Source of the DNA: Polychytrium aggregatum | Taxonomy: Eukaryota > Chytridiomycota > Chytridiomycetes > Polychytriales | Length of the DNA stretch: 64,000 bases | Direction of reading: 5' to 3' | Assembly: GCF_025602895.1 (NCBI RefSeq) | Contig: NW_026516241.1 | Span: 1 to 64,000 of the forward strand | Shown: one piece after another, positions 1-64,000 of the stretch | Layout of the letters: the number at the start of each line of letters is the position of its first letter | Position numbering within the stretch: position 1 is the stretch's first letter | Program-made: the position numbers and the translations under genes | Notes under the pieces: generated by a model | The model's input: only the letters and a program-made list of their open reading frames with translations | The model's database searches: none | What the model was told of the DNA's origin: nothing

Positions 1-180
1 ATGTGGATGTGGATGTGGATGTGGATGTGGATGTGGATGTGGATGTGGATTGGATGTGGATGTGGATGTGGATGTGGATGTGGATGTGGATGTGGATGTG
101 GATGTGGATGTGGATGTGGATGTGGATGTGGATGTGGATGTGGATGTGGATGTGGATGTGGATGTGGATGTGGATGTGGA
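1..180. repeat. (GGATGT)n hexanucleotide array, cut by left edge
   Basis: About 30 copies of a GGATGT hexamer with one interruption near 50. By comparison with the other two copies it lies in the intron between the HVEG-containing exon and the SGHV exon of module 3. Confidence 0.9.
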
Positions 181-3100
181 CATTAATGATAGGTGAGTAG
201 ATGTGTACATAATATTTGATATGGTCAATTCCTTGACCACAGAAACTGCCCATGATCGTAAATATGGGGTGGTAGTGGAGTCGGCGGCATCAATCCGCTC
301 CGGCTCAGCGCCGGTCCGCTTTCAGTTCGCCCTAGTTTTCTGCCAACCAATCGTACCTCTTAAAGTCACCTTCGACATGGAGTGAGTACTTCAGTCCAGG
401 GAATCCGCCATCTTTGCTTCCATCGCAATAATCTTCAATACTATCACATCCACAGTATGATAAATCCTCTGAACATCCTGGGGCGACTTTCGGAATGCGG
501 CTATACGAGCTCTGAAGCTTGTAGCCAACCGAGTAGCCTTGATCATTGTTGTAGTCTCCTCCAATAGCCAAGCGACCTTCGCAATCTGTGGATTCAAATT
601 TGAGGTGTTTCAGTTAGATTTACAGTAAGCCAGATCGAACGAGATTCAGTCAAATGATGTCTAATTAAAAGGTACCATGCACCTCATCAAAGTAATGAGA
701 GGAGTATTGAATAATATAGCGAAAGCACCCAGGGACTATCTATAAATGCAAAGAAGAAAAAGAAAAAGAACAAGAAGAAGAAGAGGAAGAAGAAGAGGAA
801 GAAGAAGAAGAGGAGGAGGAAGAAGAAAAAACGACAGCACAAAAATAAAAGCGAAAAAGAATGGTGACTATGGGTAGAGTCGAGAGGCTGTATGATGCGG
901 ATACATGGTCAACCAAGAATAAGCCATGCGTTAGGACCAAGAGAAAGGTAACGGTACGAAATCTCGGCATGATACCTGATGTAGAGTCAGTATACGAATT
1001 GGATGTAATGAGGTTGTATTCTTTGAGAGGTACGACCCAAGTTGACTGAGAAATGGTCTTGCAAGTGATAATAGGGCCCCATTGAGTTCCGCAGTTTGGA
1101 GGCGAAGTTGGGGTTGGGACTGAGGCTGAAGTAGATGATGACCTAGAGGCAGTGGTAGTAGTGGTAGTGGCTGGCTTGGAGGTCGTCGTGGTGGTGGTTG
1201 ATTTGGAGGAGGAGGAGGAGGTAGTGGTAGTGGTGGTAGTGGTTGATTTGGTAGAGGTGGTAGAGGTGGTAGTGGTGGTAGTAGTGGTAGTAGTAGTGGT
1301 GCTTGGCTTTGTTGTAGTAGTAGTGGTGCTTGGCTTTGTTGTAGTAGTAGTGGTGCTTGGCTTTGTTGTAGTAGTAGTGGTGCTTGGCTTTGTTGTAGTA
1401 GTAGTGGTGCTTGGCTTTGTTGTAGTAGTAGTGGTGGTGGTGGTGCTTGGCTTTGTTGTAGTGGTGGTGGTAGTAGTGGTTGATTTAGAGGTAGTGGTGG
1501 TGGTAGTGGTTGTTGTTGAGGTGACTGGAACAGTGGTTGATCTAGTTGAAACAGTGGTCGATCTAGTCGAAAGAGTGGTCGAGCTCGAAGTGGACGGAGG
1601 TGGGCCCGGGGGCGGTATGCAGCCACAGTAGGCATTCACGTTGATTTGGATCGGTCCTCGGAAACTCTTGCAGTAAACGTTTCCATCAATTCGACCCGAT
1701 CCACTGGCGCCATAGGTCGTGTATGGCTCGATGTCCGCACCAGGTGCCATAATCATTCCGACGAATTGCACTCCGGTCATCTGGATGTTTGTTGCCTTGT
1801 GGAAGTTGAAGATGATCTGACATCCAATATCAAGATCAAGAGCCACACTCAGGCTAGAGATCAATGCTTGAGTATCAGGAATGTTGATCACCAGAGTCTG
1901 AGAGTTGCTGAAGCATTTCTTGTAGTTTACGAACACGAAGCTTTGAATGTTTTTGATGTCTCCGGGTTTGATGTTCAAGACATGAACAGAACTAGAGACA
2001 CACAAACTAGCATCAAAGGTAATTGTGATGGTGCCATACGCGAGAGTGTAGGAGACGTGCGAGCTTTGAGAGAGCGATCCAAGGTAAACCGATGTCGATG
2101 TAATGTAATCGATTGCCGAAGGGATATCGATTGTGCAAACCGTTTCGGATTTTTCCTGTATGATCGAGTTGGCAAGAGCGTTGGCAAGAGCGTTGGCAAG
2201 AGCGTTGGCAATAATGGCCGGGATTCATCAACCAAGTTAGAAATTGCTCAAGTACTAGGGCACCACCACAAGTCACTGGATCATAATAAAGCCATTCTCT
2301 CGCTATGTGATGGAAACACGAAAGTCCGGCCGAGTTGGCCAAGTCCAATGTGATACTGCTCCAGCTATGGGGATGTGATGGCCATCACCGAGGCTTTCCG
2401 ATTCTATGGACTCATGGCCCAATGATCAGATGGCCTGATAGCTTGATGATCCAATGAATCGATGGCCGATGACATCACGGGTCTTCAGGCGCACCCACAG
2501 CTCGGCATTCACGTCCTCCCCACCCCTTGTTGACACCCATGCACACAAAATGCACAGCAAAATTCGTCGTCGGATACATACAATCATGGTGCATCCCTTT
2601 CCATAGAAGGAAAGCCCACTGTTCAAGACGTTGTAGTCCGAGTCATAGTCTCCAGGGCTACTTTCACAGTTGGTCCTTCCAGAGTTGCACAGGACATGAC
2701 CGCTGTAGACTGCCGCCGGAACGCTGTCGAGTGGATGATGAAGCGTAGAGGTGTGGCACAGAGAAAAACGCATGGATGTGGATGTGGATGTGGATGTGGA
2801 TGTGGATGTGGATGTGGATGTGGATGTGGATGTGGATGTGGATGTGGATGTGGATGTGGATGTGGATGTGGATGTGGATGTGGATGTGGATGTGGATGTG
2901 GATGTGGATGTGGATGTGGATGTGGATGTGGATGTGGATGTGGACATTAATGATAGGTGAGTAGATGTGTACATAATATTTGATATGGTCAATTCCTTGA
3001 CCACAGAAACTGCCCATGATCGTAAAATATGGGGTGGTAGTGGAGTCGGCGGCATCAATCCGCTCCGGCTCAGCGCCGGTCCGCTTTCAGTTCGCCCTAG

Positions 3101-6100
3101 TTTTCTGCCAACCAATCGTACCTCTTAAAGTCACCTTCGACATGGAGTGAGTACTTCAGTCCAGGGAATCCGCCATCTTTGCTTCCATCGCAATAATCTT
3201 CAATACTATCACATCCACAGTATGATAAATCCTCTGAACATCCTGGGGCGACTTTCGGAATGCGGCTATACGAGCTCTGAAGCTTGTAGCCAACCGAGTA
3301 GCCTTGATCATTGTTGTAGTCTCCTCCAATAGCCAAGCGACCTTCGCAATCTGTGGATTCAAATTTGAGGTGTTTCAGTTAGATTTACAGTAAGCCAGAT
3401 CGAACGAGATTCAGTCAAATGATGTCTAATTAAAAGGTACCATGCACCTCATCAAAGTAATGAGAGGAGTATTGAATAATATAGCGAAAGCACCCAGGGA
3501 CTATCTATAAATGCAAAGAAGAAAAAGAAAAAGAACAAGAAGAAGAAGAGGAAGAAGAAGAGGAAGAAGAAGAAGAGGAGGAGGAAGAAGAAAAAACGAC
3601 AGCACAAAAATAAAAGCGAAAAAGAATGGTGACTATGGGTAGAGTCGAGAGGCTGTATGATGCGGATACATGGTCAACCAAGAATAAGCCATGCGTTAGG
3701 ACCAAGAGAAAGGTAACGGTACGAAATCTCGGCATGATACCTGATGTAGAGTCAGTATACGAATTGGATGTAATGAGGTTGTATTCTTTGAGAGGTACGA
3801 CCCAAGTTGACTGAGAAATGGTCTTGCAAGTGATAATAGGGCCCCATTGAGTTCCGCAGTTTGGAGGCGAAGTTGGGGTTGGGACTGAGGCTGAAGTAGA
3901 TGATGACCTAGAGGCAGTGGTAGTAGTGGTAGTGGCTGGCTTGGAGGTCGTCGTGGTGGTGGTTGATTTGGAGGAGGAGGAGGAGGTAGTGGTAGTGGTG
4001 GTAGTGGTTGATTTGGTAGAGGTGGTAGAGGTGGTAGTGGTGGTAGTAGTGGTAGTAGTAGTGGTGCTTGGCTTTGTTGTAGTAGTAGTGGTGCTTGGCT
4101 TTGTTGTAGTAGTAGTGGTGCTTGGCTTTGTTGTAGTAGTAGTGGTGCTTGGCTTTGTTGTAGTAGTAGTGGTGCTTGGCTTTGTTGTAGTAGTAGTGGT
4201 GGTGGTGGTGCTTGGCTTTGTTGTAGTGGTGGTGGTAGTAGTGGTTGATTTAGAGGTAGTGGTGGTGGTAGTGGTTGTTGTTGAGGTGACTGGAACAGTG
4301 GTTGATCTAGTTGAAACAGTGGTCGATCTAGTCGAAAGAGTGGTCGAGCTCGAAGTGGACGGAGGTGGGCCCGGGGGCGGTATGCAGCCACAGTAGGCAT
4401 TCACGTTGATTTGGATCGGTCCTCGGAAACTCTTGCAGTAAACGTTTCCATCAATTCGACCCGATCCACTGGCGCCATAGGTCGTGTATGGCTCGATGTC
4501 CGCACCAGGTGCCATAATCATTCCGACGAATTGCACTCCGGTCATCTGGATGTTTGTTGCCTTGTGGAAGTTGAAGATGATCTGACATCCAATATCAAGA
4601 TCAAGAGCCACACTCAGGCTAGAGATCAATGCTTGAGTATCAGGAATGTTGATCACCAGAGTCTGAGAGTTGCTGAAGCATTTCTTGTAGTTTACGAACA
4701 CGAAGCTTTGAATGTTTTTGATGTCTCCGGGTTTGATGTTCAAGACATGAACAGAACTAGAGACACACAAACTAGCATCAAAGGTAATTGTGATGGTGCC
4801 ATACGCGAGAGTGTAGGAGACGTGCGAGCTTTGAGAGAGCGATCCAAGGTAAACCGATGTCGATGTAATGTAATCGATTGCCGAAGGGATATCGATTGTG
4901 CAAACCGTTTCGGATTTTTCCTGTATGATCGAGTTGGCAAGAGCGTTGGCAAGAGCGTTGGCAAGAGCGTTGGCAATAATGGCCGGGATTCATCAACCAA
5001 GTTAGAAATTGCTCAAGTACTAGGGCACCACCACAAGTCACTGGATCATAATAAAGCCATTCTCTCGCTATGTGATGGAAACACGAAAGTCCGGCCGAGT
5101 TGGCCAAGTCCAATGTGATACTGCTCCAGCTATGGGGATGTGATGGCCATCACCGAGGCTTTCCGATTCTATGGACTCATGGCCCAATGATCAGATGGCC
5201 TGATAGCTTGATGATCCAATGAATCGATGGCCGATGACATCACGGGTCTTCAGGCGCACCCACAGCTCGGCATTCACGTCCTCCCCACCCCTTGTTGACA
5301 CCCATGCACACAAAATGCACAGCAAAATTCGTCGTCGGATACATACAATCATGGTGCATCCCTTTCCATAGAAGGAAAGCCCACTGTTCAAGACGTTGTA
5401 GTCCGAGTCATAGTCTCCAGGGCTACTTTCACAGTTGGTCCTTCCAGAGTTGCACAGGACATGACCGCTGTAGACTGCCGCCGGAACGCTGTCGAGTGGA
5501 TGATGAAGCGTAGAGGTGTGGCACAGAGAAAAACGCATGGATGTGGATGTGGATGTGGATGTGGATGTGGATGTGGATGTGGATGTGGATGTGGATGTGG
5601 ATGTGGATGTGGATGTGGATGTGGATGTGGATGTGGATGTGGATGTGGATGTGGATGTGGATGTGGATGTGGATGTGGATGTGGATGTGGATGTGGATGT
5701 GGACATTAATGATAGGTGAGTAGATGTGTACATAATATTTGATATGGTCAATTCCTTGACCACAGAAACTGCCCATGATCGTAAAATATGGGGTGGTAGT
5801 GGAGTCGGCGGCATCAATCCGCTCCGGCTCAGCGCCGGTCCGCTTTCAGTTCGCCCTAGTTTTCTGCCAACCAATCGTACCTTTGGAGGTTTCCTTCCAC
5901 ATGAGCGCTATACATCAAACCCGGGAAGATGTTGTTCTCCCCGTTTGTGCAGTAATCTTCAACCGCATCGCAGTCACAATAGCTCTGTCCGGATGAACAC
6001 CCGGGGGCGATTTGAGGTATATTTGAATATGACGTTTGCAACCTGCCTCCGATGGAATAGCCGTTCTTATTGTTGTAGTCTCCTCCAATAGCCAAGCGAC

Positions 6101-6584
6101 CTTCACAATCTGTACCAAAGTTGGTATTAGTTCCAAGGTCTTGCCCTCTGTTCTCCGCATCGCAGATCTTCCCCTCTCTTGTCAGGTTCACCCAAAACCT
6201 TGCTGCCCGTATGGGTTTAGATTGATTCCCTCGCTTGGGCATCTTCCGTATATCCCTCCGTTGTGGCTCTATGATCGGGTACTTACCAGATGTACTCTCG
6301 GTGTAAGAATTTCTGGCGATCATGTTGTATTCGCGCAAGGGAACAGTCCATTTTTTGCTCACGGCTGATTGCGACAGGTACGAACTCGACAAGCTCGTGC
6401 AAGTCACCGTCGGGCCCCAGTCGCCTCGACATCTCGCTGCTGCACCGCTCTGACTGTCGTAATAGGGGTTCTGTGGGATGCCTTGGCCAGCCACATTCGA
6501 CACGACTCCCGAAAGGATCAAAAATGCACCCCAAATGACGTTCGCCCTCTGGCTTCCCTTTCCCCTCTCTCTTCTCACATCCAT
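1..6584 (-). CDS. Modular choice-of-anchor A domain adhesin with Thr-rich linkers (5' part, continues past left edge)
   Basis: Predicted secreted or wall-linked surface protein. Start ATG at 6584 is followed by a basic stretch and a hydrophobic signal/anchor segment (residues ~15-32). I could join exons 6584-6287, 6145-5881, 5467-5347, 4920-3741, 3350-3122, 2702-2582, 2155-976 and 585-357. All have GT-AG borders and the phases agree throughout, giving at least 1,207 residues. Each module has a WGPxxTC/VPL(R/K)EYN start, a CEGRLAIGGDYNN motif typical of choice-of-anchor A domains, then a MIMAPGADIEP ... GRIDGNVY motif and a CGC-PPPGPPP junction. A Thr/Ser/Pro mucin-like linker then runs, within the same exon, straight into the next module. 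Module 1 begins with a diverged sequence (5881-6584); modules 2 and 3 are near-identical copies. The 3' end and any anchor signal lie outside the window. Domain call is confident; ligand unknown. Confidence 0.75.
2772..2944. repeat. (GGATGT)n hexanucleotide array, intronic
   Basis: Uninterrupted hexamer array inside the predicted intron 2703-3121 of the adhesin gene, module 2. Although it is open in several frames (HI, TS, CG, DV dipeptides), it can be spliced out with consensus borders. Confidence 0.9.
5537..5703. repeat. (GGATGT)n hexanucleotide array, intronic
   Basis: Third copy of the same array, one hexamer shorter than the 2772 copy, inside the predicted intron 5468-5880 of module 1. 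Confidence 0.9.
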
Positions 6585-8308
6585 GATTGCGGTTAGTGCC
6601 CTGTGTTTCGGACCCGCTGCAGGAGTAATATATCTACCAATTGCTCTACGAGCCGGGATTTCACGTTAGCGCGTGCTCCAATGTTCTTTTTCGTCGACCT
6701 TATCGATTGTGTGTTTGTAAGAAACGCGGCTCGCTTTCTGTGGTGTTGATGTCTTTTGATGAGCGCCAGGCTTGCCAGCAACCAGCATCAATTGGCGAGA
6801 AACGATTGTCCCCGAAACTGCCAAGTAGAGTCGTCCAAGCCCCCATCTGTCCCCGTCCGTTATATTGCTCGGCTCGTTCGCTTTGTCTACCGGATGTCGT
6901 CACCCGAAAGGAACCCACTCGCATATATGTTACTCTGATTGAGCTCCTGCATATGTGCTTGCAGCGTCATCCAACAATCAAATGGGGAGCCCCACGGCAT
7001 GATGCAATCGTTTCGACTTCTCTCTCCTTCCCTCACATTCTAAATACCTTCTCTTGCACATTTGCTTTGCCTGGTCAGCTCTCACACTATCGTGTACTTG
7101 ATCCAACGGGGCACACCCTCATCTCCAGTGCTATTTCCAGTGGCCACCTCTGTCTTTCGCAGCTCTCTGGCCCGGCAGGATAGATACCAATTACATCCAA
7201 ACGCCAGCATCCAATCCCGATAGTGAGTGCCATTCCTCTTGAACGTCAGTCACATTGTGGTCAAGGATGACGGTGATGTGTTGAGAGTTCCCTGATTGTT
7301 TTAGAGCAAACATATTGCTCTCGAGATGCTCGGATAATCGACTGAACCACCCGAAAACTACGTGTTTCTCCTTCGTATATGCCTTCCGATAGTCTGCATT
7401 TCCCACAAGACCGACTTGTATTCAACCTGTCCCTTGTCTTGGAGCGAATCCAACACGACATCATCCTTCGGCTTGCCAGGCACATTGTTCATACTTGCTT
7501 TGTCCGGTGCGGTCCGGTCCCGGACCGCCTGATACCATCTGAGACTCTGACTGTTGGTTGAGCCCCGGCAGCAGTCCATGCAAGCCATGGCGTCTCGATG
7601 GGATTCCCACTGAGTCTGAATCTGTGCCAATGCAGCTTGGACTGGGAGGCTTAATCTGTGGCAGCCAACCCGCGAGCATCATCGACGACGGCTTCCGCGC
7701 ATCCCACAGTCACAGCGGTTCGCGAGGGTCAATAGGGTCGATAACTCTGTGGCCAGCTTTACGCCAGCGGAGTGGTACCTCCAGCGCGGTGTTCTCCCCT
7801 TTCATGACTTCTCGGATTCACAACTGCACCGGGCACTTGTGAAGTCACCAGATCACATATTCTGTATGGGCATTCAATGACCACCGTCCAAACAAAGCAG
7901 GGCAGTGTCCAGTTGCGTTCCTTCACATCAGCTATCAACTGTTGTTGGTTTGGGTAGCACCCTCTTGAGATGCTACATACATTTGGCTCTCTGGACAGCT
8001 CTGTGGCTTCTCGACGCCAAGATCAAGTTTCCAAGTGCTCGATGGATGCCTCCCCCTTGTATGCATCAGGAATTCCGAATGGCGAGCACAATGCTGGTTC
8101 TCTTGGGCACACTGTTTGGTCACGGTCGGTGTGTATTCACACCCAGGTAAAAGTGGCACGCAGGATTCAAAATAGGGTGTCTCGCTTCGGTTAGAGGTAG
8201 ACTTCAAAATCAAGGGGATCAAATACTCAAACTTGGCCGTGGAGCTGCTCAACGACGGCAAACACTAATGGCATAGCGAGCCCACTAACGAGGACGAGAG
8301 ACTGGCAT
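6585..8308. other. Intergenic region, no supportable gene
   Basis: Between the adhesin start and the 3' end of the prolyl hydroxylase I find only short open frames that do not resemble known domains. The longest minus-strand pieces, around 7191-7630, share one stretch in different frames and show no splice logic. A dispersed-element end lies at 8121-8196. The region just upstream of 6584 presumably holds the adhesin promoter; no clear element was identified. Confidence 0.5.
8121..8196 (-). mobile_element. Left-end-like copy of the Fanzor-associated dispersed element
   Basis: Read on the minus strand it begins with GAAGCGAGACACCCTATTTTG and ends with a GTGAATACAC motif. It is a diverged version of the GAAACGGGACACCC ... 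CTGAATACAC pattern seen near 10987-11010, 28941-29056 and 47888-47970. No right end was recognised. It lies about 110 bp beyond the stop codon of the prolyl hydroxylase. Confidence 0.45.
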
Positions 8309-9782
8309 CTAGACAATCTCACGCTGTCGGATCCAGACGTTCAGACCAAACTTTTCACCCCACTCTGGCGGCATGCCGCCATGGAGGGTCATGGGGTCCT
8401 CCTCGCCCTTGCCGTTCATATCGAAGAACAGAACGGCGCTGCCCTTCTTGGGGTAGACGCTGAGCTTGAGCTCGGGGAAGAAGGTGTGGCCACCGGTGCC
8501 CTTTGCAATCAGCTCAGTGATGTTGGCGCCTTCCTTCTCCTTCTCGGCGATCCACTCCTCCGGCGGGTTCGACGAGATTTCGTTCAGGTATCCGAAGATG
8601 GTGATGACCCGTTGGCCGCCGTTGGCAGTGTATTTCTTGTATGCCTCCGGGTCGCTCTTTGCAAAGTAGTCGTAATGAGGGAGATAGCCTGAAAGAGGGA
8701 TTACGTGAGATTGCCATACTGCTGCCGTTGCTGCCGTTGCTGCTAGACAATGGTGACTGTGTGTGCGGTATGTCGAGGCTCCACACTATCGCCAATTCGG
8801 CCGACTGACCGACACCAACAGCGCCAGTGGGAGGGGGAGGAACTCGAACTGGCATCTTCTCCTGGGATAACTGGGGCACTTACGTTGACCCTTGGCGTAG
8901 TGGACTACTTGGAGAGACTATCGGATGTTGCAAACGTCAAACGAGAGGTTAGCGTTTGTTCTACGGTTGAATCGTATCGAGCCATCGCCGAGATCAATTC
9001 GGCTCCTTCCTTAAACCTCGTCAGGGACCAGCATCGTTGCATCCACTGGCACACCCTGCGCGACCACTTCCTTCATGCAAGAGCCATGAGATAAGGCAAA
9101 CGGCCACTCATTCCAGCTGCGAAGAAGGTCAGGGCTCAACCCACCTCGATGTGATTGACGGGGAACGAGGTTAGCATCGACGCACGCTCCTCGACGCAAG
9201 CGATGACATCGTCATGCGATTTGCCAAGGAAGGCAGTTGACGAGGTGCGGGCTTCGTGGACGCTGTCGCCGTTGGAGGAGGCTACGGGAGAGCGCTGGAA
9301 TCGTGGGCGAGCCAGCTCGACAATGTGGTCGGCCTCGCGATAGGACAGGAAGTTGTCGATCCTCATGACCAGCGGCTCATGGACCAGAATTTTGGCGGTA
9401 TAGTGATGTTCGCACACATAAGGGCCAGTCTCGGCGTACAGAGATTTCGGGGCCGTGACTTGGGCGGCCGAGGAGCCTGTGCTTGCTCCGGAAAGAGTGA
9501 CTGGACAAGACATTGGGCCAGCAGCAACGGAACAAGAGGTAGGAGACAATGGAGAAGAGAGAGGGAGGAGACGAGCTCTGGTTAGAAACAGGGCGCTGGT
9601 GTCGAAGCGGCATGAAGTCAAGGCCGCCAGTGCCCTGGAGGCACCGGCAAACAGGAAGCATGAGACTTACAAACGGAAAAGAGAACCACAAAGATGACGA
9701 CGCAGGCCAAGAGCAGGAGCGACTGGTAGTTCTTGGTCAGCCGGACCCGTCCGGAGAGCGAGGTGTACTTGGTTTCGGTCAT
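8309..9782 (-). CDS. Prolyl 4-hydroxylase-like Fe(II)/2-oxoglutarate dioxygenase, type II membrane protein
   Basis: Predicted to hydroxylate prolines of secretory-pathway proteins using Fe(II), O2 and 2-oxoglutarate. Exons 9782-9671, 9500-9145, 8917-8884 and 8688-8309 join in phase to 293 residues. Residues ~1-17 are basic/polar and ~18-36 form a single hydrophobic segment, giving a luminal catalytic domain. The core starts with IDNFLSYREADHIVELA. Iron ligands are H and D of LPHYDYF and the distal H of MTLHGGMPPEWGEKFG; the K of that segment is placed to bind 2-oxoglutarate. GGHTFFPE and SAVLFF fill the usual strands. Length and motif order match fungal and plant P4H catalytic subunits. Exon 3 is only 34 bp. 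The precise substrate (collagen-like, extensin-like or other) cannot be told. Confidence 0.85.
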
Positions 9783-10764
9783 GGGCGAGCGTATGGGGGG
9801 GGGCAGTCAGAGCGAGTGACAGACACAACCAGGGTGCTTGGCGGCGGCAGCAGCAACAGACAGGGAAGGCAGCGAGCAGAAGCCGGAGGCACACCAGCAC
9901 GGAGGATGGGAGGAAAGGGCGGCGGGGCCACGGGAGCCGCCAGCCGGTCAGGCGGGGGCTCGGGGCGGGGGCCAATGGGGCGCGGCCTGTTGGTTGTGCT
10001 TGGTCGAGGGCAAAGACGCTTGTACAGGGTGACATTGAGCCAAAGGCGACATTGGCCCAGGCCAACATTCGTCCAGGCCAACGTAGGTCCGGGTCGGCGC
10101 TGGGCGATTGGGCTCTGTCAGGACCGCTGCGATGATCGAGGCGGTTTCGGGAAGACCCGCTCGCCCACTCGCTTCTCTGCAGAGCAACTTTGTCTTCGAG
10201 CGAGACGAATCCTTTGGCCCAACCTTGGCCCCTTTGCATGAACATTCCAGCCAGAAGCCGTACAGAGTTGGATTCAGCGTGCTCAGGCATCTGCTTTGGC
10301 ATCCGCTCTGGCTTCTGTTCCGGCTTCTGTTCCGGCTTCTGTTCCGGCTTCTGTTCCGGCTTCTGTTCGGGCTTCTGTTCTGGCATCACCCCAGACTTCT
10401 GCTCTGGCATTCGCTCCAGCTTCTGCTCCCCTCTCCCGAACCGATGCTAGCGCTGGCCATGATGTCTCTGGCAGCCGGGCAGTGTTCGTCGCCGTCCTGC
10501 TCGCACTTGCATCTGGGCTTGCATCTGGGCTTGCACCAGCGTCCTCTCCCTCGAACGGCTGGCGTCCCAAGAAATAGCAAGTCGCATCGTCAGTCATCCA
10601 GCATCGGCTGCGCCGCCCAAAAAGGAAGGCACCGCGCCGTCGCGTGTCGCGCAGGACACTGGATTGGATCCGCCAAGGCCGGCTGACCACGACGGCTGCG
10701 CTTTGCTCCGCGACCTTGCCAGTGCGAGAGTGGTGGAGATCAGATCCATCAATCACTTCATAAA
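9783..10764. other. Intergenic region with low-complexity repeats
   Basis: Region upstream of the prolyl hydroxylase start. GC-rich, with several overlapping open frames on both strands that are compositionally biased (PEQK, FRLL or EAGT repeats). I see no domain, signal peptide or splice pattern supporting a gene. Confidence 0.5.
10308..10384. repeat. 12-bp minisatellite (CTTCTGTTCCGG)n
   Basis: About six imperfect copies of CTTCTGTTCCGG in direct tandem. It is open in all frames because the unit is a multiple of three without stops, which explains the PEQK-like frames over it. Confidence 0.85.
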
Positions 10765-11010
10765 CAGACTGAGGGGATGTAGACTCTGCAACCCATTTGT
10801 CAGCGTAGTATGCGATGGCATGCGTCTAATTATGCCATAAGAAATAGAACAGATCACTTTGGCAGCCTCCGAGTGAACACCACCGGCCGCAGTGCAGCGA
10901 TGCGGAAATCGAGGGTGCTGTGTTTGGCCATGAATGCGATGAGTGGGTGGGTGTATTCGGGTTCCAGAAAAAAACCCTGGCATGGCTCAAAACGGGGTGT
11001 CCCGTTTCAT
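10765..11010 (-). mobile_element. Internally deleted Fanzor-derived element (~245 bp)
   Basis: Read on the minus strand it starts with GAAACGGGACACCCCGTTTTG (near 11010) and has the CCCGAATACACCC motif. It retains only the last codons of Fanzor (VVFTRRLPK then TGA). It continues into the conserved 3' segment with the GGCAT...ATGCC hairpin and ACTACGCTGAC. The right end is degenerate around 10765-10790. It lies about 75 bp downstream of the stop codon of the 2-oxoadipate dehydrogenase, so it may be in that gene's 3' UTR. Confidence 0.7.
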
Positions 11011-11085
11011 TTTGGAAACGCTGTATTGACGAGCACCGCCGGAGCGCTTCCAAAGCGCGTCCTTGCCAAGTGCCGCTGAACACGT

Positions 11086-17213
<6,128 letters not shown>

Positions 17214-17939
17214 GGGAGTTGTCAGAGACGAGAGAAAGAGCGTTTGCGGAGAGGGATGGAAGCGCGACGGTCCGGCGAGGCAACGGGAGGAGCTCGAGGG
17301 CTCGGCGACTGAGGATCGGGAGTGGGAATGGGCGGCTGGTCAGGGCCCGAGGCACTCTGGTGCTGCAGCGGGTCGGCGATCGGAGAGGCAGAGAGGGCAG
17401 GTATGCAGTCTCGGCTTTGGCGAGACCAGACGGGGCATCGGCGAGGCAAGATATACCCGCGGCGAGAGGGGGCGCACCGGCCGACGGGCGCCCACCCCCA
17501 TCCCCGTCCCCGAGACGAACCACCCCCAAGCGAGCCCTCCCCCGGCGAACCACCCCCGGCCCGCTCCGCCCCACACGGACGCAGCCGCGGCACGCCACCG
17601 GGCACAAAGGCCGGCAGCCGCCCGGCATGCTGGCCGGCAACAAGGCGCTCTCCTGGCCGGATGCGCCCAGAAGACAGCCCCGCGGCCGTGGGAAGGCTCT
17701 CCAGCACTCCCAGCGGCGCCGCGTCCAGACCATGGGCGATCACAGGAGCGGGCGTTCCGGCCGTGCCGCGCCGGGGCTTCCGACTCCGACCGCTGCGCAT
17801 CCCGTGTGCGCAGCACAGACACGTGTGTGTGCGTGCGCCACGCCAGCCCTGTCCTCCATGGCGCCGCGTCTCCATCCGCCAGCCAGAACCCGCTGCCATC
17901 CAGGTTTCGCTTCGCCAGCCACGCTTGCCCTGTCCAGCC
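17214..17939. promoter_or_regulatory. Divergent intergenic region shared by two genes
   Basis: 726 bp between the start codons of the minus-strand 2-oxoadipate dehydrogenase and the plus-strand aminotransferase. Strongly GC-rich with C/G runs and many spurious long open frames on both strands. It must contain both promoters; I see no TATA-like element and name no factor site. Confidence 0.5.
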
Positions 17940-19893
17940 ATGCCCATCTCGGCAAGAGCCCTCCGGGCCGTCAACACGCCCAACCTGCTGGTCGCTGCCT
18001 TCGAGCGGGTCTCGCGCAACCCATTCCATGTCGAGCACAACCGCGGCGGTATCATCAACCTCGGCACCGCTGAGAACGAGGTCATGCACCCGACCCTGGT
18101 CAGCGAGGTACATCTTTTAGCATGCGCTGCGTCCCGGACATGCATCCCGTCCTCCTGCGCTGCACATCTGCTCGCCCCTCGCGCAGCTAATATTCATCCG
18201 GACCACCCATGTCTTCCATGAAAGCTCAACTCGCCACAGATCCAGGCTGGAGGCATCAACGCATCGCATCTCACCTGTGAGTCTCAGGGCCCATTTATCC
18301 GTGATCAGCTGCGCTGGGCGCATGTTCGCTTGGTCCGACTTTCCCGAGCTTGCTTTGGTCCCAATGCGCCCCCACCCATCTTCCAGCTCAACCCATTCTC
18401 AATTCATGCATCCTCACCCTCCGCGGCTGTACAGATGGGTCCTCGTTCAACGGATCCCGAGCCCTTCGGTCGGAAATCAGTCACCTGCTCAACCGCAAGC
18501 TCAATCTCCACCACAAGCTCAACGACAGCAACATGAAAATTGTAAACGGCGCCACGACCGCCATCAGCGTCTTCAGTATGATCCTCTGCGATGCCGGTGA
18601 AGGCGTGATGATCCCATGTAAGTCGGTGCAATGGCGGCTGTCCAGATTCTGCCTCGGTTCCCGCGGCGAGTGCTTGGCGAGGCGGCATTGCAACATCACC
18701 AGACAGACTGACTTCCAGCCCAACCCACCCGCTGTCTCCCCAGCACCGTACTACGGAGGGTTCCACCCCGACTGCAGTGTTGGGACAGACTCAGTCCCGA
18801 TTCGCGTCCCCGCATACGCATCCAACGGCTTCCAGATCACCACCGCCGATCTCGAGCGAAGCTACGCCGAGTCCAAGGGCCGCGGCATCGTGCCCAAGGT
18901 CTTGCTGATCTGCAACCCAAACAACCCCCTCGGCCAAACCTATTCCCGAACGCAGCTGATGGAGATGCTTCTGTTTGCTCAGAGCCACGACATGGAGGTG
19001 ATCTCGGATGAGGTCTACGCGCTCACCATCCGCGAAGGAGACGACAATCTTCCGCCCTTCACGAGCGTCTACGCGATGTCGGATCTGCCTGATCCCCAGC
19101 GCACGCATCTCATTTGGTCCATGTCGAAGGACTTTGGGGTCAGTGGCATGCGTCTGGCCACAGTCATGTAGGTTTCCGTGTGTCGTGCTGTGCCAAGAAC
19201 GACCCGATCACTTCGTTTTGACCGTCTCAAACTCCTCGCTCGCGGATATGATCCACAAACATTTCTATGTCGAGCCAATCCATCCCCTATCCGTTGGCCA
19301 GCCACTGCCGAGTGCAATCACTCAATTCCCTCTATGCTCATGCTCACTCATTAAACCCGCCAAACCTTCGATGCAGCTCCTTGAATCCAGATGTCATTGC
19401 GGCCGCCGGCTGCTTTGGTACGTTTGCTTCGACGCCCAACTACATCCAGCACCTGTGGACCAATTTCCTTCGCGATCGTCCCCGGGTCGATCAATTCCTG
19501 GACGAAAGCAACTTGCGCATCAAGGACTCGTACGACAAAGTGGCCGGGTTTCTGCAGTCCCACCATATCCCATTCCTGCCCGCCAACGCTGGGTTCTTTG
19601 TATGGGTCAACCTCTCCAAGTGGCTCGGTCCGGAGTCCAGCGAGGCTGGGGCTGGCTCGAGGGTGGCGTGGACGCCGTCGAGTCCATTTGCTCGGTATGA
19701 GCCAAGCCCGCGAGAAACCCAGCTTTGGATGGAGCTGCTTGATGAGGGTGTCTATATCGCCTACGGTGCTGCCTTCTTTGCGGACGAGGAAGGATGGTTC
19801 CGGATCCTGTTCGCCAAGGACTGGAGCATCATGCAGTTGGCGCTGGAACGCATTGGGCGCGTTCTTTCTCGGCGCGAAGCTCAACATCAGTGA
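17940..19893 (+). CDS. ACC synthase-like class I/II PLP aminotransferase
   Basis: PLP-dependent fold-type I enzyme of the 1-aminocyclopropane-1-carboxylate synthase-like branch. Exons 17940-18107, 18240-18276, 18435-18617, 18744-19167 and 19377-19893 are all in phase and give 442 residues, normal for the family. N-terminal GIINLGTAEN is the substrate-end motif. NGATTAISVFSMIL, SPYYGGFHPD (Tyr near the PLP ring), VLLICNPNNPLG and VISDEVYAL are classic PLP-contact motifs. SMSKDFGVSGMR carries the Schiff-base lysine. Near the C-terminus the FRILFAK segment supplies the carboxylate-binding Arg. In fungi such proteins are not known to make ethylene precursor routinely, so a generic aminotransferase or beta-lyase activity is equally possible. 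Confidence 0.9.
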
Positions 19894-20537
19894 GCGGGGC
19901 TCCAGCTCGATGGCAGAGCAGCGTCGGGCCACCAAAGACCCCCACCGAGAGCACTGGACCCGCACGACCTGATTGTATCGAGCCCTGATTCTCACCGTCC
20001 CCCAGAATACGCTGCTATCGATCTCGACAATACACCACCATCGTGATTGATCCTCGTTCCAAAGGCCTCTCCAAATGCCACTACTTGCAGGGAGTGTGGT
20101 TTCTTTGATTCTCTTGGTGACTCGCACATCGACATAGCTCTCAGCATAAATAGCAGCGCCTCGCTGAACGACTGAGAATGTCTCCGTGAAGGACGGCCCA
20201 AGGAAAACATGTTTGCTTTGTACAAAATATGAGTGCCGAATCAAAAAAATAGAATGGCCATGCGACCCAGAATGGCGACGGGATTCCCCGCTCCTTTCGT
20301 CATGAAGCGGGCATTATCGGCGCGGGCTTGGATCGATCGTATCGCTGCTGGTCTCACTCGGCACGTCGTTTGCTGAAAGGCACAAGCCAAACATCGCCGT
20401 GTGGAGCGTCAGTATCGTTTGCCACTGACCCAGAGATTGCAGCCGCACACACGGACATGCACTGATATTGACTCTACTCCATCTGCCCTCGCAGTTTCCA
20501 TCAGCCGTGCAATCCGCGGCTCACAGTCTGTGCGGGC
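19894..20537. other. Convergent intergenic region
   Basis: Lies between the stop codons of the aminotransferase (plus) and the VHS-GAT gene (minus). Only antisense or short frames are present; no feature recognised. Confidence 0.5.
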
Positions 20538-23500
20538 TTACCCCAGCATTTTCTCGGATACCACCGGCGGACCCTCGAATTCTTCGACGAGGTCAAACTC
20601 CTCGGCAATCACCCGCTGGTCGCGCGTGTTCGGCGATGAACTGCTCCCCAAGCCGCTTGGGGTGCCCGTGGCCTGTTCCTTCGTGACCGAGACGTACGAT
20701 GAGTCGAAAGGGCTGATCTGGCTGGAAGCCGAGCTACCGACAGCGTTTTCGCTTGCACTCGAAAAGCCGAGCGAGCCAGCCCCAAAGTCGATGCCGAGGC
20801 TTCCTAGACCCGAGCTTCCAACTCCTTGGCTGCCTTGGGCAGCGCTAGCATCTGGCGCGCAAGAATGACCCGCAGAATATACCGCAAATTAGCGCAGTGA
20901 TATAGGCAAGTATCGAGTGCATGTCTGGCACAACGGCAAAATCAACGACACCATAAAATAGGCCCATCGCCCATCGTTGCAGGGTGAGCGACGGGCCAAA
21001 ACGGGGAATGGCCGTTGCTGACACGGATGTGGTGTCCATTCACTCACCGAGCGCAAAGACTTGTTCCAGCTCTCTGCACATCAGAACAAGGTCCGAGCTC
21101 GTTAGCGGCAGTAACTGCAGTTCCAAACAAACGCACGCACGAGCAACAGGACAGCCGGCCGTCTGACTTACCGCATCTCATTCTGCTTCTGAATCGCCTG
21201 CCATTTGGACCACCCCCATACACAGCAGAGTTAGCACAGTTAGCACAGTATGGAGCACGTGTGTGCTCTTATCAAAGTCACTTGTCTGTTCAGCAGAGCC
21301 AACCGGCGGAAGCGTGCAACTGACAAAGGCAAGCAAGAGCCCACCTCGGCCTCGTATTCCCGCTCCGAGATCTTCTTCATTTTTTCCACGTTGCGCTGGT
21401 CCAGAGCATTCTGATACCGGTTGATGGCACCAGCGATCGCCTCATTGGCGCCGATAAGCTTGGCTTGATCAGTCAGGACCACCCCCCAAGTGTCGGGTAT
21501 AGACAGATTTGTCAGTATTGAGTTGCCGGGTTGTCAACGAGGGCTGCCGACCCTGATTGCCATGCAGAGGGTCTCAACAGCGGCCCGTCGCCTGCATTTA
21601 CTAACCGACAATCGTGTCATCCATGATTCTCGGAATCACGTTCGCAATATCATCGCGGGACTTGACCAATTGCGCGTAGAACTCCTGGTGTTGATTGTTT
21701 TGGAGAGGTTTGGGGCAGGCTAAATGAGCGCGCGCTGGCATGATGCAAAGCCAATCTGGGGAAATGGAGCATCCTCGTTCACCACAGATTGCACATCAAC
21801 ACCAGCGCCGGCGCCAGCACCAGTATCGGCAATGGGATCGTACACCGGGTTCATCAACAAACTGACCTGTATAACCTCGTTGGTTGAGAGATCTTGGTCG
21901 GGATCCGCAAAGTTGAGGGCCTCGTCAAAAACCTGGATTTGGCTCATGGTCGTTTCGACATCGTGGTCGACACGAGCCGGATCGACTTGGATCTATAGCG
22001 CGACAGGCCGCCCTGTCAGTTCCCTTTGTACATCTTTGGGCTGCCAAGTTAGGAACCCATGGAGCCAGTATCTTCGGCCCCGACACACCTGGGGAGATGG
22101 ACAAGCGCACGCTGTCGACTTACAGAACTAGATCGATCGGGGATGTTGCTAGTGCCCTCGGTGACAAACACCGTCTCCTGATGAATCGTGCACGAAGTAA
22201 GCAGAAGAGCCACACAGTCATTACTGCTGACTGGAGCCACTGTCGCAAAAAAAAAAAAGGAAGCCCGCATCATTTCGAAAGCAGTTTGCCGACAAGACCC
22301 TTACCTGGGCCGATCTTGGGATGCGAATTCCTGGTGGTGCAGCAGTCAACGCAATCCACAATGCGAGCGAATAAGCCACAACCCGATTCAATGTGAGCGA
22401 AAAACGCGATCGATGCGGTGGCCTCTGTTGTTAACCGTTCCAGACCACAGGCGAAGGAGGCACCTCGGCAGCATGGTACAACCCACCTTTGCTCGCAAGG
22501 CTGCTGCAGTACTGGCCAAGCTCCTCGGACATCAAGGGATCCTCGAGCTTGTCGAGCCAAGAGCCGATGTAGAAGAGCAGCTTGAAGATATTTTCTCTGT
22601 TGGAGGCCTGTTCCGCAGCAGGATCGGCCGAAACAAGGTATGGATGCATGAGGACCGTTGGCTCGCATCCCGCATAACATCCCGCATAGACACCAAGGCG
22701 CTTACCTGTCGGTCGATGAATCGGCTGTAATTCTTCTGAAAGTCGGGCTTGATATACTCAAGCTTGAGCTGCTGTGGCCCGTTTGTCATGAACATGTTGA
22801 GGACATCGATGGTGTTGCTTGCCACCACTGTAGAAAGAAGAAAGCCACCGTAAGCAAGACAGCTCATTCAGCAACGAGCCAGCTTCGCCCTTGCGCTTCA
22901 GAGAGCAGCAAGATGGCGCAGAATGACAGCGAGAGACATACCTGGGTCCGACGAGAACAAGAGGAAGCGGATGGCTTTGGCAGCCAAGCTGGGTCTATAT
23001 CCAGCCCATACCCAACACGATATGTATGAGCAAATCAAGGACAGCCGTCCAAAGAGCGACCGGGCGAAAGAGCCGAGGTTTGCGGCGGCGTCAAGACTGC
23101 ATGCGATGGAGGGGGGGGGGTGGTCAGGCCAGCCATACCCTTCAGGACTCTCTTGAACTTGCTCGAGCACCGCGTAGGCCGGGACCCAGTCGACTTCAGC
23201 ATTGCGAGAGTCGGTGGCCGTAGCTGCGAAGAGCGACAGGGCGATTGCCGGTGCATCGATATACAGACATGCCCCCAACCGTTAGAAACCAAGTCGATGC
23301 TGGCGATGGAATGCGAGGACAATACAGACGAAGCCAGCCCGATTGGCGCCAGCGCGATATAGATGCCATCGGCGTAGAGGCAAGAGCCGCAGCTTCATTC
23401 GCTGTAGGGTGGCAAGGACGACCAGGGCACAATCGGGAGTGGATTCGATGGAGACGGGGACTGGCTGTGGAGACAGATGCGGGGCTAAACTTACCGAGCA

Positions 23501-23546
23501 AGTCATAAATCGGGCCAGAGGGCTTGGTTTCGAACCACCTAAACAT
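20538..23546 (-). CDS. VHS-GAT domain trafficking adaptor (LSB5/GGA/TOM1-like)
   Basis: Predicted cytosolic endosome/trans-Golgi sorting adaptor. Exon 1 (23546-23495) encodes MFRWFETKPSGPIYDLL and joins in phase to ATATDSRNAEVDWVPAYAVLEQVQESPEG, then PSLAAKAIRFLLFSSDP and VASNTIDVLNMFMTNG. This has the helix pattern of a VHS domain (D-W near the start, PEG, alternating A/L helices). Downstream exons near 21,960-21,360 (DVETTMSQIQVFDEALNFAD; LIGANEAIAGAINRYQNAL) read as a GAT helical bundle. The tail is Ser/Gly-rich and ends in EEFDLVEEFEGPP...EKMLG. No GGA-type gamma-adaptin ear was seen, which favours LSB5- or TOM1-like proteins. Eight or so exons; several borders between 21,000 and 22,900 are not resolved. 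Confidence 0.68.
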
Positions 23547-24106
23547 GGTGCTAGTGCTGGTGCCGGTGCCGTTAGAGTTAAGATGGGTGCGAGCAGGATG
23601 AGGGACGCAAGACGGGGACGCAAGACGGGGGTGCAAGACGGACGTGGCAGAGCCGCCTGACCCCAGTTTGCCAAGAACATGCGACACGGGCGAGAACGCA
23701 TCCACCGAGGAGCTTCTCGCTGGTGCATCCGCCAGCGTGGTGGTTCGGGTCCGCCTTGCATTGCGGGCGAGGCTGCATGTATCCACGGCCCATCACAGCA
23801 TCCTACGGCACGGGTGTCGTATTGCGGCTTCGGTATGCCCATGGCTGTGTGCAGCCGGCGCCCATGCAGAGCGCATGGCAGAGCATGACCAGAGCCAGCC
23901 CAGCTCCGAAAGCACATGTCTGTGGGATGGTGGCCCGTGTCTGCTCTTCCCCTCCTTCCTTCCTTCCTTCCTGTGCCGAGCACCCAAGGCCTGGTCCAAC
24001 TCAACCTGCATCTCGTATCCGGCAGAGCCTCCGCCGATCCATCCCGATCCCTGCTCATCCATCGTCGCTTCTCTGCAATCCTGCCGGGAGACCGAAGGCT
24101 CATCCA
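23547..24106. other. Divergent intergenic region
   Basis: 560 bp between the starts of the VHS-GAT gene (minus) and Lon (plus). Contains short GACGGGG and TTCC repeats and open frames on both strands that look spurious. Presumably holds both promoters. Confidence 0.45.
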
Positions 24107-27100
24107 ATGACTCTCAAGCCTGTGCTGCCTCCAATGTCGGTGCTGGCTCTGCCCATCGTCCCGATCCAGAATGGGGGCGTTCTCCTGCCTGGCATCTCGC
24201 TTGTCCTGACAGTTGTGCTGCCGGACGATCAGCCGCTGCTGGGGTCGCTTCTGACCCAGCCGCCGAGTTCGCCCAGTCGCAGCCGCAGCCGCAGCCGCAT
24301 CTCCAGCCCAGACTCAGCGATTGATTATCCGCAAGAGAGATGGGTTGGGCTTGTACCCCTCAAGACGAGCTCGTCGACAAACAACGATCTCAAAATCGTC
24401 CTGGATGGCTCGATACAGGTTGATCCCTCCGCTCTCTTTGACTGGGGTGTCGCCGGCCGAGTTGTCTCGCACATCAAGCGTTCGGCACCTCTTCTGGACC
24501 GCAAGCCAGTCACCGTGCATCGTCTGGAAGTGGATCGTATGTCTCGATATCGCCGGCGCTGTAGCTATCACTGATCTTGTAGAAAGAGGAGCGGGCACGG
24601 ATGCCGTTATTGGCTCTGAAGTTCTACGAGTGCCGAGGCGGGAGCTCCATACTCTCTTGTCGCTGCCGCCACTAACCTCATTGTCGGTACCATCACCCAT
24701 ATCGTCATCGGCACCCGCGACTGCTGGCGGCCGGGGTGTGCTTCGATCGTGCTGAACGCGTCGTGGCTAAAAGTCGCTGTGAGGATCAAGATCGAAAAGT
24801 TCACTCGGACCAAACCGCATCTGGAAGCGTCGGCAGTGTTGTTTCGCGACCGTGAGTATCATCAGCGGGGCTGGGCTGGGCTGGGCTGGGCTGGGGCGTG
24901 GGTCCCATCGTATTCTAATATCCAAGAGCATGTGTCTTCCTCTTTGGACCGTCCGGCTCTGCTGCTGGCCTGGAACAGATATCCCCAAACCCGGAGACCG
25001 GCTCTATGGCGACTTTCAGAAACTGAGCACTGAGATCTCTGTCACCGCAAAGCGTGAGTACTCGCTAATCTTGTTGACATTCATGGGCGGCAATCGAGGT
25101 GATCTAACTGTCGCCGTTGCTTTGGCTGCCTGAGGGGGCAGCCGAGGCATCATCGCGGATCTCGATATCCGCGAGCATTTGGACTCCGTCTTGACCCTCC
25201 GTTGTCACTGGTTTCACAACAGAGCTCCTCGAACGACTTTCTCAGCCCCAGGGTGCCCTGAAGCCCGAGCGACTCATCGATCCTGACCTGGAAGACTCGC
25301 CTGGAACCCTCGCTGATATATTCGCAAATGCTCTGCCGCTGTCGCATGCCGAGAAGCTCGAGGTGCTGCAGACCACCAATGTCCTGGAACGCATGAAGCT
25401 CGTGCTCGGACACATGGTCCGCCACATCCAGAAGACCACGATATCGCAGAAGGTTCGGTCTGAGATCGAGCAGACCCTTGGCAAGCAGCAGCGCGAGTTC
25501 CTGTTGCGTCAGCAGGTAAGTCTCGCAGTATCACCGAGGCTGTGAGGGTCCATGTTAGATCAGGCTGCGCAGGGTTTGCATGTGTTTGATCTGTGGTATC
25601 CGCCAAGCGCACGAACTCGACTTCTAACGCGACTTCTGGCGATCTCATGCGGCGACATGATCTCTATACCGTCGTCACTGGCACTTTGAATGACGCAACC
25701 ACTGTCTCCAGCTTGTGGCAATCAAGAAGGAGCTCGGCGAAGACGACGGCAGTGGCCCACAAGACCTACAGGACCTTGTCAAGCGGATCGAGGCGGCGCA
25801 ATTGCCCTCCGAGGCCGAAAAGGTGTCCAGGCGCGAGCTCGCTCGCCTGAGAAAGATGAGCCCTTCGATGGCCGAGTACCAGGTGTGCTGGTCGTACCTC
25901 GAGTGGCTGGCCGACCTCCCGTGGGCCCACTCGACACCGGATCAGCTCAGCATCGAGCGTGCACAGTCGATCCTGGACCATGACCACCACGGCCTCGTGC
26001 CGATCAAGAAACGCATCGTGGAGTATCTTGCGGTCCGGCAGCTCAAAAATAGCCTCAAGGGCCCGATACTCTGCTTTGTTGGTCCCCCTGGCGTCGGCAA
26101 GACGAGTCTCGGCAAGTCCATCGCAGATGCCCTGGGCCGCAAGTTTTATCGCCTGTCGCTTGGAGGCATTCGCGACGAAGCCGAGATCCGCGGACACCGC
26201 CGAACGTACGTGGGCGCCATGCCCGGCAAGATTATTCAGGGGATGAAGCGATGCGGGGTCAATAACCCAGTCATCTTGCTTGGTAGGGTGGTGTGGTTTC
26301 GGCCGAGCTTCGATGCTCCCCCCCCCCAGTCCACACGAACCAGCACAGAGCGCCCGCCCCAGACTCTCGCACTTTCGCTTGCCATCGTCACTCGGGGCTT
26401 CATCCGGCCGTGTGCATCTGCCATTCAACCATATCCTTATTGACCGCCTCCTTCTGAACAGATGAAGTCGACAAGCTCTGCAAGAGCTTTATGGGCGACC
26501 CATCATCAGCCCTGCTCGAGGTGCTTGATCCCGAACAAAACCACACGTTCACCGACCACTACCTCAACATGCCCTTCGACCTGTCGAATGTGATGTTCAT
26601 AGCCACGGCCAACGAATTCGAGAGTATTCCAGGGCCGTTGGCGGATCGCATGGTACGCCGAGCGCATGGCCTGGATAGCTGTACTCTCAACCACGACCAC
26701 TGGTAGCGCCTCGCTCGCAGCTACTGACATCCACATCCTCCGGTGTACCCTCCCGCTTCTGACAACAGGAGGTCATTCGACTCTCAGGGTACACTTTCGA
26801 AGAAAAAGTTTCAATCGCCAAACATCATCTCGTCCCAAAGCAGCTCGCGGCCCATGGACTCGTCCCCGAGCACGTAGTCTTTACCGACCCGGCCCTCTTC
26901 AAGATCGCCACAGGCTACACGCGCGAATCCGGAGTACGCGGTCTCGACCGACAGATTGCCAGTGTCTGTCGAGCGTTGGCACTGGAGTGCGCTCGGTCTG
27001 CAGGCGCAACGACAACGCAATCACAGACGGGCCCAGGACTGCATAGAATCGACCCCGATCGCGTGCTTGCTATTCTGGGAGTGAGTTTCGAACTGTGCGT

Positions 27101-28460
27101 GTGAGAACAGCAGTTCTTTGGGAAAGTTCGTTATCCCTGTCCATATCAGTGAAGTGGTACTGATGAATGTTTGGAGAGCTCGCTGCCATGTGGGTCGCGC
27201 TCGGTCGCCTTGTGCTCTTGAATCCCCAAAGTAACGCTGTTCTTCTTTTGCCGTCACGAACAATGCCGGAATGTGCTTGGGCAGTCTGAGATCTTTGTTG
27301 AAGAAGTCGCGGAGCGCAAGTCGATCCCCGGTGTCGCGACCGGGCTGGCATGGACATCAGATGGTGCCGGCAGCCTGTTGTTTGTGGAAGCAACAAAGAT
27401 GAGAGGCAAGGGCAACCTGATCCTGACAGGTACATGGATGTGCACACAATGACGATTTTGCGTTCTTTCTCCCATACCCTCGCCTGAATTCGTTTGATAG
27501 AAGAGCTCGCATTTTGTGCAGTGCCTACGATCCGCACGATGGTCGACTGCGTTATTGTTCGGTTTGGAAACGCGACAGAGCACCATCATCGACAAGTCGC
27601 AACGGATTAACTTACCCAGTGCAACGTATTTCTTGCCTATTCACAGGCATGCTCGGCGATGTTATCAAGGAATCGGCGACACTTGCACTGACGTGGGTGC
27701 GTGCGAATGCACCTCGGCTTGGGGTTGACTCAAGCATCCAGTTCGATCAGCTCGACGTGCATATTCACTTTCCAGCCGGCGCCACTCCAAAGGACGGCCC
27801 AAGGTGAGCGACAACGTGCACCTCGCGGCTAAAGCGTTGTGCTGGCGGCGATCCCGACAGTGCTTGGGCATGCGCGCATCATTTGTGTCGAGCGAAAACG
27901 CCGGAGGTAGCTTTCAGCCAGACATAAGTGAGCGGGTCTGCATGCGTCCAACCTCTGGTGGTGTCCCGACAGGCGATTCACTTTGCTCCTTCGTTTCCTT
28001 GCTCGCGCTCACGGCATGACGGTACGTTCACAGTGCTGGCATTGCAATCGTCACGGCGCTGGTGTCTCTGCTCACAGGGTCGCTCGCGTCGGAGCGCTCG
28101 GCCATGACGGGCGAGATCACAGCTCGCGGCCAGGTCCTGCCGGTGGGCGGAGTCAAGGAGAAAGTACTGGCCGCACATCGCGGCGGCATCCGCAAAATCG
28201 TGCTGCCTGAGCGCAACCGCCGCGATCTCGAAGAAATCCCAGCGCACGTCAAGAAGGAGATCGACTTTGTCTTTGCGGACCGTATCTGGCAGGTTCTCGA
28301 GAGCGTGCTCTCGATCCCTGGCGCTGGCTCTGTCATGTCGGATGTGACACGCTCCCCTGCGCTGACGGGACCGTCGACTGAACCCACGGACTCGGTTGAA
28401 GGCGCGATGACTGACGCTAAACCGCGGTCGGAGCAAGTCACGTTTGCATCTAAGCTATAG
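24107..28460 (+). CDS. Peroxisomal Lon protease (LONP2-type)
   Basis: ATP-dependent AAA+ serine protease of the peroxisomal matrix. The start at 24107 gives an N-terminal Lon substrate-binding domain ([17 protein letters not shown], then GLVPL). The coiled helical region includes [22 protein letters not shown] and [23 protein letters not shown]. The AAA module has Walker [10 protein letters not shown] (about 26080-26104), Walker B VILL split by an intron from DEVDKLCKS (26462), and sensor [19 protein letters not shown]. The protease domain has KDGP joined across an intron to [16 protein letters not shown], giving the catalytic Ser (near 28035), and the catalytic Lys of [17 protein letters not shown]. 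The last three residues are SKL, a canonical PTS1, separating it from the mitochondrial PIM1 type. About ten exons. Together with the DHTKD1-type gene it suggests catabolic organelle functions, but no co-regulation is visible. Confidence 0.92.
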
Positions 28461-29496
28461 GGAACCCTCCCCCCAGGAGCCACGAGGGGCTATCAGGCCC
28501 ATCGACATGCACATCCGGATGTAAAATTTGCTTCGGGCCGTGGCGATCCAGCTTTGAATGCAGCCGCGTTACCCTTGACGCTGCCCGTGCTTGCCTTGAT
28601 GACCTGATTCCGTGCTTGAATGGTTTCCGACTTTGCCGGCAACTCGAGCATATCCTCTAACAACATCCACTGTCCAGGCCGTGTGTCGCTGTCTCGTCCC
28701 TCCCCTGTTTCTCTCCCTTTGTATAATATCGATGTGCTTTCTGTCGAATAATCCGCGTCATGGGCTCGACGAGCGACACAACCAATATTGCTGGCCATCG
28801 GTCTATTCGGATCATTGGGATCATTGGAATCGTTGGGATCATTGGGGTCATTAGAATCGCCGGGATCTGCCTGTGAAAGCGCGTCGGTTTGGCCCAGAAC
28901 AGGGTGCCCTGACGGCCATCCCAGCAATGAAGGGTGACGTATGTGGGTGTGTATTCAGGATCCAGAGAAGAAGAAAAAAGAACAAGAAAATAAAAGAAAA
29001 AATAAAATAACAGTCGGTCTCAAAAAAAAAAAAAGATATCAAAGTGTCCCGTTTCGATCTGTGAGCATTGTATCTCATGATCAACACGCTCATTTGATCC
29101 CCTTCCTAATGAATCATTCGGTGAGTTCAGCCAAAATCCTGGGCTGGGTCTGTGAAGGCTGCGAAAGACTAAGAAAAAAGAAGAGAGGGATGGAAACACA
29201 AATAGAACGCAAATCTCAAGCTGCTCAAATAGGAAGGGGGAGGGAGGCGTGGGCGGTTTGAGGCGGGGGGGGGAGGAGGAGGAGGAGGAGGAGGTTACTT
29301 CTCTCTGTCTTCTTTGGTGACCGATTCGTTACTATCTTGTTTGGTGAAGGGGGCAGGAAACTCTGTTCCTTTACAACTGCCTCGATTGCTGCCAATTCCT
29401 TCGCTGCTTCCTTGACTCTTGCTTCACTGTTGCATCTTCTCGACTGTTCATACACATGGTGGATATTGTCTTGTTCAGACACCAATGGCATGGGCT
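28461..29496. other. Convergent intergenic region with A-rich dispersed element
   Basis: Between the Lon stop and the F-box/LRR stop. Apart from the element at 28941-29056 and a GGA/A-rich run near 29270-29300, no gene is supported. Confidence 0.5.
28941..29056 (-). mobile_element. Left-end copy of the Fanzor-associated dispersed element
   Basis: On the minus strand it reads CGAAACGGGACACTTTGAT, a long T-rich stretch, then CTCTGGATCCTGAATACACACCC. This is the same order as the 47888 and 55779 copies. A possible degenerate right end (CAGGGCACCCTGTTCTGG, minus strand) lies near 28895-28912. Located between two convergent gene ends. Confidence 0.55.
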
Positions 29497-31608
29497 TTAG
29501 CCGTGGTTGTGAATGCGTCTGCAGATATGGTCGGGCAGATACACCTTCTGGCCAGGAATGGCCCGCTTGATCTCGTTCTGGAACTCGGTTGGCCATCGGG
29601 TGTCAATGTCGAGAAAGACGAGGGGCGGAAGGCGTGCGTGGTGGCCCACGCCGTTGGAGGAGGCTGCGAGCCTGGCATGGCTTCTCAAACGTGACCGTCC
29701 GACTTGGATGCGGCGGACAAAGATCTCGATCTCCTCGCGTTTGATGAGTTCGCAGCTGCGGAGGTCGAGCTCCTCGAGCTGCGGGCAGTGCTTCAAAATT
29801 TCCTGCAGAGTTGCATTGGAGACGACCTTGACCTTGCGCAAACCCAGGGCCTTGAGCTGCTTACCGCGGATGAGGATGAACTGGGTGATGGTGTCTTCGC
29901 TCGCAATCAAGGCTTTGGCGATGGAGAGGGTCTTGAGGGCAGTGCATTGGTTGGTGATGGCGTGCATAGAGCTGTCGGTGATGGGAGAGCTGTCGAGCCA
30001 GAGGGTTTGCAGATGGTGGCCAATGAGCCGGGTCATGTCGATCACGCCGATATCACGCAGCTTGGAGCAGCCCATGAGCGACAGGAACTGGAGCTTTGGG
30101 CAGTTGGCGGCGATGAAGGGCAGGGCCTGCTCGCCTGTGAGGCCGCGATTCAGCTGCAGCCACAGCTTTTCCAGCGAATGGGCGTTTCTGAGGGCGCCGC
30201 TGATGGCTTCGTCGGAGCCATCCTCGACATCGGTGAGGTTGAACTGCTTGAGGTTGGGGCCGATGTAGGAGCCGACCTTGCGGAAGAAGGCATGATCCTT
30301 CTGGTGGTCTATCTTGGTGCGCATTCCCCAAAAGTCCAGCTTTTTCAGACGGGCCAGGCCGGCAAAGAAGGCCTCGTCGGTAGGGTGGATATCGTAGATG
30401 GAGGTCAGCGAGGTCGGGTCGACGTTGGGGGCAGTGAATTCGACGACGGTGCGGCGGCAGATGAAGGATTCGAGGTTGCTGCAGGTGTCGAAGATGTAGG
30501 AGAGGGTGGTGGATTGCAGCGGCGTGGGCGAGGCGAGCTTGAGGCACTTGAGGTTCTTTGTGCTTTGGGCAAGGAGCCGCAGCACGGCCGAGTCCTGGGG
30601 CTCCTGGAGTTCGATCTTGGAGAGGTCCAGGACTCGGATGTGTTGAGTCAGAGAGTAGACCTTGCTGGCGGGGGAGGAGCCGGGGGCATAGAGAAGCGAG
30701 GGCTGGCGACGGTTGGTGAAGCTGGAGAAGAGGAGACGAGAGAGGGTCGATTCGTTGGCGATTTCCGGGAACCGCCAGAGAGCAGGCGATGCGGCGGCGT
30801 TCCAGCCGTGGCTGACGAGGCAGCAGTTGTAGAGGGTCTGGGTGGCATCGGTGCCGACGACATGGATGAAGATGCGGTCGAGAACATCGAAGGGAATGGC
30901 AATGGCCTTGCGTTGCTTCCTGACGAGTCGTGTCTCTGCCACGGGCAGCATGGCCTGGTCGATTCCGGGAGCCGGAAGGTGCACCGGGCCAAGCGGAGAC
31001 AGCTGCGACAGCTGCGACAGGACACGGGGGTCGAGCGGCGGGTCATGCAGCTGATGGGGCGGGGTCAAGGGAGATGGGTTCGGGAAAGGCTGGGTGGCAG
31101 CCAAAGCTCCAGCGGAGGGGTGATGCGGTAGCGGCAGGGCCAGCTCGCCTTCGTCCGAGTGATGGTTGTGGTTGTGGTTGTGGTTGTTGTGGGCGAGTGG
31201 GTTGGACGGATGCGCATCCCGAGCTGCTTGGGTCCACGGAGGCGGCAGCAGCGAGATGCCGATGGAGCAGACATCGATGGCGTTTTCAATGTCGTTGAGC
31301 AACGCCGAGAGCGACGAGGGCAGGGCCGGCTGGATGTGGGAGAATCCCAGCGGATTCTCTCGGTCGTCCTCATCGATGGCGTCGGGCGAGTGGAGGCTGC
31401 TCGAGTGGGAGGAGCCGCAGTTGAAGTCGCCAAGGCTGGAGTCGGCTAAGGTCTGGGACGAGGCCATGGAGGCCGAGGGCTGAGCAGCGGCCGACCGGGA
31501 TTGCGAGGCCAAGATGTGCTGCTTGGTTTGGGAGAGGACTTGTCGACAGAAGCCGAATGCCCGGTAAGCGAACTCGTCGCTGGTCTTGGGGGGACGCAGG
31601 TCCGACAT
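29497..31608 (-). CDS. F-box and leucine-rich repeat protein
   Basis: Likely substrate-recognition subunit of an SCF ubiquitin ligase. A single exon; the first true ATG is at 31608 (MSDLRPPKTSDEF), giving 703 residues. N-terminal ~230 residues are low complexity with an HN-repeat tract (~138-150) and Ser/Pro stretches. The F-box is at ~238-283 (IPFDVLDRIFIHVVG...YNCCLVSHGWNAAASPALWRFPEI). From ~310 to 660 come irregular leucine-rich repeats (LKCLKLASPT, LEKLWLQLNRGL, LQFLSLMGCSKL, LKTLSIAKAL, LEELDLRSCELI) of the cysteine-containing GRR1/AMN1 style. A C-terminal tail of ~50 residues follows. Substrate not predictable. The antisense strand is also open, but has no domain content. Confidence 0.85.
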   Translation of the reverse strand: MSDLRPPKTSDEFAYRAFGFCRQVLSQTKQHILASQSRSAAAQPSASMASSQTLADSSLGDFNCGSSHSSSLHSPDAIDEDDRENPLGFSHIQPALPSSLSALLNDIENAIDVCSIGISLLPPPWTQAARDAHPSNPLAHNNHNHNHNHHSDEGELALPLPHHPSAGALAATQPFPNPSPLTPPHQLHDPPLDPRVLSQLSQLSPLGPVHLPAPGIDQAMLPVAETRLVRKQRKAIAIPFDVLDRIFIHVVGTDATQTLYNCCLVSHGWNAAASPALWRFPEIANESTLSRLLFSSFTNRRQPSLLYAPGSSPASKVYSLTQHIRVLDLSKIELQEPQDSAVLRLLAQSTKNLKCLKLASPTPLQSTTLSYIFDTCSNLESFICRRTVVEFTAPNVDPTSLTSIYDIHPTDEAFFAGLARLKKLDFWGMRTKIDHQKDHAFFRKVGSYIGPNLKQFNLTDVEDGSDEAISGALRNAHSLEKLWLQLNRGLTGEQALPFIAANCPKLQFLSLMGCSKLRDIGVIDMTRLIGHHLQTLWLDSSPITDSSMHAITNQCTALKTLSIAKALIASEDTITQFILIRGKQLKALGLRKVKVVSNATLQEILKHCPQLEELDLRSCELIKREEIEIFVRRIQVGRSRLRSHARLAASSNGVGHHARLPPLVFLDIDTRWPTEFQNEIKRAIPGQKVYLPDHICRRIHNHG

Positions 31609-33055
31609 GGGCAAAGGGAGGGAGAGAGCGAGGGCGAGAGAGAGAAGGGAGAGAGGTGGTGGAAGGGTTGTATAGAGAAAAGCAGGAAGCAGCGAGGGTT
31701 ACGAAGCAGAGGACTCGGACAGAGATATCCAGCGGAGCAGCGATCAAGGACAGTGGGTGCGGATGGCGGATGGAGGATGGATGGAGGGTGGATGGAGGGG
31801 AGAGATAGAGCGGGGTGGATGGACGGACGGAGTGGAGGTAAAAACGAGGAGGACGGGAAAGCGCAAGAGTGGCTTGACCGACGAACGGCCAGAGCGCAGA
31901 GGAGACGAAGGTCGGCGACGGAGCGAAAGGGATGGCCGGAGAAGCCAACGCTGGAAGACGGGACGGCGAGCGGCACGGACAGAGATTTAAGACTGGCGGC
32001 CGGCGCGGAACAGCAGGGCTGTGCAGAGGGTGTTGGGTTTGGTGCTGCGTTTGGTGCTGCGTTTGGTGTTGGTGCTGTTAGTGTCGCTACGGGGGAAACG
32101 ATAGCCGATGCGATTGATACTGCCGATGCGGTTGATACGACCGATGCAGTTGATACGACCGATGCGGTTGATACGACCGATGCAGTTGATACGACCGATG
32201 CAGTTGATACGACCGATGCAGTTGAGGAAACGAAAGCCCTCCGAAAAATGTCCCCACACCGGCCATGTCCGGCCAGGACGTTGTTGTGTGTTGCACCGCA
32301 GTGCTGCCCCCGGCACATGCTGTCTATGTGGACTCGCTGTGCTGGCCGCCGACGCGTGCCGCACACACTGTGTGACCTGTGACGCGCTGCGTTGGCACAG
32401 CACTTTGCGGCTGTGTCTATTCCCGCTGCGGGATTTGTCTGTTCCTGAGTCCTGTGCGCGTCTGTGTCTAGCCTTGTGCCCCTTGTGTCCCCGCCGCGTT
32501 ATTCACGGCGCACCAACACCGGCCTGGGACGCTGTTTCAGTGCTCCCCCACTGCTGCGGCACATGGCGCACATCGGTCGCACAGGAAGAAAACGGCACGG
32601 GAGCTGCGCGTCACTGCATGTGCAACGTAGGTTTCGGGCTGGCCTCTCTTTGGCCGGCTTGTTTGTGGCTGGCGTGCATGTGCCACTGGCCGCGGCCACG
32701 TGTGCTGGAGATCCCTCCCGGCTCCCACCGCTTTTGTGTCCTTGCCTGGCGCTGTCTCGCCCTTCATCGCCTGCTTGCACCCCATCAAGATCACAGCCAA
32801 CCTCAACACCAACCAACCTCAAGATCAGGCAACCTCAACACCAGCCAACCTCAAGATCAGGCCTCAACATCAGTCAAGTTCGAGCTCAGAGTCATCGGTC
32901 AATACCCACTCCCCGATCAACCCCGAGACCAATCCCAAGATCCAGCATCGCCATCGCCATCGCACTCCAGGCACATCCCCCCACCCCAGCTGACCGCCCT
33001 CTCAGTCGGTCTCGATCGCTCACAGGTCCAAATATCAAGCCGGCAATGTCTCAGC
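31609..33055. other. Divergent intergenic region with 18-bp minisatellite
   Basis: About 1.4 kb between the F-box/LRR start (minus) and the ankyrin protein start (plus). Long open frames exist on both strands but are compositionally biased. The 5' extension of the ankyrin frame (32108-33055) is largely Met-Arg-Leu-Ile-Pro repeat and unlike protein. Presumably holds two promoters and a long 5' UTR. Confidence 0.45.
32104..32225. repeat. 18-bp minisatellite (GATGCAGTTGATACGACC)n
   Basis: About six or seven direct copies of an 18-bp unit with G/A variation (GATGCGGTTGATACGACC). Intergenic, between two divergent genes. Confidence 0.88.
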
Positions 33056-34744
33056 ATGTCTCACAGCACAAACCGTCCCGTCAGCCGCCTGCATCCCGCC
33101 TGCCACCGCCATCGTGATCTGTTCGCCCTGCCCAACGAGATTCTGCTTGCCATTCTCTCGATCCCGTCCCTCGCGCCTACCGATCTTCTCCGGCTGTCGG
33201 CAACCTGTCGCTTCGGCTACACCTTCGTCATCCTGCACAATTCCTCGCATGGGCTTCTTAACCTCGCCATCCTGCGCAACCAGCGGGCCCTCCGCGCTCG
33301 CCACCACCAAAAGCACAACAGAAAGGCATGCCGATCACGCAACTGCATCTGCCTCTACGCCACCCCGCTGGAGTGGGCTGCCAGCGCCGGCTTCATCTCC
33401 ATCCTGCGTCTCTTCCGGGACTGGGTCTTTGTGCCCTCGCTCGTCGCCGCACCGGGCTCCCAATCTCCCTTCCATTTCGCCAACCCCATCACCGAGTGCC
33501 TTCCGTCTGGATTCCGTCCCAGCATTGCCCTTGTGGACCCGACACACTCGCCACTGGCTCTGGAAACCTCTCCGTGCTCCCACAACGAGCTGGTCGAATT
33601 CAATCGATCGACCTGGCGCAAGTCGCTCTTTGCTGCCTGCCGCCACGACCAGCTCGATGCCGCCCGCTTCATCTTCGAGACCCCTTTCTTTTTCTACTCC
33701 ATCCAAGACGACTCCAGCGACCGCCAGCGCCTCTTCTTTCGCTGCGCTCGCTATGCCCTCGCCAGCCTCAACCACCAACTCCTGGAGTATCTCGCACAGC
33801 AGGCCCGCTCGCCCTCGTTTTTGTTCTGGAACCGCAACGAACTGCTTCGGATAGCGTGCTACAACAAGTCCATCGAGGCCGCCTCGATCCTGCTCCGCCA
33901 TGGCGCCGACCCCCATGACATGAACGGCGCTCCCTTCACCATCTCTCTGGACTGCTATCCGCTCCTCAAGCTCCTGCTGGACTCGCGCACCGACCGCCTC
34001 GACCACGACTACAACATGATGGAGGCCGCCGTCCGCGCCAATCTGGTTTCTGTCGTCGATCTGCTCCTGTGTTATTTTGTGTATTCATCTGCCGCCATCG
34101 CCCACCTGGTCACTGTTGCTCTCAAGAACGGATACGATCACTTGGCGCTCTCGCTGGCCGAACGGCTCGGGAGCTCCGTCAGCGAGGGCACCGAGCTGAA
34201 TTGGTGGCAGCTCTGCTACCAGCGAGGCTCGGCCCAGTTTGCGTCGCTGCTCATCCGCTTGGGCCTCGTCGATCCGGCTCACGACCACCCCAAGCCGCTC
34301 CTGCATGCCTGTGACCGCGGACACGCCGGCATTGTCCAGCTCCTGCTCGTCCACGGCGCAGACGTGGCTGCCCACGATCACTTGGCCCTGCGCTCATCGT
34401 CCCTGAATGGCCATGGCGAAGTCGTGGCCCTCCTACTGCAGCACGGCGCCGATCCTCACGTCTATGACAACCTTCCACTGCGGCTTGCGTGTGAAAACGG
34501 ACACTTCAAGGCCGCCAAGCATCTGGTTGCCCGCGGGGCCGATGTCGCCGTCCATAACCACGTTTGTCTGATCTCGGCCGCGCAAGCAGGCCACGCAGCG
34601 GTTGTCGGACTGCTTCTCTCCTGTGGCAGCAACGTCCATGCAAACAACGACGAAGCCCTCCGGAAGGCAACCGAAAACGGCCACCAGGAAGTCGTGCGGG
34701 TTTTGCTGAACTATGGCGCTGATATTCGAGCGATTCAAGCGTGA
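33056..34744 (+). CDS. F-box-like ankyrin-repeat protein
   Basis: Start chosen at 33056 (MSHSTNRPVSRLHP) because the open frame before it is repeat-like. It gives 562 residues in one exon. Residues ~20-65 (LFALPNEILLAILSIPSLAPTDLLRLSATCRFGY) fit an F-box-like motif. A linker with CRSRNCICLYATPLEWAASAGFISILRLFRDW starts the repeat region. From ~275 on there are clear ankyrin repeats: RIACYNKSIEAASILLRHGADPHD, AAVRANLVSVVDLLL, ACDRGHAGIVQLLLVHGADV, SSLNGHGEVVALLLQHGADP, ACENGHFKAAKHLVARGADV, AAQAGHAAVVGLLLSCGSNV and ATENGHQEVVRVLLNYGADI, running to the C-terminus. Probably a protein-protein adaptor, perhaps SCF-linked. Such F-box/ANK proteins are often multi-copy in fungi; that is family knowledge, not seen here. 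Confidence 0.85.
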   Translation: MSHSTNRPVSRLHPACHRHRDLFALPNEILLAILSIPSLAPTDLLRLSATCRFGYTFVILHNSSHGLLNLAILRNQRALRARHHQKHNRKACRSRNCICLYATPLEWAASAGFISILRLFRDWVFVPSLVAAPGSQSPFHFANPITECLPSGFRPSIALVDPTHSPLALETSPCSHNELVEFNRSTWRKSLFAACRHDQLDAARFIFETPFFFYSIQDDSSDRQRLFFRCARYALASLNHQLLEYLAQQARSPSFLFWNRNELLRIACYNKSIEAASILLRHGADPHDMNGAPFTISLDCYPLLKLLLDSRTDRLDHDYNMMEAAVRANLVSVVDLLLCYFVYSSAAIAHLVTVALKNGYDHLALSLAERLGSSVSEGTELNWWQLCYQRGSAQFASLLIRLGLVDPAHDHPKPLLHACDRGHAGIVQLLLVHGADVAAHDHLALRSSSLNGHGEVVALLLQHGADPHVYDNLPLRLACENGHFKAAKHLVARGADVAVHNHVCLISAAQAGHAAVVGLLLSCGSNVHANNDEALRKATENGHQEVVRVLLNYGADIRAIQA

Positions 34745-35851
34745 GCCAGTCGCTGCCCAACACTACGCCAAAGTACATCCATGACCCAACCCTTTCGCCG
34801 TCGGTACCTGGGCTTGTCGTCCGCCGGTGTTGGTGCACCAGTTTGATTGAGAAGTGCGTCTGCGTCTGCGCTGCCGGGGGCCATCGAAGCGGCTGGATTC
34901 TAATTTATCACAGGAGTCCGCCTGCCCAGCGAAGCCTGCCGCCGAGGCCCTCTATATTCGCTTCTCGAACCAGATCCGAGGCCTCTCATCCACCGCCTGA
35001 CTTTCCTCGACTCCCCACTCTCTCATCCACCTTCCTCTGTAAATGTAGCATTAGATGTATGTGATTGACTCCATCGTCTTGATCTCCCCTCTCCCTTATT
35101 TTTGGACGATTCTGCCTCTCCGAAGGCCCCTTCCGAACCTGCGACTGTGGCTCGCTCATGTCTTGCCGTTGTCTCTGGCCGATTTTTCTTGCAACCTGCT
35201 TACCATGCCTCTGGCCACGACCTGTACTCGTCATCTAAGCCGTCGAACACTACGGCTGTGTGCGGGATCGGCGCCGTCGCCAGGCCAAGAAATAGACGCC
35301 ATCTTGCGACCAATGATGCTCCATGCGATTGGACCGCTTCCAGTCGTCGATGTGGCGCGTGCTGTGGGCATGACAACTGCAACGATGTGCCGTGTCGAGG
35401 CCGCTCACTGGTTGGCCTTTGTTTCGTCTCAGAGACAAAGGATCTCCTTCCAGCAACTCCTGAACAACTGCATCATCCCCTCCCCCCAAATCAAGCACGA
35501 CAGAACGCAGCCCGGCAGGCCGAGGGAGTGGGCAAATCAGATAAATAGCGGGGCAACGCCGATGGCACCCAGCACAGCACCCAACACAGCACCCAACACA
35601 GTATCCAGCACAGTACCCAACACAGCACATCCGTACCTGCACCAAACCCCTCCCCCAAGGCTCTGACCGATTGAATCAACCGAACCAATGGCATCGTTGC
35701 AGGCATGTATTGCTGTCTTTCCTCGACTGTCTCCCCCGTCGTGGCCGTGGATGCCATGACGGTTTTCTCTGGCGGAGCACGCCTCTCTATTCTTCTCTGG
35801 TTGCCATGGACTCACGCTCAACCTTTGAATCAACATCTGCTTGCCTCATAG
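34745..35851. other. Intergenic region / 5' region of squalene epoxidase
   Basis: About 1.1 kb with short open frames on both strands and a minisatellite at 35568-35635. The first coding exon(s) of the downstream squalene epoxidase should lie in its last ~150 bp (candidate ATGs at 35756 and 35805), but neither joins without assuming an intron I cannot verify. Confidence 0.45.
35568..35635. repeat. CACCCAACACAG minisatellite
   Basis: About six imperfect 12-bp units (CACCCAACACAG with substitutions), upstream of the squalene epoxidase gene. Confidence 0.8.
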
Positions 35852-38312
35852 TTTGATATCATCATCGTTGGTGCCGGTGTCGTCGGGGCGGCTGCAGCCG
35901 CGGCGCTCGGACGAGCAGGATACAGAATCCTGGTGATAGGTAAAGTTCAAGTGCAAACAAAGCCTCGGTGTCCTTGCTCTCCGTGGCAACACACATGTCC
36001 ATCTCGAGAGAGCTGACTTGACTCGAATGTCATCCCAACGACAACAACAACCAGAGCGAGATCTAAGCACCCCGGAAAGAATCGTTGGCGAGCTTCTGCA
36101 ACCCGGAGGTGTATATGCTCTGCGGGACCTTGGCCTGGAAGGTATGTACCCGCTTGTCATGCTGCCCTCCAAGAGACATGACTTTGCCCTTGCTCTGCAT
36201 GGCATTGTCGTTCCTTTCCATTCCAGCAGCGAGACTGCAGGCATGCGATCTTGACGATGCCCACTCAACCACCGACTGCCCGCTCAATGGCAGACTGCAT
36301 CGAAGGCATCGACGGCGTTGACGTACAAGGATACGTTGTGGTGGACGGCAAGCGCCAGATCCGGATCAACTACCCCGCATCGGAGGGAAGATTGGCCAGC
36401 GGCAAGAGCTTCCACCACGGCAAGTTCGTGGCCAAACTTCGCGATGCAGCCCGGAGCAGCCCAAAGTAAGGATAGCTCTGGAGAGGATGGCAGATCATTG
36501 GCGGGTCATTGGCGGGTCATTGGCGAGTCATTGGCGGGTCATTGGTGTGTCATTGGTGTGTCGCTGACGGGCCATTGGTGGGTCATGCTCACTATGTGCT
36601 TCTGCCACTGCAACCAGTGTCACCATGGTCGAGGCAACGGCCCAGGAACTTCTCTGGGATCATGCAGGGACAGCTGTCACCGGTGTGGCTTTCACCCCTC
36701 GAACCAGCACAGGATCAAAGGTATAGCCGACATGTCAGCCAGCCAGGCGGGTGCCTCGTTGCAAGACAAGTGCTAATCCCCATCCTCATTCCCATCTTTC
36801 GTCGCTACCTCCATTTGCAGCAGCAGCCCGAGCAGGCCGTGGCAACTCTGACGCTGGTGGCCGACGGCTGCTTCTCGAGCCTTCGCAAGCACATCCACCC
36901 ACGCTGCGCCCGCCCCCAGCCCGCTATCGCAACGCCATCGTACTTTTACGGTCTGGTCATGCGGGACTGCGAGCTGCTGCATCCTGGATACGGACACGTT
37001 GTCCTTGCCGAGCCCTCAACGGTGCTGATGTACCAGATTGCGACTGGGGAGGTGCGCGTGCTGGTCGATGTGCCCGTTGGTGTGCGTCGATTCAAGAGTC
37101 AAGCCGAGATCAAGGTTCGTTAGCGACAGATATTGCTTGGAACCCCGTTTGTCTCTCCGCATCGGCCCCCCCTCTAATCCCACACCCACTCTATCCACCC
37201 CACTCACCCCTGACTACTACTCTGCATATAATTGTAGGAGTATATGCGACAGTCGATTCTCCCGCAACTGCCACTGTCGATCCAACCCTCGTTTGCAACG
37301 GCAGTCGATGCCCAGACGATTCGATCCATGCCAAACCAACAGCTCTCGTCGTCGCCGCTGCGTCAGCAAGGGGTCGTGATGCTCGGAGACGCAGCCAACA
37401 TGAGGCACCCGCTGACCGGGGGTATGGGAGTATGCGCGCGGAGGTCTTCGAGCAACACTCTCTTGTCCGCGACGGATATACTTGGTGTTGCCTCCTGCAG
37501 CGCATAGTCGGCTCATCCGGGAATGTAGCTTGCTCATCTCTCTTACTCATCTCTCTTGCTCATCCCTCTTGCTCACTTGCTGGCTCAGGTGGTATGACGG
37601 TCGGTCTCAGGGATGTCGTTGAGCTCTGTCGGTTGCTGTCTCCTGCTACCGGCCCGCGTCTCGGTCAGAGAATCTTGGAGCTTGGTAGACTACAGTCTCG
37701 GCGGAAGCGACATGCTGCACCCATCAATCTCCTTGCCCAGTCGCTCTACGTCGTCCTGGCTGCGCCGAGGAACAACAGGAGCATGCGCATCATTCGCGAG
37801 GGAATTCTATGCTACCTCGGCTCGTGCTCGACCGGGGTGCAGCTCTCGATCGGTCTGATCAGCGGGTAAGCTTCGGTGGCTCCTCTTAGCCATAGTTGAC
37901 AGAGCCGATCTTCCCACTCCCCCTTGCGTCCCTCGAGAGATGGTGTCAGTATGATCCAGAGGTGACTGTAGCGGAATCCGAGAGAGGGCCTTCGCATTGG
38001 TCACAATGGAACTCTGGCCTTGGAACGGGGGGCCAGCCGCCTCTGGGTGACAGAGTATCCAGCTGACAACCGATGTACATGCCGCTGGTATCTCACTCCG
38101 TCCACCCCACTCCCATACACACCCACAGAATCACTCGGTCGCCGTTGGCATTTCTGCTCAACTCTATTGCCGTGATCGCCTATGCGGTCCTGGTGCATGT
38201 GTACTCACAGTCCCTGTGGTGCCTGCCCGTAACTCTGCACGAAGCTCTCTCGGCAGCGGTTGAGTTGCTCACAACACTGGGGCCGATGGTTGTCGGGGAG
38301 TTGTTTGATTGA
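35852..38312 (+). CDS. ERG1: Squalene monooxygenase (squalene epoxidase)
   Basis: FAD-dependent epoxidation of squalene to 2,3-oxidosqualene, a rate-controlling ER step of ergosterol synthesis. The first recognisable exon begins FDIIIVGAGVVGAAAAAALGRAG (Rossmann GxGxxG). Later exons give ERDLSTPERIVGELLQPGG, VTMVEATAQELLW, LVADGCFSSLRK (DG motif), FYGLVMRDCELLHPGYGHV, LVDVPVGVRRFKS, RSMPNQQL, and GVVMLGDAANMRHPLTGG (GD motif, second FAD contact) joined to GMTVGLRDVVELCRLL. The 3' exons encode NNRSMRIIREGILCYLGSCSTGVQLSIGLISG and a hydrophobic C-terminal tail (LAFLLNSIAVIAYAVLVHVY) ending at 38312. At least seven exons; one intron holds an 11-13-bp minisatellite. The start codon is not resolved, so the coordinates begin at the Rossmann exon. 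Confidence 0.9.
36495..36585. repeat. GTCATTGGCGG minisatellite in an ERG1 intron
   Basis: Seven or so units of an 11-13-bp motif (GGTCATTGGCGG with variants TGTGTCATTGG). They lie between the exon coding SSPK at ~36468 and the next exon starting near 36616. Confidence 0.8.
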
Positions 38313-39489
38313 TGAACTTCAGGGGGTGTTTGTTTTTTCTTGGCTCGCCACTTGCTACGGTTGTTGATATAAGGCCGGCATGAATCCTCATCCTCCTTCT
38401 CCGCCCACACACAGTCCTCCTGCTACTTCAGCCGATGTGCGAGGCGAATGAGGCGATGCACGAGTGAGGCTATGGACCAACCCGACCATGCCTGTTGAAA
38501 CAGGGCCGGGCGAGACCAGAGGGCTACTCACAACGCTGCAGCAGCAGACAGAAACTGCGAACAGAAACTGCTGGCAAGAGCTGCTCACAGCCACCCAGGG
38601 CCGAGTCAGAGCCAGACTGGGGCAGCGTTCGGCCAGGCAGGCTTATTACAAATCGAGGAGTCAAGGGATGTGGGCAGTGTTGGCATGCAAGTCGACCACC
38701 ACGAGCAGAGCAGCGGCCGTGGGAAACGGCTTGGGGAGGGAGTGAGTTTGGGTTGTCGGTGTGAGGCCCCGTACTGTTCAACTGGCGGGGAACTTGGATC
38801 CCCAACACCGCAGCCGAGGTGTTCGTGTGCAGACTCCAGGGCTTGCCATCGTGGATGGGTCTGTTTGCCAGCCCGTGCGTGCGGACAGCTGGGCTGTTGA
38901 CGATGAGCAAGGGTTCTCGCAACGTCGGTGTTGGGGGCACAGCATCGTCGGCAGGCAGTTGTTTGCGGCTCCGACAAGCCATCGTCCTTCTCAAGGCAGA
39001 CTTGCCGAGCTGCTCGGGAGCGCCAACGAGGGGCGAGACAACGGAGCTACAACGCAGGTATAGCAGTCAAACCCAGGCAGAACCCGATGATGCTCGTTGG
39101 TCGTCCGGCGTCTCATAAATTTCCCGCAGGTCTCCGTATTCTTGCTGGCGGCAGGCCCTTTGGCAGAAGGTTGTTTGTTGATGCTCTGGAATGAGCACTG
39201 GGCACCCCCAGCAGACGTCGAGCGCCGACAACCAAAGCAAGTATAAATATCCTCGGCTGGACCAGTGCCAGGCTCGCAACTCTCATCTCGTCAGAATCAC
39301 TCACCCCCCCGGCTCTGGGCCCGCTGCCCTTACACCTCCACTCTTCTTCAGCCCGTGGGCACAGCCGTTGATCCGCCCCGTCAGCCATCATCGCTTCCGA
39401 CCAATCAGTAACTCGCGCCGACACTCGGAATCCCGTTCTTGCCACTCCATCGACCCCCAAACTCACAGCACTAGCTGGCCGACTAGCAC
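38313..39489. other. Intergenic region, nothing supported
   Basis: Open frames on both strands are short or compositionally odd (Cys/Gly- or His/Pro-rich) without domains. No repeat or RNA gene recognised. Confidence 0.45.
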
Positions 39490-39939
39490 ATGGGTGCCCA
39501 TCCCGAGTTCACCGTCCAGCCTATTCCCAGTCCTGGCGACCGGCTCAGCCGCTCCTCCGTCAGTCTCTTGCGTCAGTCCTCGCCGGCGTGCTCAAGCGCC
39601 GAAGACCTCCAGCACACGGACGCGGGCGAACCCAGGCTCGCTCGCTTCCAGGCCAAGCGGGTCACCTTTGCCGACGAGGGCTCCTTCACGAGGGGCTGCC
39701 GCCGCCTGAGTATCGTCCTGCAAGGCACACTGATCCGGTCCTGCAGCGGCAGCAGGATCGATCTGAGCAAACGAGACAGCCTGTCGCTCTCGCCGCCGAT
39801 TTCGTCTCCACTTTCGTCGTCGCCGTCCCTGCGGCTGCCGCACAGCAACGACTGCTGGCGGCCGTACTCGTGCAATCAAGGCTCACCCCGAGAGCCGCTG
39901 TGGTTCGTCACGGCGATGCATGAGGGCGATCAACCGTGA
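39490..39939 (+). CDS. Small Ser-rich protein with RVxF-like motif; possible 5' exon of a longer gene
   Basis: Starts ATG at 39490 and runs 149 residues to a TGA at 39937, but a GTGAGC donor begins at 39936, so the frame may be only the first exon. Ser/Arg-rich and predicted disordered. KRVTFADEG at residues ~56-64 matches the RVxF docking consensus for protein phosphatase 1. Downstream Ser-rich blocks (SLSLSPPISSPLSSSPSL) could be phosphosites. No signal peptide or domain. The C-terminal LWFVTAMHEGD stretch looks structured and could continue into a next exon, but I could not identify one. No function assigned. Confidence 0.45.
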   Translation: MGAHPEFTVQPIPSPGDRLSRSSVSLLRQSSPACSSAEDLQHTDAGEPRLARFQAKRVTFADEGSFTRGCRRLSIVLQGTLIRSCSGSRIDLSKRDSLSLSPPISSPLSSSPSLRLPHSNDCWRPYSCNQGSPREPLWFVTAMHEGDQP

Positions 39940-40538
39940 GCCGCCACTTTTCGAGCACTGGTGCTTGGTCCATCAGCGTGCCCGTGCTTGGTCCATCTGT
40001 TTGCCTGTGCTTGACCCATCCTCCCGTTCCTGCAATCGCACCGGCCGGTCTCGGCTGGCATATCCATCTGACTTGTCGGACGCTCCGGTCAAGCATCCAT
40101 ACCCACATTGCTGTACTTGCCTAGTGCCCTGTACCGATCCTGCATCTTTCCGTGAATCTGCGACAGTGCAAATAAAAAGAAAGGGAGGCGAGACATCCCT
40201 CTATTTGTATCGCACATTGCATACTGCTGCTGAGGAGCCTCCATCCAGATTGCTGTGTCCAGCCATCCAGTCCATGCCGTCGTTGCAGATGTGTCTCCAA
40301 ATGGTTGATGGTCGTGGGGGAACACATTGCCGATTGAGCGGTCACGAGTCCATAATCCAAGGCGCTGCGTGTGGTCGCTGTGCGTGATGAATGAACGACT
40401 ATGTATTCCGTTTCACTTGGAGGTGGCGTGGTGGCGACGGCCGAAGGCCCCCAAAACAAAGTGCTGCTGCATATAGCTCGAGAGATCCGATGATGGCTGA
40501 AGGTCCGATCGGTGGGGTTGGGGAATCGTTGAGCGAGG
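39940..40538. other. Intergenic region, nothing supported
   Basis: Contains a GCTTGGTCCATC-type short repeat near 39960-40015. It could hold additional exons of the upstream gene or its 3' UTR; none recognised. Confidence 0.4.
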
Positions 40539-41220
40539 TTACTTTCGCAAAACCAGGTTATCGTCGTACCCGTGGCGCTTCAGGTCTTTCCAGGTCTGAG
40601 GGAGAGAGAGAAGTCAGGGCATGGTCGTTGTCAGAGCAATACATCTCGGACGAGCCAGAACGACCGGTCGACAGCGGTGCTGGCGAGACGGTTCCGGAAC
40701 CCGTGCACAGGGCTTGGATCCAAGTACAGGAGCATGCCTACCTCCTCTGGCTCCGAGAGGGTCTGCATCTGGTACATCTCGAAGAAGCCGATGAGGGTTA
40801 GAGCTCCGTCGTCGGTGCAGTTGAAATACTCTTGGATCTCGTCGATGCTCTCCTGGTCGAACTGGAGGGTGGCCGGCGTTGACAGACACCGACAGCAGAC
40901 AGAGCGGACAAGAAGATCGTAAAGGCGGACAAGAAGATCGTGAGTGACAGATTGTCCCGGACACGGACACGGGAAGAGCGAGAGAGAGCGAGAGAGAGCG
41001 AGCGAGAGCTAGAGACGACGGGAGATGGTTGGGGAGGCAGGGCCGGGGCGATGAGTCTGGAACATACGGGTTTGCCGTTGGTTGCGGTCGCAAAGGCGTT
41101 GAGCTCTTGCAGGTTCAGCGCACCGTCCTGGTCGACATCGAAGCGTGCAAAGATCTCAGTGAGGGCCTTGGCAGCAGCGGGGATCAGGGCGTCTTCGTCG
41201 TCCAGAAGCTCGATGGACAT
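40539..41220 (-). CDS. Small EF-hand calcium-binding protein
   Basis: Three exons, 41220-41068, 40861-40742 and 40595-40539, are all in phase and encode 109 residues. The first EF-hand loop is canonical: FDVDQDGALNLQELNAF (D-x-D-x-D-G...E, residues ~28-39). The second hand (NCTDDGALTLIGFFEMY, ~66-82) has a substituted and probably non-binding loop. The C-terminus TWKDLKRHGYDDNLVLRK resembles small fungal EF-hand pair proteins, with no membrane segment or signal peptide. Role is probably cytosolic calcium sensing, but no partner can be named. Its 5' end faces the GH16 gene, 676 bp away, so the two may share a promoter region. Confidence 0.85.
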
Positions 41221-41896
41221 GGCTACTTGCGGATTGATTGCGACGGTGATGCGGCAGAGGGCGGAAACGCAGCATTGTCGAATCAGAGGCGCTCAAGAAC
41301 CAAGGCGGGGTCACGGGAGCACGGCTGCGCTCTCTGCGCTGTCGGCGAGGACAGAGGAGCGAGCGAGAAGGGCTGTCCGAGGTGTACACAGTCAGCACAG
41401 TGGAGACAGCTGGCACAGTGCAGACAGTCAGCACAATGAATGCAGCTGTGTTGCAGCAAGCACGAGGGACAAGCGGACGAGCACACCGTGCGCAGCACAT
41501 CGATCCACAGTGTCCACAGTGGCCCGCAGAGAGCATACAGCGCGCCACAGATACACCGCTGCGCAGGATGCGCCGCGCGCTGATTGGCGGAGACGCGTGT
41601 GTCGCGCGTGCGTGGACCCCGCACGACCTTGTCCTGATGCTGTGGCGCAGGCCTCACCGCGCGTCACCCCGCCCCATGCATTCCGTGCGCATGTACAGCA
41701 CCAGCCCGCCTTGGCTCCGCCTTGGTTCTGCACGTCCTGCCACCGGCGGCCTTGCTGCCTCTTCTGTCACCGCCGCCAAGTCCCGTAAAGTTATATATGA
41801 GAGCCCCGCCTCTGCCCGCTTTTCGATCTGTTCTTCTCCCGCATCCGAACCGAGCCGAGCCGAGTCTGCCCCCTCCCTGCTTTCCCCCTCAGCACC

Positions 41897-43796
41897 ATGA
41901 AGCTAACTTGGGCATCTGCGCTCGGCGCCCTGGTCTCGCTCGAGGCCGTGCTGTCTGCCGGCATTCCATCCGAGGTCGGCAACTGTCTGACCAAGCGCCA
42001 TTATTTCAACGAAACCAACCGCATTGCTGCCCCTGCCTCCAGCGGCCAGGACCGCCACAGCGTCCCGATCTATCTCGACTACACCAAGTACGACTGGACC
42101 ATCGACTATGCCAAAGAGCACGTCACCGTGAGTATCCGCTCCCTGTCGATCGACTCGTGTGTTCAGTTTGTGTACCGAGGCAGACTCTGCTGTGGTAGAT
42201 TCCGGGTGGCTTGCGGGCGCTGGCCCCACCAGGTCCATCAGCCAGAGAACGGCCCCTTGAGTCAGCCGACCTCGTCACAGCACACCACGGCCCAGCTCAG
42301 CAGGGCCAAGGCCAGGCATCTGGATTCGCGACTGTGTGTGTCTCTCGGCATGTCTCTCCTGATGGGTGTTTCCCGGTGCCAACACCAGCATTTCTAACTC
42401 GTGCACGATCCTGTCCTTGAATCCCGTCTGCGCTCCTGTTGCTACAACGGTCAGTTCGGCGCCAATGGCGGCGTCATGCTGAGTCTCATGCCTCCGGATA
42501 AGTCCAAGGGTATCTTGCAAGGAGGTGGGTGTCGCTGCTGATATGCAGTCCATCGGCAAGGAACGCACTGTGAGCCATTTGGGGTCCGACATCCGATGCC
42601 AGCCACAATGTCCTGATGTTGCCTGGCTCTGTCCCAACGCTCCGCGGGTCTTGCTGACAGCCGGCTCAAAGCTCTCGAGCACACGATACATGCGATATGG
42701 CAAGGTCACGGCCAGACTCAAGTCCATTTCGACAACCCCTGGTGTCGTTACCACATTCATCACCATGTCCGATATCGGCGATGAGCTCGATTTTGAAATT
42801 CTGGGACTCCGACCCACCGCCCCGGAGACCAACGTCTTCTACCATCAGTTCGAGCATCTGCCGCCCTGGAATCTACCCCTGGTCAACCAGCCCAGTGGCG
42901 TCCGCAGTGTGCCCATCTCGATCAGCGGAGATGGCGGCGATTACCACATCTATAGCATTGAGATCAAGGACACGGAGATTGAGTAAGTTGTACTAGGCGA
43001 GGCTTGACCCGTTTTGCCACGCAGATCAATCCAGGAGCCGCCTGCCGAAAGGAGCCCTGCATTCCCGCCACTGACCCATGCCGTCGCGGACGATTTGTCT
43101 CTGCAGCTTCTATGTCGACCAGCAACTGCGCCGCTCGTATGCGAAGAAGGACCAGGCCGATCCCACGGCCCCGGGTGGATTCTGGTTCCCGGACACCCCG
43201 GCCCTGGTCCAGGTCTCGGTCTGGGATGCCACCCAGGTCAGCCAGGGCGTTGCCGAGTGGGCCGGCAGCTCGATCAACTGGGGAATTGCCGATCCCCAGC
43301 ACGGCTTCTACGCAATCTATGAATACATTGACATCCAGGTAAGCGCGCAATGTTCTGTGGTGCAGAACCAGGGATGCATCGAGCGTTCGACCGGGCCAGT
43401 ATTGAGTCCACAACTGACAGTCGAGTTTGCACATCGTTTCGCGTCGCCCTTCTGTGTATGGTGATCGCTTCCCATCAGTGCTATGACGACAAGATGCAGC
43501 CCGTGGCCAAGTGGCCGCTCGACACACTCGACAATGATCCCCAGGGCGGACTTGGCGTCGACGTCCCCATGGATTCGGATGGGCAGGTGCAGGGCGTGCC
43601 CAGCAACATCGGAGTGGCCAACGCCAACATGACGGGCGACACCACGGTCAAGAAGTCCTTGGATTCGCCGTTCAAGGATCCGTCCAGGATCAACCGCGTG
43701 GCCTCGCCGGCTGGCCTTTCCATGACGTCGGTCTACGGGCCGCTGCTCGCGGTTGTCGCCGCGGCCGTCAGCAGCATTTTGCTCCAGCGGATCTGA
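41897..43796 (+). CDS. GH16-family GPI-anchored cell-wall glucanase/transglycosylase-like protein
   Basis: Exons 41897-42127, 42455-42524, 42661-42982, 43107-43338 and 43479-43796 join in phase to 390 residues. A signal peptide covers ~1-20 (LTWASALGALVSLEAVLSAG). The jelly-roll core includes KLSSTRYMRYGKVTARLKS and the catalytic signature GDELDFEILG, matching the family E-x-D-x-E with nucleophile and acid/base glutamates. FYVDQQLRRSY and the aromatic-rich WFPDTPALVQVSVWDA segment complete the cleft. The C-terminus has N-glycosylation sites and a hydrophobic tail (VYGPLLAVVAAAVSSILLQRI) typical of a GPI-attachment signal. Members such as CRH/UTR proteins crosslink chitin to glucan; whether this one hydrolyses or transfers cannot be judged. 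Consistent with the other wall proteins in the window. Confidence 0.88.
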
Positions 43797-44250
43797 TCGG
43801 GCTTTGGGCAACTCGCCCGAGCGTCTCGCTTGGTCTCTGTAGCTGAAGCTGCAGCCGTAGCCGCAACCAGAGACACCGCAGCAACTCACATTCAAAGTCT
43901 CTCTGTCAAAGCACCACCCGCCATATCCCATCGTCCAGGGTCCCATCATCCGTGATCGTGTCCACCACGGCCCCCCCCCAATCCCTCGTGGTCTCGGCTG
44001 CCATGGTTTAATCTTCCATGATTCCGTCTGCCATGGCCATGCGCCATCCTTCTATATCCTCGAATGAGCGCCCAGTAACGAGGCACATCCCGCTAATAGA
44101 GCTGAACTTGATTCACACCACACGCAGCCATCCATCCCGAGACAGAGCGAGTGCTCATAACGGCCAGCAGCGGGGCTCTGTGATTCGCTACCGGCGGGTG
44201 GAACCTGTACCCAGGCAGTGGTCACTATCAATATTGATATCGGCCCCTGA
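43797..44250. other. Intergenic region, nothing supported
   Basis: 3' flank of the GH16 gene and 3' flank of the Fanzor element. No gene recognised. Confidence 0.45.
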
Positions 44251-44345
44251 AAACGGGAAAGCCGCAATTGACAGCGTAGTATGTGATGTGCTTGCGCCAA
44301 GCAAAGCCATACGAAATACATCAAATCACTTTGGCCGCCTCCGAG
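44251..44345 (-). ncRNA. Candidate Fanzor guide-RNA scaffold / right end of element
   Basis: The ~80 bases after the Fanzor stop codon are conserved in the deleted relatives at 10.8, 51.6 and 58.7 kb, although they are non-coding there. Conserved blocks are the CGGAGGC-CCAAAGTGAT stretch at the stop, a short hairpin (44290-44302, GCTTG-GCG-CAAGC on the minus strand), CATCACATACTACGCTG, then an inverted-repeat-like end (44251-44261). Fanzor and TnpB guide RNAs are known to come from the 3' end of the gene and its flank. Transcription is not shown; the same conservation could simply reflect transposon-end recognition. Confidence 0.45.
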
Positions 44346-45348
44346 TGAACACCACCAGTCGTTCTCCGGTCTCCACAATCGACCTGCACACTGTGATCAT
44401 GTTGCGCGCCGCATTGACGTCGCGATTCCACACTGTCCGGCAGCTGGGATTCTTGCAGCTCCTGACAAAGTGGGAATTCGCAACACTGGGCGCATCGAGT
44501 CCTTCCAACCGAACTGGCTCCAGGCACTTGGAGCACACTTGCGAGGTGTTGAACTCGTTCGTCGAGGCCACCTTGACGCTTCCATGATGGTGAGTGGGAC
44601 GGCGTCGGTGGTGCTCGAATTGCTCAAAGTACCGAGCAAACCGCTGCCTCCGAGGGCTGGATGCATAGCCCTTGCCTTGTCGCCATGACGCATTGCCAAA
44701 GGCGATCACCACATCGGTCCGTATCGGGACGTGCTTCAGGACGGCCTTGCACATCCTGTCGACGGCCACTTGGCGCCTCTTGTGGCCTGTGAATCGATGG
44801 TGACGGGCCTTCTTGCCAAGGTGGAAGTCGAGCTGCACTCGCAGCTCCGGTCGCAGGACATGGGTGAGATGGACCTTGAAAGCCTCCGAGGACGACACCT
44901 TGGGCGAGGGAGTGGTCGACATCCAGGTCTCGATGCTGAGTCGATACTTCATGGTGTTGTGCCACTTGGTGTTGGACGTATGGCCACACATTTGCTGGTA
45001 GTGACCATTGGAGAATGAGACCACCTCGTCTTGGTGGCCCGGTGCTTGGATGACCGCCGTGAAGATGGAGCCGACTCCAGGATCGATGCCAATCCAAGTG
45101 GTGCGATCGGGGTCTGGGTTGCCGATGTGGGCCTGGATGCGCTGCTCGGCAGTCGGAGGAGGCTCGGAGGCCTCGGTGCGATCGGTTCGACGCACAAACT
45201 TGACGAGGCCGATGGTGCATCCAATGCCATCGGTGCTGATCTCGTAGTTGAACAGCTTCTTGTCCCTGACCCGCTCTTGGAAGTGGGAACTACGCAGCTT
45301 GAAGCAACTGCGCCAGAGACGATCCTGGTTGTTGACACCGTCCGTCAA
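44326..45348 (-). CDS. Fanzor (eukaryotic TnpB-like) RNA-guided nuclease, RuvC-containing C-terminal part
   Basis: 340 open codons. The frame holds a WED-like strand (FNYEISTDGIG, ~33-43) and RuvC-I WIGIDPGVGS with catalytic Asp (~89). VVIAFGNASW (~213-222) stands where RuvC-II lies but lacks the canonical Glu. NEFNTS carries the relocated Glu (~265) described for Fanzors. A zinc ribbon follows (CSKC ~272-275, CKNPSC ~298-303), then RuvC-III NRDVNAARNM with Asp (~310). So a full D-E-D set is present. The frame begins after a TGA at 45361 with no ATG before residue 120, and the N-terminal recognition lobe is not visible upstream. It is therefore either a 5'-truncated copy or a last exon. Acidic and zinc residues appear intact, so recent decay is limited to the 5' side. 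Confidence 0.82.
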   Translation of the reverse strand: MTDGVNNQDRLWRSCFKLRSSHFQERVRDKKLFNYEISTDGIGCTIGLVKFVRRTDRTEASEPPPTAEQRIQAHIGNPDPDRTTWIGIDPGVGSIFTAVIQAPGHQDEVVSFSNGHYQQMCGHTSNTKWHNTMKYRLSIETWMSTTPSPKVSSSEAFKVHLTHVLRPELRVQLDFHLGKKARHHRFTGHKRRQVAVDRMCKAVLKHVPIRTDVVIAFGNASWRQGKGYASSPRRQRFARYFEQFEHHRRRPTHHHGSVKVASTNEFNTSQVCSKCLEPVRLEGLDAPSVANSHFVRSCKNPSCRTVWNRDVNAARNMITVCRSIVETGERLVVFTRRRPK

Positions 45349-46134
45349 CCGACCGCGGATTCATTCCAACTTTTGCTGCACCTTTGGTCTACAGCGTGTA
45401 TTCATATTCGAGATGAGCAGCCGCGAGTGGCCTGAAGAGTTGATAGTGGAGTGCTTGTGCGCGGAGCCCGTCCCCGATTCGGCGACACACTGGCGGACAG
45501 AGCATTTCTGTGCGTGTTCTGGCTCGGGACTGCTCTGGTGGCGCGGCTGTGCCGTGACGCGGTTCAATGCATGTCGCGCAATTGATGCGCGTCACAGACA
45601 CAGTGGCCTCATGGGCCGCACAACACGGGGCTCTGGCGGCTCAGCTCACAAAAACGACAGCGGCGGGTCGCTTCGGGGATTGTTGCAACTGGGGCTGTCG
45701 TTGATGAAGTCGTTGTCGTTAATGAGGCAACAGCGCCGATGGTCATTACAGCATTCAAAGTTGTCGCAACCGAGTTATCGCAACCGAGTTATCACAACCG
45801 AGCTATCACAGCCGAGTTATCACAACCGAGTTACCATAGCCCACAGCAGCATATCCCAACCCGCGGCCACCGCCTGTTCCACAACGGCCAATCCGCCCAG
45901 GCACTTCTGCAACCGCACCCCGCCCGGTCCTGGATTTATTCGCATCCGCCGTCGCCGTCCTTCGGGTTTGTCTTCTCCCTGTCCGCCCCGTCTGCCCTGT
46001 CGATATACCCTGCTTCTCGCCTCCGTCGGGGCCAGTCTCCGCCAGCCGTCTGCAAGCACCACCGCTCCGACTCGCCTCGTCCATCGAAACCATCCTCGTC
46101 TCTATCGTCCGCATCCGCTTCTCCATCGCCCTCC
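45349..46134. other. Region upstream of Fanzor and of the first LURP-like gene
   Basis: Open minus-strand frames here (e.g. 45361-45567, same frame as Fanzor but ended by TGA) do not resemble a Fanzor N-terminus. Contains the 14-bp minisatellite at 45766-45840. Presumably includes the LURP-like gene promoter. Confidence 0.4.
45766..45840. repeat. 14-bp minisatellite (CAACCGAGTTATCA)n
   Basis: About five direct copies with single-base variants (CGCAACCGAGTTAT, ACAGCCGAGTTAT) about 300 bp upstream of the LURP-like gene start. Confidence 0.82.
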
Positions 46135-47881
46135 ATGGACCATTTCCACAGCCACTGGCTCGGAGTCGTCGGCTCCAGCGACCAGAGAGCCCCGTCCGCC
46201 TCGTTCCAGGACTTTATCTCGTCCATCGATGTTGTCCTGCGAAGCGACCCCAATGCCCGCCTTTACTGCCACTTCCCAGCACTCCCGCCCTATAGCCCGC
46301 TGCCGCCCGACTATGACCAAGCCATCCAGTCGGCTCCCGTATACGGCTTCCTGCCACCCGAACCTCCAACCGCCGAGAGCCTGCCCAAAATCACCTGGGA
46401 TCCGACGATCGACTCGGCTCCAAGCTCCTCCGAGACAACCCCGAGCTCCGGCCAGCCGGGGAGCTCCCTCGCCGTCGCTGCCGCCACCGCCATGGCCATC
46501 CCAACACCCAACACCCGGCCCGACATCCCGCCGTCAGTGGTCTCGGCGTCGCCAACTGCCCGGACGCTGAGATCGATCCGGTCCAAAATCTCTGCCCTGA
46601 GCCTCTCGAGCCTCCTGTCCATCGGTAGCGAGTCTCGACTGGCCAGCCAGTCCGAACCATCGCTCCTGTCGTCGTCGCTCCGAAGCCAGGCCTCCCGCCC
46701 CAACCTCACAGCTCTGGCGCGGCCAGAATCGCCCGAGGGTTCCTCCAGGCCTGCCGCCGGCAGCTCGGCCATTGCATTGACACAAGCCCGCACGCTGCGG
46801 CATCGAATCTCGGACGATCTGCATCTGCTCTTCCGTGGCACGGTCTCGCCCATGATCCGCCGCCAGCGCTCGTCTCCAGCCATGTCCGAGGCCGAGAACA
46901 GCTACATGTCCCTGACAACCGCCATCACCACCCTCAAGCCCAGCCGGCTGATCCTTTCCAAGAAACACCATATACGCCACGTCTTTGATGCGGATGGCAA
47001 CGTGATCTGTCGAGTGCAGCAGGGGCGCGAGGTCGGTCTCTACGAGTTGGTCGACAACAAGAAAGCCAAGCTGGCTCAGCTGGAATACAAGGTGAGCCTG
47101 CGATGGACAATGACCTTTCCGGCGCAAGTCCTCGCTGCAAGCCCAAATACAACGCACTGGCGGTCGCACGCCACTGAGAATGCCAGACAGCTGCTGATTC
47201 TCATTTCTTTCTGTTGGTTGTCCATGCAGATCACGCCCGAGAGCACCACCTATCTTGGAAAGGTCATCATCAGCTCGCTGGTCCGAGATTGCTGGATCGA
47301 GAAGGGCACCATTACGATCCAGAAGCGCATATCGTCTCCAGAGCTCAAGGGTGCCCGGTATATGTTGAGCCACGTCGATAGTCTGGAGCCATTTTTCATC
47401 ACCAGTAAGCAACCGCCCGTGCACGACTCCCGCGCCAAACAAATGTTGCCTCTGTTGCCTCTGTTGCCTCTGTTGCCCATGCCGCTTCCGCTGCACGCAT
47501 ACACCGCATATCGCATCGCTCCCCCCATCTCTCCCCCTTGTCTGTGCTGTCACTCCTTCGATCACTTTGCTGTGGATAAGCCAACTGGACTGGTTCTAAA
47601 TGCGCCCACTCTCGATCGCCCCGGGTCTGTCGCTATGACCAGTCGCCGAGTACAAGGTCAGCCGAAATCGATACATGATGCTCCGCCAGGTCGGCACGGC
47701 CACGATCATTGGTGCCTTCAAGCTGCCGTTTGGCCAGAACACGTGCGAGATGATGGTCGACGTCGACACCTGCCACCGCGGAAGTTACCCGACCGCCGAG
47801 ATGATGATTGCCCTGATGATGCTCACAGACCTGTTCATGATCCAGAGAACTTCGGCCCTCACCGCGACCACGTTTATGTAG
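46135..47881 (+). CDS. LURP-one/tubby-like domain protein with PPxY-type N-terminus (paralogue 1)
   Basis: Exons 46135-47091, 47230-47404 and 47643-47881 are in phase and give 456 residues. N-terminal half: SFQDFISSIDVVLRSDPNAR, then PPDYDQAIQSAPVYG (PPxY motif) and long Ser/Pro-rich disorder (~95-250). C-terminal half, from ~265: a repetitive beta-strand pattern (RLILSKKHHIRHVFDADGNVICRV, VGLYELVDNKKAKLAQLEYK, WIEKGTITIQKR, RYMMLRQVGTATIIGAFKL) ending in a hydrophobic helix (MMIALMMLTDLFM). This is the architecture of LURP-one-related/tubby-C-terminal-like barrels, though identity is by pattern only. No signal peptide. The PPxY could recruit WW-domain ubiquitin ligases. The start is at the first ATG that precedes the region shared with its paralogue at 49444. 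Confidence 0.7.
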
Positions 47882-47887
47882 CCATTT

Positions 47888-47970
47888 TTGAAACGGGACA
47901 CCCTGTTTTGTCCAGGACTGTCGGTTTGTTTGTTTTTTCTGGTCCTGAATACACACTCGCCCATTGCCCG
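47888..47970 (+). mobile_element. Left-end copy of the Fanzor-associated dispersed element
   Basis: Begins GAAACGGGACACCCTGTTTTG seven bases after the stop codon of the upstream gene, followed by a T-rich stretch, TTTTTTCTGGTCCTGAATACAC and CCCATTGCCCGTCATGACC. It matches the 28941 and 10987 copies on the other strand. No right end recognised. Confidence 0.6.
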
Positions 47971-49443
47971 TCATGACCAAATAGCGTGCCCGCGGTGTCT
48001 GGAAGGCCAAGGACTTGAGAAGGTCCTGACATCGAGCAGTCACAGCGGTGTTGATATGGTCGAGTGAATGCACCACACCCCCACATCAAGACATCAATGT
48101 CAGTCGGTCGTCGCCGCATGAGATCGACCGGGCGTATTCAAGGCGATACTCCCGAAACCAACGAAACGAAGCGATTGCCAACCAGGATGGAGAAAGTCGC
48201 ACATCGCTCAGCCCACCGGGGCTAACGGAAGTTCGGCAGGCTTCAGGCCTCTGATGTCAGCGAAACGTAGGGACTATCCCGTCGTTTTCTGGCATGACTG
48301 TCACCGCAAAATGGAATGCAATGGGCCGCTCCCAGTCGCTCGCTTCCGCCCGCCCGGATGTTGATGTGTACCGGTGTATCATGCGCGGTTTCACGGGCGA
48401 GCAGTCCCACTGCGATTGTCCTGCGGTTGTGCGATTGCGGTGGTGTCCGCACGAACGGAAAGACACTCCACGACAGCCGGCCGCATGCGCATGCCGGAGG
48501 TGGCCGGCGTGCTGTTGAACGATCCCCACGTCGAGCGACATGCATCCCACCAGCCGCACCGCCGGCCGCACCACAAGAGCAATCCAACACACCACCCACC
48601 GCCGGAGCACGCCAAGTACATCGCAGGACAGGCGCTTGTTTGTCACGCAGCGCCGCCGGGCGAGCGACATTTCCGCCCAAACGATGCTCGTCGGCTGCAG
48701 GCATCGATCCCACCCAACCCGATGCGCCTGCCTGCCTGCCCGCATCGTCTCTGCGCTTGCGATCCTCTGTCGTCAGCGCTTTTCTTCCCCATCCATCAAC
48801 AGTGCCTGGGCTGTTGTTCGCAGCCGCACGGCCCTGTGGCAGTGGTGCGGCCCGCCACGTGGCGGCGCAAATGTCGCGCAGCGGGTCATACCACGGGATG
48901 CTGCGCACAGGGCACGCGTACATGTCCTTGTTCCGTCCGCGCTGCCCAGCGCCCCGTTCGGCCGCCCAGGCCGCTGCTGGACCCGGCACCACCGCAGAGC
49001 GTCGCGGACAGGACGCACGGCCGAACGACGCAAGACAAAGACGCTGGACCGAAGGTGCAATAGACGGCAGTAGACCGGGGGGGGCGAATGCCGATCCGGT
49101 GTGTGTCGATTGCTGATATCGATGCCGGTGTGTGTCGATTGCTGATATCGATGCCGGTGTGTTCTGTCGATTGCCAATGCCGATGCCGGTGTCTGTCGAT
49201 TGCCAATGTCGATGCCGCCAACACACCGCCTCGGTGAAACGCAGGTGTACAAGACGGCAGCACAGCAGGACAGAGGCCAGGACAAGGGCAGCGCAGGACA
49301 GAGGGACAGAGGGAGGGACAGAGGGACAGGGACGGCAACCGTCGTCCGTGCCATTCCTCCACCCTGCGTCTCCTCCTTTGCGCTCTGCCCATCCATCGGA
49401 CCTGTTCGTCTCGCTCCATCGCTGCCCTCCTTCCCTCGCCGCA
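47971..49443. other. Intergenic region, GC-rich, nothing supported
   Basis: A long minus-strand open frame (48243-49520) overlaps the 5' end of the next gene and lacks domain content. 49095-49215 contains tandem GATATCGATGCCGGTGTGTGTC-like repeats. The rest presumably includes the promoter of the paralogue. Confidence 0.45.
49095..49215. repeat. ~31-bp direct repeats with CGATGCCGGTGTGT core
   Basis: Four to five imperfect copies of TGTGTCGATTGCTGATATCGATGCCGG-type units about 230 bp upstream of the 49444 start codon. Confidence 0.75.
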
Positions 49444-51194
49444 ATGTCGACCGTCGTCCAGGCGACATACTCGCTGCGGCCCAGCGAGTATGCCCCCTCC
49501 AACAACAGCCAATCCTCCATGCAGTTTGTTGGTCAGAGCATCACCTTCCGCGAGTTCATCCAGTCTCTCGACACCTTCATCACCCGCCTCGATGTCGACC
49601 ACATCAACTTCTGCCAGCCTCCGGTGCTGCCCCGATACAGTCCGTGTCCGCCGTCCTACGACGAGGCTATTGTCGATGCCCCTGTCTACTCCACCTACGA
49701 ACGTCCCGCTGCCCCGCTGCCGCTGCCGACCCTGCCCTCGGACGCTACGGCCACCAACTCGGATCCAGAGCCGGCCGATGGAGCCAACTCTGGTGCCAAG
49801 GGCCTGGGCTTGGGCTTGCGCAAGTCGCTTCGCAATATCCGGGATCGTCTCAACCCCGTCGGCAGCCGGGCCCGGTCACGATCTCTTGGTGCTCGAGCGC
49901 CTCTGTCGCCGTCCTTTGCCTCGATAACCCTTCCCGACATTGACGAGTCGGCCCTGCCGCCTGCCTCCCCGCCCCTCCCGTCTCGGCTCCTCACCTCAAC
50001 CCGACTGCAGCGCACCCGCTCGGTGCCCCTAGGGCCTCTCACCCAAGGCCCGCCATCCGCTGTGCCTGCCGTCCCCGCTGTCCCCGCTGTTCCCATCGCT
50101 TCGGACATGACGCCGATCGATGCTGTTGTTGGCTGGAAGGAGCATCGCCTTCTGATGACCCAAAACGGACACCGCGGCACCACCGTGCTGTTCTCCAACC
50201 TCGACGATGACATCCAGCTCAAGGCACAAAGAGTGTCGCTCAAGTCGGGGCACGACTTTGTCTATGAAATCCTCAACACCCACCGACAGAAAGTATCGCG
50301 GTTCACATACGTGGTAGGAGCTGAATCGCGGCTGCATTCGGTCGTGTGGAGAGGGAGGCCTCGCGGCTGTATCTTGGCCAGCCGGGTTGGCGTGGACCAG
50401 GGACGCCTCCGTCACCGGCGTCCCGTTAACGCTGTTCCACTCGCCATCAGGTGCCCACACACAACGGTACAGTCCAGTCCGTGCTGATCCAGACCTTCTT
50501 CAATGGAAGTGTGTTTCTCCGAGGGAACATCACGATCCAGCAAAAGTTCACCGTCAACGGAGCCCACGGCGCGCGATACATCATGACGCACCAGGATCTG
50601 GAGGACCCGATATTCATCACCGGTAGGTTGAGTCCCACCAGTGCGGTCAGCTTGGGTGCGAGCAACGTCGCTGTTATTCACGCTCCCGGACGCGTGTTGA
50701 TGCCGATGCCGATGCCGATGCCGATGCCGATGCTGATGCCGATGCCGATGCCGATGCCGATGCCGATGCTGATGCCGATGCCGATGCCGATGCTGATGCC
50801 TATCCATCCACAGTCATCAAAGACAAGTCGGCGGGCATGCGCAACTTGGTGGTGCGTAAGTGTGGCAGCGGCTATCTGCTCGCGGGCCACTACTATCTGG
50901 ACGCATACGTCATGAGCGAGCTGTACATCAACTATGCTGCATGCGAAAGGTATGTCGGAACGCTCATCAGTCCCACAAGCACTGGTCACTGTCTGTGTTT
51001 GCACCCACTGCGCCCGCACTTGGTTTCTGATACTGACCAACTTCTGGATTATATCACTCTGCTCTCCATTCGCCCTCGCCATTGTCTCTTCGCGTCCTGC
51101 GCTTGACACCGGGGGGGGGGACCATAGGCGCTCAGAACCGACCATGGAAATTGCTATGTGCATCATGCTGCTGACGAGCCTCTTCATGCCCTGA
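49444..51194 (+). CDS. LURP-one/tubby-like domain protein with PPxY-type N-terminus (paralogue 2)
   Basis: Exons 49444-50313, 50451-50622, 50814-50949 and 51128-51194 are in phase and give 414 residues. Parallels paralogue 1 throughout: SITFREFIQSLDTFITRLDVDH, PPSYDEAIVDAPVYS (PPxY), Ser/Pro disorder, then WKEHRLLMTQNGHRGTTVLFS, VSLKSGHDFVYEILNTHRQKVSRFTYV, GNITIQQKF...RYIMTHQDLEDPIFIT, MRNLVVRKCGSGYLLAGHYYL and TMEIAMCIMLLTSLFMP at the end. The two genes share two intron positions (after the ..SRFTY/LEYK strand and after ..FIT); paralogue 2 has one more intron near the C-terminus. The third intron (50623-50813) contains a GATGCC array. Function unknown. Confidence 0.72.
50699..50801. repeat. 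(GATGCC)n hexanucleotide array in an intron
   Basis: Seventeen or so hexamers GATGCC with some GATGCT, inside intron 50623-50813 of paralogue 2. Open as MPMPMP but removed by GT-AG splicing that keeps phase. Confidence 0.88.
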
Positions 51195-51561
51195 AAAGCA
51201 CACTTGTATAAAGCCTCATTGCATTCCACTTCTATGAATACTGTTTCTCAACGCATGGTTTCCCTCGCTTGCTCCTGTCTTTGCACTTTCTTCGGCTGGC
51301 TATGTCCTTTCCCTTCCCTTTACTGCTGTTGCTGACCTTATGATAGAATATAAAACGGTGCCGCTTCCTGAGCCTTGATGCTAGCTCCAGTTGGAGGTGG
51401 GAGGTTTTCAGAGTGTCCTGACCACCATTCGCGCCTTCTCAGCTGCCGCCAGGAGCGATTGCGCCTTCACAGTTGCGAAAATGGACCTGGCCGAGCCTGA
51501 GATCGGGTCTACGCAGCCAGGGGAAACCCTCGCTTTGGCGCCAACCACACTTTACGCATGG
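51195..51561. other. Intergenic region, nothing supported
   Basis: 3' flank of paralogue 2; short frames only. Confidence 0.5.
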
Positions 51562-51858
51562 GCAAACGGGACACCCTCACGATCCCATAGGTCAGCGTGG
51601 TATGTGATGAACTTGCGTCAAGCTAAGCCATGCGATGTGGGTGGCGACGATGCTGCTTGAGCTGCTCAAAGTACCGAGCAAACCGCCACCGCCGAGGGCT
51701 GGATGCATAGCCCTTGCCTTGACGCTGCACTGGTCTCGAAGTTCCAGCGGTGAGTGGTGCTCTAGGACACACTGGTGAACGGTCATGGCCAGCGCGCGAC
51801 GGTATCGAGGCAACAAAATATTCGGCCAACGACCAAATAACCAGGGCGCCCCGTTTCC
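51562..51858 (-). mobile_element. Internally deleted Fanzor-derived element with inverted-repeat ends (~297 bp)
   Basis: Minus strand: left end AAACGGGGCGCCCTGG (51840-51858), a CGAATATTTTGTTG...GCGCGCTGGCCATGACC block shared with the 58.5-kb copy. A central Fanzor piece follows (RQGKGYASSPRRWRFARYFEQ, ~residues 224-243 of the 44326 copy), joined directly to the conserved hairpin (CTTGACGCAAG) and CACGCTGAC. The right end GAGGGTGTCCCGTTTGCC (51562-51577) is inverted relative to the left. RuvC-III and zinc ribbon are deleted, so it is non-autonomous. No clear target-site duplication was found. Confidence 0.78.
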
Positions 51859-52575
51859 CTCTGGATTGACTCAAAGATGGCCCGCCTCGCGGATCGTCAG
51901 CCTATGCAACAGTACTTGGCCCACGCAGTGCCGCTTGGAAACTCGACCGAGTACCGGCAGTACAGCACCCGCGCGCTCGCTGGGAGGTGTGCGCAATCAT
52001 GAGACGCCTTGCCGCCAAATCCTCAGTGCCCGCCATGGATTAAAAGACTAGAGCGAGGCCGGCACACCCTCCCCCCCATTCTCTTCACGTCTTGTCTGCT
52101 TCGTCGGCATCGTAAAGGTACGTAGACTTTGCGCCGTGGCACTTGCAATGCAGATGCTCGTCCGTTGCTCTCAGCGGCTCGGGCTGGACATCGTTGTGTC
52201 TGTGTCCTTCGCACTTGTCAGCGAGGCAGGTTTCCCGGGTGGGTGCTAGGCGCGGTTGGTTCTGGGTTCAGCATCGACGGGGCTCATCGCTGGTCCCGGT
52301 GCGTGGGGATCTCCACAACGTGCGCGACCCCTTGACGCCCGGATATACGCCCCGAATGAACTGTGCAAAGCTATTGAACTTTTGTTGCCCTCTCAGTGCT
52401 GGCTGGACCAACGTCGGTTCACCATCGCCATTCGCCAGCTCCGCTTTGAGAGGGGTTTCCCACGGAACTGACTCGATCCCTTGATGTTCTGCTCACTTGC
52501 AGCTCACTTGCAGCTCACTGCCTCACTGCCTCACCCCAGAGCCGATTCAACATCTCCCCTCCCCTCGGAACAACC
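51859..52575. other. Intergenic region, nothing supported
   Basis: Between the Fanzor-derived element and the secreted-protein gene. No recognisable coding exon; presumably includes the promoter. Confidence 0.4.
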
Positions 52576-55540
52576 ATGCTCCCGTTGTTGCTGCGTGTCC
52601 CTGCTGTGGCAGGTCTTTGGATATGTCTGGCCATTGGTGGGTTGTCGCGAACCAGAGCTATCCTCGGTCATGTCTGCTGTGGATAAGCCGGCCCTTGGAG
52701 TCGCCCAGGGTGCCGTCCTGACTGAAACTGTCCCAAACACACATACCCCGGTCAACAGCCAATCTTGCTTCTGCATATCAATGCTCTGGTCCGAGCGTGT
52801 AAGCTGCTCTCTTGCACATGGTCGTTTTGGCTTGGCCACCATATGGCCGTATTCGTCCATTCGCTTGCATTTCCGACACGCCGTAGGGGAGGGGTAACAG
52901 CACGCTCACGACCGTCCACGACGCCATCACTTCATTTCTCACCCATTAGAGGCGATGACTTTCTTGTCAAAGGGCCTAGGGGACTGGTCGTCTTGACCGG
53001 AACCGTGATCTATGTGGTAAGTGCATGGCTTTCTCTTTTTTTTTGCTACTGCTGCTGCTGCTGCTGCTGCACCCGTTGTGCGGGAGTCACCAGCACGACG
53101 GCCAGATATTGTTGAAGCGAGGCGCTCATCCATCCTGTGTGTTGCTGACGGACTGTTCCCAGACGCCATATTGCACGGCTGTGGAATTCAAAAACAAGCC
53201 AAACCGTAGGTTCTGCACTGCTCGTTGCTGGAGGTGTGTGTGTGAAATGCAACGTCCGGCATTACATGGCCGCGATCCAGGTCGCAAGGCTGCCAGCGGA
53301 GAGCGTACTGGGTGGCATCCGGTCTTGGCCTGTGGAAACCTGTGACGAGGTTTTCTTACCACTCACGCACATGCGCCGTTCATTTCCATTCCATTCCGAT
53401 CGATCGGGCTAGGCCTGGCTTGGTTCCTTGATGCCGAAACTCAGTACTTTTGCAACCAGAAAGACACCGGCGTCTCGGTGTCGGTCATCTCGGACTATGT
53501 CTTGACCAGCCCTGACTCGGTTCCGGGCGACATTCACTGCAGCGACAAATTGCCAGAAGTTCTCATGATCCAGCGAGAGAAGCGTGTCGACCCGTCCACC
53601 GATGCCTCCACGGTGGCTGCGCCACCAAGACAGTCGTCTGCAACTCCGGCGCAGATCTCGGTGCTCGCGAGGGTATCCAAGAGTCGATCGACCCAGTTGC
53701 CGGGTATGGTTCTCGTTTCGTGTCCGCTTGGCAATCGAGACTCGATACGCAGCGGGTGACGAGCGCCAATGGCGACAGCAACTCTGGCATGGCCTTGATT
53801 TGGGTGTCTCACAGAGCGACTGCCCTGGCGGCATTTCGTCACCGACAGAAACCACAGCAACGGCTAAACCACCAAAGTCAATGACGTCGCATTCAACCAG
53901 ATCCTCACGCACCCACACAGTTTCCTTTGCGTCTGGCTCTGTGATTCGCTCATCCACGTCTGTTCATCCAGCGCCATCATCCACACCTGTTCATCCAGTG
54001 CCATCATCCTCGCTCTCTGGCACCCCTATTCGTTCGTCCGCTTCCGTGTTCCAGAATGCCGCCGGCACCCATGCCATCTCTGGCTCACCTACCTCCCGCT
54101 CGCATGCCATCTCCGGCACGCCTACCTCCAGCAAGACCACCGCCACGGAGAGGAAGCCAGTCACCACGACGACGACCATTTACGTCACGGTCGTTGCGCC
54201 CCCTCCTCCTCCTCCTCCTCCGCATCCTAAACCCACCGCAGCGCCTCACTCGACGCAGTCCCACGCAACGAGGTTAGTGCGAGATGGTAGTGACGCCGAA
54301 TATGCAGAGCGATGCGAGCCCTACTGCTTGAGCACTTTGATTGCTCACATGGTGTTTCTCACTTCCAGCCCCACCAGCTTGCCCCAGCCGACAATCGGCC
54401 AGAATCTCACCGTCGCAAACGGAAACTGGTCCCAAACGGTCTCGATTGCATCACTGGTATGGCAACTTTGACGGTCGCATTCGATATCGGTGCTTGCATT
54501 CGGCATAGTTGTGCGGAGTGTACATAAATGGCGATGATTTGTAGCTTCACTGTATGAATGGACGTCGTCACTCACAGCCGATCCATCTCCCTGTTTCCAA
54601 CTCACGGATACTGTTTCAGGACTATGCGTGCTTCGGCGTCAACTTTACGGTATCAAGTGAGTGTGCACTCGCTCGTTCGACCACGGCCACACAAGTTCGC
54701 CGCTATGGGTTGAGCCCGTCGAAAAAGCCCGCTCTAGATTGACCCGGGAGCAGCGATTCATTATTCCGTCGCTGCTGTCTCGATGCCGCTCCGAGAATGA
54801 TGCTCCCATCGCCATGATCGCCGGCTGCGCGACTCACTAGCCATTTGTCCATATCACATTCAGACCATACCGAGCCCCTTTGGTTCAACAAAACTGCACT
54901 TCTCTCCAACGGTGCCTCTAGATCCACTCTCCGCCTCGACGACGCTCTCTCCTTTGGCCAATCTCCAGATCAGTGCCACGCATCCCGAAACCAGAGTAGC
55001 CCCCGATGCACCGGGAAATCAACCGCGCTGCACAAGGGCGATTCCGTTGGAGTCTTGTTCAGCAACACTCGGCTCACAGCTAACTTGACCCGGCCGATCC
55101 CGTGGCTCACTCAGATTGTAGCTGTCGAGGGGACCTGTGTCGGAGCCAAGATCGACTCGAGTGAGTATGACCTTTATCGCTCGTGCTCTGAGCGTGAGGT
55201 GATCACGGCCACAGCAGCGGAGGCAAACGGCCCTGCTCTGGGAATACTGCGCGCGATAGCCGTCTGCTGCCTCCGTCAGTGATTTCAGCCATCGCTGCTC
55301 CTTCATTTGTGGGAGGGATATCTCTGCTAACCCTTTGTCTGTTTTCACTCGCGCTTTGGTCCCGGATATTCCGCGCCGACTCTGGGAAATCTGCACTTTT
55401 ACATTGTAGCCATCTTGTGGCTCCACAGCCCCAACGCCACCTGCCTCAACGGAGTTGGCGTGGTGAATGCATCGCTGGAGTCCGATTCCGTCAATGTCTG
55501 GAACCATGTGGCACCGCTTTCTTGCATCATCAAAGCTTGA
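52576..55540 (+). CDS. Secreted, Ser/Thr/Pro-rich multi-exon protein of unknown function
   Basis: Candidate start ATG 52576 gives a signal-like MLPLLLRVPAVAGLWICLAIGG. Plausible exons then encode RGDDFLVKGPRGLVVLTGTVIYV, TPYCTAVEFKNKPN, and LGLAWFLDAETQYFCNQ with SVSVISDYVLTSPDSVPGDIHCSDKLPEVLM. A Ser/Thr/Pro mucin-like stretch follows (~53880-54270, ending in [19 protein letters not shown]), then PTIGQNLTVANGNWSQTVSIAS, DYACFGVNFTVSS, a region around 54860-55160, and a last exon with SPNATCLNGVGVVNASLES that stops at 55540. Several N-glycosylation sequons and paired cysteines point to an extracellular protein. Splice borders between 53,700 and 55,400 are uncertain and more than one frame is possible at 54860-55090. 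No known domain recognised. Confidence 0.5.
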
Positions 55541-55556
55541 GGCTCGGTGTGTGCGC

Positions 55557-55622
55557 TCACTCACTCACTCACTCACTCACTCACTCACTCACTCACTCAC
55601 TCACTCACTCACTCACTCACTC
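55557..55622. repeat. (CTCA)n tetranucleotide array
   Basis: About 16 perfect CTCA units, starting 17 bases after the predicted stop codon of the secreted-protein gene. Confidence 0.95.
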
Positions 55623-55778
55623 GCCATCCTCCTTTGAGAGGATGAAGAGGAGATCAGCCGGAGCCCGGCTCTGGACATTGAGCCTCCTTTTAGCGGCCTG
55701 TGCTTGATCGCTGGCTTTGCTCGGATTCCAGGGATCGAGTTATGTTTGTCAAATGAAAGCATGGTGCCTCGTTTTGAA

Positions 55779-55852
55779 GCAAAGGGTCCCCTTTCCCACT
55801 TTTGTTTCTTTTTTTTTCTTCTTCTCGGGGATCCTGAATATACACATGCCCC
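55779..55852 (+). mobile_element. Diverged left-end copy of the Fanzor-associated dispersed element
   Basis: GAAGCAAAGGGTCCCC, a T-rich stretch, then CTTCTTCTCGGGGATCCTGAATATACAC. Same layout as the copies at 47888 and 28941 but with more substitutions. Confidence 0.5.
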
Positions 55853-56312
55853 TTCATCATGTGGATGAAGAGCGCCTTGGGAGCAGGACAGGGAGGGAAT
55901 ATGCATTGAGTTCGCATCAGCTCCATGTCCCCCCTTGATCTAGAGCATCACAGATTAGATTCTCGGACCTGAGACGATGGGAAGCACGGCCGCCGGGCGC
56001 CGGCTATGCTGCGGATCTGAATTGCAGCACATGAGCGGTCATTTCTTTCTCGGTAGGATGGGTGACCCCTATTTTGATCCGAAGAAAGGGCAAACGAGAC
56101 ACCATCTGCAGCTGATATACGAACGCGACGACGGTTTCATGATGTTCATATATTCGATCTACTGGCGGCATTGGTGTATCGAAGGGGGTCGGTAGCCCAA
56201 TTCTCCCTTCCCTCCTTCGCACTTGCCCATCCAAAGGCCAGCTATCGATCTTCATTATCATCATCGCCAACATCGGCGGATATCGCACAGCGCATTCGCC
56301 ACCGACCGTCGG

Positions 56313-58382
56313 CTACAGCTTGATTTGGTCAATCTTGAAGTTGTCGCCGCCATGCTTGGCCACCACTTGAGCCAGAAGCTTCTTTTTTCGGTCCAGACTC
56401 AGATCCATCAGATCATACAGAGTCGCCAGATTGAAGACAAGGGGCTCGCAGATGCCTGCCTTTTGCGGCATGGCAACGGCGCAACTCTCCAGGAACGAGA
56501 CGGCCTGTCCGACGTTGCCGCCGTAGAGCTGGCAGATGGCCAGGTTGTTGACGGCGGTGGCGTTGGTAGGATCGAGGGTGATCAGGCTCGTGAAGGTCGC
56601 GATGGCGTCTTGGATCTGGCTCTGCGCCATCTGGCAGAGTCCCCAGTTCATCAACCGGACGGCGGCAAGGTCCACCGAGCCCGGCTCCTGTGTGGCACCG
56701 GTGTCGCTGGCAACGGCAGCAATATCCTGATCGACTTGCTCAAAGGTGGCACGCGCAAGCGGGACGTTGCCGTAGAGCAGATAGATGCGTCCCAGAGCCG
56801 ATTTGAGCTCGGCCGTGTTGTGGACAGAGAGGATGGACTTGAGGTTGGCGACAGCGAGCGTATAGTCCTTGAGGGCGAGCAGTGAGTTTGTAATGAGCAA
56901 GTGCAGACGACCTTCCCGCGCGAGCGCAACAACCCGCGCGGCCGACGGATCCTGGCCGGAGGGAGCCTCGGACGACTCGGGCACACTCTGCCTACGCAGG
57001 CGACAAATGAGCTGGTAGTACTTGGCCAGGGCCTCGGAGTGGTTGCCCTTGAGGGCAGAGAGCCGAGCCTGGAGAACCAGGATGTCAAAGTGCACCATCG
57101 GCCCCAGGCGTCCGGGGAAGAACTCGGGGTACTTTTCGAACTGAAGACTGGGCGAGTTGAGGTCGCCGAGCTTGTCGAGCTCGGCCGAGGCCAGTTCAAA
57201 GAGGCTCAGCTTCGTGAGAGCGACCAGCCGTGCGAACCAGAGCGCCATGACGTCGTCCACATGCAAGGGGTGGGTCTGGACGAGTCGCTGGCGCGCCAGC
57301 TGGGCCACGGCTCGCCAGCTGTTGGCCCGAATCAAGGCTGCAAAGGGGTTTGGCTCATTGATGACGTCCGAGGCTTTGAGGCAGCGTCGCTGTATCCGGG
57401 TGGCCTCGACAGGAGTCATGTTCTTTGCGATGGCATCGGAAATGGGGTCGATCGCGGGGATGTCGTAGAAGATATTGGGATCGATAAAGTAGCGCGTCGG
57501 CAGGATATTGTATCTCGGATCGGCGATGGATCGCAGTGTCGAGTTGGTGAAGGGCTGCAGGAGCGGGCTTGTGACGGGCTTGGTGATTCGGGGAGAGTTT
57601 GTCGACGACGCCAGCGGATCGAAGACGACCGGGGGTTTGCGCTGGCCGCTGGTGGTTGCATTCTCGAGCGAGACGATCGACAGGCCTGGTGAGGACGTGC
57701 CTGTGGTGTTGGAAGAGGGAGTGGGCACATGGGTTGAGTGCGGCGTGGCCGAGCTGCTCGGCGTCAGGACCGTTGGGATCGCTGGCTGGATCGCTGGCTG
57801 GATGCTGAGAGCAGCCGGCGGCCCAGGAGGGGGAGGGAATGGAGGATAGGCAGCAGGAGGTTGGGTGAACTCTGTGCTGGCGCTGCCCTGCTCGACTTCT
57901 GGACGGCGGCCGGGTTCCTGAGCGAGCAGCTGTGCATCGGGGGCAGGCCCATCAGCAACACCGCCAAAGACGGCGGATGATGTGCTGGCGACGGGCGGGG
58001 CCGTGGTAACCAGAGAGGCGATATCGGCCAAGGAGCCAATATCGGCCAAGGAGGCGATATTGGCGAGCGAGCCGAGCAACGTCTTTGGAGGCAGCTCCGG
58101 GGCTGGTTCGGCTGCAGGCTCGACCGGGTCGACGACCGGACTGGCATGGTCCACAGGAACAGGAGCCTTCCCAACGTCGAGGTTGACCATTTCCTCAGAG
58201 TCAATCCGCATATGGGCGATGCGGGGCTCGCCGCCGTCGAGGGCGGCTTCTTGCGATGGTCGACTGTGCTGGCGCGGTTGGGATTGGTTTGGGCTGAGAG
58301 GGTTGTCATGGAGGAGCTCCTCGACGCCGAGCTGGTGATGGGTATCGGCGAGGAGCTCGGTGGTGGACGGTTCGGTCTCCAT
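56313..58382 (-). CDS. TRAPPC12 homologue (TRAPP complex TPR subunit)
   Basis: Predicted subunit of the TRAPPIII-like vesicle-tethering complex at the ER-Golgi interface. Single exon; the frame is open upstream, but the ATG at 58382 (METEPSTTELLADTHHQLGVEELLHDN) is the first plausible start, giving 689 residues. Residues ~1-275 are Pro/Ser-rich and disordered, with a short ADIGSLADIASL repeat. The conserved region starts near YFIDPNIFYDIPAIDP. It continues with NSWRAVAQLARQRLV and DVMALWFARLVALTKLSLFELASAELDKLGDL. FFPGRLGPMVHFDILVLQARL matches the family's PGR-GSMVPF block. Then come TPR-type helices (YTLAVANLKSIL, RIYLLYGNVPLARATFEQV, NWGLCQMAQSQIQDAI, NNLAICQLYGGNVGQAVSFLE) and a terminal LDRKKKLLAQVVAKHGGDNF-KIDQIKL. 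Length is close to animal TRAPPC12. Confidence 0.88.
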   Translation of the reverse strand: METEPSTTELLADTHHQLGVEELLHDNPLSPNQSQPRQHSRPSQEAALDGGEPRIAHMRIDSEEMVNLDVGKAPVPVDHASPVVDPVEPAAEPAPELPPKTLLGSLANIASLADIGSLADIASLVTTAPPVASTSSAVFGGVADGPAPDAQLLAQEPGRRPEVEQGSASTEFTQPPAAYPPFPPPPGPPAALSIQPAIQPAIPTVLTPSSSATPHSTHVPTPSSNTTGTSSPGLSIVSLENATTSGQRKPPVVFDPLASSTNSPRITKPVTSPLLQPFTNSTLRSIADPRYNILPTRYFIDPNIFYDIPAIDPISDAIAKNMTPVEATRIQRRCLKASDVINEPNPFAALIRANSWRAVAQLARQRLVQTHPLHVDDVMALWFARLVALTKLSLFELASAELDKLGDLNSPSLQFEKYPEFFPGRLGPMVHFDILVLQARLSALKGNHSEALAKYYQLICRLRRQSVPESSEAPSGQDPSAARVVALAREGRLHLLITNSLLALKDYTLAVANLKSILSVHNTAELKSALGRIYLLYGNVPLARATFEQVDQDIAAVASDTGATQEPGSVDLAAVRLMNWGLCQMAQSQIQDAIATFTSLITLDPTNATAVNNLAICQLYGGNVGQAVSFLESCAVAMPQKAGICEPLVFNLATLYDLMDLSLDRKKKLLAQVVAKHGGDNFKIDQIKL

Positions 58383-58540
58383 GGCGAGTGCAGTGAGGAT
58401 GGTGGCTTTTGGATGTCGATGGTTGGCGTTGGATGTTGATGATCGGCGTTGGATGCGCAAGGGTCTCGCGCGGACCAGATGAGGAGAAAGCCGCGGATGC
58501 GAATCAGAGGGGCGACCGCAAACTTTACAGTGTATCCAAT

Positions 58541-58823
58541 AAAAACCGGGACACCCGTGTTTTTGACCATTCATCGAATATATTGTTCCCCAATGCTATC
58601 GCGCGCTGGCCATGACCATTCGCCAGACGGTGTGGAATAGCGACGTCAATGCGGCGCGCAACATGATGACAGTGGGCAAGTCGATTGTGGAGACCGGAGA
58701 GCGACCGGCGGTGTTCACTCGGAGGCTGCCAAAGTGATTTGATTTGCTTTTTATGGCATAGCTAGACGCATGCCATCGCATACTACGCTGACATATGGGA
58801 TAGGGAGTGTGTCCCATTTGCCA
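58541..58823 (+). mobile_element. Internally deleted Fanzor-derived element with inverted-repeat ends (~283 bp)
   Basis: Left end AAACCGGGACACCCGTG (58543-58559), then CGAATATATTGTTCC and GCGCGCTGGCCATGACC shared with the 51.6-kb copy. A C-terminal Fanzor fragment TVWNSDVNAARNMMTVGKS follows, ending in VFTRRLPK-TGA (matches residues ~305-340 of the 44326 copy, RuvC-III Asp kept). Then a GGCAT...ATGCC hairpin, ACTACGCTGAC and right end GTGTGTCCCATTTGCC (58807-58822). Inserted about 160 bp upstream of the TRAPPC12-like start codon, i.e. possibly in its promoter. Confidence 0.78.
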
Positions 58824-59484
58824 TGTGTAAAGTGTATGGACAAAAGGCCGCTCTGCCGTCCGCCCGCCAGCACCCGCCCGCATTCCCTCACTGACGAATT
58901 CCCAACAGCAGGCGGTTGCTCGGAGATGTATCTCTGTGCACTTGGATGATTCTCTGCCCATGGAACCTCAACTCTCTGCCTTGGCTGCACTCAGAGCGAG
59001 CAAGCGAAAGGACTGCAGGGCGGTGGTGGCAAGCTCGCCAAGGCTCTCCAAGAGCAAAAGCCAGTTTCACCCTACAATTTGCCGTCGAGCCGTGAGGAAG
59101 GCAGTTTGGCCAACGAGGTAAGCCACGAACCCGAACCGGAGTTGCTCTGGCTGGGCCATCGCCGTCACTTGCTGATATCCATCGCCTCCATCCAAAATAG
59201 TGGCGCACAAGCGACTGAGGGATGCCCAGTCCGGTCCTAAATTGAAAGGCCGCAGCATCTCAGCATCATCGAAAGAACGATCAGCGACTGCCGGAAATAT
59301 CATTTGGCTATTCATTTGAAATAAGATCAGACCAGGGAAAAAAGGGGGATACGCAAGGTGGGGATTGCTGGTGGGTCAAAGTCAAGCTTGGGCGTCTTGG
59401 CAGGGCCATGTCGGTAGACCAGAGGATCCAGCAACACAACAGCACGGCAGCAGCCAAGCCCTGGACGACACAGCATCGATGGGC
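58824..59484. other. Intergenic region, nothing supported
   Basis: 5' flank of the TRAPPC12-like gene and 3' flank of the next minus-strand gene. Only short frames. Confidence 0.5.
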
Positions 59485-60318
59485 TTAGAGAAGCATGGCA
59501 GCGAAGACGGCAGCAGCAAAGGCCAGAATACCGGTGCCGCGAGCAGCAGCATCACCAGTCTTGGTCGTTGTGGGGAGAGTGGTGGTCGAGCTGGCGGCGG
59601 TCGAGCTGGCCTGGGTGGACGAGGCGTTGGCAGCCACAGTCGAGGCAGGGGCAGCAGCACTGGTCGAGATGGTGGGCAGGCCGTCGCAGTCAATCAGCTG
59701 GACGTTTCTGAAGCTAAAGGTGCCAGAGCCGGGCTGGAACCAGACGGCAAAGACGTGGATACCACCGGTGACGGCGTTGAAGGCAGGGAAGTCCTTGACG
59801 GGAATCCAGACAGTCTGGAACTGGCCGTTGAAGGTCACGTAAGGGGCGCTGTTGATCTGGGCGTGGGGCAGGAGCTCGACGTTGCTGCAGGCCTCGGTCG
59901 AGTTGGCAAACTCGATGTAAAAGTCGACGGACTGGCCGACGGGGCCGTTGATGTCGAGCTTGATGTGGCTGTAGCCCTGGAGCTGGCTGTAGTGCGGGTT
60001 GTTCTCGTCCATGGTCGAGACGGTGGTGTTGGGGGCGATGGGGTGGGTGGTCAGGCAGTGCCAAGTGAACTCCATGTACCAGTTGGAGATGTTGGTGGGG
60101 TTGGCAACGACAGTGAGCTGGTTGTTAGCAACGGTGAACTGGCCGCCGGGGGTGATGCCATTCTGCTGGAAGAGCTCGCCGACGGTGTTGGAGCCAGAGT
60201 CGGAGGAAAAGTCCTGGATGGTCAGGGAGTTGGAGGGCAAGGTGGCGTTGCACTGGGCCAGGACCGAGGCAATGGGGGCGACGGCAGCAGCAAGGAGGAA
60301 GCGAATGGGGTTGACCAT
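59485..60318 (-). CDS. GPI-anchored cell-wall protein with a galactose-binding-like/CBM-type beta-sandwich
   Basis: 277 residues from the ATG at 60318. Signal peptide ~1-22 (MVNPIRFLLAAAVAPIASVLA, cleavage before QCNATL). The mature domain (~23-210) has an alternating strand pattern (LTIQDFSS, GGQFTVANNQLTVV, NWYMEFTWHCL, YSHIKLDINGP, SVDFYIEFANS, YVTFNGQFQTVWIPVKDF, GIHVFAVWFQPGSGTFSFRNVQLIDCDG). This resembles family 4/9-type carbohydrate-binding or CIA30-like sandwiches. Cysteines at ~24, ~92, ~148 and ~208 could pair. Several NxT/S sites. A Ser/Thr/Ala-rich stalk (~212-258) precedes the hydrophobic tail GTGILAFAAAVFAAMLL, a GPI signal. The longer open frame upstream crosses a minisatellite and is not protein-like. 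Likely a structural or sugar-binding wall protein. Confidence 0.82.
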   Translation of the reverse strand: MVNPIRFLLAAAVAPIASVLAQCNATLPSNSLTIQDFSSDSGSNTVGELFQQNGITPGGQFTVANNQLTVVANPTNISNWYMEFTWHCLTTHPIAPNTTVSTMDENNPHYSQLQGYSHIKLDINGPVGQSVDFYIEFANSTEACSNVELLPHAQINSAPYVTFNGQFQTVWIPVKDFPAFNAVTGGIHVFAVWFQPGSGTFSFRNVQLIDCDGLPTISTSAAAPASTVAANASSTQASSTAASSTTTLPTTTKTGDAAARGTGILAFAAAVFAAMLL

Positions 60319-61340
60319 GTTGGAGCAGGGCTCTATCGGAGACAGGGAGCAAAGGAGGGGGGGGAGTTCTATGGGCCGAGGGGCAGAAGGAATCGGGTGG
60401 GAGAAAGATGGAAGGAAGGCGACGGCGAGCGGCGAGGGGCGAAGGGACGAAAGGGGCGGGCGACACAGGAGGGGGCCAATTGCGGACGCGCGGCACACAT
60501 GGCAACGTGTTGCCACGCGCACAGGACGTGTTTCACGCGCCTGATTGGCTGGCCGAGCGCGTGGGACCGTCGACGAGAGCGCGGAAGTGTGTTGGGAGTG
60601 TGCGCTGCAAACAGAGTCGGGCGCAACGGCATGCCATTCGATGCCATGCCATTCTATGGTGGACGATGCCATGCCATGCCATTCTATGGTGGACGATGCC
60701 ATGTCATGCCATTCTATGCAATGCCATTCTATGCCATGCCATTCTATGCAATGCCATTCTATGCCATGCCATTCTATGCAGCGGGACTCACCACATGGCA
60801 CTGCAGCGCATTTGCACAGCACAGCCCCACAGCACAAAAGCGCACTTGCACTGCATCGCCTCCGCGCCACCCAACGCGCCCAGCTCTCTGGCTCGGGCGT
60901 CACGTTGCCCTGTGCATCCCACTTGACATTCCCTTTCCCACGCGTACTTTTCGCTGATCTTGGGCATCGGGCTCGATGCCTCGAGACGCTTGCGGTCGTG
61001 GCATGTCCTTGCCAGCGCCGCCATCTGTCCTTGCCAGCGGCGTCGTCGCTCGATGAGGTCTCTCGGCAATCGACGTCACTCCATAGTCCTGGCTGCGTCA
61101 GTCCTCCAGCGCCAATGACCGAAGCCAGCCGCAGCACTCTCGTGCCCTCGACGGACCTCCTCGTCTGGTCCGAGTGCACCCAGTCCCGATCCACCCTGCC
61201 CATATCGCACCAGATCCAACAGACAAGAGGGCCTATCCACCACCCATCTCGCACCAGCAGCCGAGGCAGCAATCTTCCCTGGGCGATCCGATTCCATCCT
61301 GCATTCCCACAACACAAGCGCCCCCTGAGGCTCAGCGGCG
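60319..61340. promoter_or_regulatory. Divergent intergenic region with 20-bp-type minisatellite
   Basis: About 1 kb between the starts of the wall protein (minus) and the right-edge gene (plus). Contains the CATTCTATG repeat block; open on the minus strand only because the repeat lacks stops. No specific promoter element identified. Confidence 0.45.
60631..60778. repeat. ATGCCATTCT-based minisatellite
   Basis: Repeated ATGCCATTCTATG units with spacers GGTGGACGATGCC (two or three times) and then CAATGCCATTCTATGC (five or so). Lies ~310 bp upstream of the wall-protein start. Confidence 0.88.
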
Positions 61341-64000
61341 ATGGCGGGTATCTTCCTCTCCCAGCTCTCGACCTCCAACGATGAGATCTCAACAGTGCAG
61401 CGCCAGCCCTCGCCGTTCTCCAGACACATCAGTCGCATCTCCAGGCAGCCCAGCAGCATCCTCGACGGCTTTGGATCGAGTCCGCAGCTCGATGGCGCTG
61501 GCTTGCAGCGCGATGCTCCTCAACAACCCGCCCTGAAGCACGGGCATTCAGAAGATATCGAGCATCGCCCAACCGAATCGAGCAAGCCTGCTGGTCAAAA
61601 GCTCAAGCACTCTGCGTCCGAAACCCTCCCGCGCCTCATTCATTCCAACTTCCCCAAGGTGGACTCGGCCATTATCCGACCGGCTCGGCGCTCCTTCCAG
61701 GCCCTCATCCAGTCCCTGAACGAGCTCAACGAGGAAGTCGAAGTCTCCAAGCGCCGATATTCATCCCAAATATCCGACATCGATGCTGTCCCAGCATCCA
61801 TCTTCTCCGGAACCGGGGCCACAAGCCCCGTTCGCCCACCAGCCCAAAGAGAATCCACCTTCATCCCTATCGAGCCGCCCGACGGCCCTGACGTATATTT
61901 TTACAAGCCGCGCGTTGCCCGCTCCGACGGCGCAATTTCGTTCTTTCCCGAGGACCTCCATTTCGTCAAGCTTGTTGAGACCACCGGGGCTGTTGACCGT
62001 CAGTCCCATGATAGTCACTCCACTACAAGTGCGGACGGTTCCCAAGCCCATGCAAGGCCAATGCGGGATCGATTCAAGAGCAAACGCCCCCCTTCCGCCA
62101 GTGTGCATATCAGTGACAAGCCGGCACAGTCATTGGATAGCTTGAAGGAGCACCGTGCGAGAGCGAAATCATCCAAGGGAGCAAAGAGCGTCCACGGGCG
62201 GCCCGAGCTGTTCAGGTCTCTGATGAACGAAAGGGTCGTCGGCGATACGGCTCCGGCCGCCGATGCTGATTCCGCCGCAGTAAGCCACCGACGCAGAAAG
62301 CAGGAAAGCCATTCTGCTCTGACCTCCCGGTCAAGGTGAGTCACTGGCCGCTCTCCGAGACGAATCAGCACCCGGGTTTGTACCGAATCTATGGCTATGG
62401 CAAGTGACCTATGCGCAAGTCGCCTCACACTGGCCGGAGCCTGCAGTATCGCCGGTGGATGCACATGGGTCCGTCACTAACACTATCTATCATCGGACAC
62501 TGACCTGATCCCATCCGATTGACTGCACTGTTGGCCTCACAGCAAGACCGCACCACATTCAACCTTGTTCAAATCAGCGTCGCTTCACCCAGAGGAATCT
62601 GCCCCACCCAAACCCATGCCTGTAAGGCGAGCCATCTCCCATTCTGCCCCGCCTCACCGTGTCACTTCTAGCTTTCAGCTCGAAGGTGGCATTCGAAAGC
62701 GGGCCAGCTTGCTGCAAGAACGCAATGCGACCACAACAGATACCAAGCTCAAAGTCAAATCAAAAGTCGACACTCGCTGGAAGTCTACACCAGATGGCGG
62801 GTTGGTGGTGAGCGGCTCCCATCGCCATGTTCAGCCTCCGGCCTCGCCAGGAAAGACCGAAATCTGCACGAGCCCGACACCGTGGTTGTTCGAGCCACAG
62901 TTCTCCGAGGTCGATCGCAGCGACTCGCCAACCGACACTACATCGAAAAGTAGTCTGCACATCCCCATCGTTCGCTGTCCGTCTGTCAAGTACCTGCAAA
63001 AGTCCGAGGAGACAGCGCCCCCGCCGCTTGTCGGCCAGAACATGGCAGGCCCCGGCCTCAGAACACCTATTGGCGAGACAGGAACAAAGTTGCTAGTGTC
63101 TCTTCTTACGCAATCCAACTTTGAATACCGAGCGCTCATGCCACTGGTGTCAAGCGGCCGACGCACAAGCACAAACGGCCGTCCCAACAGCACCGGGCAT
63201 CAAAACAAGCTTCCGGGGTTGTTTGAGAGACCGCGACAGAAGCTCAACTCCACGGTCGTGAGTATGAACCAGCAATTCGATCTCGCAAAATCCACTGGAG
63301 GAAAGAGCCTGAAGGCGCTGGTCTGGACAAGTCAGTTTGCCATTCCAGACGAAGTCGGTCCAAAGGTGGCCGGAGCTCACGGGGATCGTAATGGCGACCA
63401 AAGTGCGCTCTTGCTCGTGCGAGATGCATCAGACTCCTCAAAGCCTTTGGTGCGTATACCTCCAGCTTCTCCTGGACTGGCAGCTCATTTGCGAGAATCT
63501 GTGGTTGTCGGGCAACCCTTAGCATCTCCTTCATCGACGACGATGCCAGCGGAAACTGCAGGCGTCGATCACGCCACTGCGTCGACAGCGTCTGTTACTT
63601 CATCCCAGACCACTCCAACAAAGCAGCAAAGCTCCGATATGACCAGCACCTCAGCTAATCGCAAGCAAGAGGACACTCGTGTCGCAAAGCCGACCGAGGC
63701 CGTTGATCAAGCAGTTGACGCTGATCAAGCAATGGCGGCCGAACCATCTCGAGCAACACTGGATTCATCCGACCAACCAACGGTTCCATCAGTTACACCA
63801 CCGACCGATACCCAGGTCGAGGTGGCAGGGCAAGCTCAACTTGAATCTCAGAGCGAGTCCATGAACCCAGATGAGGCTGCAGCCAAAGCCGGTCCCGATG
63901 TCCCTCAGTCAACAGCATCGGCCAAGTCTGCAACAACACTCCAAAGACCCAAGACTGCCCAGCCACCAAAGCGAGGTCATTCGGCATACCGCTTCGACCG
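61341..64000 (+). CDS. Large disordered Ser/Pro/Thr-rich protein, 5' part (cut by right edge)
   Basis: Start ATG 61341 (MAGIFLSQLSTSNDEISTVQ). Exon 1 runs to 62335, where TCAAG is followed by donor GTGAGT. Acceptor CACAG ends at 62542 and exon 2 (62543 onward) stays open in the matching phase to the window end, giving at least 817 codons. Mostly predicted disorder with basic patches. A conserved-looking segment is FPKVDSAIIRPARRSFQALIQSLNELNEEVEVSKRRYSSQ (~108-148), probably a short coiled coil. Another is VYFYKPRVARSDGAISFFPEDLHFVKLVE (~185-213). The C-terminal visible part is rich in Ala/Thr/Gln (STTMPAETAGVDHATAST). No enzymatic domain or signal peptide; could be a cytoskeletal or polarity scaffold. 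Function not assigned. Confidence 0.7.

Follow-up and report, generated by a model that had tools for sequence, protein, structure and literature searches.

Within the window, a stretch of 64,000 nucleotides, the segment 44223..45448 is very probably a copy of a non-autonomous, N-terminally truncated, chimeric Fanzor1 element. Fanzors are transposon-carried enzymes that cut DNA under RNA guidance. The frame in this element is a Fanzor1 gene fragment rather than a complete gene and, judged from its sequence, it is the RuvC half. This Fanzor and the family to which its body was traced (family A) are of a known kind, and the parent family is the larger and more informative result. The element has the following features:

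44223..45448, minus strand: entire element (class B), a truncated and chimeric Fanzor copy of 1,226 bp, whose limits are those of its homology with the copies on C142 and C51, with 9-bp inverted ends CACTATCAA
44223..44231, plus strand: terminal inverted repeat CACTATCAA, read from the sequence
45440..45448, minus strand: terminal inverted repeat CACTATCAA, read from the sequence
45342..45448, minus strand: left module, 107 bp, common to another Fanzor family (X), from genome matches
44276..45343, minus strand: family A (Tc1/mariner-Fanzor) segment, DNA identity up to 97%, from DNA alignment
44223..44275, minus strand: right end, the last 53 bp, differing from that of family A
44326..45348, minus strand: Fanzor1 gene, C-terminal half with RuvC and zinc ribbon, 340 codons and a stop, TTG being the sole start
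45082..45084, minus strand: codon of D89 (RuvC-I, DPG motif), the motif being part of the Fanzor fingerprint described in PMC10711439
44554..44556, minus strand: codon of E265, the alternative RuvC-II glutamate, six residues ahead of the ribbon, aligned to SpuFz1 E541
44419..44421, minus strand: codon of D310 (RuvC-III), aligned to SpuFz1 D606
44440..44535, minus strand: zinc ribbon, C272-x2-C275 ... C298-x4-C303, from sequence and Pfam

The Fanzor1 frame and its truncation

On the minus strand, 44326..45348 reads from a TTG, from which residues are numbered here. The frame is open over 344 codons, the open stretch starting a few codons before that TTG, and the plus-strand reading of the same interval is interrupted by stops. 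The initial annotation had taken this frame for a Fanzor nuclease with a relocated catalytic glutamate and an intact zinc ribbon. The frame is real and lies far beyond chance: residues 258-317 match the Pfam family Cas12f1-like_TNB (PF07282, E 2.1e-9, 37.8 bits with a cut-off of 26.3), at least 118 other places in the same genome match it at 93-96% amino-acid identity, and a profile built from four sequences (A1) finds SpuFz1 (8gkh) among solved structures (whole-sequence E 0.0011, matched stretch 0.014). The genomic count is a lower bound, 119 places including the window having been scored among 1,247 candidates in 64.7 Mb and 418 contigs. The A1 profile also reaches GtFz1 (9cer) at E 0.028. 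A full-length profile (A2) scores SpuFz1 less well than the C-terminal one does, at E 0.29, and a single-sequence search of the solved structures found neither SpuFz1 nor GtFz1. In IMG/VR, 38 pattern matches yielded no confirmed relative, and phage records gave no match.

The catalytic residues that had been placed near positions 89, 265 and 310 are read in the frame as D89 (in IGIDPGVGS), E265 (in NEFNTSQVC) and D310 (in WNRD). The DPG of RuvC-I (D89-P90-G91) is invariant across the A1 profile, and VVIAFGNASW is indeed without a glutamate. In the A1 alignment, E265 and D310 fall on chain residues 935 and 1000 of 8gkh, a spacing of 65; the catalytic residues of SpuFz1 given in PMC10432273 and PMC11423790, E541 and D606, are likewise 65 apart, so E265 corresponds to E541 and D310 to D606. 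SpuFz1 D383 lies outside this alignment, and D89 is therefore assigned by its DPG motif and by where it lies in the frame. Placed by sequence in this way, two by alignment and one by motif, the three residues may form one active site. The ribbon cysteines reported earlier are likewise found, C272/C275 and C298/C303 lying between RuvC-II and RuvC-III, with a second knuckle (Cx4C) like that of SpuFz1 (CTNPNC).

PMC10711439 describes the Fanzor fingerprint as DPG together with a glutamate placed six residues ahead of the ribbon. Bacterial TnpB shares the RuvC domain, the zinc ribbon and the association with transposons, but it has the canonical RuvC-II glutamate that the window frame lacks. The closest parallel is SpuFz1, from the element Spu-1 of Spizellomyces punctatus, whose Fanzor1 RuvC as described in PMC10432273 (PDB 8gkh) also uses the alternative glutamate E541 with D606; the similarity is remote, and the window copy is, unlike SpuFz1, a 340-codon fragment. 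The Pfam match, the fingerprint and the profile match to SpuFz1 agree with the identification as a Fanzor that had been proposed from the sequence. A single-sequence structure prediction of the window protein alone (one job) had a pLDDT of 30.

The initial annotation further judged the core functional on paper, which the genome does not support. An uninterrupted frame of 788-800 amino acids, starting from MPPKR, is present in at least 16 of the 27 class-A loci examined, which were picked for their similarity to the window frame; these are the longer relatives that the annotation had proposed to seek, and whose absence it had named as a refutation. Since the window frame has 340 codons and no early ATG, it lacks the N-terminal half, about 450 residues of the roughly 790 in intact relatives. 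Its earliest in-frame ATG is codon 120, past D89, so D89 would be lost from the product. In SpuFz1 the TAM is read by the REC and WED domains, according to PMC10432273, and by analogy these lobes, which bind RNA and TAM, would fall within the missing half of the window copy. The window copy most likely makes no working nuclease, and its full set of catalytic motifs does not imply an intact nuclease gene.

An alternative is that the truncated frame encodes a functional mini-Fanzor, or else a regulator that has been domesticated and vies with the full-length protein for RNA or DNA. The window copy does retain D89, E265 and D310 along with an undamaged ribbon, and the 1,017-nt frame is free of stops and indels in all seven aligned copies with class-B ends (L031-L036 and the longer L044), so loss of function in class B is unproved. 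The mean dN/dS to family A is 0.35 for the window and 0.23-0.45 for the other six, the mean for the C-terminal half within family A being 0.27 (29 distinct sequences). Low pairwise values can, however, stem from the history before truncation, and a further class-B copy outside the seven (L076) has a deletion and a shifted frame. The private changes of L031-L036 comprise 17 non-synonymous and 5 synonymous, versus 41 and 34 among family A singletons (30 sequences, L044 being counted with family A), which hints at relaxed constraint in the class-B copies, the difference from family A falling short of significance (p = 0.08). With no ATG ahead of codon 120 and the REC and WED domains probably gone as well, a mini-Fanzor or a regulator is very unlikely.

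The chimeric element and its mobility

DNA alignment shows that the body of the element corresponds to the 3' half of the family A Fanzor gene. Its left module is of another origin, being matched at 40 or more places (40 scored of 105 candidates), with 33 of the 40 matches stopping at 45342. In the two of these 33 places that were read (L074 and L075), the left module is followed by a different Fanzor gene, which exceeds 800 codons, and the L075 protein matches PF07282 at 3.7e-9. The right end, searched alone, is found at six places including the window, to which longer alignments add C142 and C51.

An identical junction between the X and A segments recurs in the window, C142/C51, C367/C356, C52 and C375. 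These are five different flanking contexts, so the chimera has moved as a unit. C396 spans the junction by match only, and on C381 a related left end precedes a Fanzor piece that is longer. We propose that the chimera would have been born when repair of a broken element switched templates, and that a transposase acting in trans then mobilised it through its inverted ends. Around the window element no target-site duplication was recognised, and neither copy of CACTATCAA is bordered on its outer side by the TA of a Tc1/mariner duplication. Neither the X nor the B ends could be linked to a transposase.

Family X (L074 on C408 and L075 on C10) is another Fanzor family, with ends CACTAT. No transposase was recognised among the longest frames of L074 and L075, and the 20 class X left ends read have no clear TA.

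Class B could also be a ghost-type element whose right end supplies a guide RNA used in trans by full-length Fanzors. Ghost loci that lack the protein gene and have RNA scaffolds compatible with SpuFz1 are described in PMC10432273, and deleted family A copies retain both ends. The class-B right end, however, departs from that of family A beyond 44276, and its predicted fold is no better than that of shuffled sequence (z -0.69, versus z -1.99 for the family A right end), which makes such a role unlikely.

The surroundings of the element offer three smaller observations. Fragments of a gene for a family 16 glycosyl hydrolase lie beside it in separate frames at 42525-43464 on the plus strand (PF00722, E 2.6e-14 and 7.6e-4); together with the Fanzor elements, these suggest a fungal host. 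The neighbouring 42600-43900 has only one full match in the assembly, and short direct repeats of the type GAGTTATCACAACC adjoin the element at about 45755-45845.

Family A and its predicted target motif

Family A elements are about 3.6 kb long and contain a DDE transposase gene (DDE_3, E 4.3e-21) and a gene for a Fanzor of 790 amino acids. Their ends are imperfect terminal inverted repeats (TIRs), flanked by TA on the left in 45 of 46 and on the right in 26 of 28 distinct flanks; the transposase, the repeats and the TA on both sides place the family in Tc1/mariner. In these respects it resembles the Tc/mariner Fanzor1 elements PGv-1, PUl-1 and PUl-4, for which PMC3627910 describes a mariner-like transposase, a Fanzor1, TIRs and TA duplications. 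Fanzor-only relatives and chimeric Fanzor elements, as found here, are among those described there as well. PGv-1 is given in that report as single-copy, whereas family A is large enough for comparison of paired loci. High copy number is not new either, up to hundreds of Fanzor copies being reported in PMC10711439. Like family A, Spu-1 is an element with TIRs, conserved bases just outside its left end and Fanzor-less ghost copies; family A carries a transposase gene, whereas the account of Spu-1 in PMC10432273 gives none as found.

A 25-base stretch of the family A right end has 233 exact matches in the genome, duplicated loci included. Pairing of left and right ends succeeded for 52 of the 73 left ends listed: 45 pairs span about 3.1-3.7 kb and seven about 0.3-1.1 kb, the latter being deleted copies that keep both ends. 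The state of the two genes depends on how copies were chosen, both selections being biased towards the gene near their query (the left-end query covers the start of the transposase gene). Among 12 copies chosen by Fanzor similarity, the Fanzor is intact in ten and the 310-aa transposase frame open in one; among four chosen by the left end, each is found in two. Selection acting at the level of the copy, which the first set would suggest (10/12 versus 1/12), was dropped as an explanation because those copies had been chosen by their Fanzor and the left-end set gave 2/4 versus 2/4.

The base before the left TA is strongly biased. It is T in 43 of the 46 distinct left flanks (from 50 read; L069 is additional and without a canonical end), and 172 of 178 exact left ends have TTA, the other six having another base before TA (duplicated loci included). 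On the right, A follows TA in only 8 of 28 distinct flanks, so the preference is one-sided. Spu-1 has a conserved CA before its left inverted repeat, and SpuFz1 requires CATA, as reported in PMC10432273; by analogy, the left flanks suggest TTA as the predicted target-adjacent motif of family A, the outer conserved base differing between the two elements (TTA versus CATA). The T could, alternatively, belong to the element rather than to the target, since the 3 exceptions among 46 are within ordinary divergence and the joined flanks gave no empty site (11 joined flanks searched, none among 40 scored of 86 candidates). When 17 right flanks were tested for empty sites, one (C99) recurred in a repeat, which its left flank does not match. 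The family A right end is low in diversity, and this, with the TTA left ends, provides indirect signs that a guide RNA may be made there and that the left end may be preceded by a TAM.

Just past the family A copy on C99 (L029, L141-L144) lies a second Fanzor-like stretch, 69% in DNA.

Paired loci and proposed gene conversion

Many loci are present twice in the assembly with near-identical flanks, as duplicated or haplotype contigs, and copy counts are therefore inflated. Six pairs of loci with common flanks were compared. Over 1.37-1.47 kb of right flank, the two members of a pair show 0-3 base differences. The four family A pairs have 15, 70-71, 29 and 45 differences across some 2.6 kb of element; the two class-B pairs have 7 and 39 over a stretch that includes the left flank, those of C367/C356 lying almost wholly within the element. 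One family A pair (L015/L028) is inverted on the same contig, and some paired loci also differ by gaps. At 114 of the 160 differences in the family A pairs both variants occur in other copies, at 43 one does and at 3 neither. A four-gamete test on 16 intact genes fails for 8,758 of 15,931 pairs of variable sites, about half failing even within 100 bases. Finally, L116 (C246:75400-76020), the paired locus of the full-length L061, has a 3.3-kb internal deletion that leaves both ends in place, with a 7-base overlap at the junction.

Ectopic gene conversion, together with failed repair, would explain the mosaicism of the paired loci, and its trigger may be a transposase or a Fanzor. A literature search on Fanzor and gene conversion, judged by titles and abstract openings, gave no paper on the subject among those listed. 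Assembly error is the main rival, with reads of similar copies mixed in the consensus. The copies are only a few percent apart, which is hard for polishing, the assembly contains the duplicated loci described above, and part of the mosaicism could be assembly or polishing error in repeats. The gaps between paired loci and the 3.3-kb deletion, however, are hardly products of polishing, and as an account of the whole pattern an assembly artefact is possible, if on the unlikely side.

If gene conversion is the cause, a mariner-borne Fanzor might drive it by homing-like repair. By analogy with SpuFz1, the Fanzor of an intact family A element would likely bind RNA from the right end, with flanking DNA as the guide, recognise TTA at the empty site and cut there, after which repair would copy an element back. 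In the wider, homing-like scheme, the cut would follow departure of the transposase, the guide would come from the right flank of the Fanzor's own copy, and any of a large number of copies could be restored, so that duplicated loci would come to hold different mosaics and failed repairs would yield ghosts as well as chimeras, the window element among them. We put this wider scheme forward tentatively and regard it as rather doubtful. If it is true, a eukaryotic RNA-guided nuclease would here be remodelling a transposon family in nature, through gene conversion. To our knowledge, what role a Fanzor plays for its host transposon is an open question. Family A combines high copy number, some open transposase frames, a predicted TTA motif and paired loci that allow element to be compared with flank. 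Sequence data can thus be used to test the idea, proposed for TnpB and Fanzor, of retention or homing.

As a separate observation on the family A gene, diversity around codons 120-150 is very low, including at synonymous sites, and this segment lies between stretches of high diversity (in both the 16-copy and the 27-copy sets).
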